In this document: piece by piece, positions 1 through 46,706 of the stretch | How the letters are laid out: each line of letters opens with the position of its first letter | How positions within the stretch are numbered: position 1 is the stretch's first letter | Assembly: GCA_023511615.1 (NCBI GenBank) | Contig: JAIMBL010000011.1 | Coordinates: 1 to 46,706, forward strand | Reading direction: 5' to 3' | Source: Leptolyngbyaceae cyanobacterium HOT.MB2.61 | GTDB taxonomy: Bacteria > Cyanobacteriota > Cyanobacteriia > Leptolyngbyales > Leptolyngbyaceae | Length of the DNA stretch: 46,706 nucleotides | Program-made: the position numbers and the translations under genes | Notes under the pieces: generated by a model | What the model saw: the letters and a program-made list of their open reading frames with translations, nothing else | Told to the model about the DNA's origin: nothing | Databases searched by the model: none

Positions 1-76
<76 letters not shown>

Positions 77-444
77 ACCCCCTGACTGGGGGCGAAGCCC
101 CCACTCCCTCTCGAATTCCAATGTCCTGACGCACCTGCGGAAAGCTATACCATTCTAGATTTTGGATTTTGAAATCGTTACAATCGCTGGTTTCGTCAAT
201 GAGTTCACCAGGTAGCCGCCAACCCAACCCTAGTGAAGGGACTGGAAAATGCAATCCAGAGCCGATAATCCTGGCATCTGAACGAGCCTGGGAATCTGGT
301 AGAAGGCGCTTTCAACCCTTGCTGAACTCTCCCCACACCTATGCAGACAATCCCAGACTCACGGCTGCCTGGAGAGACCTTCTCACTGACCCCCAACAAC
401 CAACACTCATCACAGGCGTTGCTGAATCTGGTTATGAAAAAGGT
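77..444. other. Intergenic stretch with no convincing gene
   Basis: This stretch lies downstream of groEL2. Open frames of 88-94 codons exist on both strands but have no recognisable family, no good ribosome-binding site, and compositions like the dispersed intergenic repeats of this genome. The palindromic repeat at 83-110 is the only structured element apart from the groEL2 terminator just beyond it. Confidence 0.6.
83..110. repeat. Dispersed GC-rich palindrome, copy 1
   Basis: It contains the perfect inverted repeat GGGGGC-GAA-GCCCCC flanked by T and A, followed by CTCCCT. Related copies occur at 6586-6617 (degenerate, same CCCCCACTCCCT tail) and at 25312-25330 (reverse orientation). This is a short dispersed hairpin repeat, not a gene. 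Confidence 0.65.
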
Positions 445-481
445 GCAGGATGAATTGAAACGAAGTTTCAATTCATCCTGC
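445..481 (-). terminator. Rho-independent terminator of groEL2
   Basis: A perfect 17-bp stem (445-461 pairing with 465-481) closes on a 3-nt loop. Read on the minus strand, the hairpin lies 21 bp after the groEL2 stop codon and is followed by CCTTTTT, as expected for intrinsic termination. Confidence 0.85.
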
Positions 482-502
482 TTTTCAGCAAAGCCACACT
501 CA

Positions 503-2185
<1,683 letters not shown>

Positions 2186-2212
2186 TTAGCACTCAACTCG
2201 TTAGACTGCTAA
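2186..2212 (-). promoter_or_regulatory. CIRCE operator (HrcA site) of groEL2
   Basis: The plus strand reads TTAGCACTC, nine spacer bases, then GACTGCTAA. The consensus is TTAGCACTC-N9-GAGTGCTAA, so only one position differs. It lies 30 bp upstream of the groEL2 start codon, the usual place for HrcA repression of chaperonin genes. Confidence 0.92.
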
Positions 2213-2286
2213 ATTAGTGAGGGGAGAGGGGGAGAGGAACCAGGGGCTGGGGGCTAGGAGAGTTGTTAGTTGTTGGTTCCTGTGCT

Positions 2287-3225
2287 TTACTCTTCTTCCC
2301 CAGCATGGTAAGAACTTCGCACCAAGGGGCCTGATCGCACATGGGAGAAGCCGATCTCGCGAGCGATCGCTCCCAGACGGTCAAATTCTTCTGGTGTCCA
2401 GTACTTCTGAACGGGTAGATGCTCTAGGGAGGGGCGCAGGTATTGCCCTAACGTGAGGCGATCACACCCCACTTTGCGCAAATCCGCCAAGGTTTCAATA
2501 ATTTCTGCTTCGGTTTCCCCGTGACCCAGCATCAACCCCGATTTGGTGGGAATCACAGGATTCAGTTCTTTGACGATTTCAAGCACCCGTAGCGATCGCT
2601 CATACTTTGCCCCCCGCCGCACTGGGCCCTGTAAGCGCCGTACCGTCTCAATATTGTGGTTATAGCAGGCAGGCTGCACAGCAATAACGGTTGCAATCCG
2701 CTGCCGCTGAAGGTCATCAGCCGAGCGATCGTCCTCTCGCCCACCCCAAAAGTCGGGAGTCAACACTTCAATCTGGGTAATGGGGTTGACTGCGCGGATC
2801 TGGGCGATCGTCCGGGCAAACCAGCCTGCGCCTCCATCTGGCAAATCATCCCGTGCCACAGAAGTCAGCACTACATAGCGCAACCCCAGCAGCTTTACTG
2901 ACTCTGCGACTTTCTCAGGTTCTGCCGGATCGAGGGGCATAGGAGCGTGCCCCTTATCCACCTGGCAAAAGGCACAGGCACGGGTGCAGGTTGGCCCCAT
3001 CAGTAGAAAAGTCGCCGTTCCCTGGGCATAACACTCCCCTCGATTGGGGCATCGTCCTTCCTCGCAAATCGTATGAATCTGGCGCTGTTTGATGATGCGC
3101 TGTACCGTGGAAAGCTCGCTAGCTTTACCAACTGGACGCCGTAGCCACTCAGGCATGGTTTCAATCTCTGCCCTGCGTCGGGAGGTGTTTGCAGAAATTG
3201 CAGCAGAATTCGTTTCAGCAGGCAT
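2287..3225 (-). CDS. lipA: Lipoyl synthase (radical SAM)
   Basis: LipA inserts two sulfur atoms into octanoylated E2/H-protein domains to make the lipoyl cofactor. Both iron-sulfur signatures are visible: the auxiliary-cluster [12 protein letters not shown] (CX4CX5C) and the radical-SAM CTRACAFC (CX3CX2C). A C-terminal RSSYHA segment carries the serine that ligates the auxiliary cluster. About 312 residues, normal for the family. The start is uncertain: an in-frame TTG at 3288, ATG at 3225 and ATG at 3156 are all possible. The conserved domain begins near the third (MPEWLRRP), so the N-terminal extension may be untranslated. The gene runs in the same direction as groEL2 but is separated from it by low-complexity sequence and the CIRCE element. 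Confidence 0.95.
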
Positions 3226-3493
3226 AGGGTTGGGAATAATAGCCGTTGAACAGGGATCTCCGTCGGGAATTATTGATGCAGAAGGCAATCAGAATGGCAT
3301 ACTGGCAGGAGCAAAGAATCCACGGGTTCAGTTGGATTCTTTCAAATTCTAAAGGATTGAAATTGATTCAGGACCATGGCTGGCTTCAGGGCGATCGCTC
3401 CAGAGTCTAAGGAGAATCATTCTGTGCTGTAGAGGCTAAACTAGTTGATGCCGTGACACGTTATTTTGCAGTCCTAACCAGAGGAGTTCAGTT

Positions 3494-4033
3494 GTGGCAA
3501 GTCACAAAATCCTGGTCATCGATGACAGCAACGTCATCCGGAATATGGTGCGCGATATGTTACCCAAAGGTAACTTTGAAGTCCTGGAAGCGAAGGACGG
3601 TGTTCAAGGATTGAACCTGATTCGCCAGGAGCGCCCCAACCTGATTATGCTCGACTTCTTACTACCCCGGATGAGTGGCTGGGAGGTGTACCAGCAAATC
3701 CAGGCCAGTCAAGAACTCCAAACTATTCCCCTGGTACTGATGTCCGGTCGGAAGGAAGAAGTCACCGAAAAGCTTCAGGAACCATTTGAGTTTTTTGAAT
3801 TTGTCCAGAAGCCCTTTGATCAGAAAGAATTGATTGATGCCATCAAGGCGGCAATGGCAAAAGCCAAACGACGTCCAGTTTCTATGGCAACGGCTGCCCC
3901 GGCTGATGGGGCAGCCCCGGCAGGAGACATTCAGGCTTTGAATGAGAAGCTCGCCAGAATGCAGGCCGAAATTGACGGTTTGAAGAAACAGATGGCTCAA
4001 ATTCTGGCATTCATTAAGCAGAAATTGAGATGA
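3494..4033 (+). CDS. CheY-like response regulator with C-terminal coiled coil
   Basis: This is a 179-residue cytosolic phosphoreceiver. The REC domain spans about residues 4-120 and has the acidic pair D10-D11, phosphoacceptor D54, S84 and K106, so it should be phosphorylatable. There is no DNA-binding domain. An Ala/Pro linker leads to a heptad-like helix (about 147-179) that probably forms a coiled coil for dimerisation or partner docking. The start is GTG, with GAGGAG 8 nt upstream. Single-REC proteins with such tails in cyanobacteria often act in phototaxis or adaptor roles, but nothing in the neighbourhood (divergent lipA, convergent hypothetical) identifies its kinase or target. Confidence 0.9.
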   Translation: MASHKILVIDDSNVIRNMVRDMLPKGNFEVLEAKDGVQGLNLIRQERPNLIMLDFLLPRMSGWEVYQQIQASQELQTIPLVLMSGRKEEVTEKLQEPFEFFEFVQKPFDQKELIDAIKAAMAKAKRRPVSMATAAPADGAAPAGDIQALNEKLARMQAEIDGLKKQMAQILAFIKQKLR

Positions 4034-4181
4034 AGGTGATAGGGAATGGGAGTTGTGAGTTCTGAGTTTTAAGCCGCTTTTCCACTCCCCTAGCCCCCGG
4101 CCCCTGCCTCCCCCAGCATCTCCTAAGTTCTGGCTCCTGGCCTCTTTTTTCTTCTGTAGCTATAGTTAGAGACGCTTTCTG

Positions 4182-4589
4182 CTACAACTTCTGGGGAGTT
4201 GCAGGCATTTCGCACAGCTTCTGAGCAACAGCTTCGTCCACATACTCGATTTTGTTACGTTGCTGCTCTTCCACAGAGGGGGCGGAGTCTGTGAAGGTGA
4301 GGGTTTTTGTCTGGCAATTGACATTTAGCCAGAGAAACCTGAACACACCCCGGCAGAGAGTACCGGTGTCCTCATTGCCCGCATTTAAGACCCAAACGAA
4401 TCGGGTATCGCCAGAACTTTCAATGGTTTTGGGATTGGCAAAGTAGGCGCAACTGCGGCTGGTAAAGAGTAAGAGGTTATACCGTTCTCGAATGAGGGTT
4501 TCCGTTTCAGGGTCGGGGGGAGCAGCGATCGCCACGGCCGCCCAGCTAAACAAGCAGAGCACAATCAGCAGTGCAATTTGATTCTTCAT
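4182..4589 (-). CDS. Small exported protein of unknown function
   Basis: The 135-residue product starts with a clear signal peptide (charged MKNQ, hydrophobic core, cleavage near AIA-APP). The mature part contains four cysteines (around SCAYF, TLCRG, NCQTK and LCEMP), consistent with two disulfides in the periplasm. The central segment has alternating hydrophobics and a W-V-L/F-L-W pattern typical of a small beta-sandwich. I do not recognise the family. It converges on the response regulator and is followed upstream by recR on the same strand, with about 100 bp between them. Confidence 0.75.
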   Translation of the reverse strand: MKNQIALLIVLCLFSWAAVAIAAPPDPETETLIRERYNLLLFTSRSCAYFANPKTIESSGDTRFVWVLNAGNEDTGTLCRGVFRFLWLNVNCQTKTLTFTDSAPSVEEQQRNKIEYVDEAVAQKLCEMPATPQKL

Positions 4590-4694
4590 ACAAACACGTC
4601 ATACAAACATGGCAAAAAGCTTTGCAAACCGTAATCTAGCGTTCACAGTCTAACAGCAAAGTAGCAAACAATCCGTCGGCTCCTCACGCCCTAG

Positions 4695-5297
4695 CTAATC
4701 CAGTTCGCGCCGGCCCTCCAGCGCCCTTGCCAGGGTCACTTCATCGGCATATTCCAGATCTCCCCCCATCGGCAATCCAAACGCAATTCGTGTCACTTTT
4801 GTAAAAGGTTTGAGTAGGTGACCCACGTACAGCGTCGTTGTTTCTCCCTCAACGCTGGGGCTGATTGCAATAATGACCTCTTCAATCTTCTGCTGACTGA
4901 CCCGCCGCACCAACGGTTGAATGTGAAGTTGGTCAGGACCGATACCATCCATGGGCGAAATCAAGCCACCTAAAACATGGTACTTACCCCGATACTCACG
5001 GGTTTTCTCCAGCGCAATGACATCCCTTGAATCGGCAACAACACAGATAATGTTGCTATTGCGGTTAGGATCGCGGCAAATTTCACAAACCGGCTCGGCA
5101 GATAGATGAAAGCAAACAGAACAATAGCCAACCTGCTGCTTCGCCTCCATCAGCGCCATTGCCAGAGCTTTGACTTCATCTTCCGGTCGTTTCAGAATAT
5201 GAAGAGCCAGCCGCTGGGCAGACTTAGGTCCAATCCCTGGTAGATGTTGCAATTGCTCGATTAGCCGAGCAAGAGGACGTGTATAAACCGTTGCCAT
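4695..5297 (-). CDS. recR: Recombination protein RecR
   Basis: RecR is a ring-forming DNA-binding protein that works with RecF/RecO to load RecA at gaps. The 200-residue product shows the family layout: N-terminal helix-hairpin-helix ([14 protein letters not shown]), a four-cysteine zinc finger (CSVC...CEIC), a Toprim domain starting at CVVADSRD, and a C-terminal Walker-B-like tail. The length and the start (MATVYTRPL) match the family. The gene shares its strand with the HIT gene 63 bp upstream and could be cotranscribed with it. Confidence 0.96.
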
Positions 5298-5360
5298 GCC
5301 TCCGAGTTTATGACAATTCTAGCGATTTGAGGGGGTGGATGATTAGATGGGTGGGGCTGA

Positions 5361-6358
<998 letters not shown>

Positions 6359-6472
6359 ATGATGTTGACTTTGGCGATCGTGTTCTTTGGTGGCTGGCTA
6401 CTGGCGGCCACAATTGGAACCTGGGCATACTTCGCTGGTGAAGGCGACCCATCTAAAGCCCCGAAAGTGTAA
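6359..6472 (+). CDS. 37-residue single-span membrane protein
   Basis: The frame begins with two adjacent ATG codons 5 bp after a near-perfect Shine-Dalgarno AAAGGAGGA (6346-6354) and ends with TAA at 6470. The product has one hydrophobic segment (about residues 3-25, rich in Gly/Trp/Ala) followed by a short polar tail, EGDPSKAPKV. A hairpin terminator follows 46 bp later, so RBS, ORF and terminator form a complete small transcription unit. Size and topology resemble the low-molecular-mass subunits of photosystem, cytochrome b6f or NDH-1 complexes. I cannot match it to a named subunit, so that role is only an inference. Confidence 0.7.
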   Translation: MMLTLAIVFFGGWLLAATIGTWAYFAGEGDPSKAPKV

Positions 6473-6518
6473 GTTCTCTGTCGGCGCTCTCAGCGCTGTC
6501 AGTTCGTAATGAGTGCTG

Positions 6519-6551
6519 AGGGCTTCCCTGTTGAGCGATTGGGGAAGCCCT
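6519..6551 (+). terminator. Intrinsic terminator of the small membrane protein gene
   Basis: AGGGCTTCCC (6519-6528) pairs exactly with GGGAAGCCCT (6542-6551) around a 13-nt loop and is followed by TTCT. The position after the 37-residue ORF supports that ORF being a real gene. Confidence 0.75.
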
Positions 6552-6585
6552 TTCTAAAAACTGTCATAGCAGTACTCTTGCGGTT

Positions 6586-6617
6586 AGGATGCTGGAGGCA
6601 AAGCCCCCACTCCCTTT
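6586..6617. repeat. Dispersed GC-rich palindrome, degenerate copy
   Basis: GGAGGCAAAGCCCCCACTCCCT matches the tail of the repeat at 83-110, with a damaged left arm. It lies directly before the flippase-like gene, so any upstream start there would translate repeat sequence. Confidence 0.5.
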
Positions 6618-6621
6618 TTTT

Positions 6622-7653
6622 ATGAAACGATTGTTCTCTCTTCTTGTTAGCCTGTTCATCCTGGCAGCGATTTACTGGAAGATAGACTTCCAAAGTTTGA
6701 TTCGCGTGTTTCAAAACTGCGATCGCCCCTGGATGGTGATTAGCCTGGGGATGGTTGTACCCATCACCCTGATGACGGCCTGGCGGTTACAGCAGTTGAT
6801 GCCAGGAGGAGGGACAGATGACAGACAACGAGGGATAGGCGGCAGGCGACAGGCGACGGACGACAATTCAAAACTCAAAGCTCAAAACTCAAAACTCAAA
6901 ACGCTTTCCTTCTCTGAAGCGAATCGGCTCATTCTGGTTGCCAGTACGCTGAATATGGTGTTGCCATCAAAAATGGGGGATGTTGCCAAGGCGTACTTTA
7001 TGCGCGAGCAGGGGCATTTGAGCGGATCGCTGGCCTTATCGTTGGTGGTTTTTGAGAAGGCGTGTGACATGCTGTCCTTGTTGCTGTGGTGTGCCTTTGG
7101 TCTGCTACTCTATCCCCAGAAGGACTGGTTTTTCTGGGTCATGCTGATGGGGGTAGGGGTGGGGTTTGTGGGTGGTGGATTGGTGTTGGGGTCACGCCAG
7201 TTTGCCCAGCTCTTTTTCTCCTTTGCTCAGAGGGTTGCTCCGAAGTCCATCAAAGCAACGCTTTTGAAATTGCAAACAGCCTGGCAGGAGATGCATGAGC
7301 ATTTTTGGAGCGATCGCCCCCAGCTCTTGAAAATTACGTTTACATCTGTCTTCCTCTGGTTTTTGCACCTGCTGCAAATCTGGTTCTTTATCCTGGCTCT
7401 GAATGCCTGGACGCCCTTTATTACCAACCTAGCACTGTCGCCCCTGGCAATCCTGGCCGGGCTGTTGCCGCTTACTTTTGCTGGGATTGGCACCCGTGAT
7501 GCGGCATTGCTCTTTCTCTATGCTCCCTATTTCAATGCGGCAACGGCGGCAGCCCTGGGCGTACTATGTACATTGCGCTATTTGATTCCCGCGATCGCAG
7601 GGTTGGCCTTTCTCAACCAATTCATGACAACCGTGCGTACCTTGCAGAAATGA
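6622..7653 (+). CDS. YbhN/LPG-synthase-type transmembrane (flippase-like) protein
   Basis: This is a polytopic inner-membrane protein of the UPF0104/lysylphosphatidylglycerol synthase TM family. Its members include YbhN and flippase-like proteins in envelope polymer synthesis. The 343-residue product has roughly eight membrane segments and typical family positions such as LPSKMGDVAKAY and LPLTFAGIGTRDAALL. The start is the ATG of MKRLFS; the in-frame codons upstream come from a dispersed repeat. Residues about 62-93 look foreign: a hydrophilic stretch whose DNA (aggcgacaggcgac, then tandem tcaaaac) resembles intergenic repeats elsewhere in the window. The stop codon abuts the next membrane protein gene, so the two are probably cotranscribed and may act on the same lipid-linked substrate. 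Confidence 0.85.
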   Translation: MKRLFSLLVSLFILAAIYWKIDFQSLIRVFQNCDRPWMVISLGMVVPITLMTAWRLQQLMPGGGTDDRQRGIGGRRQATDDNSKLKAQNSKLKTLSFSEANRLILVASTLNMVLPSKMGDVAKAYFMREQGHLSGSLALSLVVFEKACDMLSLLLWCAFGLLLYPQKDWFFWVMLMGVGVGFVGGGLVLGSRQFAQLFFSFAQRVAPKSIKATLLKLQTAWQEMHEHFWSDRPQLLKITFTSVFLWFLHLLQIWFFILALNAWTPFITNLALSPLAILAGLLPLTFAGIGTRDAALLFLYAPYFNAATAAALGVLCTLRYLIPAIAGLAFLNQFMTTVRTLQK

Positions 7654-7674
7654 TTGTTTGCGGTTCTGAAATCC

Positions 7675-9426
7675 ATGTTTACCCGTCTGCAACTGCTGTT
7701 CACTCCCAAACCCTCCAGGGCCAGTATCTTCTTCTGGTTCACGCTGAGCCTCGTGGGTGCCGGAGTGATTGCGTTGCTTTCCCTTCAGCAGGCCTTTAGC
7801 AGTGAATATGTGGTTCAGGACGATGCCCGCCAGCATGTGTTCTGGCTGCAACGGTTGATAGATCGGGAGCAGTTTCCAAACGACCTGATAGCGGACTATT
7901 TTCAATCCGTTGCTCCCCTGGGCTATACCGCCGTTTATTGCTCAGGTGCGGCACTGGGCGTGGAGCCCTTATTGTTCAGCAAGTGGCTGCCTGCTCTATT
8001 GGGTTTAATAGCCGCGGCTTATTGTTTTGGTGTTTGCCTTCAAATTTTGCCTGTGCCGGTAGCGGGCTTTCTGGCGTCGCTGCTGCTGAGTCAAAATCTA
8101 ATGATGTCCGATGACCTCTACTCGGCAACTCCGAGAGCATTTCTGTATCCGCTGTTTCTGGCGTTTTTGTACTACCTGGTGCGCAGGTCATTGTTGACCT
8201 GTCTGCTCGCGATCGCCCTACAGGGGTTGTTTTACCCCCAGGTGATGTTGATTGCCTGCGGAGTGCTGCTGTTTTCCCTGGTGAAGTGGGAAGGCAAATG
8301 GCCCAGGCTGTCATCAGACCAACAGGACTACTGGTTTTGCGGATGGGGGCTGGCGGTGGCGGCGATCGTGATTCTTCCCTTCATCTTGCAGGGAGGGTCT
8401 GAATTTGGACCGGTAATTGGGGCAACTCAGGCCAGACAAATGCCAGAATTTTGGGACCCCGGTCGTAATAGCTTCTTCAGCCATAGCCCCTGGACATTCT
8501 GGCTCTTTTCCGAACGCAGTGGTATGCTGGCCCGGCCAGAGCGTATTTTCCTGCCTGCCCCGATGGTGTTTGGGTTGTTCCTGCCGTGGATACTAAGGTC
8601 GCCACGGTTTTCCCTCACCCGCCAGACCACCGAAAGTGTCTGGGCATTGCAATGGACTGTCTTATCTTCTCTGTCCCTGTTCTTCGCTGCCCATCTGCTG
8701 CTGTTCAAGCTCCATCTGCCCAACCGCTATACCCAGCACAGCCTGCGGATTGTTCTGGCAATCGCTGCCGCCCTCTCACTCACGATTCTGCTGGATGCCT
8801 GGTTAGAGTGGGTCAATAGACGTCCTACTGCCAGTAAAAAACAGGCGACCTGGGGAATTGTGGGGCTTCTGATCCTGACGCTGGTAATGTATCCGGCGAT
8901 CGCCTGTTTGAAGACCTCCTATCCTATTGTGCGAGCGCTGGGCAATCCCTTTCCCGGTTACATCAGGGGCATTGCTCCTGAAACTTACCGTTTCCTGGCC
9001 CAGCAGCCCAAAGATACCTTAATTGCCTCGACCCTGCTGGAAGCCAACAATCTCCCGACCTTTGCCCGGCGCTCTGTCCTGATTGGGCGGGAATTTGCCA
9101 TCCCTTACCACCTCGGCTACTACCGCCAGTTTCGCGAACGGGTGATTGATCAGATCCAGGCCCAGTACAGTACCGATCCCAAACAAGTCCAGCAATTTAC
9201 TGAGAAGTATGGAATTGACTTCTGGCTGGTGGATGCGGACACCTTCACCCCTCGCTATTTACAAAAATCCTGGCTGCAACAGTACCAGCCCGCCGCCAGC
9301 CAGGCCGCCAATGCTCTGCAACAGCAAAAAATCCCCCTCCTCCAGCAGGCCCGCGATCGCTGTACCGTACTCCAGGAAAATCATCTGACCCTTCTACAGG
9401 CAAGCTGCGTCGTCAATGGCGGCTAG
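7675..9426 (+). CDS. Polytopic membrane protein, possibly GT-C-type glycosyltransferase
   Basis: The product is about 583 residues with some ten to twelve predicted membrane spans, then a soluble C-terminal domain (about residues 435-583) containing cysteine and many Gln. The first extracytoplasmic loop has DDARQHVFWLQR. An acidic residue pair there is characteristic of GT-C enzymes using lipid-phosphate sugars, so that fold is a reasonable inference, but no family-specific motif proves it. The start is uncertain: TTG at 7654 directly follows the stop of the flippase-like gene, and ATG at 7675 lies seven codons inside. The last codons and the TAG stop come from a dispersed palindromic repeat (9411-9457), so the C-terminus has been rewritten by it. 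Confidence 0.75.
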   Translation: MFTRLQLLFTPKPSRASIFFWFTLSLVGAGVIALLSLQQAFSSEYVVQDDARQHVFWLQRLIDREQFPNDLIADYFQSVAPLGYTAVYCSGAALGVEPLLFSKWLPALLGLIAAAYCFGVCLQILPVPVAGFLASLLLSQNLMMSDDLYSATPRAFLYPLFLAFLYYLVRRSLLTCLLAIALQGLFYPQVMLIACGVLLFSLVKWEGKWPRLSSDQQDYWFCGWGLAVAAIVILPFILQGGSEFGPVIGATQARQMPEFWDPGRNSFFSHSPWTFWLFSERSGMLARPERIFLPAPMVFGLFLPWILRSPRFSLTRQTTESVWALQWTVLSSLSLFFAAHLLLFKLHLPNRYTQHSLRIVLAIAAALSLTILLDAWLEWVNRRPTASKKQATWGIVGLLILTLVMYPAIACLKTSYPIVRALGNPFPGYIRGIAPETYRFLAQQPKDTLIASTLLEANNLPTFARRSVLIGREFAIPYHLGYYRQFRERVIDQIQAQYSTDPKQVQQFTEKYGIDFWLVDADTFTPRYLQKSWLQQYQPAASQAANALQQQKIPLLQQARDRCTVLQENHLTLLQASCVVNGG

Positions 9427-9457
9427 TGCCGCTCATCATTACCTTGTCAGGTCTACC
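9411..9457 (+). repeat. Palindromic repeat family R77, copy A (partial, overlaps a stop codon)
   Basis: These 47 bases align with the right-hand half of the 77-bp repeats at 23731-23807 and 28893-28969. The inner stem here is CGGC-TAGT-GCCG. Three bases are missing from the left arm relative to the other copies. It supplies the last codons and the TAG of the upstream membrane protein gene. Confidence 0.75.
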
Positions 9458-9538
9458 CCCACCCACCCCTCTTTGCCTGTCCCTCTCTGTGGCACAATGG
9501 GAGGCGGTGATCAAAATCCCTAATCTTTCGGAAAAGCT

Positions 9539-10711
9539 GTGAGTTTTATTGCGAATCCCTCTGCTGTTGAGGATAGTCAATCTGTGTCGTCTAAAAAGTC
9601 CCACAAAGTCAGCACTCCTTCTGCCGTTGAGAATGGTCAGGCGGTTCGCCGTGCAACTGTCCGTCGTCGCCCCGTATTCCCATTTACGGCGATTGTTGGG
9701 CAGGAAGAGATGAAATTGGCGCTACTGCTAAACGTCATTGACCCCAAAATTGGTGGGGTGATGATTATGGGCGATCGCGGCACCGGCAAAACCACCACCA
9801 TCCGTGCCCTGGCAGACCTGCTCCCGGAAATCGATGTGGTGGCCGACGATCCCTTTAACAGCAGCCCCACCGATCCAGAATTGATGGGCGAAACCGTTCG
9901 TCAGCAGGTAGAGCAGGGGGTGGAACTGCCTGTCATTAAGAAAAAAGTGACGATGGTTGACCTGCCCTTGGGAGCAACCGAAGACCGGGTGTGTGGCACC
10001 ATCGACATCGAAAAAGCTCTTTCCGAAGGGGTCAAAGCTTTTGAACCAGGTCTGTTAGCCAAAGCAAACCGGGGCATTCTCTATGTTGATGAAGTCAACC
10101 TGTTGGATGATCACCTGGTGGATGTGCTGTTGGACTCCGCCGCCTCGGGTTGGAATACTGTCGAACGGGAAGGTATTTCCATTCGGCACCCGGCCCGCTT
10201 TGTGCTGGTTGGTTCAGGCAACCCGGAAGAGGGCGAACTGCGTCCCCAGTTGCTTGATCGATTTGGTATGCATGCCGAGATTCGAACCGTAAAAGATCCA
10301 GCATTGCGGGTACAAATCGTTGAGCAGAGAACCGAGTTTGACAGCAATCCCACTGCATTTTTAGAAAAGTACCAGGCTCAGCAAGACGAGCTCCGGGCTC
10401 GATTGGTGAATGCGCAGGAACTGCTGAAGCAGGTCACGATTGACTACGACCTGCGGGTGAAAATCTCTCAGGTCTGCGCTGAACTGAACGTTGATGGTTT
10501 GCGCGGCGATATCGTCACTAACCGGGCGGCTAAGGCTCTGGCAGCGTTTGAAGGTCGTACCGAAGTGACGGTGCAGGACATCCGTCGTGTTATTACCCTC
10601 TGTCTGCGCCACCGACTACGCAAAGACCCTCTGGAATCGATTGATTCGGGTTACAAGGTACAGAAGGTATTCGGCGAAGTGTTTGGAATCCAGGAGGAGG
10701 AGCAACAATAG
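9539..10711 (+). CDS. chlI: Magnesium chelatase ATPase subunit I
   Basis: ChlI is the AAA+ motor that, with ChlD and ChlH, inserts Mg2+ into protoporphyrin IX, the first committed step of chlorophyll synthesis. The 390-residue product contains [19 protein letters not shown], Walker [10 protein letters not shown] (residues 78-86), Walker [11 protein letters not shown], and the family's [16 protein letters not shown] sensor region. The start is GTG. The N-terminal extension before the conserved core (about 45 residues) is longer than usual and contains an imperfect repeat: [10 protein letters not shown] (7-16) and [10 protein letters not shown] (27-36). The core is intact, so the protein should be functional. 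The gene stands alone and converges with the cellulose operon. Confidence 0.97.
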
Positions 10712-10732
10712 AGTCCAGTGGGGGCAGGGAGC

Positions 10733-10795
10733 AGAAGCCAGAATGACAAACTCTGTGTGAGCTGTGGCTTCTGATTCCTGGAGATTTCTCCAGGA
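10733..10795. terminator. Double hairpin between convergent chlI and bcsA
   Basis: AGAAGCCA (10733-10740) pairs with TGGCTTCT (10765-10772), and TCCTGGAG (10776-10783) pairs with CTCCAGGA (10788-10795) around ATTT. Lying between the ends of two convergent genes, it probably ends both transcripts, although neither side has a long T-run. Confidence 0.5.
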
Positions 10796-10818
10796 GGAAA
10801 CACCTTCCCAGCCGTGCA

Positions 10819-13380
10819 TCAGTTACCTGACATCAATTGCTGAATCTTGGGCTCCTGATGGGTACGTAAACGCTCCGGGAAACGAAGCTCAATCTGGATC
10901 GCATCGGATGGAAAAGGATGGGAAGTGGGGGATGTTTGTGGGACCGCCGATTCGACGATCGCCAGCAGTCGATTCCATTCCCTCGCTTCTTCGTCGTATT
11001 GGAGTAAACCCACAATCGGTTTCTTCCGCTGAAGGATCTCCCAGTTTGGCACCCTCCGGGCATCTACAACTAATTGTGTACTCTGGGCTCCAACCTCCGT
11101 CACAGTAGCAGGGAAAAGATGCCCTTCCCAGAAAAGCTGCACCGGAGTTTGCACCTGCTTGCGCACGCGCACTCCCTGAATCGGCTGGGGTTCTCGCAGG
11201 GAACGGTTGACACTGGAGGCAATAAACCGGAGAGATTCCAGCGGATCATCCACCTGTTCCCGGTGTTGCCCGTACCACTCGGCCACATCGGAATAGAGCA
11301 CCCGGATCAGAGCATCCATCTGTTCACGGGTGGGTTCCAGATAGTCTGCGATTAGCAACGTCTGATTCTCATTCAAAGGCACACCCCGAACAATCTGAGC
11401 TGTGACAAAGGCTCTGGCACCGTAGTCTCCCACCAGTTCCAGTTCCACCACATCGGGAATGTTAGGCCAGGCGTCCAGAATAAAGCGGGCTCCGGTTTCA
11501 CTGACATCCACGGTTCTGCCCTGCCAGGTTTGATCTTGACTGTACAGAGTGACGGGTAACTGGCGATATAAGCGGTGCGATCGCCGCAGTTGGGGTTGCT
11601 CTAGGGCCACCAGCAGGGCACCCAGCATCAGAACCAGGTTAAACACTCCCCAGGCCGCATTCACCAAAACGGCTTCCTTGTCTTCGGGGTACAAAATCAG
11701 CCAGAAAGGAACTGCCAGCAGGGACGCAATCACCAGTGCCGTAACAATGAGCAGAGGACGGGCAGAAGTCCAATCAAAACTGCGTTTGGTAACGGATAAG
11801 CCCTTATCGGTGACATTGAATTTACCCAGCTTCGGATTCAATACTGCCATCAAAGTGACAATCGCGGTAAAAAATGCCAGGGCAAATTCATAGACTTCAT
11901 TCCAGAAGGAGAACCGCACTCGCTTAGAAACAATGTAATTGGTATTCATCGCCAGGACAATGTGGGGTAGAGCATAGGCGAGGGTTTCTAATCCCAAACC
12001 CCGAATTGGATTGATGGCAAACAGTAAAAACAGGGTGGGAGCGATCGCATACATGATGCGGGGAAAGCCATAGAAAAACCCAAACATCGCCGAAAAGTAA
12101 CACAACCGTTGGGGAATCGTGAGTTTGAGCCGACGGTTAAACAGCGGATTTTCCAGACGCAGAATTTGGGCCATACCCCGTGCCCAGCGCACCTGCTGAC
12201 CCACCAGAGCAGAGAATTTCTCCGGGGCCAGTCCAGCAATCATGATTTTGTCGTAATAAACCGAGTCATAGCCCTGGGAGTGCAGTCGCAGGGAAGTATG
12301 GCAGTCTTCCGTCACGGTTTCAACGGCGATTCCCCCCACCTGCAACACGTAATCTCTGCGAATCAATGCTGCCGACCCGCAGAAGAAAGCGGCATTCCAG
12401 AAATCGTTTCCTTTCTGCACCACTTTGTAAAACAGTTCGTTGCTGACGGGAATGCGTCCCTGGGTCAGCAGGTTGCGTTCAAACGGGTCAGGATTGTAGA
12501 ACCAGTGGGGGGTTTGCACCAGGGCAACCTTGGGATTGTAGAAAAAGCCGACGGTGTTTTGCAAAAAATCGCGGGAGGGGATGTGGTCACAGTCCAGGAT
12601 CAGGATCAGATCTCCACTGGTGCGGCGCATGGCCGTGTTGATGTTACCCGCTTTGGCGTGGTCGTTGTTGTCTCGCGTCAGCAGGGTGCAGCCCAGTTCT
12701 TCACACATGCGCCGCAGTTCCTGCCGCCGTTCGGGAAATTTGCGCCCATCATCGAGGATATACACTCGCTTTTTGTCCATTGGGTAATCGACGGCCATGG
12801 CGGCGATCGCTGTTTTACGGACAATTTCCACATCCTCGTTGTAGGTGGGGATGTAGAGGTCTACTGTGAACCATTGCTCCTGGGGTCTGAGCGTCAGAGG
12901 AACGGGCTGGCGTTCCTTCAACTTCAGCGTTTGAAAGTAGGAAAGCAATAATCCGATGACGGCATAAAGCTCGGCTCCATAGAGCAGGAGGCAGAAGACC
13001 GTATTCACCCAGCCATCAAAGTTGAGGGTATAGGCAGTGCGGTAGTAGAAGTAGCGCAGGGTGGTGATAACGCTCAGCCAGACCAGAAACAGGTGGAGGT
13101 ATTCACTGGTTTGCGCATCGGCTTGGCGGTGTTCCACCTGTACTACCAGCCAGCCAATTGCAATCAACAGAACCGCCACCAATCCCTGTTGCCAGATTTC
13201 CAGCGGCGTCACAATTAACGGCACCGACAGAACCAGCATCAATCCAACCAGGCCCAGCAGTTGGCGGCGTCCGGCCCGATCCAGGGTGCGGTCAAAAAAG
13301 TCGGGAATCTGCGCCACCAGTGTATTGATTATCATCTGGCGCTTGCCTTGTTTGGGTGACTTCAAAGAAGGACTGGTCAT
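10819..13380 (-). CDS. bcsA: Cellulose synthase catalytic subunit with PilZ domain
   Basis: This is a family-2 processive glycosyltransferase of the inner membrane that polymerises UDP-glucose to beta-1,4-glucan and threads it through its own membrane channel. The 853 residues are near the family's normal length. Active-site motifs are complete: DDG (210-212), DCD (263-265), FFCGS (332-336), TED (357-359), QQVRW (395-399), and the gating-loop FNVTDKG (521-527). The cytosolic PilZ domain has RRSHR (599-603) and DVSETG (625-630), the RxxxR and DxSxxG residues that bind cyclic di-GMP, so activation by that messenger is expected. It overlaps the end of bcsB by 4 bp, indicating translational coupling as last gene of the operon. 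Confidence 0.96.
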   Translation of the reverse strand: MTSPSLKSPKQGKRQMIINTLVAQIPDFFDRTLDRAGRRQLLGLVGLMLVLSVPLIVTPLEIWQQGLVAVLLIAIGWLVVQVEHRQADAQTSEYLHLFLVWLSVITTLRYFYYRTAYTLNFDGWVNTVFCLLLYGAELYAVIGLLLSYFQTLKLKERQPVPLTLRPQEQWFTVDLYIPTYNEDVEIVRKTAIAAMAVDYPMDKKRVYILDDGRKFPERRQELRRMCEELGCTLLTRDNNDHAKAGNINTAMRRTSGDLILILDCDHIPSRDFLQNTVGFFYNPKVALVQTPHWFYNPDPFERNLLTQGRIPVSNELFYKVVQKGNDFWNAAFFCGSAALIRRDYVLQVGGIAVETVTEDCHTSLRLHSQGYDSVYYDKIMIAGLAPEKFSALVGQQVRWARGMAQILRLENPLFNRRLKLTIPQRLCYFSAMFGFFYGFPRIMYAIAPTLFLLFAINPIRGLGLETLAYALPHIVLAMNTNYIVSKRVRFSFWNEVYEFALAFFTAIVTLMAVLNPKLGKFNVTDKGLSVTKRSFDWTSARPLLIVTALVIASLLAVPFWLILYPEDKEAVLVNAAWGVFNLVLMLGALLVALEQPQLRRSHRLYRQLPVTLYSQDQTWQGRTVDVSETGARFILDAWPNIPDVVELELVGDYGARAFVTAQIVRGVPLNENQTLLIADYLEPTREQMDALIRVLYSDVAEWYGQHREQVDDPLESLRFIASSVNRSLREPQPIQGVRVRKQVQTPVQLFWEGHLFPATVTEVGAQSTQLVVDARRVPNWEILQRKKPIVGLLQYDEEAREWNRLLAIVESAVPQTSPTSHPFPSDAIQIELRFPERLRTHQEPKIQQLMSGN

Positions 13381-15866
13381 CGCTTGCCTCCTACAGCCAT
13401 ACGCTTGAGGTAGAGTTGAACTACTCCGTAGAGCACCAGAGAGGCAGTGACAATTCCCGTGGGCAGAAAGTACCAGTGATCTTGCAGAAAGCGGGAAGCT
13501 TTGGTCAACGGAGTGGAGTTGTCAATGTGCTGCGTTTTGTCGGCTTCCTGGAAGAATTGCATCGCCCAGGCGTCGGGTTTGTACTGGGAGGGATTCTTCT
13601 CGCTGGTGTTGATCACGACCGTGTCATCTTTGAGTCGGAAAAACAGGGAGTCGTAGGCAAACAGGTCTTTCAGTTTATCCAGGCCCGCATCGGTCTGGGC
13701 GGTTAATGCCAGTAAGACGCGATCGCGGTTCCAGGGAGACAGGATTTGTTTCACAACCCCCCCCGTATCGGGCAGGGTTTGCACCTGGCTCTGGTCTGAG
13801 CGACGGCCAAACAGGTCGCCAATCTGGAAACCTCTGGATTGGAATACTTCCGGGAAGGGAAAGCGTTCCCGTTTGCCAATGCCGACCAGATTGGCTCGTA
13901 CCCTTACTGGCTCTGGCAGGGTGCCCACGGTGTATACCTGGAGTTGAATGCCATCGGACTGGCTCAGCCTCCCCAACCGTTCACTGAATTCCAGCAGGGT
14001 TTCCAGTTCAGAATTGGATGGGTTGTCGGGGAGGGCGATCACCGTGGTGGAAAGATCCTGTGGGGCGGTAAAGGGATAGCCCGTTTGCAGCAGCTTCAAA
14101 TCAGGCAGTTTGACCGAATGATCCCGCTGTAGATTGAACTGGGTATCGCCATGAACGGTGCCCCAGAGTTGCTGATCCACCACTCTGCCGCATTCTCCCG
14201 GTTCTTTGGGCACCAGGTTAAAGGCGACCTGCATCTTGGAATTGGGCTTAATCAAATCTTCTGGCAGATTCAGGTTAACCGACTCCCGGTTTGCCCCATT
14301 TTCCGAGGTGAGCCGTTTGCCACCGATGGGGATGCCATCGATCCGCACTTCCAGCGTCGAGAGGCGGGGGTTGATCTGGGGACTGTGGCTATAAACCAGG
14401 GTCATGGTGTTGCCTCGCTTGAAGCGATCGTCCGGCAAAGCCCGGAAGTTAAATTCAACCGGAGGGGCGTAGGCTCCCCGGACAGTAACATCCTGAATCG
14501 GTTCATCGTTCAGTCCCTTCAACTTGCTGAGCGGGAAGGAGTTTTCTTCGGGTAAGTAGCGGGGCCACTGGCGTGGCGGGGGGGAAGGGGCCTCACCTAA
14601 CTGATCCACTAGAACGGCGGCTCCAGTGCCCAGCTTGCGCTGCTGGGGTTGGAGCAAAAATTGAAGCGCCTTGGCCACCCCTTCGGGACCATTCCCGGTC
14701 ACCACCAGTATGGGCACGTCATTGTTGCGGCTGGTGGTCAACATCAGAAGCCCCACATCCTCTGGCAAAGGGACTTTACTGCCGTCAATAAACTGGTTAT
14801 CCGCCATCCGATAGGGGAGCTTTAAAGACTTTAATGCAGGTTGTTCCTGGGGGGTGCCAATGATGACCAGCCGATGGTTAGAAGGCACTTCATTCAGCTT
14901 TTTCACCAGCTGGCTGTCCAGGGGGCGAAAGTCGGCCAGCCGTCCCATGCCTGCCTGAAAGCGGGCAATGGAAGTGAGCCACGATTCATTGATTTGAGTC
15001 GGCTGTAAGTAAGCCACCTGGTTGGCATCCAGGCTCAGGTCATCGAATAACGGATAGGGATAGTGGCTGAAGTCGAGGGCGATCGCCTTTGGATGAAAAT
15101 CAAACAGCAGCCGGGAGTTAGGCAAAATCTCCGTCCATAGAGTCTGGTCTGCTGGGTCGGAGCAGGTGGGCGAGTTGTTCTGCTGGGCAATCAGGGTCAA
15201 CTCGTTGTAGTTCTGGATCAGGTTGGGGGGAATGTTGACCAGGATTTGCCCGGTTTGGGACTGCTTACGATTGAGCGGTACACTACCCACACTGGTGCCA
15301 TTCACCCGTACCGTCAGGTTTGAACGATTGGCCAGCAAGGCCGGGGAATGCTGGAAGCGGATCAGGGCTTTCACCGATTTCAGATCCCAGTTACGCGGAC
15401 GGGTAAATTTCAACCGTGCTTCACCATAAGTTCCCCGCAACTGGAGGCTATTGCCCACATTGGGATCCCGATTGAACTCATAAACGTACTGGCTGAGAGG
15501 CATCCTATCTGCCGTTTCACGGGGTTTGCTGGCCGTTCTTTCGGGAGCCGGACTGGCAGGCTGACTGGGCGGAGCAGGAGCGGGAGCCGGAGCTGTGTAG
15601 TCAGCAACAGGGGGCGGAGCGGGAGCAGGCTGGTAAACGGGTGCAGGCGGCGGCCCAGGCGGTGGTGCAAACTGGCGAATCAGCTGATCTTCCTGCTTTT
15701 GCAAATTGTTCTGAGCTTGAGCCAGCGGTGCCAGGGAACCAAGAATCATGCCAAGGTGAGTGGACAGTAACAGCCAGGCGATCGCGCCAGATGGCAACCG
15801 CAATGGGCGCGATCGATGACGAAAACCAAGACGGTGAATAAGTTTAGAACGGGAGTTGCGCTTCAT
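13377..15866 (-). CDS. bcsB: BcsB-like periplasmic cellulose synthase subunit
   Basis: BcsB is the membrane-anchored periplasmic partner that supports BcsA and guides the emerging glucan. The 829-residue product has a signal sequence (cleavage near AQA, residue 51), a Pro/Ala-rich linker (about 68-115), and repeated jelly-roll plus alpha/beta carbohydrate-binding modules. It ends with a single C-terminal membrane helix (about 795-820) that would pack against BcsA. Just after the signal peptide is EDQLIRQFA (59-67), a motif that recurs in the operon's barrel protein. The 4-bp overlap with bcsA fits a stoichiometric complex. Heptamer-type repeats (CAACTAA/CAACCAA) lie in the 76-bp gap upstream of the start. 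Confidence 0.93.
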   Translation of the reverse strand: MKRNSRSKLIHRLGFRHRSRPLRLPSGAIAWLLLSTHLGMILGSLAPLAQAQNNLQKQEDQLIRQFAPPPGPPPAPVYQPAPAPPPVADYTAPAPAPAPPSQPASPAPERTASKPRETADRMPLSQYVYEFNRDPNVGNSLQLRGTYGEARLKFTRPRNWDLKSVKALIRFQHSPALLANRSNLTVRVNGTSVGSVPLNRKQSQTGQILVNIPPNLIQNYNELTLIAQQNNSPTCSDPADQTLWTEILPNSRLLFDFHPKAIALDFSHYPYPLFDDLSLDANQVAYLQPTQINESWLTSIARFQAGMGRLADFRPLDSQLVKKLNEVPSNHRLVIIGTPQEQPALKSLKLPYRMADNQFIDGSKVPLPEDVGLLMLTTSRNNDVPILVVTGNGPEGVAKALQFLLQPQQRKLGTGAAVLVDQLGEAPSPPPRQWPRYLPEENSFPLSKLKGLNDEPIQDVTVRGAYAPPVEFNFRALPDDRFKRGNTMTLVYSHSPQINPRLSTLEVRIDGIPIGGKRLTSENGANRESVNLNLPEDLIKPNSKMQVAFNLVPKEPGECGRVVDQQLWGTVHGDTQFNLQRDHSVKLPDLKLLQTGYPFTAPQDLSTTVIALPDNPSNSELETLLEFSERLGRLSQSDGIQLQVYTVGTLPEPVRVRANLVGIGKRERFPFPEVFQSRGFQIGDLFGRRSDQSQVQTLPDTGGVVKQILSPWNRDRVLLALTAQTDAGLDKLKDLFAYDSLFFRLKDDTVVINTSEKNPSQYKPDAWAMQFFQEADKTQHIDNSTPLTKASRFLQDHWYFLPTGIVTASLVLYGVVQLYLKRMAVGGKR

Positions 15867-15942
15867 GGCAGGGGGTAGAAGGGTTGGTTGTTAGTTGTTA
15901 GAGAGGGGGGAGGAGTGAGGTGGAAACCCATCCACCCATCCA

Positions 15943-17304
15943 CTAGTTCGGCTGAAGAAGCGGCATGATTCCATCGGGAGGAAGCAGCCCGATCCAGACG
16001 AGGTTTTGGGTGTAGTAGGCGGAATCGTTGTCCCAGAAGCCCTGCTGATAGCGGGGGGTCAGTTTGGTGGCTTCGATTTGTTGGGCGATGGGTGGGTCGA
16101 TGAGTTGGAAAGCGGCATACAGCATGGCGTATTGGGCGGTGGCTTCGTAGGTGACAGTGGGTTTGCCCTGGAGGTTGATGCGGGCGGGAATTTTGCGCTG
16201 CGATCGCCAGAGTCGCTGTGGAAAATTCAATTGGGTCTGTAAATACCGGATGGCTCTGGGTTCTTTGAACCAGGCGGCGTCCCAGGCGACTCGCCACCAG
16301 ACGCGGTAGGCATCAAAGCTGTAGTCGCTGGTGCCCGGCTTGGCGATTGTCAGCGGTTTGACGCTGCCAGTTTTCAAATCCAGCACGACCCAATCGTTCG
16401 GCAACCCAACGGATGACAATCTGGTAGCCTGCTGCAAAATCTCGTAACTGCTGTTGACCAAGCTGGGCCAATCGTGGGTGGGGTCTACCTGGGCAAACAG
16501 GCGGAAGGCATAGGGCGCAAAGTAGGAGGGGTTGATCTGAACCGTGGCAGCCTGTTGAAAGGCGGCAGCGGGGCCGGGCAGAAGGTAGCGAGAGGGGTTG
16601 CCAGCCTGGCTGGGATGATAGGGCGGAGAGACCAAGGGGGAGGAGCCAGGGGCGAAAGGCTCTCTTTGTCTGGGTTTGCGCCTATCATCAGCCTGGACAC
16701 TTGTGGGGAATGCGGTGACGGTAGACAGGTTCCAGAGGTCGTTCAGCTTGGTGCGGGCAAGGTTCAGATAGGCAGAATCCTGCCAGCGGCGGGCGGCGAA
16801 GATGAGGGCAGTTACGGTATCAATATCAGCATCGCTGGCAAAGTTGCCATCCAGAATGCCCCACACTCCCTGGGAGGTGCGTCCCCATTTCCAGGCCCAC
16901 AGGTGATCAGAGCGTTTGCCATTGGTTTGCCGTTGCAAATTGTTTTCAGCCCATTGCAGAGTACGGTCAAAGGTGTTGCGATCGCCCACCATTACCGCTC
17001 TCAACATGGCGTAGGCCTGCCCTTCGGAGGTGGAGCGATCATCGGCCTCCCGGTCAATCACCCGACCATCAGCCTGGATGAACCGCTCCCGGTAAGCTGC
17101 CCAACTCTGGAGCAATAAAGTCTGGTGATCAGCAGGGGCAACTGAGGTAATAGTTGCTGGGAGGGGAGGGGGCGATTTGATCGCAGGTGTTGGCCGTGGA
17201 GTAGCCTGGTTCAACAGGGAAAGGTTCTGGCAACCTTCCAGGGCCGGCGTCAGGCAAGTGGTGGCAAACACAATTGGTAAATGCATGAGAGTGTTGCCCA
17301 TCAA
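15943..17304 (-). CDS. bcsZ: Glycoside hydrolase family 8 endoglucanase (BcsZ-type)
   Basis: This periplasmic endo-beta-1,4-glucanase trims mis-assembled cellulose and is required for normal export in several bacteria. The 453-residue product shows the GH8 signature STSEGQAYAM with catalytic Glu94, and SDADID with the catalytic Asp at 158/160, plus the family's WAWKW and RLFA segments. The N-terminus is hydrophobic and ends in LEGC, a weak lipobox, so it could be a lipoprotein or a normal secreted protein. Residues about 206-235 (DNA 16600-16689) form a Pro/Ser/Arg-rich insertion before NPSRYLLPGP, and the underlying DNA resembles intergenic repeats. It lies between the TPR gene (100-bp gap) and bcsB (76-bp gap) on the same strand. 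Confidence 0.93.
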   Translation of the reverse strand: MMGNTLMHLPIVFATTCLTPALEGCQNLSLLNQATPRPTPAIKSPPPLPATITSVAPADHQTLLLQSWAAYRERFIQADGRVIDREADDRSTSEGQAYAMLRAVMVGDRNTFDRTLQWAENNLQRQTNGKRSDHLWAWKWGRTSQGVWGILDGNFASDADIDTVTALIFAARRWQDSAYLNLARTKLNDLWNLSTVTAFPTSVQADDRRKPRQREPFAPGSSPLVSPPYHPSQAGNPSRYLLPGPAAAFQQAATVQINPSYFAPYAFRLFAQVDPTHDWPSLVNSSYEILQQATRLSSVGLPNDWVVLDLKTGSVKPLTIAKPGTSDYSFDAYRVWWRVAWDAAWFKEPRAIRYLQTQLNFPQRLWRSQRKIPARINLQGKPTVTYEATAQYAMLYAAFQLIDPPIAQQIEATKLTPRYQQGFWDNDSAYYTQNLVWIGLLPPDGIMPLLQPN

Positions 17305-17404
17305 TCAATGAGGGAGTTGTTAGTTGAGGAAGGAGAGGAAGGAGGAGGAAGGAGGGGGAGAGCCACCCATCCTCCCCTTTCCCCTTCCCCTGAGCGAGTA
17401 TGGG

Positions 17405-19717
17405 TCAATAGCGCTCCCAGGGAGGTTGGAATCCTCGCCGTTTCAGAAAGTCTTCTTCGATCTTTTGCTGGCGCTGGGCCAGTTCTGAGTCTGTGGTGGA
17501 TGCGCCCTGTTGCAGTTGGAGTTGTTCCAGCTTTTGCAAAGCGGTCAGGGGATGGTCCTGGGCTACTTCGACTTCAATTAGCGATCGCTGGATACCCACA
17601 TCACCTGGTTTCAGCGCCAGGGCTTCACTGTAAAGCTGGCGGGCCGTTCCCCACTGGCGTTGCTGGAAGCGAATGTCTCCCAGTCCAATCAGGGCGTCCA
17701 CGTTGTCCGGTTGCTGTTCCAAAACAGATTGAAACGCCTGATCAGCTAGGGAGATGTCTCCGGCGGCCTGGGCCAGTTGCCCCTGTAACAGATAAGTGCT
17801 GGTATCATTCGTTCCACTGGCACGGCTACGGGCAATCAGTTGACGGGCCAGGGCTTTAGCTTCTGCGGGGTCGCGCCTGGCCACCACCTGCACCAGACGC
17901 AGTTGCACAGGCAAATAGTCAGGGTCTGCCTCGGCCAGTATCAGGTAGAGGGGTTCGCGTTGGGGATCGGGGGGAAGCGCTCCCACCAGGCTAAACAGTT
18001 CCAGGGGGGTGTCAGAGGCGGGACGGCTCCTCAACCAGCTATTGAGAACTGCTTCGGCTTCAGCGGTGGAAATCTGTTTTGCCTGGTATGCAATACTGGC
18101 ACGTCCCAGTTGCAGCCTGGCATCTGTTGGATTGCGGGCAACCAACTGGTCGTAGAGTTGCAGGGCGTCGCTGGTGCGTCCCTGAGCCAGACGTACTCCT
18201 GCCAGACCCCGGATCGCGGCTAACTGCACGTCGCTATCCGTCGGGCTGGCCGCCAGGATGGCTTCGTAGCGGCGGGCACTGGCGGTCAGGTTGCCTTCGC
18301 GCCGCTCAATTTCGGCGGCTAACAGTTGGGGAGCCAGATCGCCTTTAGCCTGGGGCGTTGCGGTGTAGGCAGCGAGGGCATTGCGGCCACCTACCAGGTC
18401 GTTACGTTCCACCAGAATTTGGGCTACCCGGAAGTTCAGAAACGGTTCCGTCTGTCCTGCTTCGGATTGCAGCAGGGTCTGGTAGATGGGCAAAAATTCG
18501 GGGTCGGGGTCTACCCGTACCAGCGCCTGGGCGATCGCCTGTTGCTGGAAAGCATCAGTGGGCAGGGGATTGAGTAGCGGCTGTAATTTCTGACGCAGTT
18601 CTGCTTTAGAAAGGGCGCCCAGTTGGCTTTCTAAGGCCAGAATCTTAACCTGAAGCGCCCGGTCTTCGGGCTGGGTCTGGGCGACTCGACGATAGAGTTG
18701 CAGGGCTGCCTCCCGATTCTGGGACTGACCGCTAAGGACATCTGCGGCTTCCTGCAACAGGGCAGGAGATGGATTGGGCGTTTGAGCCAATACCCGCTGA
18801 TAGAGGGTTGCGGCTTCTGTGGTCAACGCTGGCAGATTCAATTGCCGCCCAATTTCATTCAGCCCTCTGGCCAGGGGTAGGGTGGCGGCGGGGCGATCGC
18901 GGAGAGGATCAAGAGCCGCTAGAGCCTGAGCTTGCTGCTGATTCGCCAGATAGGCTAAGGACAATTCTGCTCGCAGTTCGCTATCCAGTTCCGTGGATCG
19001 ATTGGGTCGGTTCAGTTGGGTTTGCAAAACCTCTATGGCCTGGGCTGCATTGCCTATATTGCGCAGGGCACGGGCATAGGCGATCGCCGCAAAGCCCTGA
19101 ATCTTTCCCCCCGTTTGCTGGTAGCGGTTAAATAGCTCCAATCCCTGTTGATAACTGCCGTTGTAGGTATACACCTGAGCCGCCCCCAACAGAACATCAG
19201 GCGAGGGGTTGCCCTGCAACGCAATCTGATAGTCTACCAGGGCTTCGGCAAAGCGGCCCTGATAGCCGTAGAGTAAGGCTCGTTGTGCCCGTGCCTCTCC
19301 GTCATTGGGATTGAGGTTGAGCAGGGTGGTGAGGGCCTCAATTCCGCGGGCCTGCCACTCTGGGCGATAGCCACCCAACAGACCCAGGCTTCTCAGTGCC
19401 AGTTGATTGTTGGGGTCAAGGGCCAGTACCTGTTCATAGGCGCGAAATGCTTCGGCATCCTGCCCGTTGCGACGGTAGGCGATCGCCAGCCCCAACCGGG
19501 CTTCCACCGACTGGGGATAGCGCTGCACGGCTCGCTGAAAGGTGGCGATCGCATCCTTCACCCAACCTTTCCCCAATAGCCCATAGCCCTGCTGAACTTC
19601 GGCTGGAATCGCCTGGGCATGGACTGCCAGCGTACTGAAATCCAGAACCAGCGGCACTCCCGTTAACACGATGCTGAGGTGAGCCACAAACGCAAACCAG
19701 CGACCACCACTCCTCAT
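17405..19717 (-). CDS. Periplasmic TPR scaffold, equivalent to the BcsC TPR half
   Basis: The 770-residue product has a signal peptide (cleavage near AQA, about residue 36) followed by about eighteen tetratricopeptide-like repeats to the C-terminus. The C-terminus is a charged helix ending EEDFLKRRGFQPPWERY. There is no beta-barrel. In enterobacteria the periplasmic part of BcsC is a long TPR solenoid fused to an outer-membrane pore; here the solenoid is separate and the barrel is the gene immediately upstream, only 5 bp away. I infer that this protein bridges BcsB to the barrel and guides cellulose across the periplasm. The gene symbol is left empty because the identification rests on domain type and context. 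Confidence 0.85.
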   Translation of the reverse strand: MRSGGRWFAFVAHLSIVLTGVPLVLDFSTLAVHAQAIPAEVQQGYGLLGKGWVKDAIATFQRAVQRYPQSVEARLGLAIAYRRNGQDAEAFRAYEQVLALDPNNQLALRSLGLLGGYRPEWQARGIEALTTLLNLNPNDGEARAQRALLYGYQGRFAEALVDYQIALQGNPSPDVLLGAAQVYTYNGSYQQGLELFNRYQQTGGKIQGFAAIAYARALRNIGNAAQAIEVLQTQLNRPNRSTELDSELRAELSLAYLANQQQAQALAALDPLRDRPAATLPLARGLNEIGRQLNLPALTTEAATLYQRVLAQTPNPSPALLQEAADVLSGQSQNREAALQLYRRVAQTQPEDRALQVKILALESQLGALSKAELRQKLQPLLNPLPTDAFQQQAIAQALVRVDPDPEFLPIYQTLLQSEAGQTEPFLNFRVAQILVERNDLVGGRNALAAYTATPQAKGDLAPQLLAAEIERREGNLTASARRYEAILAASPTDSDVQLAAIRGLAGVRLAQGRTSDALQLYDQLVARNPTDARLQLGRASIAYQAKQISTAEAEAVLNSWLRSRPASDTPLELFSLVGALPPDPQREPLYLILAEADPDYLPVQLRLVQVVARRDPAEAKALARQLIARSRASGTNDTSTYLLQGQLAQAAGDISLADQAFQSVLEQQPDNVDALIGLGDIRFQQRQWGTARQLYSEALALKPGDVGIQRSLIEVEVAQDHPLTALQKLEQLQLQQGASTTDSELAQRQQKIEEDFLKRRGFQPPWERY

Positions 19718-19722
19718 CTTCC

Positions 19723-21381
19723 CTACCTCCTGGGTGGCACTAAATCAAATTCGGTCTTAACCCGGACTCCGAAAATGCTTTCTGAAAAGCCATTCGATGC
19801 CTGATAGGAGAAGGCTAAGCGCAGGTTTTTCAGCACTGCAAAATCGTAGAAGACTTCAAATACATCTGGAACTTTCTCCCCTGCCTGCTTGCGCAACTTC
19901 TCGCTCGATAAAGCTCGCCCGTAGGCAATCCCCAGTCGATCATTCGGCATCAACAGATCCAGGAAATTAATCCCTGCACTGTAGGTGTCACCACCTTCAC
20001 CCACGCCACGATTGAAATAGCGTCCATAGCGCGCAAATATCCCCATTTTGAGTTCGGGGATAAAGACCTCGGCGTTGATGCCATAGGAATCTTCGCGATC
20101 GCCCCGCAGCGGCCCGCTCCGACCATCGCCGCGATCAATTTGAAAGATTTCGCGGAATCCACTTCTTGCCCCAGCATCCCGACCACTGGCAAAGGTGCCT
20201 CGCACAATGAAGTTGCCATAGCGCAGCCCCACCTCCCCTGCAAACCCATCCAGGCTAAAGTCGCTGATGCTGCGGGAAGAGGAAAAGACAGCGGCCTTAG
20301 CCTCCAGATAATCGGTAATGCTCCAGTTTACCAGTGCGGCTGGACGAGAGCCAATGCCCGTTGCTGCTAGGGCTAGATTGGTTTGAAAAACTGGATTGAA
20401 AAAGTGAGTCGCTCCATCTTTGGCAAAACTGTTGCGATCAAAGTAGGAGGTAAGATCGAGTTGCCCGACGGCAAAACGCAGATTGGGTACGCCCGGAAAG
20501 GCGGCGGCCACATACAATTCATTGATGCTAATGCCCTGATCTGGCGAATCAGTGAAGGCATTACCATCCGTAAAGTCGATCGTGCCGCCCACCACCACAT
20601 TTGGCGAGAGGGGATAGACTCCTGTTACCCTTGCGCGGGCTGAGTTTTCATTGCCCTGGAAAATGTCAACGGCCTGAAACTTTAGGGTCGGTGGATTCAA
20701 CGCGGCACGGCGGGTCGAAGGGCGTTTTCCAGGTAAGGGGTCTGGAGCGGGTGTTGTCGAGGATGGTTGAGGGGGCTCAGGCAATGGTGGTAGGGGTGCT
20801 GCACCCGCTGGTGTTGCAGTGGGGGTACTGGTTTGACTGAATTCGATTTCTGCTGCTGTTTCTGCTGGTGCAGGGGATGGACTGGGGCAGCGGCCTGACT
20901 CGCAGCGATCGCCCTGCTTAGTTTCAGGCTTGCCCAGGGGGGCAAACAGCCGCAGACCGACATCCGAGTTTCCGACCGCTGCCGTCTGGGGTGCAGAACT
21001 GAACGTCGGAAGAATTCGCTCTGGAGTCGTTGGAATTGATTCTGCCTGGGGCCGAACGGTGCCTGCCTGAGTCACAGAACCGGGCGGGCGAAAACTGGGT
21101 GCCGGAGCCGAAAGATTGGAAGTCGGCACGACTGGCTTGTTACCAGCCATCTGCCGAATGAAGTCGTCTTCCGTTTGGGGGGGAGATGGAACCGGGGGCA
21201 AGAAAGGAGTGATATCCTTCGATGGGTCAGTTGCTCGTGCCTGGGGGCCAGGCAGAGCCTCTGCCTGAACTGTTTCTCCGCCAATCAGTCCAGAGGCACA
21301 TAATACCGATACCGCTCCTACCAGTTGGAACTGACCCAGGGATAAGCGTTTAGAAGAACAGGATGAAAAGGAGTTGGACAT
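19723..21381 (-). CDS. OprB-like outer-membrane beta-barrel, first gene of the cellulose operon
   Basis: The 552-residue product has a signal sequence (about 1-40), a long Pro/Thr/Ala-rich linker (about 42-230) and a beta-barrel region (about 232-552) of alternating hydrophobic strands with turns. The barrel part resembles carbohydrate-selective porins of the OprB type, e.g. VDIFQGNENSARARVTG and AALVNWSITDYLEAKAAVF. The gene immediately precedes the TPR scaffold (5-bp gap), so it is the likely exit pore for cellulose and supplies what the C-terminal barrel of BcsC provides elsewhere. EDDFIRQMA (71-79) follows the signal peptide and matches a motif in BcsB. An unrelated sugar porin that happens to lie in the operon is possible but less likely. 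Confidence 0.82.
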   Translation of the reverse strand: MSNSFSSCSSKRLSLGQFQLVGAVSVLCASGLIGGETVQAEALPGPQARATDPSKDITPFLPPVPSPPQTEDDFIRQMAGNKPVVPTSNLSAPAPSFRPPGSVTQAGTVRPQAESIPTTPERILPTFSSAPQTAAVGNSDVGLRLFAPLGKPETKQGDRCESGRCPSPSPAPAETAAEIEFSQTSTPTATPAGAAPLPPLPEPPQPSSTTPAPDPLPGKRPSTRRAALNPPTLKFQAVDIFQGNENSARARVTGVYPLSPNVVVGGTIDFTDGNAFTDSPDQGISINELYVAAAFPGVPNLRFAVGQLDLTSYFDRNSFAKDGATHFFNPVFQTNLALAATGIGSRPAALVNWSITDYLEAKAAVFSSSRSISDFSLDGFAGEVGLRYGNFIVRGTFASGRDAGARSGFREIFQIDRGDGRSGPLRGDREDSYGINAEVFIPELKMGIFARYGRYFNRGVGEGGDTYSAGINFLDLLMPNDRLGIAYGRALSSEKLRKQAGEKVPDVFEVFYDFAVLKNLRLAFSYQASNGFSESIFGVRVKTEFDLVPPRR

Positions 21382-21626
21382 GCTTTGCCAATAGTGAGTT
21401 ACCCTTTACGCGATCGCACCCTCAATCCAACGGGATCATCTATTTACCAGCAGGGAACTCAACACTATCTGCCGTCAGGATTTCACGCTCAGCTGTTTCT
21501 GATTCTGAGCAATTTTGTATTTGAAACCACTCCGCCCCCTCCCCAATCTCTTCCCGATGCGGAGAGGGGCTTTTAAGCTCTCCCCTTTCCCTACGAGAGA
21601 AAGGAGGGTTTTCCCAGCTTGGCAGT

Positions 21627-21652
21627 GAAAAAGTAGCGTAAGCTACTCTTTC
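21627..21652. repeat. Hairpin related to the one at 23108
   Basis: GAAAAAGTAGC (21627-21637) pairs with GCTACTCTTTC (21642-21652) with one mismatch around GTAA. The arm GTGAAAAAGTA recurs in the hairpin at 23108-23137, and the two flank the coiled-coil gene. Confidence 0.5.
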
Positions 21653-21841
21653 ATCTCAAACAAAATCCCTGGAATATTGATTTTGTTTTGGTGATAAACG
21701 ACGCTTACCACCAAACTCTCAGGAGAGCCGAAGGGAGTTGGGGGGAGGTCAAAGGAAAACACAAATGGAGTTAGAACCAAACTGTTTCTGCACGCAACCA
21801 GAATTGGACAGAATTTGTGAAGTTGCCCCCTGGTACCTGTA

Positions 21842-21868
21842 GAACCTATCAAAATCCTTGATAGGTTC
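21842..21868. repeat. Perfect 11-bp hairpin
   Basis: GAACCTATCAA and its exact reverse complement TTGATAGGTTC enclose AATCC. No T-run follows on either strand. It lies between the end of the coiled-coil gene and the start of the cellulose operon and might act on either transcript. Confidence 0.55.
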
Positions 21869-22053
21869 AGGATGAACGCTATTCATCAACCCTGGTTCAG
21901 AGCAATCACTTCAAATTGGAACTGACTGTATCTTTGCGATTGTGCTGGCAGGGTCGGAATATAGCAGGTGTCAGGAGTGAGTAGTAGGAATTAACTCAAA
22001 ACTCAAAACCCAAAACTCCCAAAATTTGGGGATAAACCGCCACGGTGCAAATG

Positions 22054-22896
22054 CTAAGAGGCAGCCTGTTCTTTCATCCAGCTTGACTCTAGCAACTGGA
22101 GCCGCCGATGCAAATGCTCCAGCACTGAGCTGGGAGGTTCAGAGGGTTGAGCCACCGGGGTTTCCTGTACCTCCCGCAGGGAAGTATGCAGGCTATTCAA
22201 TTGAGTGGCCATTTGCTCCAGTTGAGTTTGCAATTCATCCACCTGAGCCAGAACTTCTGGAGCTGATTGAACTGGAGTTTTCTCAGAGCTTACAGTTCTG
22301 GATTTCATGACTGCTGTGGTAGATTCAATCGTATCTACAACTGTGTGCGTTGAACGCAAAGGAGCAGCGGGAGACGCAGATTTGAGCGCAATTGAATCAG
22401 GCTGATGTACAAAGTTTTGCACTACCATTGTCATCGGCTGCGCAACTTCTTCGGGAGTTTCCTCTGCAATAGGCTTCACAACCTGCGGAGTCATTTTTTC
22501 TGAAACTGCAGTCAGAGAGGAAATAGCCTCCGGATTCAGAAATTGATGCAACCCCGTTAACTGCAAATAGGACTCTGACAGGCGCAACTCATCCAGCAAC
22601 GATTCTTTTTCGTGCAGTTCTTGTTGCAGTTGGGAGAGCTGTTTTTGAATTTGAGCAGATTTGTGAGAAGACCTGCGCCATCCGGCAAACAAAAGGCTCA
22701 AAGCACCAGCCCCTAAACTGGTTGTTGCTGCAATAGCCAGATAGGGAGGCGCAATGTCTCTGAGTTTGCCAGAAAAAATAGGTTCTTTCTGGAACTCAAT
22801 CACAATCGAACGGGAACCCAAAACGGCTAAAGGCAGGGTCAGACAGGAGAAGACGGTGCAAGATAATAGGGTTGCTGATAGGATTGAACGCTTCAT
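22054..22896 (-). CDS. Membrane-anchored coiled-coil protein of unknown function
   Basis: The 280-residue product has an N-terminal signal-anchor (residues about 5-27), a second membrane segment (about 51-71), then a long cytosolic part. The latter starts with a Gln/Leu/Glu-rich coiled coil (about 76-105), passes through a Pro/Thr/Val-rich linker and ends with a second coiled coil (about 215-280). I do not recognise a family. It lies upstream of the cellulose operon on the same strand but is separated by 670 bp, so a functional link is speculative. The AT-rich upstream region contains a strong hairpin at 23108-23137. Confidence 0.75.
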   Translation of the reverse strand: MKRSILSATLLSCTVFSCLTLPLAVLGSRSIVIEFQKEPIFSGKLRDIAPPYLAIAATTSLGAGALSLLFAGWRRSSHKSAQIQKQLSQLQQELHEKESLLDELRLSESYLQLTGLHQFLNPEAISSLTAVSEKMTPQVVKPIAEETPEEVAQPMTMVVQNFVHQPDSIALKSASPAAPLRSTHTVVDTIESTTAVMKSRTVSSEKTPVQSAPEVLAQVDELQTQLEQMATQLNSLHTSLREVQETPVAQPSEPPSSVLEHLHRRLQLLESSWMKEQAAS

Positions 22897-23107
22897 AGAA
22901 AATTCGACTCAAATATCTTCAAGACGACGTAGCCAAAATCCACGGAAGTTTTACGCGAGTATCAACCCCTGCACCCGAAGGGCTTTGGAACAACGATGAA
23001 TGACTGTTCTGTTGCAAGTCTTAAGGTTCTCCTGAACGTTTAGTAAAAAGCATCCCTGATTCGCTGATTCACTAGAACGACATGGATATTCGGGGAAGTT
23101 ATGGAAA

Positions 23108-23137
23108 GTGAAAAAGTATCTTGCACTACTTTTTCAC
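23108..23137. repeat. Perfect 11-bp-stem hairpin upstream of the coiled-coil gene
   Basis: GTGAAAAAGTA (23108-23118) pairs exactly with TACTTTTTCAC (23127-23137) around an 8-nt loop. Read either way it ends in A/T-rich arms, so it could be a terminator or an operator about 210 bp upstream of the coiled-coil gene. Confidence 0.6.
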
Positions 23138-23360
23138 TCAGAAACCAGGAGAACCGTTGTTGGATAAAGGTTAACTGAATTTGTTTTACTTTTGGGTTTA
23201 CGTCCTGTGAAGAAGTCAGAAGTATAATTAAGTTTTTGTAAATAAACCAGGACTCAAAGGAGCAGAATTATTGATAGCATCGTGGATGGAAAGCATTCAT
23301 TGCGATCGCTATCAACACTGCCACCAATGGGGATGTACTGATTGATTGGCAAAGTTTTGA

Positions 23361-23582
23361 ATCGCAGGTGGGGAAAAGCACGAAATCGAACATCTGCCTG
23401 AGTTGCAGTTCCCTGACCTGGCTCGCAATTTTTGGGATTTTCAAAAGTTTTTTGGGCAGATAATTAATTTAAACAACTACTATCTCAGGTATCAAAATTT
23501 ACGTTTTTTGTATAAAAAGATACTTAGTAATGCTAAAAAGTATTCAATTCAATTCAAAGATTCATGCCAATATTCATTTTGA
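23361..23582 (+). pseudogene. Start-less open frame, possible gene remnant
   Basis: Between TGA at 23358 and TGA at 23580 there is an open frame of 73 codons without ATG, GTG or TTG near its beginning. The translation includes PELQFPDLARNFWDFQKFFG and is rich in Phe/Tyr/Asn. Such a long open frame is unexpected in AT-rich sequence, but I recognise no family, so this is only a candidate degraded gene. Confidence 0.25.
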
Positions 23583-23705
23583 CCTGATTGACTGACAAAT
23601 CTTTTCCCCCTCATCCCCTAACCTCTTCTCTCACCAGGGGACGAAGGGGAGGACTAGAACGAGTTGCTTGGGGTGAGGGCAATTGGGTTTTGTCAGTCAA
23701 TCAGG
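23583..23705. mobile_element. MITE-like element with 17-bp terminal inverted repeats
   Basis: CCTGATTGACTGACAAA at 23583-23599 is repeated as its exact reverse complement at 23689-23705. The 89-bp interior is also partly self-complementary (CCCTCATCCCC near the left, GGGGTGAGGG near the right), so the whole unit can fold into one long hairpin. There is no coding capacity. This architecture is that of a miniature inverted-repeat element; target duplications are not evident. Confidence 0.55.
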
Positions 23706-23730
23706 GGAAAGGGAGAGGAGTGCCAAAACC

Positions 23731-23807
23731 GGTAGACCTGACAAGGTAATGATGAGCGACACTAGTCGCCATCATTAACGACTCAAAAATCATTACGATT
23801 TGGGCAC
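23731..23807 (-). repeat. Palindromic repeat family R77, copy B
   Basis: The reverse complement of this segment aligns over all 77 positions with 28893-28969, with about 10 differences and no gaps. The inner stem reads CGAC-TAGT-GTCG here. Several of the differences fall on opposite sides of the stem and preserve pairing. Confidence 0.8.
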
Positions 23808-23839
23808 TACTGCAGCGTCAATTCTAGAAATTAGGGTTT

Positions 23840-23873
23840 GTAGTAAGCGCTTCAGCGCTAAAGCGCCGACTAC
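23840..23873. repeat. Palindromic GTAGT...ACTAC repeat
   Basis: Arms GTAGTAAGCGCT and AGCGCCGACTAC enclose further AGCGCT palindromes. The AGCGCT-rich pattern resembles short dispersed palindromes common in cyanobacterial intergenic DNA. There is no coding capacity. Confidence 0.5.
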
Positions 23874-23954
23874 GAGCCAATGGGTTCACCCTAAAATTAG
23901 AGTTTGACAGAACACTACCCCAAAACCTTAGAGGTTTAAGCGTCAGGTTTGTTC

Positions 23955-25214
23955 TTACGAATACTGACTAGGAACTGGCATTTCATCATTCAGCACCCAG
24001 TTGCCAATGCTGCGCAGTTTATGGTCAAGCGGATCGTGCAAAGAAAAGGTCCGCAGATCGCGCCAGTAGCGATCAAACCCATAGCGGCTGGCTGTTGCAC
24101 GGGCACCCATGACTTCAAAAATGCGATTTGTGATATCAGTGCCCACCTTAATGGCAAAGGCTTTGGCCGTGGAAACGGCGATCGCTGTTTCACCACGTTC
24201 TTCTAGTCTGAGTGCCACGCCCCTATCCCAGGCTATTTGCACCTGCTCTGCTGCCCGGTCTGCCAGGGCGATCGCCGCTTGCAAGGAAGACCACAGTTCG
24301 CCATACTGTCGCAGAATATAGGGATCTTGCGAGGCGCGATCAACTTGCAGAGGATTTTTTTTTACAACAGCGATATCAAGTCGCAGAATATAGGGATCTT
24401 GCGAGGCGCGATCAACTCCAGAATTCATCCAGGGGCGGGCAGTTGTCTGAATATACTCCCGTGCAGCCTCTAAAGCGCCTTCAGCAATTCCCAAATAAAC
24501 GTAGGTTTTCGTTAACTGGGCAACTACACTTGGAAGCGTCAGAAAAGCACTTTCGGGAAACGGCGATGGCCCTACAATTTCATCCCGATAAACGATTACG
24601 TTATTGAAGGTGAAACTGCCGCTGGCGGTGCGCCGCTGCCCCATGTTGTCCCAGTCATTGTTGTAGACAACCCCTTCTCTAGTTTTGGGAATGACAAAGA
24701 AGATTGGCATTTCCGCCCCGTCTTGCATGGCAGAAAATACACGCATGTCTGCAACAACCGTACCCGTGCCAAAGGACTTAATCCCATTCACTCGATAGTG
24801 GTCTCCCACAGGTTCAATTTTGAGCCGAGTATCCCGCGTGTTGATGGCATTGCCCCAAAACAAGTTATTCTGCGCCGTGATGCGATAGAAGTATTCTGCC
24901 TGAGCTGGTGTACCAACCATTTGCCCAATGATTACCAGAGCGAGATGATTGCCATAAAGCTGACCAATGGAACCATCGGCTTTGGAAAGTTCTTGCAGAA
25001 CTTTGCTGGACTCAATCCAGTTTGCACCAATGCCACCGTATTCCCTTGGAATATTGAGCGCAAGTAATCCCGATTCTTTCAATCGGCGAATTTCTGCATC
25101 CGGGATGCCAGCTTCCAGGTCACGTTCAATTGCCGAAGCAGCAAGCTCTTGTGAAAGGGCAGTCGCGATCGCGTAAAAATTTTTCGGTTCAACACGTTCC
25201 AATAACTGAATCAT
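23955..25214 (-). CDS. Acyl-CoA-dehydrogenase-superfamily flavoprotein, SfnB/DszC-like
   Basis: This is a cytosolic flavin enzyme of the acyl-CoA dehydrogenase fold. The pattern (REYGGIGANW, YGNHLAL, the FGTGTVVADM strand, DNMGQRRTASGSFTFNNV, C-terminal RDLRTFSLHDPLDHKLRSIG) is closest to reduced-flavin monooxygenases such as SfnB and DszC, which act in organosulfur use, rather than to true acyl-CoA dehydrogenases. The start is ATG at 25214, preceded by GGAG; an in-frame TTG lies five codons upstream. About 419 residues. The residues VDRASQDPYILR occur twice, separated by LDIAVVKKNPLQ: a 72-bp in-frame insertion absent from what I know of the family. It lies before a C-terminal helix of the fold and could impair it. 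No sulfur-transport genes lie alongside. Confidence 0.85.
   Translation of the reverse strand: MIQLLERVEPKNFYAIATALSQELAASAIERDLEAGIPDAEIRRLKESGLLALNIPREYGGIGANWIESSKVLQELSKADGSIGQLYGNHLALVIIGQMVGTPAQAEYFYRITAQNNLFWGNAINTRDTRLKIEPVGDHYRVNGIKSFGTGTVVADMRVFSAMQDGAEMPIFFVIPKTREGVVYNNDWDNMGQRRTASGSFTFNNVIVYRDEIVGPSPFPESAFLTLPSVVAQLTKTYVYLGIAEGALEAAREYIQTTARPWMNSGVDRASQDPYILRLDIAVVKKNPLQVDRASQDPYILRQYGELWSSLQAAIALADRAAEQVQIAWDRGVALRLEERGETAIAVSTAKAFAIKVGTDITNRIFEVMGARATASRYGFDRYWRDLRTFSLHDPLDHKLRSIGNWVLNDEMPVPSQYS
24308..24417. repeat. 38-bp direct repeat inside the flavoprotein gene
   Basis: Positions 24308-24345 and 24380-24417 are identical, 72 bp apart (24 codons, frame preserved). The 34-bp filler between them contains a run of nine T and is unrelated to the repeat. 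This is a recent duplication-with-insertion or an assembly artefact. Confidence 0.9.
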
Positions 25215-25311
25215 GATTTGTTTCTCCAAATATGAGAGGTAACCGGGAAAACTTTATAGATATAGCGGTAGTCGTTGTGGTTAAGACAGAGTGCAGGGAT
25301 GGAACCCCTGA

Positions 25312-25330
25312 GTGGGGGCTTCGCCCCCAC
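25312..25330. repeat. Dispersed GC-rich palindrome, copy 3
   Basis: GTGGGGGC-TTC-GCCCCCAC is a perfect 8-bp stem with a 3-nt loop, the reverse orientation of the repeat at 83-110. Confidence 0.7.
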
Positions 25331-25338
25331 TTCATTTC

Positions 25339-25494
25339 CTAAAAAGGTTCGTGTTGAATAGAGGCCCATTGGCAAGTGAGTTTGCCATTAACCATCGACC
25401 AGGAAGTAGAAAGACCCGGTCTTCGTAGCTGTTGCAAGGGTTGCTCAGGAAAATCAGCCACAATGGTTTGAGCAGCCTTTTTGTGTACATAGTT
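25339..25494 (-). pseudogene. Possible remnant of a small conserved protein
   Basis: The minus strand is open for 51 codons from a TGA at 25495-25497 to a TAG at 25339-25341, with no start codon near its upstream end. The translation contains QQLRRPGLSTSWSMVNGKLTCQW, which reads like the C-terminal part of a small soluble protein with a Trp/Cys-containing beta hairpin. I cannot name the family. It may be a decayed gene that has lost its N-terminus. Confidence 0.3.
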
Positions 25495-25735
25495 TCAATC
25501 CATACTTTTAAGTGATGAATAGGGGCCAGAAGTTGATGTTGATTGATGATTAAGTAGGTGAGTCAAATAAAATTGAATATAGAGTTTCTGGCAATCCCTC
25601 CGGCTATTGCCATCCCCTTTGCCAGGGGGACTACAGGGGGTGAGTAATTAATTACGCCTACCTCTTAGTTGACCCTTTCTATGCCGATGGTTTTAGAGTA
25701 GGAAGCGATCGAGAAGAAGTCGGGAAGGATAATTT

Positions 25736-25782
25736 AGTTGTTAATTGTTGGTTGTTGGTTGTGAGTTGTGAGTTGTGAGTCG
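25736..25782. repeat. Heptameric low-complexity repeat
   Basis: Imperfect tandem heptamers of the GTTGTTG and GTTGTGA type, similar to the short tandemly repeated sequences known from filamentous cyanobacteria. Related tracts lie near 2258, 15885, 43350 and 45099. Confidence 0.6.
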
Positions 25783-25900
25783 AGTGAGGTGAAGGATGAG
25801 AGTTTTGAATTAGCTCTGACTGTTAGCTACTGGCTGTTGGCCCCTAATCCCTAGTCCCTAATCCCTATCCCCTCCCCCCTCCCACCAAGGTGACATTCCT

Positions 25901-27037
25901 GTGAGAATTTTGCTGATTGAAGATGACGAAATTTTGATTGATGCGCTTCGCCAAACCCTGACCAGCCAGCATTACGTGGTGGATACGGTGAAGGATGGTC
26001 GCAGTGGTTGGGACTATGCCCAGAGTGCAGAATACGACCTGATCTTGATGGATGTGGGTTTGCCTGGGTTGGATGGCATTTCCCTGTGTCAGCAGTTGCG
26101 ATCGCAGGGCTGTTCAACGCCTATTCTGCTCATTACGGCGCGGGATGCTACCAGCGATCGCATTCGGGGGTTGGATGCCGGTGCCGATGATTACCTGATC
26201 AAGCCCCTGGATTTATCGGAACTCCAGGCGAGGGTGCGGGCACTGCTGCGACGAGGCACTGTTCCCAGCTCGCCAGTACTTCAGGTTGGTAAGTTGCGGC
26301 TCGATCCCTCTACGGTTCAGGTCAGCTATGGCGATCAACCCTTGAATCTGACGCCCAAAGAATATTCTCTGCTAGAGCTATTTTTGCGCAATCCATCGCG
26401 AGTCTTTAGTCGCGGGCAAATTTTGCAGCACCTCTGGACGTTTGACGATCCCCCCCTGGAAGAGAGTGTGAAGGCTCACGTTAAGGGACTGCGGCAAAAG
26501 CTGAAAGCCGCTGGCGCAGCGGACTGGATTGAGAATGTTTACGGGATTGGCTATCGGTTAAAAGAAGGAGTCGGCCATCAAGATCCGCAGGAGACAGAAC
26601 GTTCCCCCCTCGCTCCTCCCGCCTCGCTCCTCCCGCCTCGCCCCCCCTCCACTGAACACCAGTTCAACCAGGCTATGGAAGGGCTGTGGACGCAGTATCA
26701 GGGGTTGATAGCGCAGCGGCTGGAGGCCTTGCAGAAGGCAGCGACAGCAATCCAGGCTGGCAAGTTAACGAAGCCCTTGCGCCAGGAAGCGGGGAAGGCG
26801 GCCCACAAACTGGCGGGTGTGCTGGGGATGTTTGAGAAAGAGGCAGGCACATTGCTGGCGCGGGAAATGGAACAGATTTTGCTGGCACCGGGGATGCTAT
26901 TGCCTGAGCAGGAGCAACGGCTACTGACATTAGTGCAGGAGCTGACCCAATTGCTGAACCTGGCAGAAATGGAAGCTTCCCTGCCACCAGAGGGGGCTCA
27001 ATTGCTGTTGGTGGATGCCGACCCGGAGTTGCAGTGA
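25901..27037 (+). CDS. Response regulator, N-terminal part: REC-winged helix-HPt, cut by a premature stop
   Basis: Translation starts at GTG with AAGGTGAC upstream. Residues 1-120 form a receiver domain with D8-D9, phosphoacceptor D51 and K101. Residues about 127-225 form an OmpR-type winged helix (LTPKEYSLLELFL, VKGLRQKL, GIGYRL). A Pro-rich linker encoded by tandem ctcgctcctcccgc repeats follows. An HPt domain carries the phosphohistidine in AAHKLAG (His302). The frame then enters the first strand of a second receiver (QLLLVDADPEL) and stops at TGA 27035-27037. The same frame continues immediately to 28207 with REC-REC-GGDEF, so the natural gene is 25901-28207 and this is its truncated front part. 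Receiver, DNA-binding and HPt functions could survive alone. Confidence 0.9.
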   Translation: MRILLIEDDEILIDALRQTLTSQHYVVDTVKDGRSGWDYAQSAEYDLILMDVGLPGLDGISLCQQLRSQGCSTPILLITARDATSDRIRGLDAGADDYLIKPLDLSELQARVRALLRRGTVPSSPVLQVGKLRLDPSTVQVSYGDQPLNLTPKEYSLLELFLRNPSRVFSRGQILQHLWTFDDPPLEESVKAHVKGLRQKLKAAGAADWIENVYGIGYRLKEGVGHQDPQETERSPLAPPASLLPPRPPSTEHQFNQAMEGLWTQYQGLIAQRLEALQKAATAIQAGKLTKPLRQEAGKAAHKLAGVLGMFEKEAGTLLAREMEQILLAPGMLLPEQEQRLLTLVQELTQLLNLAEMEASLPPEGAQLLLVDADPELQ

Positions 27038-28207
27038 TCGCTCCAGAGCCTGGGACGCTCCGCCGGCATGGGCTGGCAGTCTGTGGAATCGTTGCAGGAT
27101 GCGACGGACTGGTTGCGATCCCACACTCCCTCCCTGGTGGTTCTGGCGGTGGATACCATCGGGCAGAAAAACACCCTGGCTCTGGTGGCAGATCTGGCCG
27201 CCCGCACTCCAGCGGTTCCAACGCTGGTACTGGCGACAGCAGATGAATTGCTAGACCGGGTAACGGTTGCCAGGGCCGGAGGACAGGGATTTCTGGTCAA
27301 ACCCGTAACGGCCATCCAGGTGTGGGAGGTAGCTACCCAGCTATTGCAAAAGTCCCACTCTCAAACTGTCAATGTGCTGGTGGTGGATGATGACCCGGTC
27401 TTCTTGGGTGTGCTGCGATCGCTCCTGGAACCCTGGGGGATGCGGATGACCGGACTGGACAACCCCCTGCGTTTCTGGGAAATGCTGCGATCGGTTTCCC
27501 CCGACCTGTTGATTCTGGATGTGGAAATGCCCGGAGTCAACGGAATTGAACTTTGCCAGGCGGTGCGTACTGACCCCACCTGGCAGGGACTCCCAATTCT
27601 ATTCCTTACCGCGCACAAAGATTCCCACACGGTACAGCAGGTGTTTGCATCTGGGGCCGATGACTTCATCATGAAGCCTGTTGTGGGACCAGAACTGCTG
27701 ACCCGAATGACCAACCGCCTGGAGCGGAACCGTCTATTCCAGACCCTTTCCAGCCGCGATTCCATCACCGGGCTAGCGAACCAACCTCAGTCCAACCGGG
27801 ATCTGGAGTGGTTGCTCCAGGAAACCATCCAAACTCAACAGCCCTTCTGTCTGGCAGTGTTAACGGTGGCTGACCTGCGGGCAATCAACGTCCAGTACGG
27901 GCATGGGGCAGGCAACCAGGTATTGCAGCGCTGGGGGCAGGTGTTGCAGTCGGCCCTGGGCAGCGGCGAAGTCACAGGTTACTGGGGCAATGGCGAGTTT
28001 ATCATCGGTCTACCTGGCCTGAAAAAAGCCGAAGCCCGCGATCGCCTCGCCGATGGATTAGCCAAACTCCGGCGGCAGATATTTTCAGCACCCGATGGTA
28101 GAAGATTTCAGGCCACCTGTCAGGTGGCGATCGCTGAGTACCCCACTGATGGAGCTACCCTTCAGGCACTTTATCAGGCAGGCAATTCAGCTCTAGCGGA
28201 GAAATGA
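27038..28207 (+). pseudogene. Response regulator, C-terminal part (REC-REC-degenerate GGDEF) downstream of the stop
   Basis: This stretch is in the same frame as the preceding ORF. Its first possible restart is ATG at 27068, which has no Shine-Dalgarno. It completes a receiver-like domain lacking a clear phosphoacceptor, but with a conserved FLVKP. A full receiver follows (VNVLVVDDDPVF, LILDVEMPG with the phosphoacceptor Asp, FIMKP), then a GGDEF-family domain. The signature there is GNGEF instead of GG(D/E)EF, so diguanylate cyclase activity is doubtful. If not reinitiated or read through, this part is silent. Multi-domain REC-wHTH-HPt-REC-REC-GGDEF proteins are known in cyanobacteria, which supports the reconstruction of a single 768-codon gene. 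Confidence 0.85.
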
Positions 28208-28387
28208 TGGAGTGGATGAAAGGAGGGGTTGACGGAATTCTTGAGCAAATGGACAACAAGCGGCTAACTCGATGAACACTCGCCGCGCAGGCCACAGCGG
28301 GCTGATGGATAGCAGCACCGGAGAAACGGGAAAAAGATCCGCCTCTCTTCATGCTCTCCTTACATCTGACAATCCCAGAAATGAGAA

Positions 28388-28861
28388 TTACTCTTTTACC
28401 GATAAGCCGTGAGAGTTTTCAATTTTTATCCCATTCTCATCTCGCAGGCGTTTCAGGTAGTCCCAACCTCGCTGGGGATAGACCTGCCTGCCGATTCTTG
28501 CAGCAATCCAGCGGGCAACTTTGGGGCCAGACCAATTGCCTCCTTCTGGTGGAGGGCTTTTCAGCGCTTTTCGGAGTTCCTGTTGTTGCTCTGGGGTGAG
28601 GAGCGATCGCGAAGAAGGTTGCCGCTTTTGACTACGGTTTTTAATCGCCGTGGGGCCTTCCCGGTTATAGCGCCGCACAATTTCTTTAGCGTAGTCGTAA
28701 TTTAACCCCACTACATGGGCTGCCTGTTTAATTGTCCATTGCTGGGCAACCAGATAGAGGAGGTGCCATCGACGAGCTTCAGTCGTATCCTGAGCCTGTC
28801 GATAGAGTCGCTTGAGTTCATCAGCGGTTAGATGGGAAGATAGATGGGCTTTTGGTGGCAT
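28388..28861 (-). mobile_element. Truncated IS630-like transposase (N-terminal helix-turn-helix part)
   Basis: The 157-residue frame has the N-terminal half of an IS630/Tc1-type transposase: HLTADELKRLYRQAQD, then a helix-turn-helix (IKQAAHVVGLNYDYAKEIVRRYNREG) and a second winged helix region (GPKVARWIAARIG...GWDYLKRL). After DYLKRLRDENG the sequence diverges and stops. The catalytic DDE domain, which should continue for roughly 180 residues, is absent downstream. This is therefore a dead fragment. A 77-bp palindromic repeat (28893-28969) lies 32 bp upstream of its start, possibly the former end of the element. Confidence 0.8.
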
Positions 28862-29147
28862 GCCCTCAAGATCAACGAATCAAACTAAGGTGGTGCCCAA
28901 ATCATAATGATTTTTGAGTTGTTAATGATGGTGGCTAGCGCCACTCATTATTACCTGGTTAGGTCTACCTAAACTAAATCGCCCGAATGGGTGAGATCGA
29001 TAGAGACAAGTAGGGGCGCGAGGGGGGACGGGGCCGCAGCATCACAGAGTGAATGCTGCTGGCCGGGTTACGTTCTATTTATCTAGAGTTTTGGGAAGTC
29101 TCCGGATAAAACTGTGGTCGGTGCGTAAAACTTCAGTTTTGGGAAGG
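28862..29147. other. Intergenic region between transposase fragment and pseudokinase
   Basis: It contains R77 repeat copy C and an imperfect GCAGCAT...ATGCTGC hairpin near 29036-29060 that may end the pseudokinase transcript. I see no gene. Confidence 0.5.
28893..28969 (+). repeat. Palindromic repeat family R77, copy C
   Basis: Full-length 77-bp copy; the inner stem reads TGGC-TAGC-GCCA. It aligns without gaps to the reverse complement of 23731-23807, and its right half to 9411-9457. It sits beside the IS630-like fragment, which suggests but does not prove that the family derives from an insertion-sequence end. Confidence 0.8.
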
Positions 29148-31346
29148 TTAATTTGGGCTGACTTCCCGCAGGTAATTGCCAGGGTTGAGGTCCTGAAGGT
29201 GAGAAACGGGAGTGGTTACAGTGCTGGAAGGATATACGGTTGTATCGAACACGGCACCCACCGATTTTGCTTCAGACGTAAGGGCAATTGGCTCTATGGG
29301 TTGCGGAGTTCCGTTTTCTTGCTGGCGTTGCAAACGGGCATACTCCTGAATTCTCTCGCGGGCTTCACCATAGGAAGGAGTGCCCAGAGGAACTTTTTTC
29401 AGCAGTGCAAGGGCGCTTGAATAGTCTTGCTCAATTGCCTCCTGACTCGCTTTTTCTACTAGGGAATCGGCCCAAACGTAAAACTTGTCGGTATACTCAG
29501 TCGTCTTTTCCTGAACTTCAGAATCCAGGGTTGTCCCTGTAGGGATTTTTTCCAGAGAAGTGATTGCCGCCAGGTAGTTGTTTTCGCTGGCCTGTCTATC
29601 GGCTGCCTCCAGTATTGCCTTGAGGCGAATTTCTTGTTTTTTGGTATACTCCTGAATTTTTTTCCGTGCCTTGTTGTAGACCCCGGTTTCTGGATTGATT
29701 TGTTTGAGGTAAGCAAGAGCACCTTCAAAATCTCGCACAGCAGCACGGTTGTAACTTTTTTGAAGTAGCGCGGTTGCCCGTACTTCTCGCTTCTGGGTGT
29801 ATTCGCGAATTTTCTCCTGCGCTACAGAGTACAGCGTAGAGTCTTCTGGAATTTGCTTCAGGATTTTAAGGGCATCTGTAAAGTCTTTGGCGATCACCGC
29901 ACTGTAAGCTTTCACCATTAATTGGGTCGCCTTGTCTTCAGCCAGTCGATTTGCGTGGGTGACAAGATCGGCTGTACGCTCTTTCCAGTAGGCGTTCTGG
30001 GGTAAGGCTTTGGCTTCCTGCAAAACCTCCTGCCATCGATTCTGTTTAAGGGCATCTACCATTTTCTGATAGATTGAGGTGGCTTCCTTCCAGTCTTGTT
30101 TCCAGGCATTCACCGCATCTCGTGCCGAGGAGTAAGCCTGACTCGTAATTGGAATCGACTCTGCCAGGCTAATGGCCTGTGGTAGCCTGCCATCCTGGTA
30201 CTGATTTCTGGCCTGCTCCAGGATTTGGGGTCCGCGATCCAACTGGTCTGGAGGATTCACCAAAAAGGCATAGCCAACCGTCGTCGCGGTCACAACTGTA
30301 CCAATCCCCAAACCCACCATCAAAGTCATCCCGTGCCGTTCAGCCGCAGAGAGCTTTTTGGCTGGGGAATGATCCGGGACGAGTTCTGCCTGAGGAGTAG
30401 GGTAGAAAATTGAATTGGGTTCTCCGGCGATCGAAAAAGCTGTTTCACTGACAGGTTTAATTGGAATGGCCTGCATGAGCTGGTGAATGGCTTCCAGTGC
30501 CTCTACTGCTGAGGCATAGCGCTGATTGCAATCCGGGTGCACCATTCGAGTCAGAATCGCAATCAGTTCCTGGTGGGCAGGAAACTCAGCCGCAGAAATC
30601 AGGGATGACCAGTGGTTTTTTCCAGTTTTCGAGGTTGCCAAAAATGAGCCAGGATGAGTACCTGTCAATGCTTGAATCGCGATGATTCCAATCGCATAAA
30701 CATCGCTGGCCAGGCAGGGCATCCCTTGTAGTTGCTCTGGCGGTTGATAGCTCTGCTCACTCCCATCCGTGGTCAGAATTGACTGGCCGTGGAGCGAAAG
30801 CAAAGACAGGTGAAGCTGTCTGACGCTATCAAAACTAACTAGAACAATCTTGCCATCCTGCGCCCGTCGAATCAAATGCTCTGGGGTCAAATTGCCGTGG
30901 CGGATACCCTGGTTATGGGCAAAGGCAAGCGGCTCCAGACTGTCTAACAATAGCTGCACTACTTCGCTTTCATCCCAGGGATGCTCTGGCTGAATTTCCA
31001 GACTCAAGGGGTAGCCATGTACAAATTCCTGAACCAGATAGAACCCCTCTTCGTCTTCAAAGCAGGCTAACAGTTGAGGAATCTGGTCATGGTCTGCCAG
31101 CTTTTCTAGAAGCGCGGCTTCCCGGACGAATAAATGTCGGATTGCATCCTGATATTCGGGTTCAACATGAATTGGTTTAACGTGCTGAATAATGCATTGA
31201 GGCTGACTGGGGCGGCGAGTGTCCTGTGCTAAATAAATTTGTCCCCACGCTTCAGTATTCAGTACCTGAACAACCCGGTACCGCCCATCTAACAGTGCTT
31301 CCAGTTCCAGGCAGGGTATCCCATCCTGCGATAGCAAGTTGGTCAT
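29148..31346 (-). CDS. Membrane-spanning pseudokinase with C-terminal repeats
   Basis: The 732-residue product begins with a Ser/Thr-kinase fold (about 20-290), a cytosolic domain ending in the usual SDVYAIG and QRYASA landmarks. All catalytic signatures are altered: the VAIK lysine position is Gln54 (CIIQ), HRD is HGN (150-152) and DFG is SFD (171-173). Catalysis is therefore unlikely and ligand or partner sensing more probable. A single membrane helix (about 340-363) leads to an extracytoplasmic region of some 370 residues. That region holds tandem units of about 47 residues (pattern DF..AL..LK.IP..T..Y..A..KI.EYT) resembling TPR/SEL-type helical repeats. It is the last of three minus-strand genes (HlyD-like, barrel, this), divergent from the tyrosine-rich peptide genes. 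Confidence 0.85.
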   Translation of the reverse strand: MTNLLSQDGIPCLELEALLDGRYRVVQVLNTEAWGQIYLAQDTRRPSQPQCIIQHVKPIHVEPEYQDAIRHLFVREAALLEKLADHDQIPQLLACFEDEEGFYLVQEFVHGYPLSLEIQPEHPWDESEVVQLLLDSLEPLAFAHNQGIRHGNLTPEHLIRRAQDGKIVLVSFDSVRQLHLSLLSLHGQSILTTDGSEQSYQPPEQLQGMPCLASDVYAIGIIAIQALTGTHPGSFLATSKTGKNHWSSLISAAEFPAHQELIAILTRMVHPDCNQRYASAVEALEAIHQLMQAIPIKPVSETAFSIAGEPNSIFYPTPQAELVPDHSPAKKLSAAERHGMTLMVGLGIGTVVTATTVGYAFLVNPPDQLDRGPQILEQARNQYQDGRLPQAISLAESIPITSQAYSSARDAVNAWKQDWKEATSIYQKMVDALKQNRWQEVLQEAKALPQNAYWKERTADLVTHANRLAEDKATQLMVKAYSAVIAKDFTDALKILKQIPEDSTLYSVAQEKIREYTQKREVRATALLQKSYNRAAVRDFEGALAYLKQINPETGVYNKARKKIQEYTKKQEIRLKAILEAADRQASENNYLAAITSLEKIPTGTTLDSEVQEKTTEYTDKFYVWADSLVEKASQEAIEQDYSSALALLKKVPLGTPSYGEARERIQEYARLQRQQENGTPQPIEPIALTSEAKSVGAVFDTTVYPSSTVTTPVSHLQDLNPGNYLREVSPN

Positions 31347-31471
31347 GGGTTTTCTTTCGATGTACAGCTTAAAGATTGATAGAGTTTTGCCGTATTAACT
31401 CTTTCGCCAACCTTTGCCAATCTCCGGATGCCCCACGAAAAGTTGATTGCTTTACAGGCAGGAAAAGGAGG

Positions 31472-32095
31472 TTAGAAGCGAAAACCAACTCCCACTTGCA
31501 CCTTGACTGGAGCGGTGATGCTGAAACTTTTCTGGTCAAGGGGATATTGGGCATCGCCGTAGACAACCACTTTGTCGCTAATGGCGGCTTCTGCTCCGGC
31601 GGTTACAAAAAAGGCATCTTGATCATCGGATAGCTGGGTTTTGTTTTTTGAGTTGACGAAGGAATAGCCTGCACCTGCGTAAATGTTGGCATTACGGGCG
31701 ATCGCCAGGTCGTAGGAAATGATCGGCTGCACTACATTTGCGTCCTCGTTGAGGGTCACCTTCCCTCGAATTGAAAGGGGCAAATGGTTCAGATCGATCC
31801 GTCCCTGAAAGCCTCTACTGCCGGAAGCCTCAGCCTGGGCACCATTGGTTGCACCGGGTTGAGACCCTTGCAGGGCTTGATCGATAAACCATTTGGCAGG
31901 GGAACCCGTCTGTTGCAGGTAGTCCTGGCTCAGCCCAAACGCACCGCTGGGGTCTACGGTGACTCCCAGGTAGCTACCACTCATTCCGTAGGGTTGATTG
32001 TTGGGTTGGGCATTCACGGGTTTAGGGGCCAGACTCAGGGGCGCGATCGCCAAACCCGTTACTCCAACCAAAACCTTCAAAAAACTTGTTTTCAT
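31472..32095 (-). CDS. Small outer-membrane beta-barrel protein
   Basis: The 207-residue product has a signal peptide (cleavage near VNA-QPN, about residue 29) and then a glycine-rich region of alternating polar and hydrophobic residues typical of short beta strands. It ends in VQVGVGFRF, with the terminal Phe recognised by the BAM machinery. The size suggests an eight-stranded barrel. It follows the HlyD-type gene by 72 bp on the same strand, so it may belong to the same export unit. It is too small to be a TolC-like duct, so a role in sealing, anchoring or sensing is as likely as transport. No family name can be given. Confidence 0.8.
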   Translation of the reverse strand: MKTSFLKVLVGVTGLAIAPLSLAPKPVNAQPNNQPYGMSGSYLGVTVDPSGAFGLSQDYLQQTGSPAKWFIDQALQGSQPGATNGAQAEASGSRGFQGRIDLNHLPLSIRGKVTLNEDANVVQPIISYDLAIARNANIYAGAGYSFVNSKNKTQLSDDQDAFFVTAGAEAAISDKVVVYGDAQYPLDQKSFSITAPVKVQVGVGFRF

Positions 32096-32167
32096 AACGG
32101 CTTATCTCTGGGGCAACGAGGGCTACTCATTTGACCCTACCGTTATACAAGACAAACGAAAAAATGC

Positions 32168-33343
32168 TCACAAATCTGTCCACAACCGGGCTTTTCGGAG
32201 AAGGAATTGCAACAAGGTTTCCTGCCGAGAAATAATATCTGCTCTCACTTCCATTCCCGCCTGAAGGGGGTACTGGCGGTTATCCCTGGTCAGATAGGGT
32301 TGGTCTGGTTGAATGGTGATCTCGTAATAGGATAAGCTGCTGCCACTTCCATCCCGAAGAGTTGTGACGTCGGGAGCGATCGCCTGTACCTTTCCGGGCA
32401 ATACGCCATAGTCTGGGTAGGGATAGGCTGTAACCCGCATCTGCACCGGTTGCCCAATGGCAACTTTGCTGATGTCTTGCGTTTCTACCTGCCCTTTCAC
32501 AATCAGGGGAGCGTTTTGCGGCACAATTTGAGCGATAGGATCTCCCACTCGCAAGGGCTGTCCTGGATAGTTAACATCCAGCTTCAGCAATTTGCCGTCG
32601 GTTGGTGCTTTCACAATTTGCTTATTAATTTCGGCGGTGATTTCCCGCAAGGATTCGCCATCGTATCGGATCTGGTTTTCCAGGGCAGTGCGCTGCTGCA
32701 ACAGGCGATCGCGTCGATTTGACAGGGTTGCCCCTGATTTACCTAAGGTCTCCAGTGCCGCTTCAACCAGGGTTTTTGTCTGATCTCCAGTCTGGGCTTG
32801 GTTGTCGGAGGGAGGGGGAGTTACCTTCGCTTTGGCTAAAATTTCTCGCTCTACCGATTGAAGCTGGCTATTGACGCCTGCCAATTTGTCCTGATATTGG
32901 CGAATGTATCCTTCCAGGGTGTTCTTTTTCGCCTGCAAGACCCGGAGTCGGTTGCGATCGGCTGCAATCTCAACAATGACATCCCCCTCCCGTACCACCT
33001 GATTAGGCTGTACTTTCACGGCACTCACCGTTCCATCGATCGCCGACTGCACCACATTTAACTCCCCAACCGGGCGCACACTGGCAGAGGCTTGCACCGT
33101 CACGTTATATCTCACCAGAGCCGCCAGGGCGATTGCACCGCACAATGTACCTGCCATCAAATATCCGCCCAACACTGTCCAGCGACCGATGGGTGGAAGA
33201 AACTCTTCGCTTTGAAGCGGGGGAAGATCCGAATCCGCTGTGTCCAGTATGGCAAGGGGGCCAGGTATTGCAGAGGGACCAGGCATGCCAAGTGGACCAG
33301 GGGTCGCAGATGAACCAAACATTTTAATTAGAGGATCAGACAT
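32168..33343 (-). CDS. HlyD-family membrane fusion protein
   Basis: This is a periplasmic adaptor of a type 1-like export system, anchored by one N-terminal membrane helix (about residues 60-80). The layout is standard: lipoyl-like half motif (ASVRPVGELNVVQSAIDGTVSAVKV), long coiled-coil hairpin (about 125-245) and second half motif (VKAPTDGKLLKL), then a beta-barrel domain ending near the C-terminus. The start is ATG at 33343; an in-frame TTG lies seven codons upstream. Before the membrane helix, the N-terminal cytosolic segment has a GPL/GPS-PGP repeat. It is divergent from two GG-leader peptide genes and a C39-peptidase ABC exporter, its probable partner. Confidence 0.9.
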   Translation of the reverse strand: MSDPLIKMFGSSATPGPLGMPGPSAIPGPLAILDTADSDLPPLQSEEFLPPIGRWTVLGGYLMAGTLCGAIALAALVRYNVTVQASASVRPVGELNVVQSAIDGTVSAVKVQPNQVVREGDVIVEIAADRNRLRVLQAKKNTLEGYIRQYQDKLAGVNSQLQSVEREILAKAKVTPPPSDNQAQTGDQTKTLVEAALETLGKSGATLSNRRDRLLQQRTALENQIRYDGESLREITAEINKQIVKAPTDGKLLKLDVNYPGQPLRVGDPIAQIVPQNAPLIVKGQVETQDISKVAIGQPVQMRVTAYPYPDYGVLPGKVQAIAPDVTTLRDGSGSSLSYYEITIQPDQPYLTRDNRQYPLQAGMEVRADIISRQETLLQFLLRKARLWTDL

Positions 33344-33364
33344 CGCAGATGAACTAGGTATCAA

Positions 33365-33811
33365 CTAACTCTTCAGAGGCTCTACATCGAAATCCGCAAA
33401 TTGTAAGGATCTGGGCGCAATGAAATTAGACACATCTTTGAGGGTGTTCTAGAGACGGGGCTTTGGCTCCTTGAAACCCTGATTCCCTTGACTCCCTCTC
33501 CAGGATTGCCCCCAAAAAATTGACAAACCTATATTTTTTGGGATGGAAGAGGGAAATCTCCTTCGCTCGCGAGCAAGATGCTCGCACTGCCACAAACGGT
33601 ATTTCACTCCATTTCCCCATCCACCCACCTACTCATCCACCCCCTCACCCTATAGATTTAGGTGCACCATAAAGAATCCTAAACCTTAATGAATTCATCC
33701 GGATAATAACCATCTCTGCGGGAAATTTAATCAGATTTTAGAAGACGCTAACACCATTCATTGAACGACTTCTAAAACCCTAGCGTTGAACAACTAATGA
33801 AGGAGACACCT
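33365..33811. other. Divergent promoter region of the peptide secretion locus
   Basis: About 450 bp between the HlyD-type gene and the first peptide gene. It must hold promoters for both directions. It contains an A/T-armed hairpin (33511-33542), and the last 150 bp before the peptide gene are AT-rich. I see no other gene. Confidence 0.55.
33511..33542. terminator. Symmetric hairpin with A-tract and T-tract
   Basis: CCCAAAAAAT (33511-33520) pairs exactly with ATTTTTTGGG (33533-33542) around a 12-nt loop. It could insulate the divergent transcripts or act as a bidirectional terminator. The T-tract lies inside the stem, which is not standard. Confidence 0.4.
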
Positions 33812-34048
33812 ATGTCAGTTCTCGAGAACAATGCGCTGTTTACTGAAATAACTGCTGAAGACTCTGCCCAAATTAATGGAGGTAGACGCTATTATTACAG
33901 ACCCTGCCATACCTCCTGTTACACCTCTTGCTACAACCCCTACTACTACGGTACCAGTTACGACAGCTATGGCTACGGCTATACCTATGTTGCCGGTTAC
34001 AGCTACGTAGTTCCAACTTACACCTACTATTACTACTACCGCTATTAG
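33812..34048 (+). CDS. Tyrosine-rich double-glycine leader peptide 1
   Basis: The 78-residue precursor has a 24-residue leader ending in LFTEITAEDSAQINGG, the bacteriocin-type double-glycine pattern cut by C39 peptidases. The predicted mature peptide has 54 residues, 22 of them Tyr (41%), plus Gly, Ser, Thr and Arg, and a CX3CX3C triad (CHTSC then YTSC) near its start. There is no hydrophobic spanning segment. Translation starts at ATG 33812, 5 bp after AAGGAGA; the earlier ATG at 33797 overlaps this RBS. A terminator follows at 34130, so the gene is transcribed alone. I infer a secreted peptide; antimicrobial, signalling or matrix roles are all open. Tyrosines could be oxidatively crosslinked outside the cell. 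Confidence 0.88.
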   Translation: MSVLENNALFTEITAEDSAQINGGRRYYYRPCHTSCYTSCYNPYYYGTSYDSYGYGYTYVAGYSYVVPTYTYYYYYRY

Positions 34049-34129
34049 TCAGGCAGCATCTATCTATTTTTCTGAATCGCCTACTTTAAAGATTTTGATG
34101 ACAGATATCTGAATGAAGGAAATCAGAAA

Positions 34130-34179
34130 CCAGAAGCCAGGAGTCAGAATCGATCTGGCTTCTGGCTTTTCAATTTTTT
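34130..34179 (+). terminator. Intrinsic terminator of peptide gene 1
   Basis: An 11-bp perfect stem (34130-34140 with 34155-34165) around a 14-nt loop is followed by CTTTTCAATTTTTT. It lies 82 bp after the stop of the first peptide gene. Confidence 0.85.
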
Positions 34180-34325
34180 AGCTCTTTTCAGGTTCAAGAT
34201 TTCAGAATTGTCCGGATGGGATAAATCACCTTGGGAAATGAAGTACATGACCCTAAAGCAAAGGGTTCAAGATTTACCTCGCAAGTTCGGCAGCTTGTAT
34301 CCATTCACTACTCAAGGAGTCCATC

Positions 34326-34538
34326 ATGGAAGTCACAGCTAAGGACACAGAAAACAAAGAGCTTTTCACTGATCTGAATGAAGAAGAAGCTTCAACCGTT
34401 TCTGGTGGTCACTACTACGGTTATCGTTGCAGACGGTTTTATGGCTATCGCCCCGTCTACTACTACCACAGACCCTACTACGGCTACTACAGACCCCGCT
34501 ATCGCTATGTTGCTTACTACAGTGTCTACTACTGGTAA
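34326..34538 (+). CDS. Tyrosine-rich double-glycine leader peptide 2
   Basis: The 70-residue precursor has a 28-residue leader ending in LFTDLNEEEASTVSGG, clearly related to that of peptide 1 (LFT, acidic residues, GG). The 42-residue core contains 18 Tyr (43%), 8 Arg, one Cys, one Phe and a C-terminal Trp, so it is strongly basic and aromatic, in motifs such as YGYR, YYYHRP and YYGYYRPRYRY. AAGGAG lies 7 bp before the ATG. A strong terminator follows at 34607. Core sequences 1 and 2 differ in charge and cysteine content although the leaders match, as expected for different cargoes of one exporter. The function is unknown; export and cleavage by the adjacent C39 exporter is inferred. Confidence 0.88.
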   Translation: MEVTAKDTENKELFTDLNEEEASTVSGGHYYGYRCRRFYGYRPVYYYHRPYYGYYRPRYRYVAYYSVYYW

Positions 34539-34606
34539 GAAGTGAGGTCATGGATAGCCGCTGACCGTTAACTGTCAATTGGTTCTTGAAACCTTGGTCT
34601 ATGCAG

Positions 34607-34635
34607 AACACCCGCAAATTTGCGGGTGTTTTTTT
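34607..34635 (+). terminator. Strong intrinsic terminator between peptide 2 and the exporter gene
   Basis: AACACCCGCA (34607-34616) pairs exactly with TGCGGGTGTT (34621-34630) around AATT, followed directly by five more T (seven in a row). It ends the peptide 2 transcript 70 bp before the exporter start, so the exporter needs read-through or its own promoter. Confidence 0.92.
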
Positions 34636-34705
34636 CGGAAGAGCAGGGAGTGAAGTTGAAGGTTGGTTTTATGGCAATCCATGTAGGATTGTGGGAGGTT
34701 GCTCA

Positions 34706-36934
34706 GTGAAACAGTTTTTCAATTCGCTCTCTAAATTCACCAGCAATTTGGGGTTGCAGTATCTACCAGGGAAACAAAATAAACGAATGAAACATGCAGT
34801 GTTTCTCCAGCAGAGTGAAGAAGATTGTGGAGCGGCCTGTTTAGGGTCGATCGCCAAACATTATGGACTCACGCTCACCCTGACCCGGCTGCGAGAAGCC
34901 GTTGGCACAGGGCAACAGGGAACAACCTTGCTGGGGCTAAAACGGGGAGCGGAAGCGTTAGGCTTTAATGCCCGTTCCGTGCGAGCTTCCGCTCAAATCC
35001 TGGAGCAGATGAATGAAGCGCCGCTGCCCGCCATTATTCACTGGATGGGAAATCACTGGGTTGTCCTCTATGGGCGGGAAAAGCAGAAGTATGTGATTGT
35101 TGACCCAGCCGTAGGAGAGCGTTACCTCTCAGAAGAAGAACTGCGGGAGGGTTGGGTGGATTGGACGATGCTGCTGCTGGAGCCTGACCCTGCTCGTTTT
35201 TTTGCCCAGTCCTCGGATGAGCCGACTCGGGGAATTGGCAGCTTTATGCAGCGGATATGGCTGTATCGCTCGCTGCTGGCAGAGGTGCTGTTGATTAATG
35301 GGCTGTTGGGGTTACTGTCGATCGCTACCCCCTTTTTAATTCAGATTCTCACGGATGATGTGCTGATTCGAGGCGATCTGCGGCTATTGAATGGGCTAGC
35401 AGTTGGGGTGATTGTGCTTAACCTGTTTAGCAGTGGCCTGGAGTTGGTGCAGGCCAATTTGATTGCCTACTTTGCCCAGCGACTGGAGTTAGGACTGGTC
35501 CTGGAATTTGGGCGATCAATTTTGCGTCTGCCCCTGAACTATTACGAAACCCGCCGCAGTGGAGAGGTGGTCAGCCGTTTACGTGATATTCAAGACCTTA
35601 ACCAGCTAGTTTCGCAGGTGGTAGTCAGTCTACCCAGCCAGATTTTTATTGCGATCGTTTCCCTGATTCTGATGCTGATATTTAGCTGGAAGTTGACCCT
35701 TGTGGCTCTTTGCATTGCCCTGCTGATGATGATTTCTACCGTAGTTTTTCTGCCGACTTTGCAGCAAAAGACCCGCAACCTGCTGGTGTTGGAAGCCGAG
35801 AATCAAGGCGTGCTGGTAGAGACATTCAAGGGTGCGTTGACTCTGAAAACAACGACAGCAACCAACCAGTTTTGGGAAGAATTTCAGAGTCGGTTTGGTC
35901 GATTAGCCAACTTAACCCTGCGCACCACTCAAATTGGCATTATTAACAATACCTTTTCTAGCCTGGTCTCTGCGATTGGGGCAGTTGTGCTGCTGTGGTT
36001 TGGCAGTAGTCTGGTGATTAGCCAGGAACTATCGATTGGTCAATTATTAGCTTTTGCCAGTTTTAATACGAATGTCACCACTTTGATTGGTACGGTGGTC
36101 AAGTTTACCGATGAGTTTGCCCGCGTTAAAACGGCAAGCCAGCGTTTGAATGAGGTGATTGAACACCCTACCGAAACCCAGGGAGACGCTGCCAGGCCCT
36201 TCGTCTGCATTCCACCAGAGGCAGAAATTGAGTGCGATCGCCTCACCTTCCACTACCCCGGTCGCGTTGATCTGCTGGATGATTTTTCATTGCGGCTACC
36301 CGGAGGAGCCGTAATTGCGCTGATTGGCAAATCAGGCTGTGGCAAAAGTACGCTGGCAAAACTGATTGCCGGACTGTACACCCTCCAGTCTGGCAATATT
36401 CGAATAGGTGGCTACAATCTTCAGGATCTATCCCTGGAGTGCCTGCGGCGGCAGGTGGTGCTGGTGCCCCAGGATGCCCACTTCTGGAGTCGTTCAATCC
36501 TGGCAAACTTTCGCCTGGGTACGCCGGATGTCTCCTTTGAAGAAATTGTCCACGTCTGCCAGGTAACGGGAGCCGATGAATTTATCAGCCGCTTACCTGA
36601 GAAGTATCAAACTATCCTGGGTGAGTTTGGGGCCAACCTGTCGGGTGGTCAGCGGCAGCGATTAGCGATCGCCCGTGCCCTGATCAACGATCCCCCCATT
36701 TTGATTCTGGATGAATCGACGGCTGGCTTAGATCCTCTCAGTGAGACCGAAGTTCTGGATCAGTTGCTCCACTACCGCCAGGGCAGAACCACGATTCTGA
36801 TCAGCCACCGTCCTAGAGTCATTAATCGCGCTGATTGGATTGTGCTGTTAGACCAGGGAAAACTGGTGACTCAGGGCAGTCTCAAACATCTACAATCCCA
36901 ACTTGGCGAACACTTGGACTTTTTGACTCCATAG
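34706..36934 (+). CDS. C39 peptidase-containing ABC exporter (PCAT)
   Basis: This inner-membrane exporter cleaves double-glycine leaders and pumps out the core peptide. From the chosen GTG start (GGGAGG 7 bp upstream) it has 742 residues. The C39 peptidase (about 30-160) has Cys41 in EEDCGAACL, His117 in NHWVVL and Asp133 in VIVDPA. Six membrane spans follow (about 185-460). The ATPase domain has Walker A GKSGCGKST, signature LSGGQRQR and Walker B ILILDEST. An alternative start at ATG 34787 would begin only 13 residues before the catalytic Cys. Two GG-leader precursors lie directly upstream and an HlyD-type adaptor is divergent, so substrates and partner are apparent. The layout resembles the cyanobacterial PteB/EbfG biofilm-peptide systems, by analogy only. 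Confidence 0.95.
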   Translation: MKQFFNSLSKFTSNLGLQYLPGKQNKRMKHAVFLQQSEEDCGAACLGSIAKHYGLTLTLTRLREAVGTGQQGTTLLGLKRGAEALGFNARSVRASAQILEQMNEAPLPAIIHWMGNHWVVLYGREKQKYVIVDPAVGERYLSEEELREGWVDWTMLLLEPDPARFFAQSSDEPTRGIGSFMQRIWLYRSLLAEVLLINGLLGLLSIATPFLIQILTDDVLIRGDLRLLNGLAVGVIVLNLFSSGLELVQANLIAYFAQRLELGLVLEFGRSILRLPLNYYETRRSGEVVSRLRDIQDLNQLVSQVVVSLPSQIFIAIVSLILMLIFSWKLTLVALCIALLMMISTVVFLPTLQQKTRNLLVLEAENQGVLVETFKGALTLKTTTATNQFWEEFQSRFGRLANLTLRTTQIGIINNTFSSLVSAIGAVVLLWFGSSLVISQELSIGQLLAFASFNTNVTTLIGTVVKFTDEFARVKTASQRLNEVIEHPTETQGDAARPFVCIPPEAEIECDRLTFHYPGRVDLLDDFSLRLPGGAVIALIGKSGCGKSTLAKLIAGLYTLQSGNIRIGGYNLQDLSLECLRRQVVLVPQDAHFWSRSILANFRLGTPDVSFEEIVHVCQVTGADEFISRLPEKYQTILGEFGANLSGGQRQRLAIARALINDPPILILDESTAGLDPLSETEVLDQLLHYRQGRTTILISHRPRVINRADWIVLLDQGKLVTQGSLKHLQSQLGEHLDFLTP

Positions 36935-37109
36935 GGAAAGGGCGAAGGGCGAAAGGAGTTAGAAGTTTTAAGTTCTGAGTTCAGGCAACAGACGACAGGC
37001 GCCAGGCAATTGGGGAGGGATAGGAAGAAACTCAAAACCCATCTAAGGGAGGAGGAGGGAGGAAGAGGTAAGATGAAACCTCAAACCCTACCCCCCTACT
37101 TTCCTCCCT

Positions 37110-38180
37110 ATGTCCAAACGTCCCTACACAGTATTGCTAATTGTGCCAACGGGAATTGGAGCGGCCATCGGAGGGTACGCAGGCGACGCATTGCCGGTGG
37201 CACGGGCGATCGCTCAGATTGCCGATTGCCTCATCACCCATCCCAATGTGCTCAACGGGGCCCAGCTTTACTGGAATTTGCCCAATGCCCTGTATGTGGA
37301 AGGGTACGGGCTGGATCAGTTTGCGGCTGGGAACTGGGGTCTGCGTCCAGTGCATCAAAATCGGGTAGGTCTGGTGCTGGATCGGGGAATTGAACCGGAG
37401 TTGCGCCAGCGGCAACTTCAGGCAGCCGATGCTACCCGCGCCACCCTGGGCCTGAATCTGACTGAATACGTGATCACGGATACTCCCCTGGGGGTGAGTT
37501 TGAAAACGGCAGTATCGGGGGCAACCTGGGGTACCATTCAGCAGCCAGACAGTCTGTTGCGGGCGGTGGAACAGTTGATCCAAAAGGCGGGGGCGGAGGC
37601 AATCGCGGTCGTGGCCCGTTTCCCCGATGACCTGGGTAGTGAGGCGTTGCAAAACTACCGTCATGGTCAGGGGGTCGATCCCTTAGCTGGGGCAGAAGCC
37701 GTCATTAGCCATCTGGTGGTGCGAGAGTTTCAGATTCCCTGCGCCCATGCGCCCGCACTGTCGCCCCTGCCGCTTGACCCCGCTTTGTCGCCGCGAGCGG
37801 CAGCCGAAGAGTTGGGCTATACCTTTCTGCCCTGTGTGCTGGTAGGGCTGAGTCGGGCTCCCCAGTTTATCCTGGGCTCTAATTCAAACTTCCACCCTGA
37901 GATGGGTGATATCTGGGCAAGTCAGGTGGATGCTGTAGTAGTCCCTGCAACAGCATGTGGTGGTAGCGCTGTGATGAGTTTGAGTCAGACGAAGGCTTGT
38001 ATCGTCGCGGTGAATGAAAATACAACAACAATGCAGGTTCTACCGAAGACCTTAAAGATTCCTGCGGTGCAAGTCCACTCATATCTTGAAGCCATTGGCT
38101 TTCTGGTTGCTCACCGGGCAGGTATCAGTTCAGCAGCCCTGAAGCCCGCGACAATCACCTTGCATCAGGTCGATAGGTAG
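37110..38180 (+). CDS. DUF3326 protein
   Basis: The 356-residue protein belongs to DUF3326, a conserved family in cyanobacteria and plants with no established role. Family landmarks seen are VPTGIGAAIGGYAGDALP near the N-terminus, THPNVLNGA, and NENTTTM near the C-terminus. The GIGAAIGG loop and alternating strands suggest a Rossmann-like cytosolic enzyme; this is inference. No signal peptide or membrane segment. The upstream gap from the exporter carries low-complexity repeats (gtaagatgaaacctcaaacc type, shared with 43291), so the gene is probably transcribed independently. Confidence 0.9.
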   Translation: MSKRPYTVLLIVPTGIGAAIGGYAGDALPVARAIAQIADCLITHPNVLNGAQLYWNLPNALYVEGYGLDQFAAGNWGLRPVHQNRVGLVLDRGIEPELRQRQLQAADATRATLGLNLTEYVITDTPLGVSLKTAVSGATWGTIQQPDSLLRAVEQLIQKAGAEAIAVVARFPDDLGSEALQNYRHGQGVDPLAGAEAVISHLVVREFQIPCAHAPALSPLPLDPALSPRAAAEELGYTFLPCVLVGLSRAPQFILGSNSNFHPEMGDIWASQVDAVVVPATACGGSAVMSLSQTKACIVAVNENTTTMQVLPKTLKIPAVQVHSYLEAIGFLVAHRAGISSAALKPATITLHQVDR

Positions 38181-38309
38181 GGGCTGTGCCTCTGGGCCTG
38201 CCCTAAAAGTTTTGAATTTAAGCTGAAAGGGGTGGAGGGGTGGAAGAGTCTGGTTGGGTAGTCTGGAAGACTGGTAGGATCGAAGAACTGTAAGTTTCTT
38301 TGACTTTTT

Positions 38310-38906
38310 GTGGCAGAACAATTTCCCGATAATCCCGAATTTGAACCTCTCAGCCGCACTCAGGTCCTGATTGCGATGGGAGTGACTGCAATTGTGCTGT
38401 TCCTTATTGCCAGGCTCTGGATGCAGTTTGGCTCGGTTACTCTGCTGTCTTTCCAGTGGTCCGGGTTGGCAGTGCTTCAGGGATTGGGCCTGGGAGTTGT
38501 GATTACCGCTGCCAGTTCCGTGGTCTATTACACTTGGCCGGCCTACCGCCAAAGTGCCGATTATTACCTGGAACTGGTGTTGAAACCTCTGGTGTGGCCG
38601 GATTTGATCTGGTTGGGGCTACTACCAGGGTTAAGTGAAGAATTGCTGTTTCGGGGGGTAATGCTGCCTGCCTTTGGACTGGATAACGAGGGGCTGGTGC
38701 TGTCCAGCCTGTGCTTTGGGGTGCTGCATCTCAGTAGCTTAAAACAGTGGCCCTACGTCGTCTGGGCCACAGTGATTGGAGGGACATTAGGGGCAGGCGC
38801 GATCGCCACGGGCAATTTACTGGTGCCCATCGTGGCTCACATTTCCACCAACCTGATCTCAAGTAGCCTCTGGAAGTGGGGCAAACGCAATCCTAATAAA
38901 GGATAG
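38310..38906 (+). CDS. CPBP-family intramembrane metalloprotease
   Basis: This is a polytopic membrane protein of the CAAX-protease/bacteriocin-processing (Abi/CPBP) family. The three family motifs are present: SEELLFRG (Glu-Glu), the His of GVLHLSSL, and HISTN near the C-terminus, so the glutamic-type active site looks intact. About 198 residues with five or six spans, shorter than some plant homologues but normal for bacteria. The start is GTG. Members process prenylated or membrane proteins and sometimes act in bacteriocin immunity. The PCAT peptide locus lies 1.4 kb upstream, but DUF3326 intervenes and a link is only conjecture. Confidence 0.9.
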   Translation: MAEQFPDNPEFEPLSRTQVLIAMGVTAIVLFLIARLWMQFGSVTLLSFQWSGLAVLQGLGLGVVITAASSVVYYTWPAYRQSADYYLELVLKPLVWPDLIWLGLLPGLSEELLFRGVMLPAFGLDNEGLVLSSLCFGVLHLSSLKQWPYVVWATVIGGTLGAGAIATGNLLVPIVAHISTNLISSSLWKWGKRNPNKG

Positions 38907-39066
38907 TTCATAGGGCGTGTAGGGAGTAGAACAGTTCCACAAATGAGAACAACAGACGTGAAAAAGGACATAAAAGGTAGAGGTAAATCCTCTTCCAATC
39001 CTGTCAACCCGTGTTAACTCTGGGATAAGGCTGTTAAGATCGCTAGAAACTTCGTTCCTGACCCCC

Positions 39067-40983
39067 ATGAGTGACACCGTTCTCCACGTCAAAGACCTGG
39101 AAGTTCAATTTCTAACTGACGAAAAACTGATTCGCGCTGTTGACGGCATTTCTTTTGAAATCAAACGGGGGCAGACGTTAGGCATTGTAGGGGAGTCGGG
39201 GTCAGGCAAATCGGTGACGGCACTTTCTGTCGTGCGGTTGGTGCCATCACCCGGCAGGATTGCAAGCGGGGAAGCGCTGTTTTGGGGGGCAGAAGGGGGA
39301 CAACCCGTTGATTTGCTGAAATTGCCAAACCGCCAGATGGAAGATTACCGGGGTGGAGAAATTTCGATGATCTTCCAAGAACCGATGAGTTCCCTCAACC
39401 CCGTGTTTACCATTGGGTTTCAGTTGGTGGAGGCCATTCAGCTCCATAAGCACCTGACAACCGCCGAGGCCGAACGGGAGGCGATCGCCCGTCTCCAGGA
39501 GGTGCGCCTGTTACCCAGCGATGGTGAGATGCGACAGCGGGTGGTGGATGAGTTTCGCCAGACAAAGCCCGATAGCCCTTTGCCCAGCGATCGCGAAATT
39601 GAACGTCAGATCAACCGGCAAAAAACTGCCTTTCTCAACCGCTATCCCCACGAACTATCCGGGGGACAAATGCAGCGGGTGATGATTGCCATGGCGATCG
39701 CCTGCGATCCCGCCCTGCTGATTGCCGATGAACCAACCACTGCTCTGGATGTGACCGTACAGGCCACCATTCTGGATTTGCTACGGGATCTGCGCGATCG
39801 GCGGGGGATGTCCATTATGTTTATCACCCATGACCTGGGCATCATCGCTGAAATTGCGGATTCTGTTGCCGTCATGTACCAGGGAAAAATCGTGGAAGCA
39901 GGTCCCGTCTGGCAAATCTTTTCCAATCCGCAGCATCCTTATACGAAGGGATTACTGACCTGCCGCCCCCAGCCGAATCGCCGCTTGCGCCGCCTGCCCA
40001 CCGTGTCTGACTTTATGCAGGTCAGGATGGCTCCCACCGGAGAGGTTGTGATTGAGGAGCGGGAAACTGATGTGGGGCGGGCGCTGAGTCTGGCAGAAGA
40101 GGTCAGTGCTGCCGATATGGAGCAGAGATTGTCATCGCTCCAGAAAAAAGATCCGCTGTTGTCTGTTCGCGATTTGCAAGTAGCGTTCCCAATTCGAGGA
40201 ATTTTTGGGCAGACCCGACGGTATTTAATGGCAGTTAACGGCGTCAGCTTTGACGTTTATCCAGGCGAAACCCTGGGGCTGGTGGGTGAATCCGGTTGCG
40301 GCAAATCCACCCTGGCACGGGCCGTTCTGCATCTCATCAAACCCAGTGGAGGGCAGGTGATTTTTGATGGCGATGATGTCACCGTTCTCCCATCTGATCA
40401 TCTGCGGCTGTTGCGGCGGGAAATGCAAATCATCTTCCAGAATCCCTTTGGTGCCCTCGATCCCCGCATTTCCGTGGGGGCTGCCATTATGGAGCCGATG
40501 CAAATTCACCGAAAGCCAGAGAACCGACGGGAACAGCGAGAGCGGGCTATCTATCTGCTAGAACGGGTAGGTTTGGCGGCTGATGCCTTAAACCGCTATC
40601 CCCACGAGTTTTCTGGAGGACAACGGCAGCGAATTTGCATTGCCCGTGCCCTTGCCCTCAATCCCAAATTCATCATTTGCGATGAGTCGGTTTCCGCATT
40701 AGATGTGTCCGTGCAGGCCCAGGTGCTTAATTTGCTGAAGGAGCTTCAGAGTGAGTTTAATCTCACCTATATCTTCATTTCCCATGACTTGAGTGTGGTC
40801 AAGTTCATGAGCGATCGCATCATGGTGATGAACAAGGGGGAAATTGAGGAGATTGGCCCCTCCGAACGAATCTACCGTGAACCGCAAAAAACTTACACGC
40901 AGCAACTAATTTCGGCAATTCCAGTTGGCAGCTTAGATCGCATCCGGGAACGGCAAGCCCAGCGGGGAATCTCAGTAGGTTAG
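39067..40983 (+). CDS. ABC transporter ATP-binding protein, two fused peptide-type ATPase domains
   Basis: This is the cytosolic motor of an oligopeptide/dipeptide or glutathione-type importer. The 638-residue product contains two complete nucleotide-binding domains, like YejF and GsiA, instead of separate DppD and DppF. Domain 1 has Walker A GESGSGKS, LSGGQMQR and LLIADEPT. Domain 2 has GESGCGKST, SGGQRQR and FIICDES. Both have the oligopeptide-type C-terminal extension (PYTKGLL, and TYTQQLI). No permease or binding-protein genes are adjacent, so its membrane partners are encoded elsewhere. Domain 1 has an inserted charged segment (LPSDGEMRQRVVDEFRQTKP...) between Q-loop and signature. The stop overlaps the convergent zinc-ribbon gene by 4 bp. 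Confidence 0.95.
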   Translation: MSDTVLHVKDLEVQFLTDEKLIRAVDGISFEIKRGQTLGIVGESGSGKSVTALSVVRLVPSPGRIASGEALFWGAEGGQPVDLLKLPNRQMEDYRGGEISMIFQEPMSSLNPVFTIGFQLVEAIQLHKHLTTAEAEREAIARLQEVRLLPSDGEMRQRVVDEFRQTKPDSPLPSDREIERQINRQKTAFLNRYPHELSGGQMQRVMIAMAIACDPALLIADEPTTALDVTVQATILDLLRDLRDRRGMSIMFITHDLGIIAEIADSVAVMYQGKIVEAGPVWQIFSNPQHPYTKGLLTCRPQPNRRLRRLPTVSDFMQVRMAPTGEVVIEERETDVGRALSLAEEVSAADMEQRLSSLQKKDPLLSVRDLQVAFPIRGIFGQTRRYLMAVNGVSFDVYPGETLGLVGESGCGKSTLARAVLHLIKPSGGQVIFDGDDVTVLPSDHLRLLRREMQIIFQNPFGALDPRISVGAAIMEPMQIHRKPENRREQRERAIYLLERVGLAADALNRYPHEFSGGQRQRICIARALALNPKFIICDESVSALDVSVQAQVLNLLKELQSEFNLTYIFISHDLSVVKFMSDRIMVMNKGEIEEIGPSERIYREPQKTYTQQLISAIPVGSLDRIRERQAQRGISVG

Positions 40984-41270
40984 TTAAATGGATTAAACCA
41001 ATCCCCCAGGGGCGGAGGCACTTCGCGTTCCTGATTTGCCAGGTCGGAAGGGGGACGATCACTACTCCAGGCCCACCAGGCACAGCCACATTCACACAGG
41101 TAAAACTCCTGCCATTTGCGGCGATGGTCTTCGGTAAAGACAGGCGATCGCCGGTTAATCCAAACTCGCTGGGCCGACTGAGCAGACAGGCGGCAAGTAG
41201 GACAATTGAATTCCTTTGCGTGAATAGCAGACGCAGTCCATTCAGGGGGATCTGGGTTAAAGGCTTCCAT
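40980..41270 (-). CDS. Small zinc-ribbon-like protein
   Basis: The 96-residue product has CPTC (about residues 23-26) and CECGC (about 59-63), four to five cysteines spaced as in a zinc ribbon, surrounded by many Trp/Arg. There is no signal peptide. It is convergent with the ABC ATPase gene and shares its last 4 bp (TTAG). The family is not recognised. Composition and motif suggest a cytosolic nucleic-acid- or protein-binding role, but that is only inferred. Confidence 0.75.
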   Translation of the reverse strand: MEAFNPDPPEWTASAIHAKEFNCPTCRLSAQSAQRVWINRRSPVFTEDHRRKWQEFYLCECGCAWWAWSSDRPPSDLANQEREVPPPLGDWFNPFN

Positions 41271-41507
41271 GGATTTCAGGAAAAAAGAATTTAAGAGACT
41301 AGAGACCAGCGGTTGGGGACTAATCTATTCCCTAGCCCCTAGCCCCTAGCCCCTCCTCCTTGTTATGAAAATTTAACAGATAAAGTGTGGCTGGAAGTAG
41401 GCTGAAGTCGCGTACTCTGGTTATTGTCTTGATGGCATCCGCTCAATCAGGAGGTGTCCTGTGAGGTGATTGCCCGGAAATTGCTCCATGCTGAGGATAC
41501 TTCATCC

Positions 41508-43265
41508 ATGACATACCTCAACGCCATTTCCTTCTTCGGCATTTTAGGTCTCTGCCTGATTGCCTGGGCATTTTCGGAAGACCGGAGGGTTATTCCCTGG
41601 CGGGTTATTATCGGTGGCATAGGATTGCAACTGGTTTTGGGCTTCTTTGTATTTCAGTTTCCGGCAACCAGGGAGCTTTTAAAGATATTCAGTGGCTTAC
41701 TCGACAGCATCTTCACTGCAGCTGATGCGGGTGCCCGGTTTGTGTTTGGGCCAAATCTGGTCCCGTTACCGGGGCAAGACCCATTGATCGTTCGTCCTTT
41801 GCCTCCTGGTGCGACGGCCTGTCCACCTCCTCAGGTTCCCTTTATCCCAGGCTACTGTGGTACGGACAAGCTGAACTATATCCTGGCATTTCGGGCATTG
41901 CCAGCAGTTATCTTTTTCTCTGGTTTAATGTCTCTGTTGTATAACCTGGGTGTGATTCAGGCAATTACTAGCGTGTTTGCCAGGGTGTTTTATCGAACGA
42001 TGCGCCTGAGTGGGGCAGAGTCTTTAAGTGGGGCCGCCAATATTTTTGTAGGAATTGAGGCGGCGATCGCAGTCAAACCCTATATTCCCAAAATGACTCG
42101 CAGCGAATTGTGCGCAATTCTGGCCTGTTGTTTTGGAACGGCGGCCTCATCCACCCTGGCTATCTACGTCAGCTACCTCAGGCCGGTTTTCCCAAACATT
42201 TTGGGGCATCTGGTTTCAGCTTCAATCATGGCAATCCCCGCCTGTTTTGTCCTGTCTAAGATTCTGGTGCCAGAAACCGGTGTACCAGTAACGATGGGCG
42301 GTATTCCGGAGGAAGAGAAGCCCGTGCGCGGAACTGAACTTGAAGCGGTGGAAGAGGCAGAGCGGCGGGAAAATATTGCTGAAAAAATTGAAGAGCGCTA
42401 TCCCCAAACTAAAATCCAGTCAGACGAAGACGATTCAACTTATGAGGGGCTGAAGGAGACGGCAGGTGGAGAACCAATTGAACGAGTCAGCCCAATGGAT
42501 GCGGCCATACTGGGGGCGTTGGATGGGGTCAAGATGGCGGTATCTATCGCTGCTGTGCTGATTTTGATTTTGGGCCTGGTTTCCCTGATTAATCAACTCT
42601 TTGCTGGGCTGGCAGAGCTCCCCAATCCTATTGGTTCATTCTTTAAGGTTGTTACCCTGCAAAATATTTTGGGCTTTCTGTTTGTGCCTGTCACGCTTTT
42701 GACTGGGGTTTCCCTGGACTCCAATGAGCTCTGGAAGTCCTCAGTGATTATTGGACGGCGCTTGTTTGAAACTGCGATTCCGCCCTATCAAGAACTGGGA
42801 CGAGCAGCAGCAGCGGGAGAGTTGAGCGATCGCGCCATTCTCATCATCAGCTATGCCCTTTCTGGCTTTGCTCACATCGCTTCCGTGGGCATCTTTGTGG
42901 GAGGTACCATAGCCCTGGCTCCCTCCCGCCGCAAAGATATTTCCCAACTGGGCTGGAAAGCTCTATTTGTCGGCACCCTGGCAACGATTATGATCGCCTG
43001 CATCGCAGGTTTTTATGACAACGGCAATCCCAGCATTTTAGGTCAGAAAGCTCCTCCTGCACCCGCAGCCAGTCCCGCCCCCGTTCCGGCTTCTCCTTCA
43101 CCCACAATTTCTCCCACTACCAGTCCGATCGCTTCTCCTACCGTAACCCCATCCCCACGACTGACTCCTTCCCCCGCTACCACCGGAGCGACCCCCCAAA
43201 GCACAATTAGTCCCGTGCCCGTTCTGACTCCCAGCCCAACCCCTACGCAATCGCCCACTCCTTGA
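41508..43265 (+). CDS. CNT-family (NupC-like) transporter, copy 1, with Pro/Thr/Ser tail
   Basis: This is an inner-membrane cation-coupled transporter of the concentrative nucleoside family. The core (about residues 1-510) has the family's N-terminal spans, gate region and C-terminal core with hairpin segments. LSGAESLSGAANIFVGIEA and SGFAHIASVGIFVGG replace the nucleoside-binding GQTE and GFANFSS patterns, so the substrate may not be a nucleoside. A charged cytosolic loop (about 285-340) is longer than in copy 2, and a Pro/Ser/Thr-rich tail of about 65 residues is added. The ATG at 41508 aligns with copy 2; however, the perfect AGGAGG at 41449-41454 favours an in-frame GTG at 41466. A DUF2079 gene follows after 115 bp. 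Confidence 0.88.
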   Translation: MTYLNAISFFGILGLCLIAWAFSEDRRVIPWRVIIGGIGLQLVLGFFVFQFPATRELLKIFSGLLDSIFTAADAGARFVFGPNLVPLPGQDPLIVRPLPPGATACPPPQVPFIPGYCGTDKLNYILAFRALPAVIFFSGLMSLLYNLGVIQAITSVFARVFYRTMRLSGAESLSGAANIFVGIEAAIAVKPYIPKMTRSELCAILACCFGTAASSTLAIYVSYLRPVFPNILGHLVSASIMAIPACFVLSKILVPETGVPVTMGGIPEEEKPVRGTELEAVEEAERRENIAEKIEERYPQTKIQSDEDDSTYEGLKETAGGEPIERVSPMDAAILGALDGVKMAVSIAAVLILILGLVSLINQLFAGLAELPNPIGSFFKVVTLQNILGFLFVPVTLLTGVSLDSNELWKSSVIIGRRLFETAIPPYQELGRAAAAGELSDRAILIISYALSGFAHIASVGIFVGGTIALAPSRRKDISQLGWKALFVGTLATIMIACIAGFYDNGNPSILGQKAPPAPAASPAPVPASPSPTISPTTSPIASPTVTPSPRLTPSPATTGATPQSTISPVPVLTPSPTPTQSPTP

Positions 43266-43380
43266 GTAGAGAAAGTGAGGAGTGAGGAGTAAGATGAAAC
43301 CTCAAACCTCACTCCTCCCCTAGCCCCCCTCCCCCAGCCTCCCTCTAACAACCAACAACTGTTCCACCACCCGCTACCGC

Positions 43381-45033
43381 ATGAGCCATCTCAAAGTGCC
43401 CGCCTTTAAGCACCTTTCCCTGCACAACCTTTCGTCTGAAACCAGGGTAGTAGTTCTGCTGGCGGCTCTTTTTTTCACTGTCACGCTGGTGTTTGGGCTG
43501 CACCGCTATTTCACCTTCTTTGCTTCCTACGATCAGGGAATCTTTAATCAGGTGTTCTGGAACAATCTGCATGGACGATTTTTTCAGAGTTCCCTGTCTT
43601 CCGTTCTCTCGACCAATGTGGTTCATGATGGGCAGGTGCCCGACGTGACCTATCGCCGCCTGGGTCAGCATTTTACCCCTGCCCTGCTGTTGTGGCTGCC
43701 AATTTACGCGCTGGCTCCCAATGCGGCCACTCTGGTCGTGATTCAGGTGAGTTTGATTACGGCTGGAGGGGTGGTGCTCTATGCCCTGGCGCGGCATTAT
43801 CTGCCACCAAAACTATCCCTCATGCTGATGGCAGGGTATTACGGGGCAAATGCCGTCATTGGTCCAGTTTTTTCTAATTTCCATGACCTCTGCCAGATTC
43901 CCCTGTTCATCTTTACCCTTTTGTTGGCCCTGGAAAAACGTATCTGGTGGCTGGTCTGGCTGATGGCCGGGCTCACCCTGCTGGTGCGACAGGATGCGGG
44001 AGTGGGTTTGTTTGGCATTGGTGTCTACATGGTGGTCAGTCGCCGCTTTCCGAAGGCGGGGCTGGCCATGTGTATTTTGGGATTTGGCTATGTGGTGACG
44101 GCAACGAACGTGTTCATGCCGATGTTTTCGGAAGATATTTCCCGCCGCTTTATGCTGGAAAGGTTTGGGCAGTATACCACGGGCGATCGCGCCACTACGT
44201 TAGACATTCTCTGGGCCATTGTCAGCAATCCCGTCCGGTTATTGGCTAATCTTCTGCGCAAGCCCGATGTGAAATTCTTCTATCTGTTAGTGCAAACCTT
44301 ACCCCTGGCGTTTGTGCCGTTTGTGGCTCCCTACTCATGGGCGATCGCCAGTTTTCCCCTGCTCCAGCTATTTCTGCAACAGGGAGAGTCTCCCCTCGCC
44401 ATCCACATTCGCTACGCCATTACCCTGGTGCCTGGACTCTTCTACGGCACCATTCTCTGGTGGTCCCAGCACACGGAACGGTTTAAGGCTGGATTTCGCC
44501 GCTTCTGGATTGCCTGTATTGCGGTCTCGATTCTAATTGCCATTCCCTACAACCCGCATCAGGTCTTCTATTTTGCGATTCCCACCTCATTTCAACCCTG
44601 GATTTATGTTTCCCTACCACGCCAGTGGGAACATGCCAGCCACATCCGCACCCTGGTCAACCAGATTCCCCCTGCTGCCAGCGTTTCTGCAACGACTTAC
44701 ATTGTGCCCCATCTCGCCAGCCGCCGAGAAATGCTGCGGATGCCCTTTCTGCAAGTGCGCAATGACCAGCGAGAAGTGGTTAATGTGGATTACCTGATTG
44801 CCGATTTATGGCAGTTAGAGCGCTATCGAATTGCCTTTCCCTTAGAACGCGATCACTTCGCCCAGATTGTGCCCTTAATCGACACCCTACTCAGCCAGAA
44901 CAAGTATGGAATTCTGGGTCTGGAAGACAAGGTGATTTTGATGCGAAAGGGAGTCACAACCTCTCCCGAACTCCTTCAAACCTGGACAAAGCTTCGTCAG
45001 GAGTACCAGCCATTGCTGAAGAGTGTTGGATGA
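43381..45033 (+). CDS. DUF2079 polytopic membrane protein
   Basis: The 550-residue product matches the DUF2079 pattern: YDQGIFNQVFWN in the first extracytoplasmic loop, LGQHFTPALLLWLPIYAL, and SNFHDLCQIPLFIFTLLLALE. About ten to twelve membrane spans precede a soluble C-terminal domain (about 400-550). The family has GT-C-like topology and no established reaction. It lies between two CNT-type transporter genes with gaps of 115 and 96 bp, so a three-gene unit is plausible. No Shine-Dalgarno is visible; the upstream gap carries CAACCAA-type heptamers. Confidence 0.88.
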   Translation: MSHLKVPAFKHLSLHNLSSETRVVVLLAALFFTVTLVFGLHRYFTFFASYDQGIFNQVFWNNLHGRFFQSSLSSVLSTNVVHDGQVPDVTYRRLGQHFTPALLLWLPIYALAPNAATLVVIQVSLITAGGVVLYALARHYLPPKLSLMLMAGYYGANAVIGPVFSNFHDLCQIPLFIFTLLLALEKRIWWLVWLMAGLTLLVRQDAGVGLFGIGVYMVVSRRFPKAGLAMCILGFGYVVTATNVFMPMFSEDISRRFMLERFGQYTTGDRATTLDILWAIVSNPVRLLANLLRKPDVKFFYLLVQTLPLAFVPFVAPYSWAIASFPLLQLFLQQGESPLAIHIRYAITLVPGLFYGTILWWSQHTERFKAGFRRFWIACIAVSILIAIPYNPHQVFYFAIPTSFQPWIYVSLPRQWEHASHIRTLVNQIPPAASVSATTYIVPHLASRREMLRMPFLQVRNDQREVVNVDYLIADLWQLERYRIAFPLERDHFAQIVPLIDTLLSQNKYGILGLEDKVILMRKGVTTSPELLQTWTKLRQEYQPLLKSVG

Positions 45034-45098
45034 GGGGAGAGGGGGGAGGAGGGGAGGTTTCATCTCACTCCTCACTCCTCACTTCTTACCTCCTCTAA

Positions 45099-45126
45099 CA
45101 ACCAACAACCAACAACTAACAACTAA
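45099..45126 (+). repeat. Four tandem heptamers abutting a start codon
   Basis: CAACCAA twice followed by CAACTAA twice, ending 3 bp before the ATG at 45130. They occupy the position where a Shine-Dalgarno would be. The type matches short tandemly repeated sequences of filamentous cyanobacteria. Confidence 0.85.
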
Positions 45127-45129
45127 ACA

Positions 45130-46584
45130 ATGCCCTGGCTCAATCTACTTTCTCTAGTTGGAATTCTTGCCTTTTGTGGAATTGCCTGGTTGGGGTCTGA
45201 AAACCGTCGGGTAGTTCCCTGGAAGGTGATTGTCTGGGGAATTGGGCTACAACTGGTGTTGGGGTTTCTGGTTTTTTGGGTGCCGTTTACGCGGGATGCG
45301 ATCGTGGTGCTGAATGATGCTGCCAATGCAGTACTGGATGCAACGGAAAAGGGAGCCCGATTTGTATTTGGTTCAGTTCTGGTACCCGATCGCACCAGCA
45401 CCCCTGGTCCTGTTCTGGTAGGACGCTGGATTGCCAGGGCAATCACGCCGCCCTACGTACCCGTACCGGGAGACTATCTCGGCCCCGAAAATATCAGTCT
45501 GGGTTACATCCTGGCATTTCGGGCATTGCCCAGTGTCATCTTTTTCTCGGCAGTGATGGCACTCTTTTATGCCTTGGGCCTGATTCAACCGATTGTTAAC
45601 CTGTTTGCTCGCCTGTTTCGCCGCACCATGAACCTGAGTGGGGCCGAGTCCCTCAGTGGGGCAGCCAATATTTTTGTGGGCATTGAAGCCACGCTGGTGG
45701 TGCGCCCCTATCTGGCAGCCATGACTCGGAGCGAACTCTGCGCCATTCTGACTTCTTGCTTTGGTAGCATTGCCTCAACGGTTCTGGCCGCCTATGCTGG
45801 ATTTTTGCGCCCCGTTTTTCCTAACATCACCGGGCATCTGGTTTCTGCCTCAATCATGGCGATTCCGGCCTGTTTCGTCATCTCCAAAATTCTGGTTCCA
45901 GAAATGGAGGTACCGAAGACCCTTGGCACTGCAATTGAGGAGAAAACTGAACCACTTGATCCCGATGGGGAGCCTTCGGATACAGCGAAATCTGCCTGGC
46001 TCAGTCCAATGGAAAGCCTGGTGGTTGGTGCTCTGGATGGGGTGAAACTGGCAGTCGCGATCGCCGCCCTGCTGATTGCGATTCTGGGTCTGGTGGCAAT
46101 CATCAACCTGTTCTTTGCCAACCTGGCATCCCTTTCCCTCAGCCAAAACCTGGTACTTCAGGGCATTGGTCACGTATTTCAGGTCGTCACGCTACAGAAT
46201 ATTGTGGGTGTGCTGTTCATGCCACTGACCTTTCTGACGGGGGTTTCCCTCAACCCCAATGAACTGTGGCAGGCATCCCGCCTTATTGGTCAGCGCCTTC
46301 TGGAAACTGAGATCCCTTCCTACCTTCAACTTGCCGCGTTAGCAGACCAGGGAGTGTTGGGCGATCGCGCCCTCCTGGTGGTCAGCTATGCCCTTTGTGG
46401 CTTTGCCCATCTGGCCTCGGTGGGTATCTTTGTTGGTGGCTTGGTGGGACTTGTGCCCTCGCGCCGTAAGGACATTACCGAACTGGGTTGGAAAGCACTC
46501 TGGGGAGCCACCCTGGCAACTATGATGATTGGGGCAGTTGCCGGACTGTTTGATCTGGGAAACCCCGCTATTATTGGGAGATGA
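45130..46584 (+). CDS. CNT-family (NupC-like) transporter, copy 2
   Basis: The 484-residue paralogue of the gene at 41508 has the same core and no Pro-rich tail. Conserved segments include LSGAESLSGAANIFVGIEA, MTRSELCAIL, GHLVSASIMAIPACFV and GFAHLASVGIFVGG. As in copy 1, the usual nucleoside-contact residues are substituted while the glutamate in VGIEA remains. The central charged loop is short. The start is set by alignment with copy 1; no Shine-Dalgarno is present because tandem heptamers fill that position. A new frame starts 3 bp after the stop. Confidence 0.9.
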   Translation: MPWLNLLSLVGILAFCGIAWLGSENRRVVPWKVIVWGIGLQLVLGFLVFWVPFTRDAIVVLNDAANAVLDATEKGARFVFGSVLVPDRTSTPGPVLVGRWIARAITPPYVPVPGDYLGPENISLGYILAFRALPSVIFFSAVMALFYALGLIQPIVNLFARLFRRTMNLSGAESLSGAANIFVGIEATLVVRPYLAAMTRSELCAILTSCFGSIASTVLAAYAGFLRPVFPNITGHLVSASIMAIPACFVISKILVPEMEVPKTLGTAIEEKTEPLDPDGEPSDTAKSAWLSPMESLVVGALDGVKLAVAIAALLIAILGLVAIINLFFANLASLSLSQNLVLQGIGHVFQVVTLQNIVGVLFMPLTFLTGVSLNPNELWQASRLIGQRLLETEIPSYLQLAALADQGVLGDRALLVVSYALCGFAHLASVGIFVGGLVGLVPSRRKDITELGWKALWGATLATMMIGAVAGLFDLGNPAIIGR

Positions 46585-46587
46585 GGT

Positions 46588-46706
46588 ATGAAAAACAGAC
46601 GATACAAACTGGTGATTTTGGGGATTGTTGCCGCAGTTGTGGTGGCGATCGCAACCAATCCCATCCTTTTCCCCATTACCGAACTGGGTTGGAAAGCACT
46701 CTGGGG
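46588..46706 (+). CDS. Start of a membrane or exported protein, cut by the window end
   Basis: ATG at 46588 follows GAGGT and the stop of the CNT gene by 3 bp, so the two are probably coupled. The first 27 residues (MKNRRYKLV, then a hydrophobic IVAAVVVAIA and TNP) look like a signal-anchor. From 46674 the sequence repeats the CNT gene exactly for 33 bp, in frame, which casts doubt on the last 11 codons. The protein cannot be identified. Confidence 0.5.
   Translation, partial: MKNRRYKLVILGIVAAVVVAIATNPILFPITELGWKALW
46674..46706 (+). repeat. 33-bp copy of upstream sequence at the right end
   Basis: Positions 46674-46706 are identical to 46473-46505 in the CNT gene, and the copy runs to the last base of the window. 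It most likely reflects an assembly-graph repeat or mis-join at a contig end. Confidence 0.9.

Follow-up and report, generated by a model that had tools for sequence, protein, structure and literature searches.

A predicted secretion locus for small tyrosine/arginine-rich double-glycine peptides in a Leptolyngbyaceae cyanobacterium, with a promoter-like element shared with a TPR-pseudokinase gene

C39 exporters cut the double-glycine (GG) leaders of their substrates. In Synechococcus elongatus PCC 7942, the exporter PteB and the EbfG peptides are required for biofilm formation (PMC4997328, PMC9981879); the catalytic Cys of PteB is needed for EbfG secretion and biofilm formation (PMC4997328), and EbfG1–3 form amyloid (PMC9981879). 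Tyr-Pro stretches occur in the mature N-termini published for EbfG1 and EbfG2 (TTYNPPSYPYPSYPK, SGYSIPTYPK) (PMC4997328, PMC9981879). The cluster type was catalogued in 2011 under the name of group III 'bacteriocin' clusters (Wang, Fewer and Sivonen; PMC3140520). According to the main text of that survey, such clusters combine a short-type C39 exporter, HlyD and several GG precursors, as does the locus described here, and lack a second ABC protein, SurA and LanM. In the same main text, Gly, Cys, Ser and Thr are given as the abundant residues of the cores, and tyrosine is not mentioned; a Tyr/Arg-rich class, a promoter element, a terminator and a pseudokinase are not described there (PMC3140520). 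For the sheaths, mats and biofilms of cyanobacteria, little is known of the proteins involved beyond one unicellular model.

The window analysed here is an entire contig of 46,706 bases, taken from a genome of 5.29 Mb in 383 contigs whose closest named relatives are Leptolyngbyaceae. An initial annotation had listed two GG-leader peptide genes, an exporter, a divergent HlyD gene, a barrel gene and a kinase-like gene, and all six were verified in the sequence where it had placed them. On the forward strand, the genes for peptide 1 (33812..34048) and peptide 2 (34326..34538) are followed by that of the peptidase-containing ABC exporter (34787..36934). Running divergently on the reverse strand are the genes for an HlyD-type periplasmic adaptor of 398 aa (32168..33364; HlyD_3, 1.5e-22), a small outer-membrane beta-barrel of 207 aa (31472..32095; OMP_b-brl, Pfam 9.4e-08) and a TPR-pseudokinase of 732 aa (29148..31346; Pkinase, 3.5e-18). 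The initial annotation had not noted a conserved promoter-like element, a terminator or a regulatory connection with the pseudokinase. With a probability of roughly 0.6, we read the locus as encoding type I-like secretion of small structural 'sticker' peptides that are rich in Tyr and Arg and have a role in matrix or adhesion, the peptide genes being controlled together with the pseudokinase.

According to Pfam, the exporter comprises a C39 domain, a membrane domain and an ATPase, without a CAP_ED extension. The C39 triad (Cys14, His90, Asp106) is invariant in eight aligned exporters and the ATPase motifs are intact (Walker A at 514, SGGQ at 619, Walker B near 640). Because an extension to TTG 34586 is not kept or open in the nearest relatives, we assign the start to ATG 34787, where relatives begin with MKYAVFLQ, giving a predicted protein of 715 aa. 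Over its full length the exporter is 54% identical to the PteB orthologue of a S. elongatus-type genome (G045), in which the next matches reach about 30%. The initial annotation had likened the locus to PteB/EbfG in layout; the comparison extends to homology of the exporters themselves. The genome of the window holds five C39 matches, the other strong one being a longer protein on contig C132 with 33% identity to the exporter, and a tree, to be read with caution for long branches, sets the exporter and the PteB orthologue apart from this divergent protein. Judged by sequence, the exporter belongs to an already known lineage, the short-type group III with PteB included. As at this locus, PteB is a short-type exporter (714–715 aa) with several GG precursors, EbfG1–4, directly upstream. 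The short-type exporter, an HlyD gene within the cluster and adjoining GG precursors, by which group III is defined, were all found here, and neither a second peptidase-less ABC protein nor SurA or LanM was detected among the conserved neighbours within 9 kb and six scanned proteins.

The HlyD protein matched the type_I_hlyD family at 1.6e-42, which is under that family's curated cut-off, and its start is uncertain, ATG 33343 being an alternative. An HlyD gene adjoins the exporter in 38 of the 45 loci examined and is unlinked from it in two of the nearest relatives. The small barrel does lie where the initial annotation had put it, but it is not a general component, as it accompanies HlyD only here and in one relative (G006). 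A separate TolC-type gene is encoded elsewhere in the genome, on contig C46, and its product probably provides the outer-membrane step. The intact triad and ATPase motifs, together with the substrates found beside orthologous exporters, agree with the earlier proposal that the C39/HlyD locus is dedicated to GG-peptide export, and export of the cores is well supported. As homology with PteB and further C39 exporters suggests, the C39 domain would cleave the precursors behind their double glycine, and cores of 42 and 54 residues would leave the cell through the exporter, HlyD and the unlinked TolC-type channel. Directly 3' of the exporter, six relatives (L064, at 11731–12225, and L065, L066, L067, L068 and L070) carry a gene for a Pilin_GH lipoprotein (PF16734, 1.4e-28) that does not occur in the window; it is a possible pilus-type partner of the system.

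Both peptide genes have an AAGGAG Shine-Dalgarno sequence 7 nt 5' of the ATG, and both leaders show the expected hydrophobic residues at −4, −12 and −15. The peptide 1 precursor (MSVLENNALFTEITAEDSAQINGG/RRYYYRPC...) has a leader ending in INGG and a predicted mature part of 54 aa with 22 Tyr (40.7%). Its start is most likely ATG 33812, which we prefer because 33797 falls within the Shine-Dalgarno region of the second ATG. The leader of peptide 2 (MEVTAKDTENKELFTDLNEEEASTVSGG/HYYGYRC...) ends in VSGG, and its predicted mature part of 42 aa holds 18 Tyr (42.9%), has a pI of 9.7 and contains no Lys, Asp or Glu; the computed Tyr contents thus bear out the 41–43% given by the initial annotation. 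Among 596 six-frame open segments of the whole window, the best stretches of 42 residues contain 19 and 18 Tyr, with a runner-up of 7, so that the Tyr richness of the two cores is far beyond chance. Peptide 2 has an orthologue in the same genus, with 84% identity, that retains 15 of the 18 Tyr sites. The dN/dS between the two is about 0.10 (0.09 for the core), alike in core and leader, indicating that the peptide 2 core is under purifying selection. A search of the genome with peptide 1 returned peptide 2 as the sole match, and a search for plasmid-borne copies of peptide 2 found none. Profile searches of Pfam and NCBIfam assigned neither peptide to a family; a match to a poxvirus-named profile on a Gly/Ser/Tyr-rich core (19.4 bits, cut-off 25) was rejected as composition bias. 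Low complexity and the lack of a family match are what one would expect if both open reading frames were chance frames and the exporter carried other substrates. The purifying selection, the Shine-Dalgarno sites, the conserved leaders, the conserved promoter-like element and terminator and the recurrence of such genes beside the orthologous exporter (see below) make this explanation so improbable as to be negligible.

The exporter loci compared here were picked by exporter similarity and therefore describe this exporter clade rather than all cyanobacteria. Among 58 related genomes, matches at a lax cut-off were obtained in 17 for peptide 1 and in 23 for peptide 2. Good matches mostly adjoin an orthologous exporter (66–84% identity), usually with a divergent HlyD gene, and the leaders and Tyr-rich cores recur in many genera, contrary to the non-conservation beside C39 exporters that the initial annotation had named as grounds for dropping its proposal. 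The 80 exporter loci recovered from a scan of named genomes were all cyanobacterial, and in the combined set between one and seven GG peptides lie directly 5' of most exporters. Duplicate contigs were left out, and heterocystous status was judged from the tree and the names of the organisms. On this basis, cores with 15% Tyr or more were present at 39 of 41 non-heterocystous loci and at 0 of 29 heterocystous loci. The 96 peptides of the former set contain, by clade, 19–37% Tyr, 10–22% Arg and 0–1% Lys, while the 79 of the latter reach at most 14.3% Tyr, with 8.6% Lys. In the exporter tree, three well-supported clades have Tyr/Arg-rich cores: a Leptolyngbyaceae-type clade, Phormidium/Microseira and Trichodesmium/Okeania/Microcoleus/Tychonema/Kamptonema. 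Such cores are absent from the heterocystous clades. One Phormidium/Microseira locus (L080) encodes three peptides of 42–44% Tyr. Several same-family relatives have lower Tyr (5–25%) together with an NQTVNVNV tail, indicating that the clade as a whole does not depend on a Tyr content this extreme. The tail, (V)NQTVNVNVxIDD, is common to many Leptolyngbyaceae cores (L064, L066, L067, L068 and others), and Nostoc cores carry repeated QTAVNV units, in which no curli-type repeat was matched by Pfam; both are possibly beta-strand or amyloid-type elements. A contig of the Richelia sp. CSU_2_1 MAG (L109), probably mis-binned, places its exporter inside the Microcoleus clade. In G006, orphan GG peptides are encoded far from the exporter (L063:9929–10117, L062:9849–10226), one with a His/Trp/Arg-rich core (YHGHGHHHGHHGHWRRPW...), so that the exporter may also serve unlinked substrates of other compositions.

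The substrates of related exporters differ from those described here. In G045, four precursors with the published EbfG hotspot AxNIG (PMC9981879) lie upstream of the exporter, but their cores contain 0–4% Tyr, and no core similarity was found between the peptides of the window and the ebfG-type locus of this genome. No TCCGGA element was found upstream of these precursors, and the genome contains no strong pseudokinase match. In Nostocales, GG-leader substrates beside the same exporter clade match the CTB family bacteriocin profile NF038167 (L092, 88.8 bits), although their cores are unrelated to those of the window, where peptide 2 reaches 12.5 bits (cut-off 32) and peptide 1 has no match. 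This Nostoc family is one argument for regarding the cores as bacteriocins of the microcin type, antimicrobials that are exported to act on competitors; a GG leader together with a C39 exporter is moreover the classical bacteriocin layout, and the 2011 survey gave clusters of this group that very name (PMC3140520). We consider this reading unlikely, since no immunity gene was found among the conserved neighbours of the exporter, a CAAX-protease-like candidate at 38310 was rejected as not conserved beside relatives, composition rather than sequence is conserved among the several paralogues per locus, and the only exporter of this lineage to have been studied carries matrix peptides (PMC4997328, PMC9981879). 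In the literature searched (subscription papers and supplementary tables apart), no Tyr-rich GG substrates of this exporter are described, and nothing relevant was found on a TCCGGA promoter in cyanobacteria. New in the present analysis are the Tyr/Arg-rich, nearly Lys-free core class beside the exporter, the TCCGGA-N17-GRAAR element and the terminator between peptide and exporter genes.

Returning to structural peptides of the matrix as the preferred reading, we inferred a matrix or surface role of the cores from their residue make-up and from the EbfG peptides, which the homologous PteB system exports and which form amyloid. A Tyr-Arg composition with Gly/Ser spacers and without Lys favours condensation of low-complexity proteins. 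The cores, consisting mostly of Tyr and Arg, with Gly/Ser spacers, a few Cys and almost no Lys, could act as 'stickers' that bind each other and polysaccharide, and the associated cores would form part of matrix, sheath or adhesive slime. Oxidative cross-linking of Tyr, for example to dityrosine, is possible, and the genome contains two unlinked genes for animal-type haem peroxidases, a class of enzyme suited to it. These genes, and a 2OG-Fe(II) oxygenase gene elsewhere that lies 72 nt 3' of a TCCGGA-N17-GRAR match, would also fit peptides that are precursors of modified products, with tyrosines that unlinked enzymes oxidise, sulfate or cross-link. Such a reading is compatible with a matrix role, but we hold it to be rather improbable, as the peroxidase and oxygenase links are circumstantial and none of the clades has a modifying enzyme linked to the locus; the initial annotation had likewise seen none next to the peptide genes, and none occurs among the conserved neighbours. 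As a more far-reaching model, which we put forward tentatively and think is more doubtful than sound, non-heterocystous filamentous cyanobacteria would possess a TCCGGA-controlled regulon whose secreted Tyr/Arg stickers build an adhesive condensate or cross-linked sheath, with the pseudokinase gating or monitoring export. In Trichodesmium, Okeania, Microcoleus, Phormidium and Leptolyngbyaceae, which form mats, blooms and crusts, the widespread exporter lineage is tied to small secreted proteins of distinctive composition, and a likely control element and a co-regulated pseudokinase make these peptides readily recognised and tested. Tyr/Arg peptides of 40–55 residues with almost no Lys could also serve as simple bio-adhesive models.

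Among non-heterocystous loci, TCCGGA was the most frequent hexamer 100–200 nt 5' of the leader codons. It occurred in 36 of 72 non-redundant upstream regions, at 28 of 37 loci, compared to none of 66 heterocystous regions. Rearrangements of the same letters averaged 1.06; the one frequent among them, CCGGAT (23), overlaps TCCGGA. In a gap-free alignment the copies share TCCGGA-N17-GRAAR and, further downstream, weaker T and ATTA positions; the fixed spacing appears promoter-like. In the window, one such element lies 5' of peptide 1 (33698..33730, forward strand; TCCGGAT-N16-GGAAA) and a second, of TCCGGA-N17-GGAA type, 5' of peptide 2 (34211..34237, forward strand). SigJ-dependent hormogonium promoters carry the J-Box GGGaAtacT (PMC6495340). 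The downstream half of our element is similarly G/A-rich, like an extended −10, and reads GGGAAATTT at peptide 1; however, most orthologous copies have AGAA without the invariant GGG, and a J-Box does not include the TCCGGA that is strongly conserved upstream here, so that the two are similar but probably not the same. Genome-wide in eight relatives, the strict pattern gave 0–3 matches each, 12 in total compared to 3 in a reversed control; three of the 12 lie at the peptide locus and two more before unlinked pseudokinase genes. In the genome of the window the pattern has 23 matches, which lie mostly within genes and so do not delimit a wider regulon. Two TCCGGA-N17-GRAR copies (G000:C15:1773–1805, L175; G000:C156:33041–33073, L184) lie 60–72 nt before genes for a hexapeptide-repeat acyltransferase and the 2OG-Fe(II) oxygenase, which are possible further regulon members. 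In G001, a peptide 1 orthologue stands alone (L059:9781–10050), about 185 kb from peptide 2 and the exporter, and has retained the element.

The element also precedes the pseudokinase gene. In the window it lies 82 nt 5' of the ATG (31396..31428, reverse strand; TCCGGAGAT...GCGAAAGAGTTA), and it was found 61–162 nt upstream in eight of the nine genomes read (the window, L064, L066, L068, G001, G006, G018 and G027; not found in L070). At relatives' loci the pseudokinase gene is often situated beyond the divergent HlyD gene. In G001, G006, G018 and G027, by comparison, it is far from the peptide locus, yet still has the element (in G027 at 2945, with the gene at 3105), indicating that shared control rather than neighbourhood explains its presence. 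We regard these unlinked copies as the strongest sign that the pseudokinase belongs to the system. As suggested by the conserved sequence, the TCCGGA-N17-GRAAR promoters may switch on the peptide genes and the membrane TPR-pseudokinase together. In the kinase-like domain, HRD is replaced by HGN, the VAIK lysine is lost and most of DFG is lost; HGN recurs in all five orthologues compared (the window, L064, L066, L068, L070), with the VAIK lysine lost in all and DFG mostly lost. An active Hanks-type kinase was thus rejected for want of the VAIK Lys, the HRD Asp and the DFG Asp. A class III/IV lanthipeptide (LanKC/LanL) kinase was rejected as well, as the match reached 97 bits against a cut-off of 650, covered only model positions 184–459 of 851, and the C-terminus is a helical solenoid. 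A single hydrophobic segment near 343–365 precedes this alpha-solenoid of long-helix/short-helix repeats, which would accordingly be located outside the membrane. AlphaFold (3 sequences) modelled the solenoid (366–678) at a pLDDT of about 75–92, the kinase part being unreliable. A membrane protein with a repeat solenoid that could be periplasmic and that shares the element with the peptide genes might sense the cores as extracellular signals, be they cell-cell or developmental. Signal peptides, however, usually keep their core sequence, whereas here composition alone is kept, and three to four different cores may occur in one genome; hence we see little chance of a signalling role.

In every close relative, a hairpin followed by T separates the peptide genes from the exporter gene, with stems that differ in sequence but conserve the pairing. 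In the window, this intrinsic-terminator hairpin is AGAACACCCGCA-AATT-TGCGGGTGTTTTTTT (34605..34635, forward strand). Hairpins with a score of at least 18 were found at 9 of 9 close loci and 26 of 29 oscillatorian loci, compared to 0 of 22 heterocystous loci and 0.05–0.1 in shuffles. The conserved terminator likely holds peptide transcription high and exporter transcription low, which would keep substrate output well above exporter output. A further terminator-like hairpin between the genes for peptides 1 and 2 (34132..34170, forward strand) is a single match in its region and weak on its own, as shuffles give more such matches. Heterocystous loci have a different, weaker hairpin in about half of the cases. 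In several Nostoc loci (L089, L098, L107, L145 and others), a nearly invariant hairpin, GCAGGG-N6-CCCTGC followed by TATTTTTTT, is located about 65 nt before the exporter gene.

Follow-up and report, generated by a model that had tools for sequence, protein, structure and literature searches.

The two small precursors P1 and P2, encoded by a stretch of 46,706 nucleotides from the filamentous Leptolyngbyaceae cyanobacterium HOT.MB2.61 (hereafter, the window), are probably an extracellular building material of an undescribed type, and not an ordinary antibiotic. The more specific reading that we favour, and to which we give about an even chance, is that both act as small structural peptides secreted by PteB-type export, i.e., a Tyr/Arg 'sticker' cargo that assembles outside the cell. 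The predicted export of both peptides by the neighbouring PCAT (peptidase-containing ABC transporter) is well supported; their cleavage, secretion, assembly and matrix function are what we infer for the later steps.

The P1/P2 locus

P1 and P2 sit between a divergent HlyD gene and the PCAT gene (Table 1), and a Shine-Dalgarno-like AGGAG is found a few bases 5' of the ATG in both. Tyr makes up ~40% of both cores, versus 2.5% in neighbouring genes (binomial p for the core counts of ~3e-21 for P1 and ~4e-18 for P2). The P1 core contains 22 Tyr out of 54 residues, Cys at core positions 8, 12 and 16 (CHTSCYTSC, i.e., CX3CX3C) and a YYYYY run close to its C-terminus, and the 42-residue P2 core contains 18 Tyr, 8 Arg and 1 Cys, with Trp as its last residue. 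The original prediction is exact as regards the composition of the cores, the Cys spacing and the Trp end. The share of TAC among the Tyr codons (15/22 in P1 and 13/18 in P2) is higher than in neighbouring genes (66/138). In a six-frame scan of the window, the P1 and P2 cores are the sole Tyr-rich open frames, and no third precursor with a P1/P2-type leader was found genome-wide. AlphaFold, using an alignment of only 15 sequences, gives no fold for P2 (pLDDT 52, pTM 0.12), as would be expected for a disordered peptide.

Table 1. Coordinates of the precursors, the export genes and the flanking features in the window.
Feature	Position	Strand	Description
Precursor P1	33812..34048	+	GG leader (24 aa) and 54-aa core
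P1 leader	33812..33883	+	24 aa, ends QINGG; ends ...LFTEITAEDSAQINGG; leader HMM score 40.2
Intrinsic terminator after P1	34132..34170	+	17-bp stem, T-rich tail; -26 kcal/mol, z -5.6
Precursor P2	34326..34538	+	GG leader (28 aa) and 42-aa core
P2 leader	34326..34409	+	28 aa, ends TVSGG; ends ...LFTDLNEEEASTVSGG; leader HMM score 37.8
Terminator-like hairpin and T-run between P2 and PCAT	34607..34634	+	-22.1 kcal/mol, z -4.8
PCAT (C39 peptidase, ABC membrane, ABC ATPase), PteB orthologue	34787..36934	+	Pfam; 4ry2 alignment; tree
HlyD-family periplasmic adaptor	32168..33364	-	Divergent from precursors
Ser/Thr-kinase-like protein, C-terminal repeats	29148..31346	-	Neighbour kept in several loci of the window's clade (L024, L027, L028, L029)

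The exporter is of the short type, consisting of C39, ABC membrane and ATPase domains with no CAP_ED domain detected by Pfam, and it aligns over its length with the solved structure of C. thermocellum PCAT1 (4ry2; residues 7-702, E 1e-111). The listed open reading frame opens upstream, at a TTG (34586), and crosses the terminator-like hairpin. The true start is probably near 34787, since the alignment of relatives begins at this position and since the hairpin and its T-run lie inside the longer TTG frame. P1 and P2 are probably transcribed apart from the exporter, because terminators stand between them; a similar hairpin is present 3' of P2 in a same-genus relative (L023). Separate transcription would permit unequal amounts of precursor and exporter.

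Several other genes were noted in the window and at related loci. An outer-membrane beta-barrel protein is encoded between HlyD and the kinase-like gene (31472-32095, minus strand); it is probably not part of the export system, because it is not found at the related family loci L021-L031. A gene for a small putative lipoprotein, whose signal ends LTGCSTEAPAKSS in L025, lies immediately 3' of the exporter in six loci of the window's clade (L024-L029) and was not found in the window. Farther along the window, paralogous nucleoside-transporter-like genes (41454-43265 and 45130-46584) stand on either side of an unrelated membrane protein, and PECFPTQFGN is repeated in a frame on the minus strand at the end of the contig (46339-46704), which suggests that the contig breaks inside a repeat.

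Tyrosine-rich cores in relatives

Similar precursors were found in about ten of 42 same-family genomes, mostly beside orthologous exporters, the usual gene order being kinase (-), HlyD (-), precursor(s) (+) and PCAT (+). When 84,980 species genomes were searched with the exporter alignment, 80 loci emerged, four of which are duplicates of same-family loci, and precursors were recovered from these loci by leader-profile search and six-frame translation. Tyr-rich cores are present 5' of orthologous PCATs in Leptolyngbya-like cyanobacteria and in Oscillatoriales (Microcoleus, Tychonema, Kamptonema, Microseira, Phormidium, Okeania, Trichodesmium and others), and Tyr/Arg-rich peptides stand beside the same exporter in relatives from about a dozen genera, the number of precursors per locus ranging from one to four. 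Within the genus, a P1 orthologue (L022) has 36% Tyr and a single Cys, and a P2 orthologue (L023) adjoins the PCAT. PCAT orthology does not fix the function of the cargo, because the same orthologue group exports ordinary hydrophobic cores in Nostocales. HlyD is divergent at every Tyr-rich locus where it was found, and mostly on the same strand in Nostocales. Tyr-rich loci fall in two or more regions of the exporter tree, and a single origin is not rejected (AU p 0.51).

Two further kinds of GG peptide were seen during this survey. Komarekiella and Nostoc (L105, 11350; L107, 10958) carry, close to another branch of this exporter group, a GG-leader peptide whose core is rich in Tyr, Asp and Lys and ends RRRYRCCYYSWYPCKKY; it is possibly an independent Tyr-rich cargo. 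In L031 (9433-9618, minus strand), an orphan GG peptide has a His/Trp/Arg-rich core (YHGHGHHHGHHGHWRRPWHHRRHCYWRHHRRHCYYPY), with no exporter nearby, and could bind metal.

The composition of the Tyr-rich set, defined as the 55 distinct cores with at least 15% Tyr, is highly constrained. Tyr ranges from 16 to 44% (median 26%), Arg and Lys number 453 and 10, respectively, Ala, Ile, Leu and Glu are scarce, and the median net charge is +7. At least one Cys is present in 54/55 of these cores versus 2/41 in ordinary-core loci (Fisher 3e-23), and the C-terminal residue is aromatic in 42 of the 55. Base composition is ruled out as the cause of the Lys deficit: the exporters of AT-rich Okeania and Trichodesmium are not Lys-poor (Lys 245, Arg 283), whereas the cores contain 9 Lys versus 149 Arg.

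The P2 core is under purifying selection. It is 92% identical to that of the same-genus orthologue (dN 0.095, dS 1.05, dN/dS ~0.09), with a less conserved leader (71%). The suggestion that leaders are conserved while cores diverge is therefore correct between the paralogues P1 and P2, but not for this orthologue, whose core is the more conserved part. Given the family-wide composition rule, the Lys deficit beyond base composition and the low dN/dS of the P2 core, the composition is maintained and not drifting. A strain-specific low-complexity expansion, with ordinary cores in the homologues, had been named as the finding that would speak against a special composition; it is rejected, as the 55 Tyr-rich cores include orthologues from many genera and as dN/dS is low in P2. 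What was first noticed as unusual in the window, compared to ordinary bacteriocin cores, is thus a class property conserved across many genera. The proposed functional CX3CX3C triad fared differently: it is present in only 2 of the 55 cores, P1 and a core from one other genus (L021), so that a conserved metal or heme site is rejected, and the conserved feature is at least one Cys per core.

As to the arrangement of residues within cores, Tyr alternation (lag 2) is not enriched (z ~0), and a simple cross-beta strand built on such alternation is thus not retained. In the 55 cores, two Tyr stand three residues apart less often (z ~-4.5), and eight residues apart more often (z ~2.8), than in shuffled versions of these cores. 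In L024-L027 and L029, and in the second precursor of L021, P1- and P2-type cores share a C-terminal S[VI]xQ[ST][VT]NVN[VI]...[DN]D stretch after the Tyr/Gly-rich part; it looks like a beta-strand module and is missing in the window cores. One Tyr-rich core differs between two Trichodesmium genomes (L043 and L074, precursor cores at ~4626-4826 and ~4744-4965) by ~19 nonsynonymous changes and 1 synonymous change (dN 0.21, dS 0.04), a pattern that, unlike that of the window's genus, could reflect diversifying or relaxed selection, or an alignment error.

Among 33 Tyr-rich loci, the widely recurring families are the exporter (33 loci), the precursors (32) and HlyD (27). Most of the remaining recurrent clusters correspond to alternative frames of these genes, and a few others are neighbours common to close relatives.

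A proposed structural role and its alternatives

If P1 and P2 are structural peptides, they would be made with double-glycine leaders, cleaved after GG by the adjacent PCAT and exported via the PCAT and the HlyD adaptor, with a gene located elsewhere supplying the outer-membrane channel. In the extracellular space, the disordered cores, rich in Tyr and Arg, nearly devoid of Lys and mostly carrying one or three Cys, would stick to one another by Tyr-Arg cation-pi and Tyr-Tyr contacts. Their Arg would probably bind acidic exopolysaccharide, and intermolecular disulfides, possibly with dityrosine, could lock the cores together. The assembled peptides would then form part of the sheath or biofilm matrix, as EbfG1-4 do for the orthologous PteB. 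Arg-Tyr cation-pi contacts drive condensates, and the preference for Arg over Lys corresponds to what Tyr-Arg sticker chemistry predicts (PMC6606616).

A broader and clearly more tentative proposal is that such peptides make up a widespread and hitherto undescribed class of extracellular 'stickers' of bacterial origin: short, disordered, Tyr/Arg-rich, nearly Lys-free and Cys-lockable, they would be exported by PteB-type systems and would condense extracellularly to a gel, coat or glue, as a bacterial counterpart of reflectin-like and high-Gly-Tyr materials. A diatom Tyr-rich protein that was suspected of adhesion turned out to be a cell-wall component (PMC4220933), which calls for caution against assuming a glue.

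The main rival, rather unlikely in our judgement, is that P1 and P2 are cationic Gly/Tyr/Arg-rich antimicrobial peptides of the unmodified bacteriocin or microcin type, directed against competitors. A GG leader and a C39 exporter are both present, which is classic for class II bacteriocins and microcins, the net charge is ~+7, some pairs of cores diversify fast, and such cyanobacterial clusters are catalogued as bacteriocin clusters (PMC3140520). At the 33 Tyr-rich loci, however, no immunity gene recurs, within the limits of a survey that ORFs below 50 aa or fast-diverging genes could escape, and neither P1 nor P2 matches a Pfam or curated bacteriocin model above cut-off. The P2 core is nearly fixed within the genus, and the orthologous exporter serves biofilm proteins. 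Moreover, Lys is almost absent from the cores, whereas antimicrobial peptides normally use both Lys and Arg.

The extreme Tyr content, together with the Tyr-rich surface proteins in the cell wall of a benthic diatom (PMC4220933), could alternatively point to a structural peptide with covalent modifications or crosslinks, its Tyr being oxidised (to dityrosine or DOPA) by a dedicated or general oxidase. We hold this to be improbable, as the 33 loci, covered out to ~7 kb from the PCAT, show no recurring enzyme for tyrosine oxidation, nor any other oxidase, peroxidase, radical SAM enzyme or further tailoring enzyme (ORFs of at least 50 aa). In addition, the cores are depleted in Lys, with which DOPA chemistry is usually paired in mussel glues. 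No NHLP or Nif11 leader model matches P1 or P2 among the NCBIfam results.

The Cys residues might instead make P1 and P2 metal- or heme-binding, or redox-active, secreted peptides, acting through the Cys triad and, in relatives, through His-rich cores. The near-constant presence of Cys, the CX3CX3C motif shared by P1 and L021, a CX6CX3C motif in L025 and L026 and the His/Trp/Arg-rich orphan of L031 are consistent with this idea; we nevertheless consider it quite improbable, since most Tyr-rich cores have a single Cys and since the P1 orthologue from the genus of the window lacks the triad. Finally, an extracellular signal, a role that GG peptides play in Gram-positive bacteria and that is suspected for the substrate of HetC, a cyanobacterial PCAT tied to differentiation (PMC10986499), is very hard to reconcile with low-complexity cores that have no fixed motif, occur several per locus and are conserved across genera in composition and not in sequence, all of which would make poor receptor ligands.

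The structural reading bears on the way in which clusters of this type are classified. They have been filed as bacteriocin clusters; here, the exporter is a PteB orthologue and the cargo obeys one strict rule of composition throughout the family: Tyr and Arg are favoured, Lys is nearly absent, one Cys or more is present and the last residue is usually aromatic. Should the cores condense or gel extracellularly, Tyr-Arg sticker chemistry would become open to study in a bacterium amenable to genetics, the sheaths and mats of Microcoleus, Okeania and Trichodesmium would have a likely protein component, and short self-assembling peptides could be drawn from this source as materials. Whether many cyanobacterial 'bacteriocins' are in fact matrix proteins can likewise be tested with the Tyr-rich system.

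Comparison with known systems

In composition only, the Tyr-rich cores resemble two groups of animal proteins. High-glycine-tyrosine keratin-associated proteins are rich in Gly, Tyr and Cys, depleted in Lys, Leu, Ile and Ala, and self-assembling. Reflectins lack Lys, Leu, Ile and Ala, are rich in Trp, Arg, Met and Tyr, and also self-assemble (PMC9779258). Neither group is related to the Tyr-rich cores by descent. Among bacteriocin families, CTB (NF038167, NCBIfam) shows a faint resemblance restricted to the GG leader (12.5 bits, far below the cut-off of 32), with unrelated cores.

In the openly accessible literature, supplements aside, we came across no account of cyanobacterial GG peptides that form a Tyr/Arg-rich class. 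Clusters with the same architecture as that of the window, i.e., a short-type C39 ABC exporter, HlyD and several GG precursors, were catalogued in 2011 as group III cyanobacterial 'bacteriocins' by Wang, Fewer and Sivonen (PMC3140520), with one cluster each in S. elongatus and T. erythraeum. In the parts of that article drawn on here, group III cores are rich in Gly, Cys, Ser and Thr, and its text there does not describe a Tyr/Arg-rich class.

The closest system is that of EbfG1-4 and PteB in Synechococcus elongatus PCC 7942, whose locus (L113) was found via the published mature EbfG1 peptide (PMC4997328). PteB and the window PCAT are 53% identical. In a tree with paralogous PCATs (from the window's own and other genomes) as outgroup, the two are grouped with a support of 100, the PteB branch being long, and profile A1 scores PteB at 993 bits and other PCATs at 515 or less. 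On these grounds, the window PCAT is placed in the orthologue group of PteB, and the window contains the elements of a PteB-type PCAT export system (Wang group III): a short-type exporter of the PteB group, with adjacent HlyD and GG precursors. Secretion of EbfG1-4 requires PteB (PMC4997328), EbfG1-3 form amyloid, and EbfG4 is found at the surface and in the matrix (PMC9981879). The early preference for a structural over a bacteriocin role is thus favoured by an exporter that is orthologous to the secretor of structural biofilm proteins.

Like the window, S. elongatus has a C39 exporter of this group, several small GG-leader precursors directly upstream and HlyD nearby; a further likeness is that the Tyr of EbfG1 and EbfG2 is gathered near the mature N-terminus. 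The HlyD of S. elongatus, however, is downstream and on the same strand, whereas that of the window is divergent. The cargo differs further. Unlike the Tyr-rich cores, EbfG cores are 0-8% Tyr, lack Cys and contain little Arg. The A-Phi-N-I amyloid hotspot of EbfG is not present in P1 or P2, and a profile of related cores scores EbfG1-4 no better than shuffles, so that it gives no core homology. The C-terminal SVxQ[ST]VNVNV motif of Leptolyngbya relatives was considered as a sign of EbfG homology and rejected, as its profile scores are no better than those of shuffled sequences; a [SG][VI]xQSV stretch in each of EbfG1-3, spotted post hoc, is a lead only. Function is carried over from EbfG by exporter orthology only, because of the differing EbfG cores and the absence of a profile match. 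Judged from sequence, the export system of the window is of the same kind as that of PteB, and its cargo is of a different kind.
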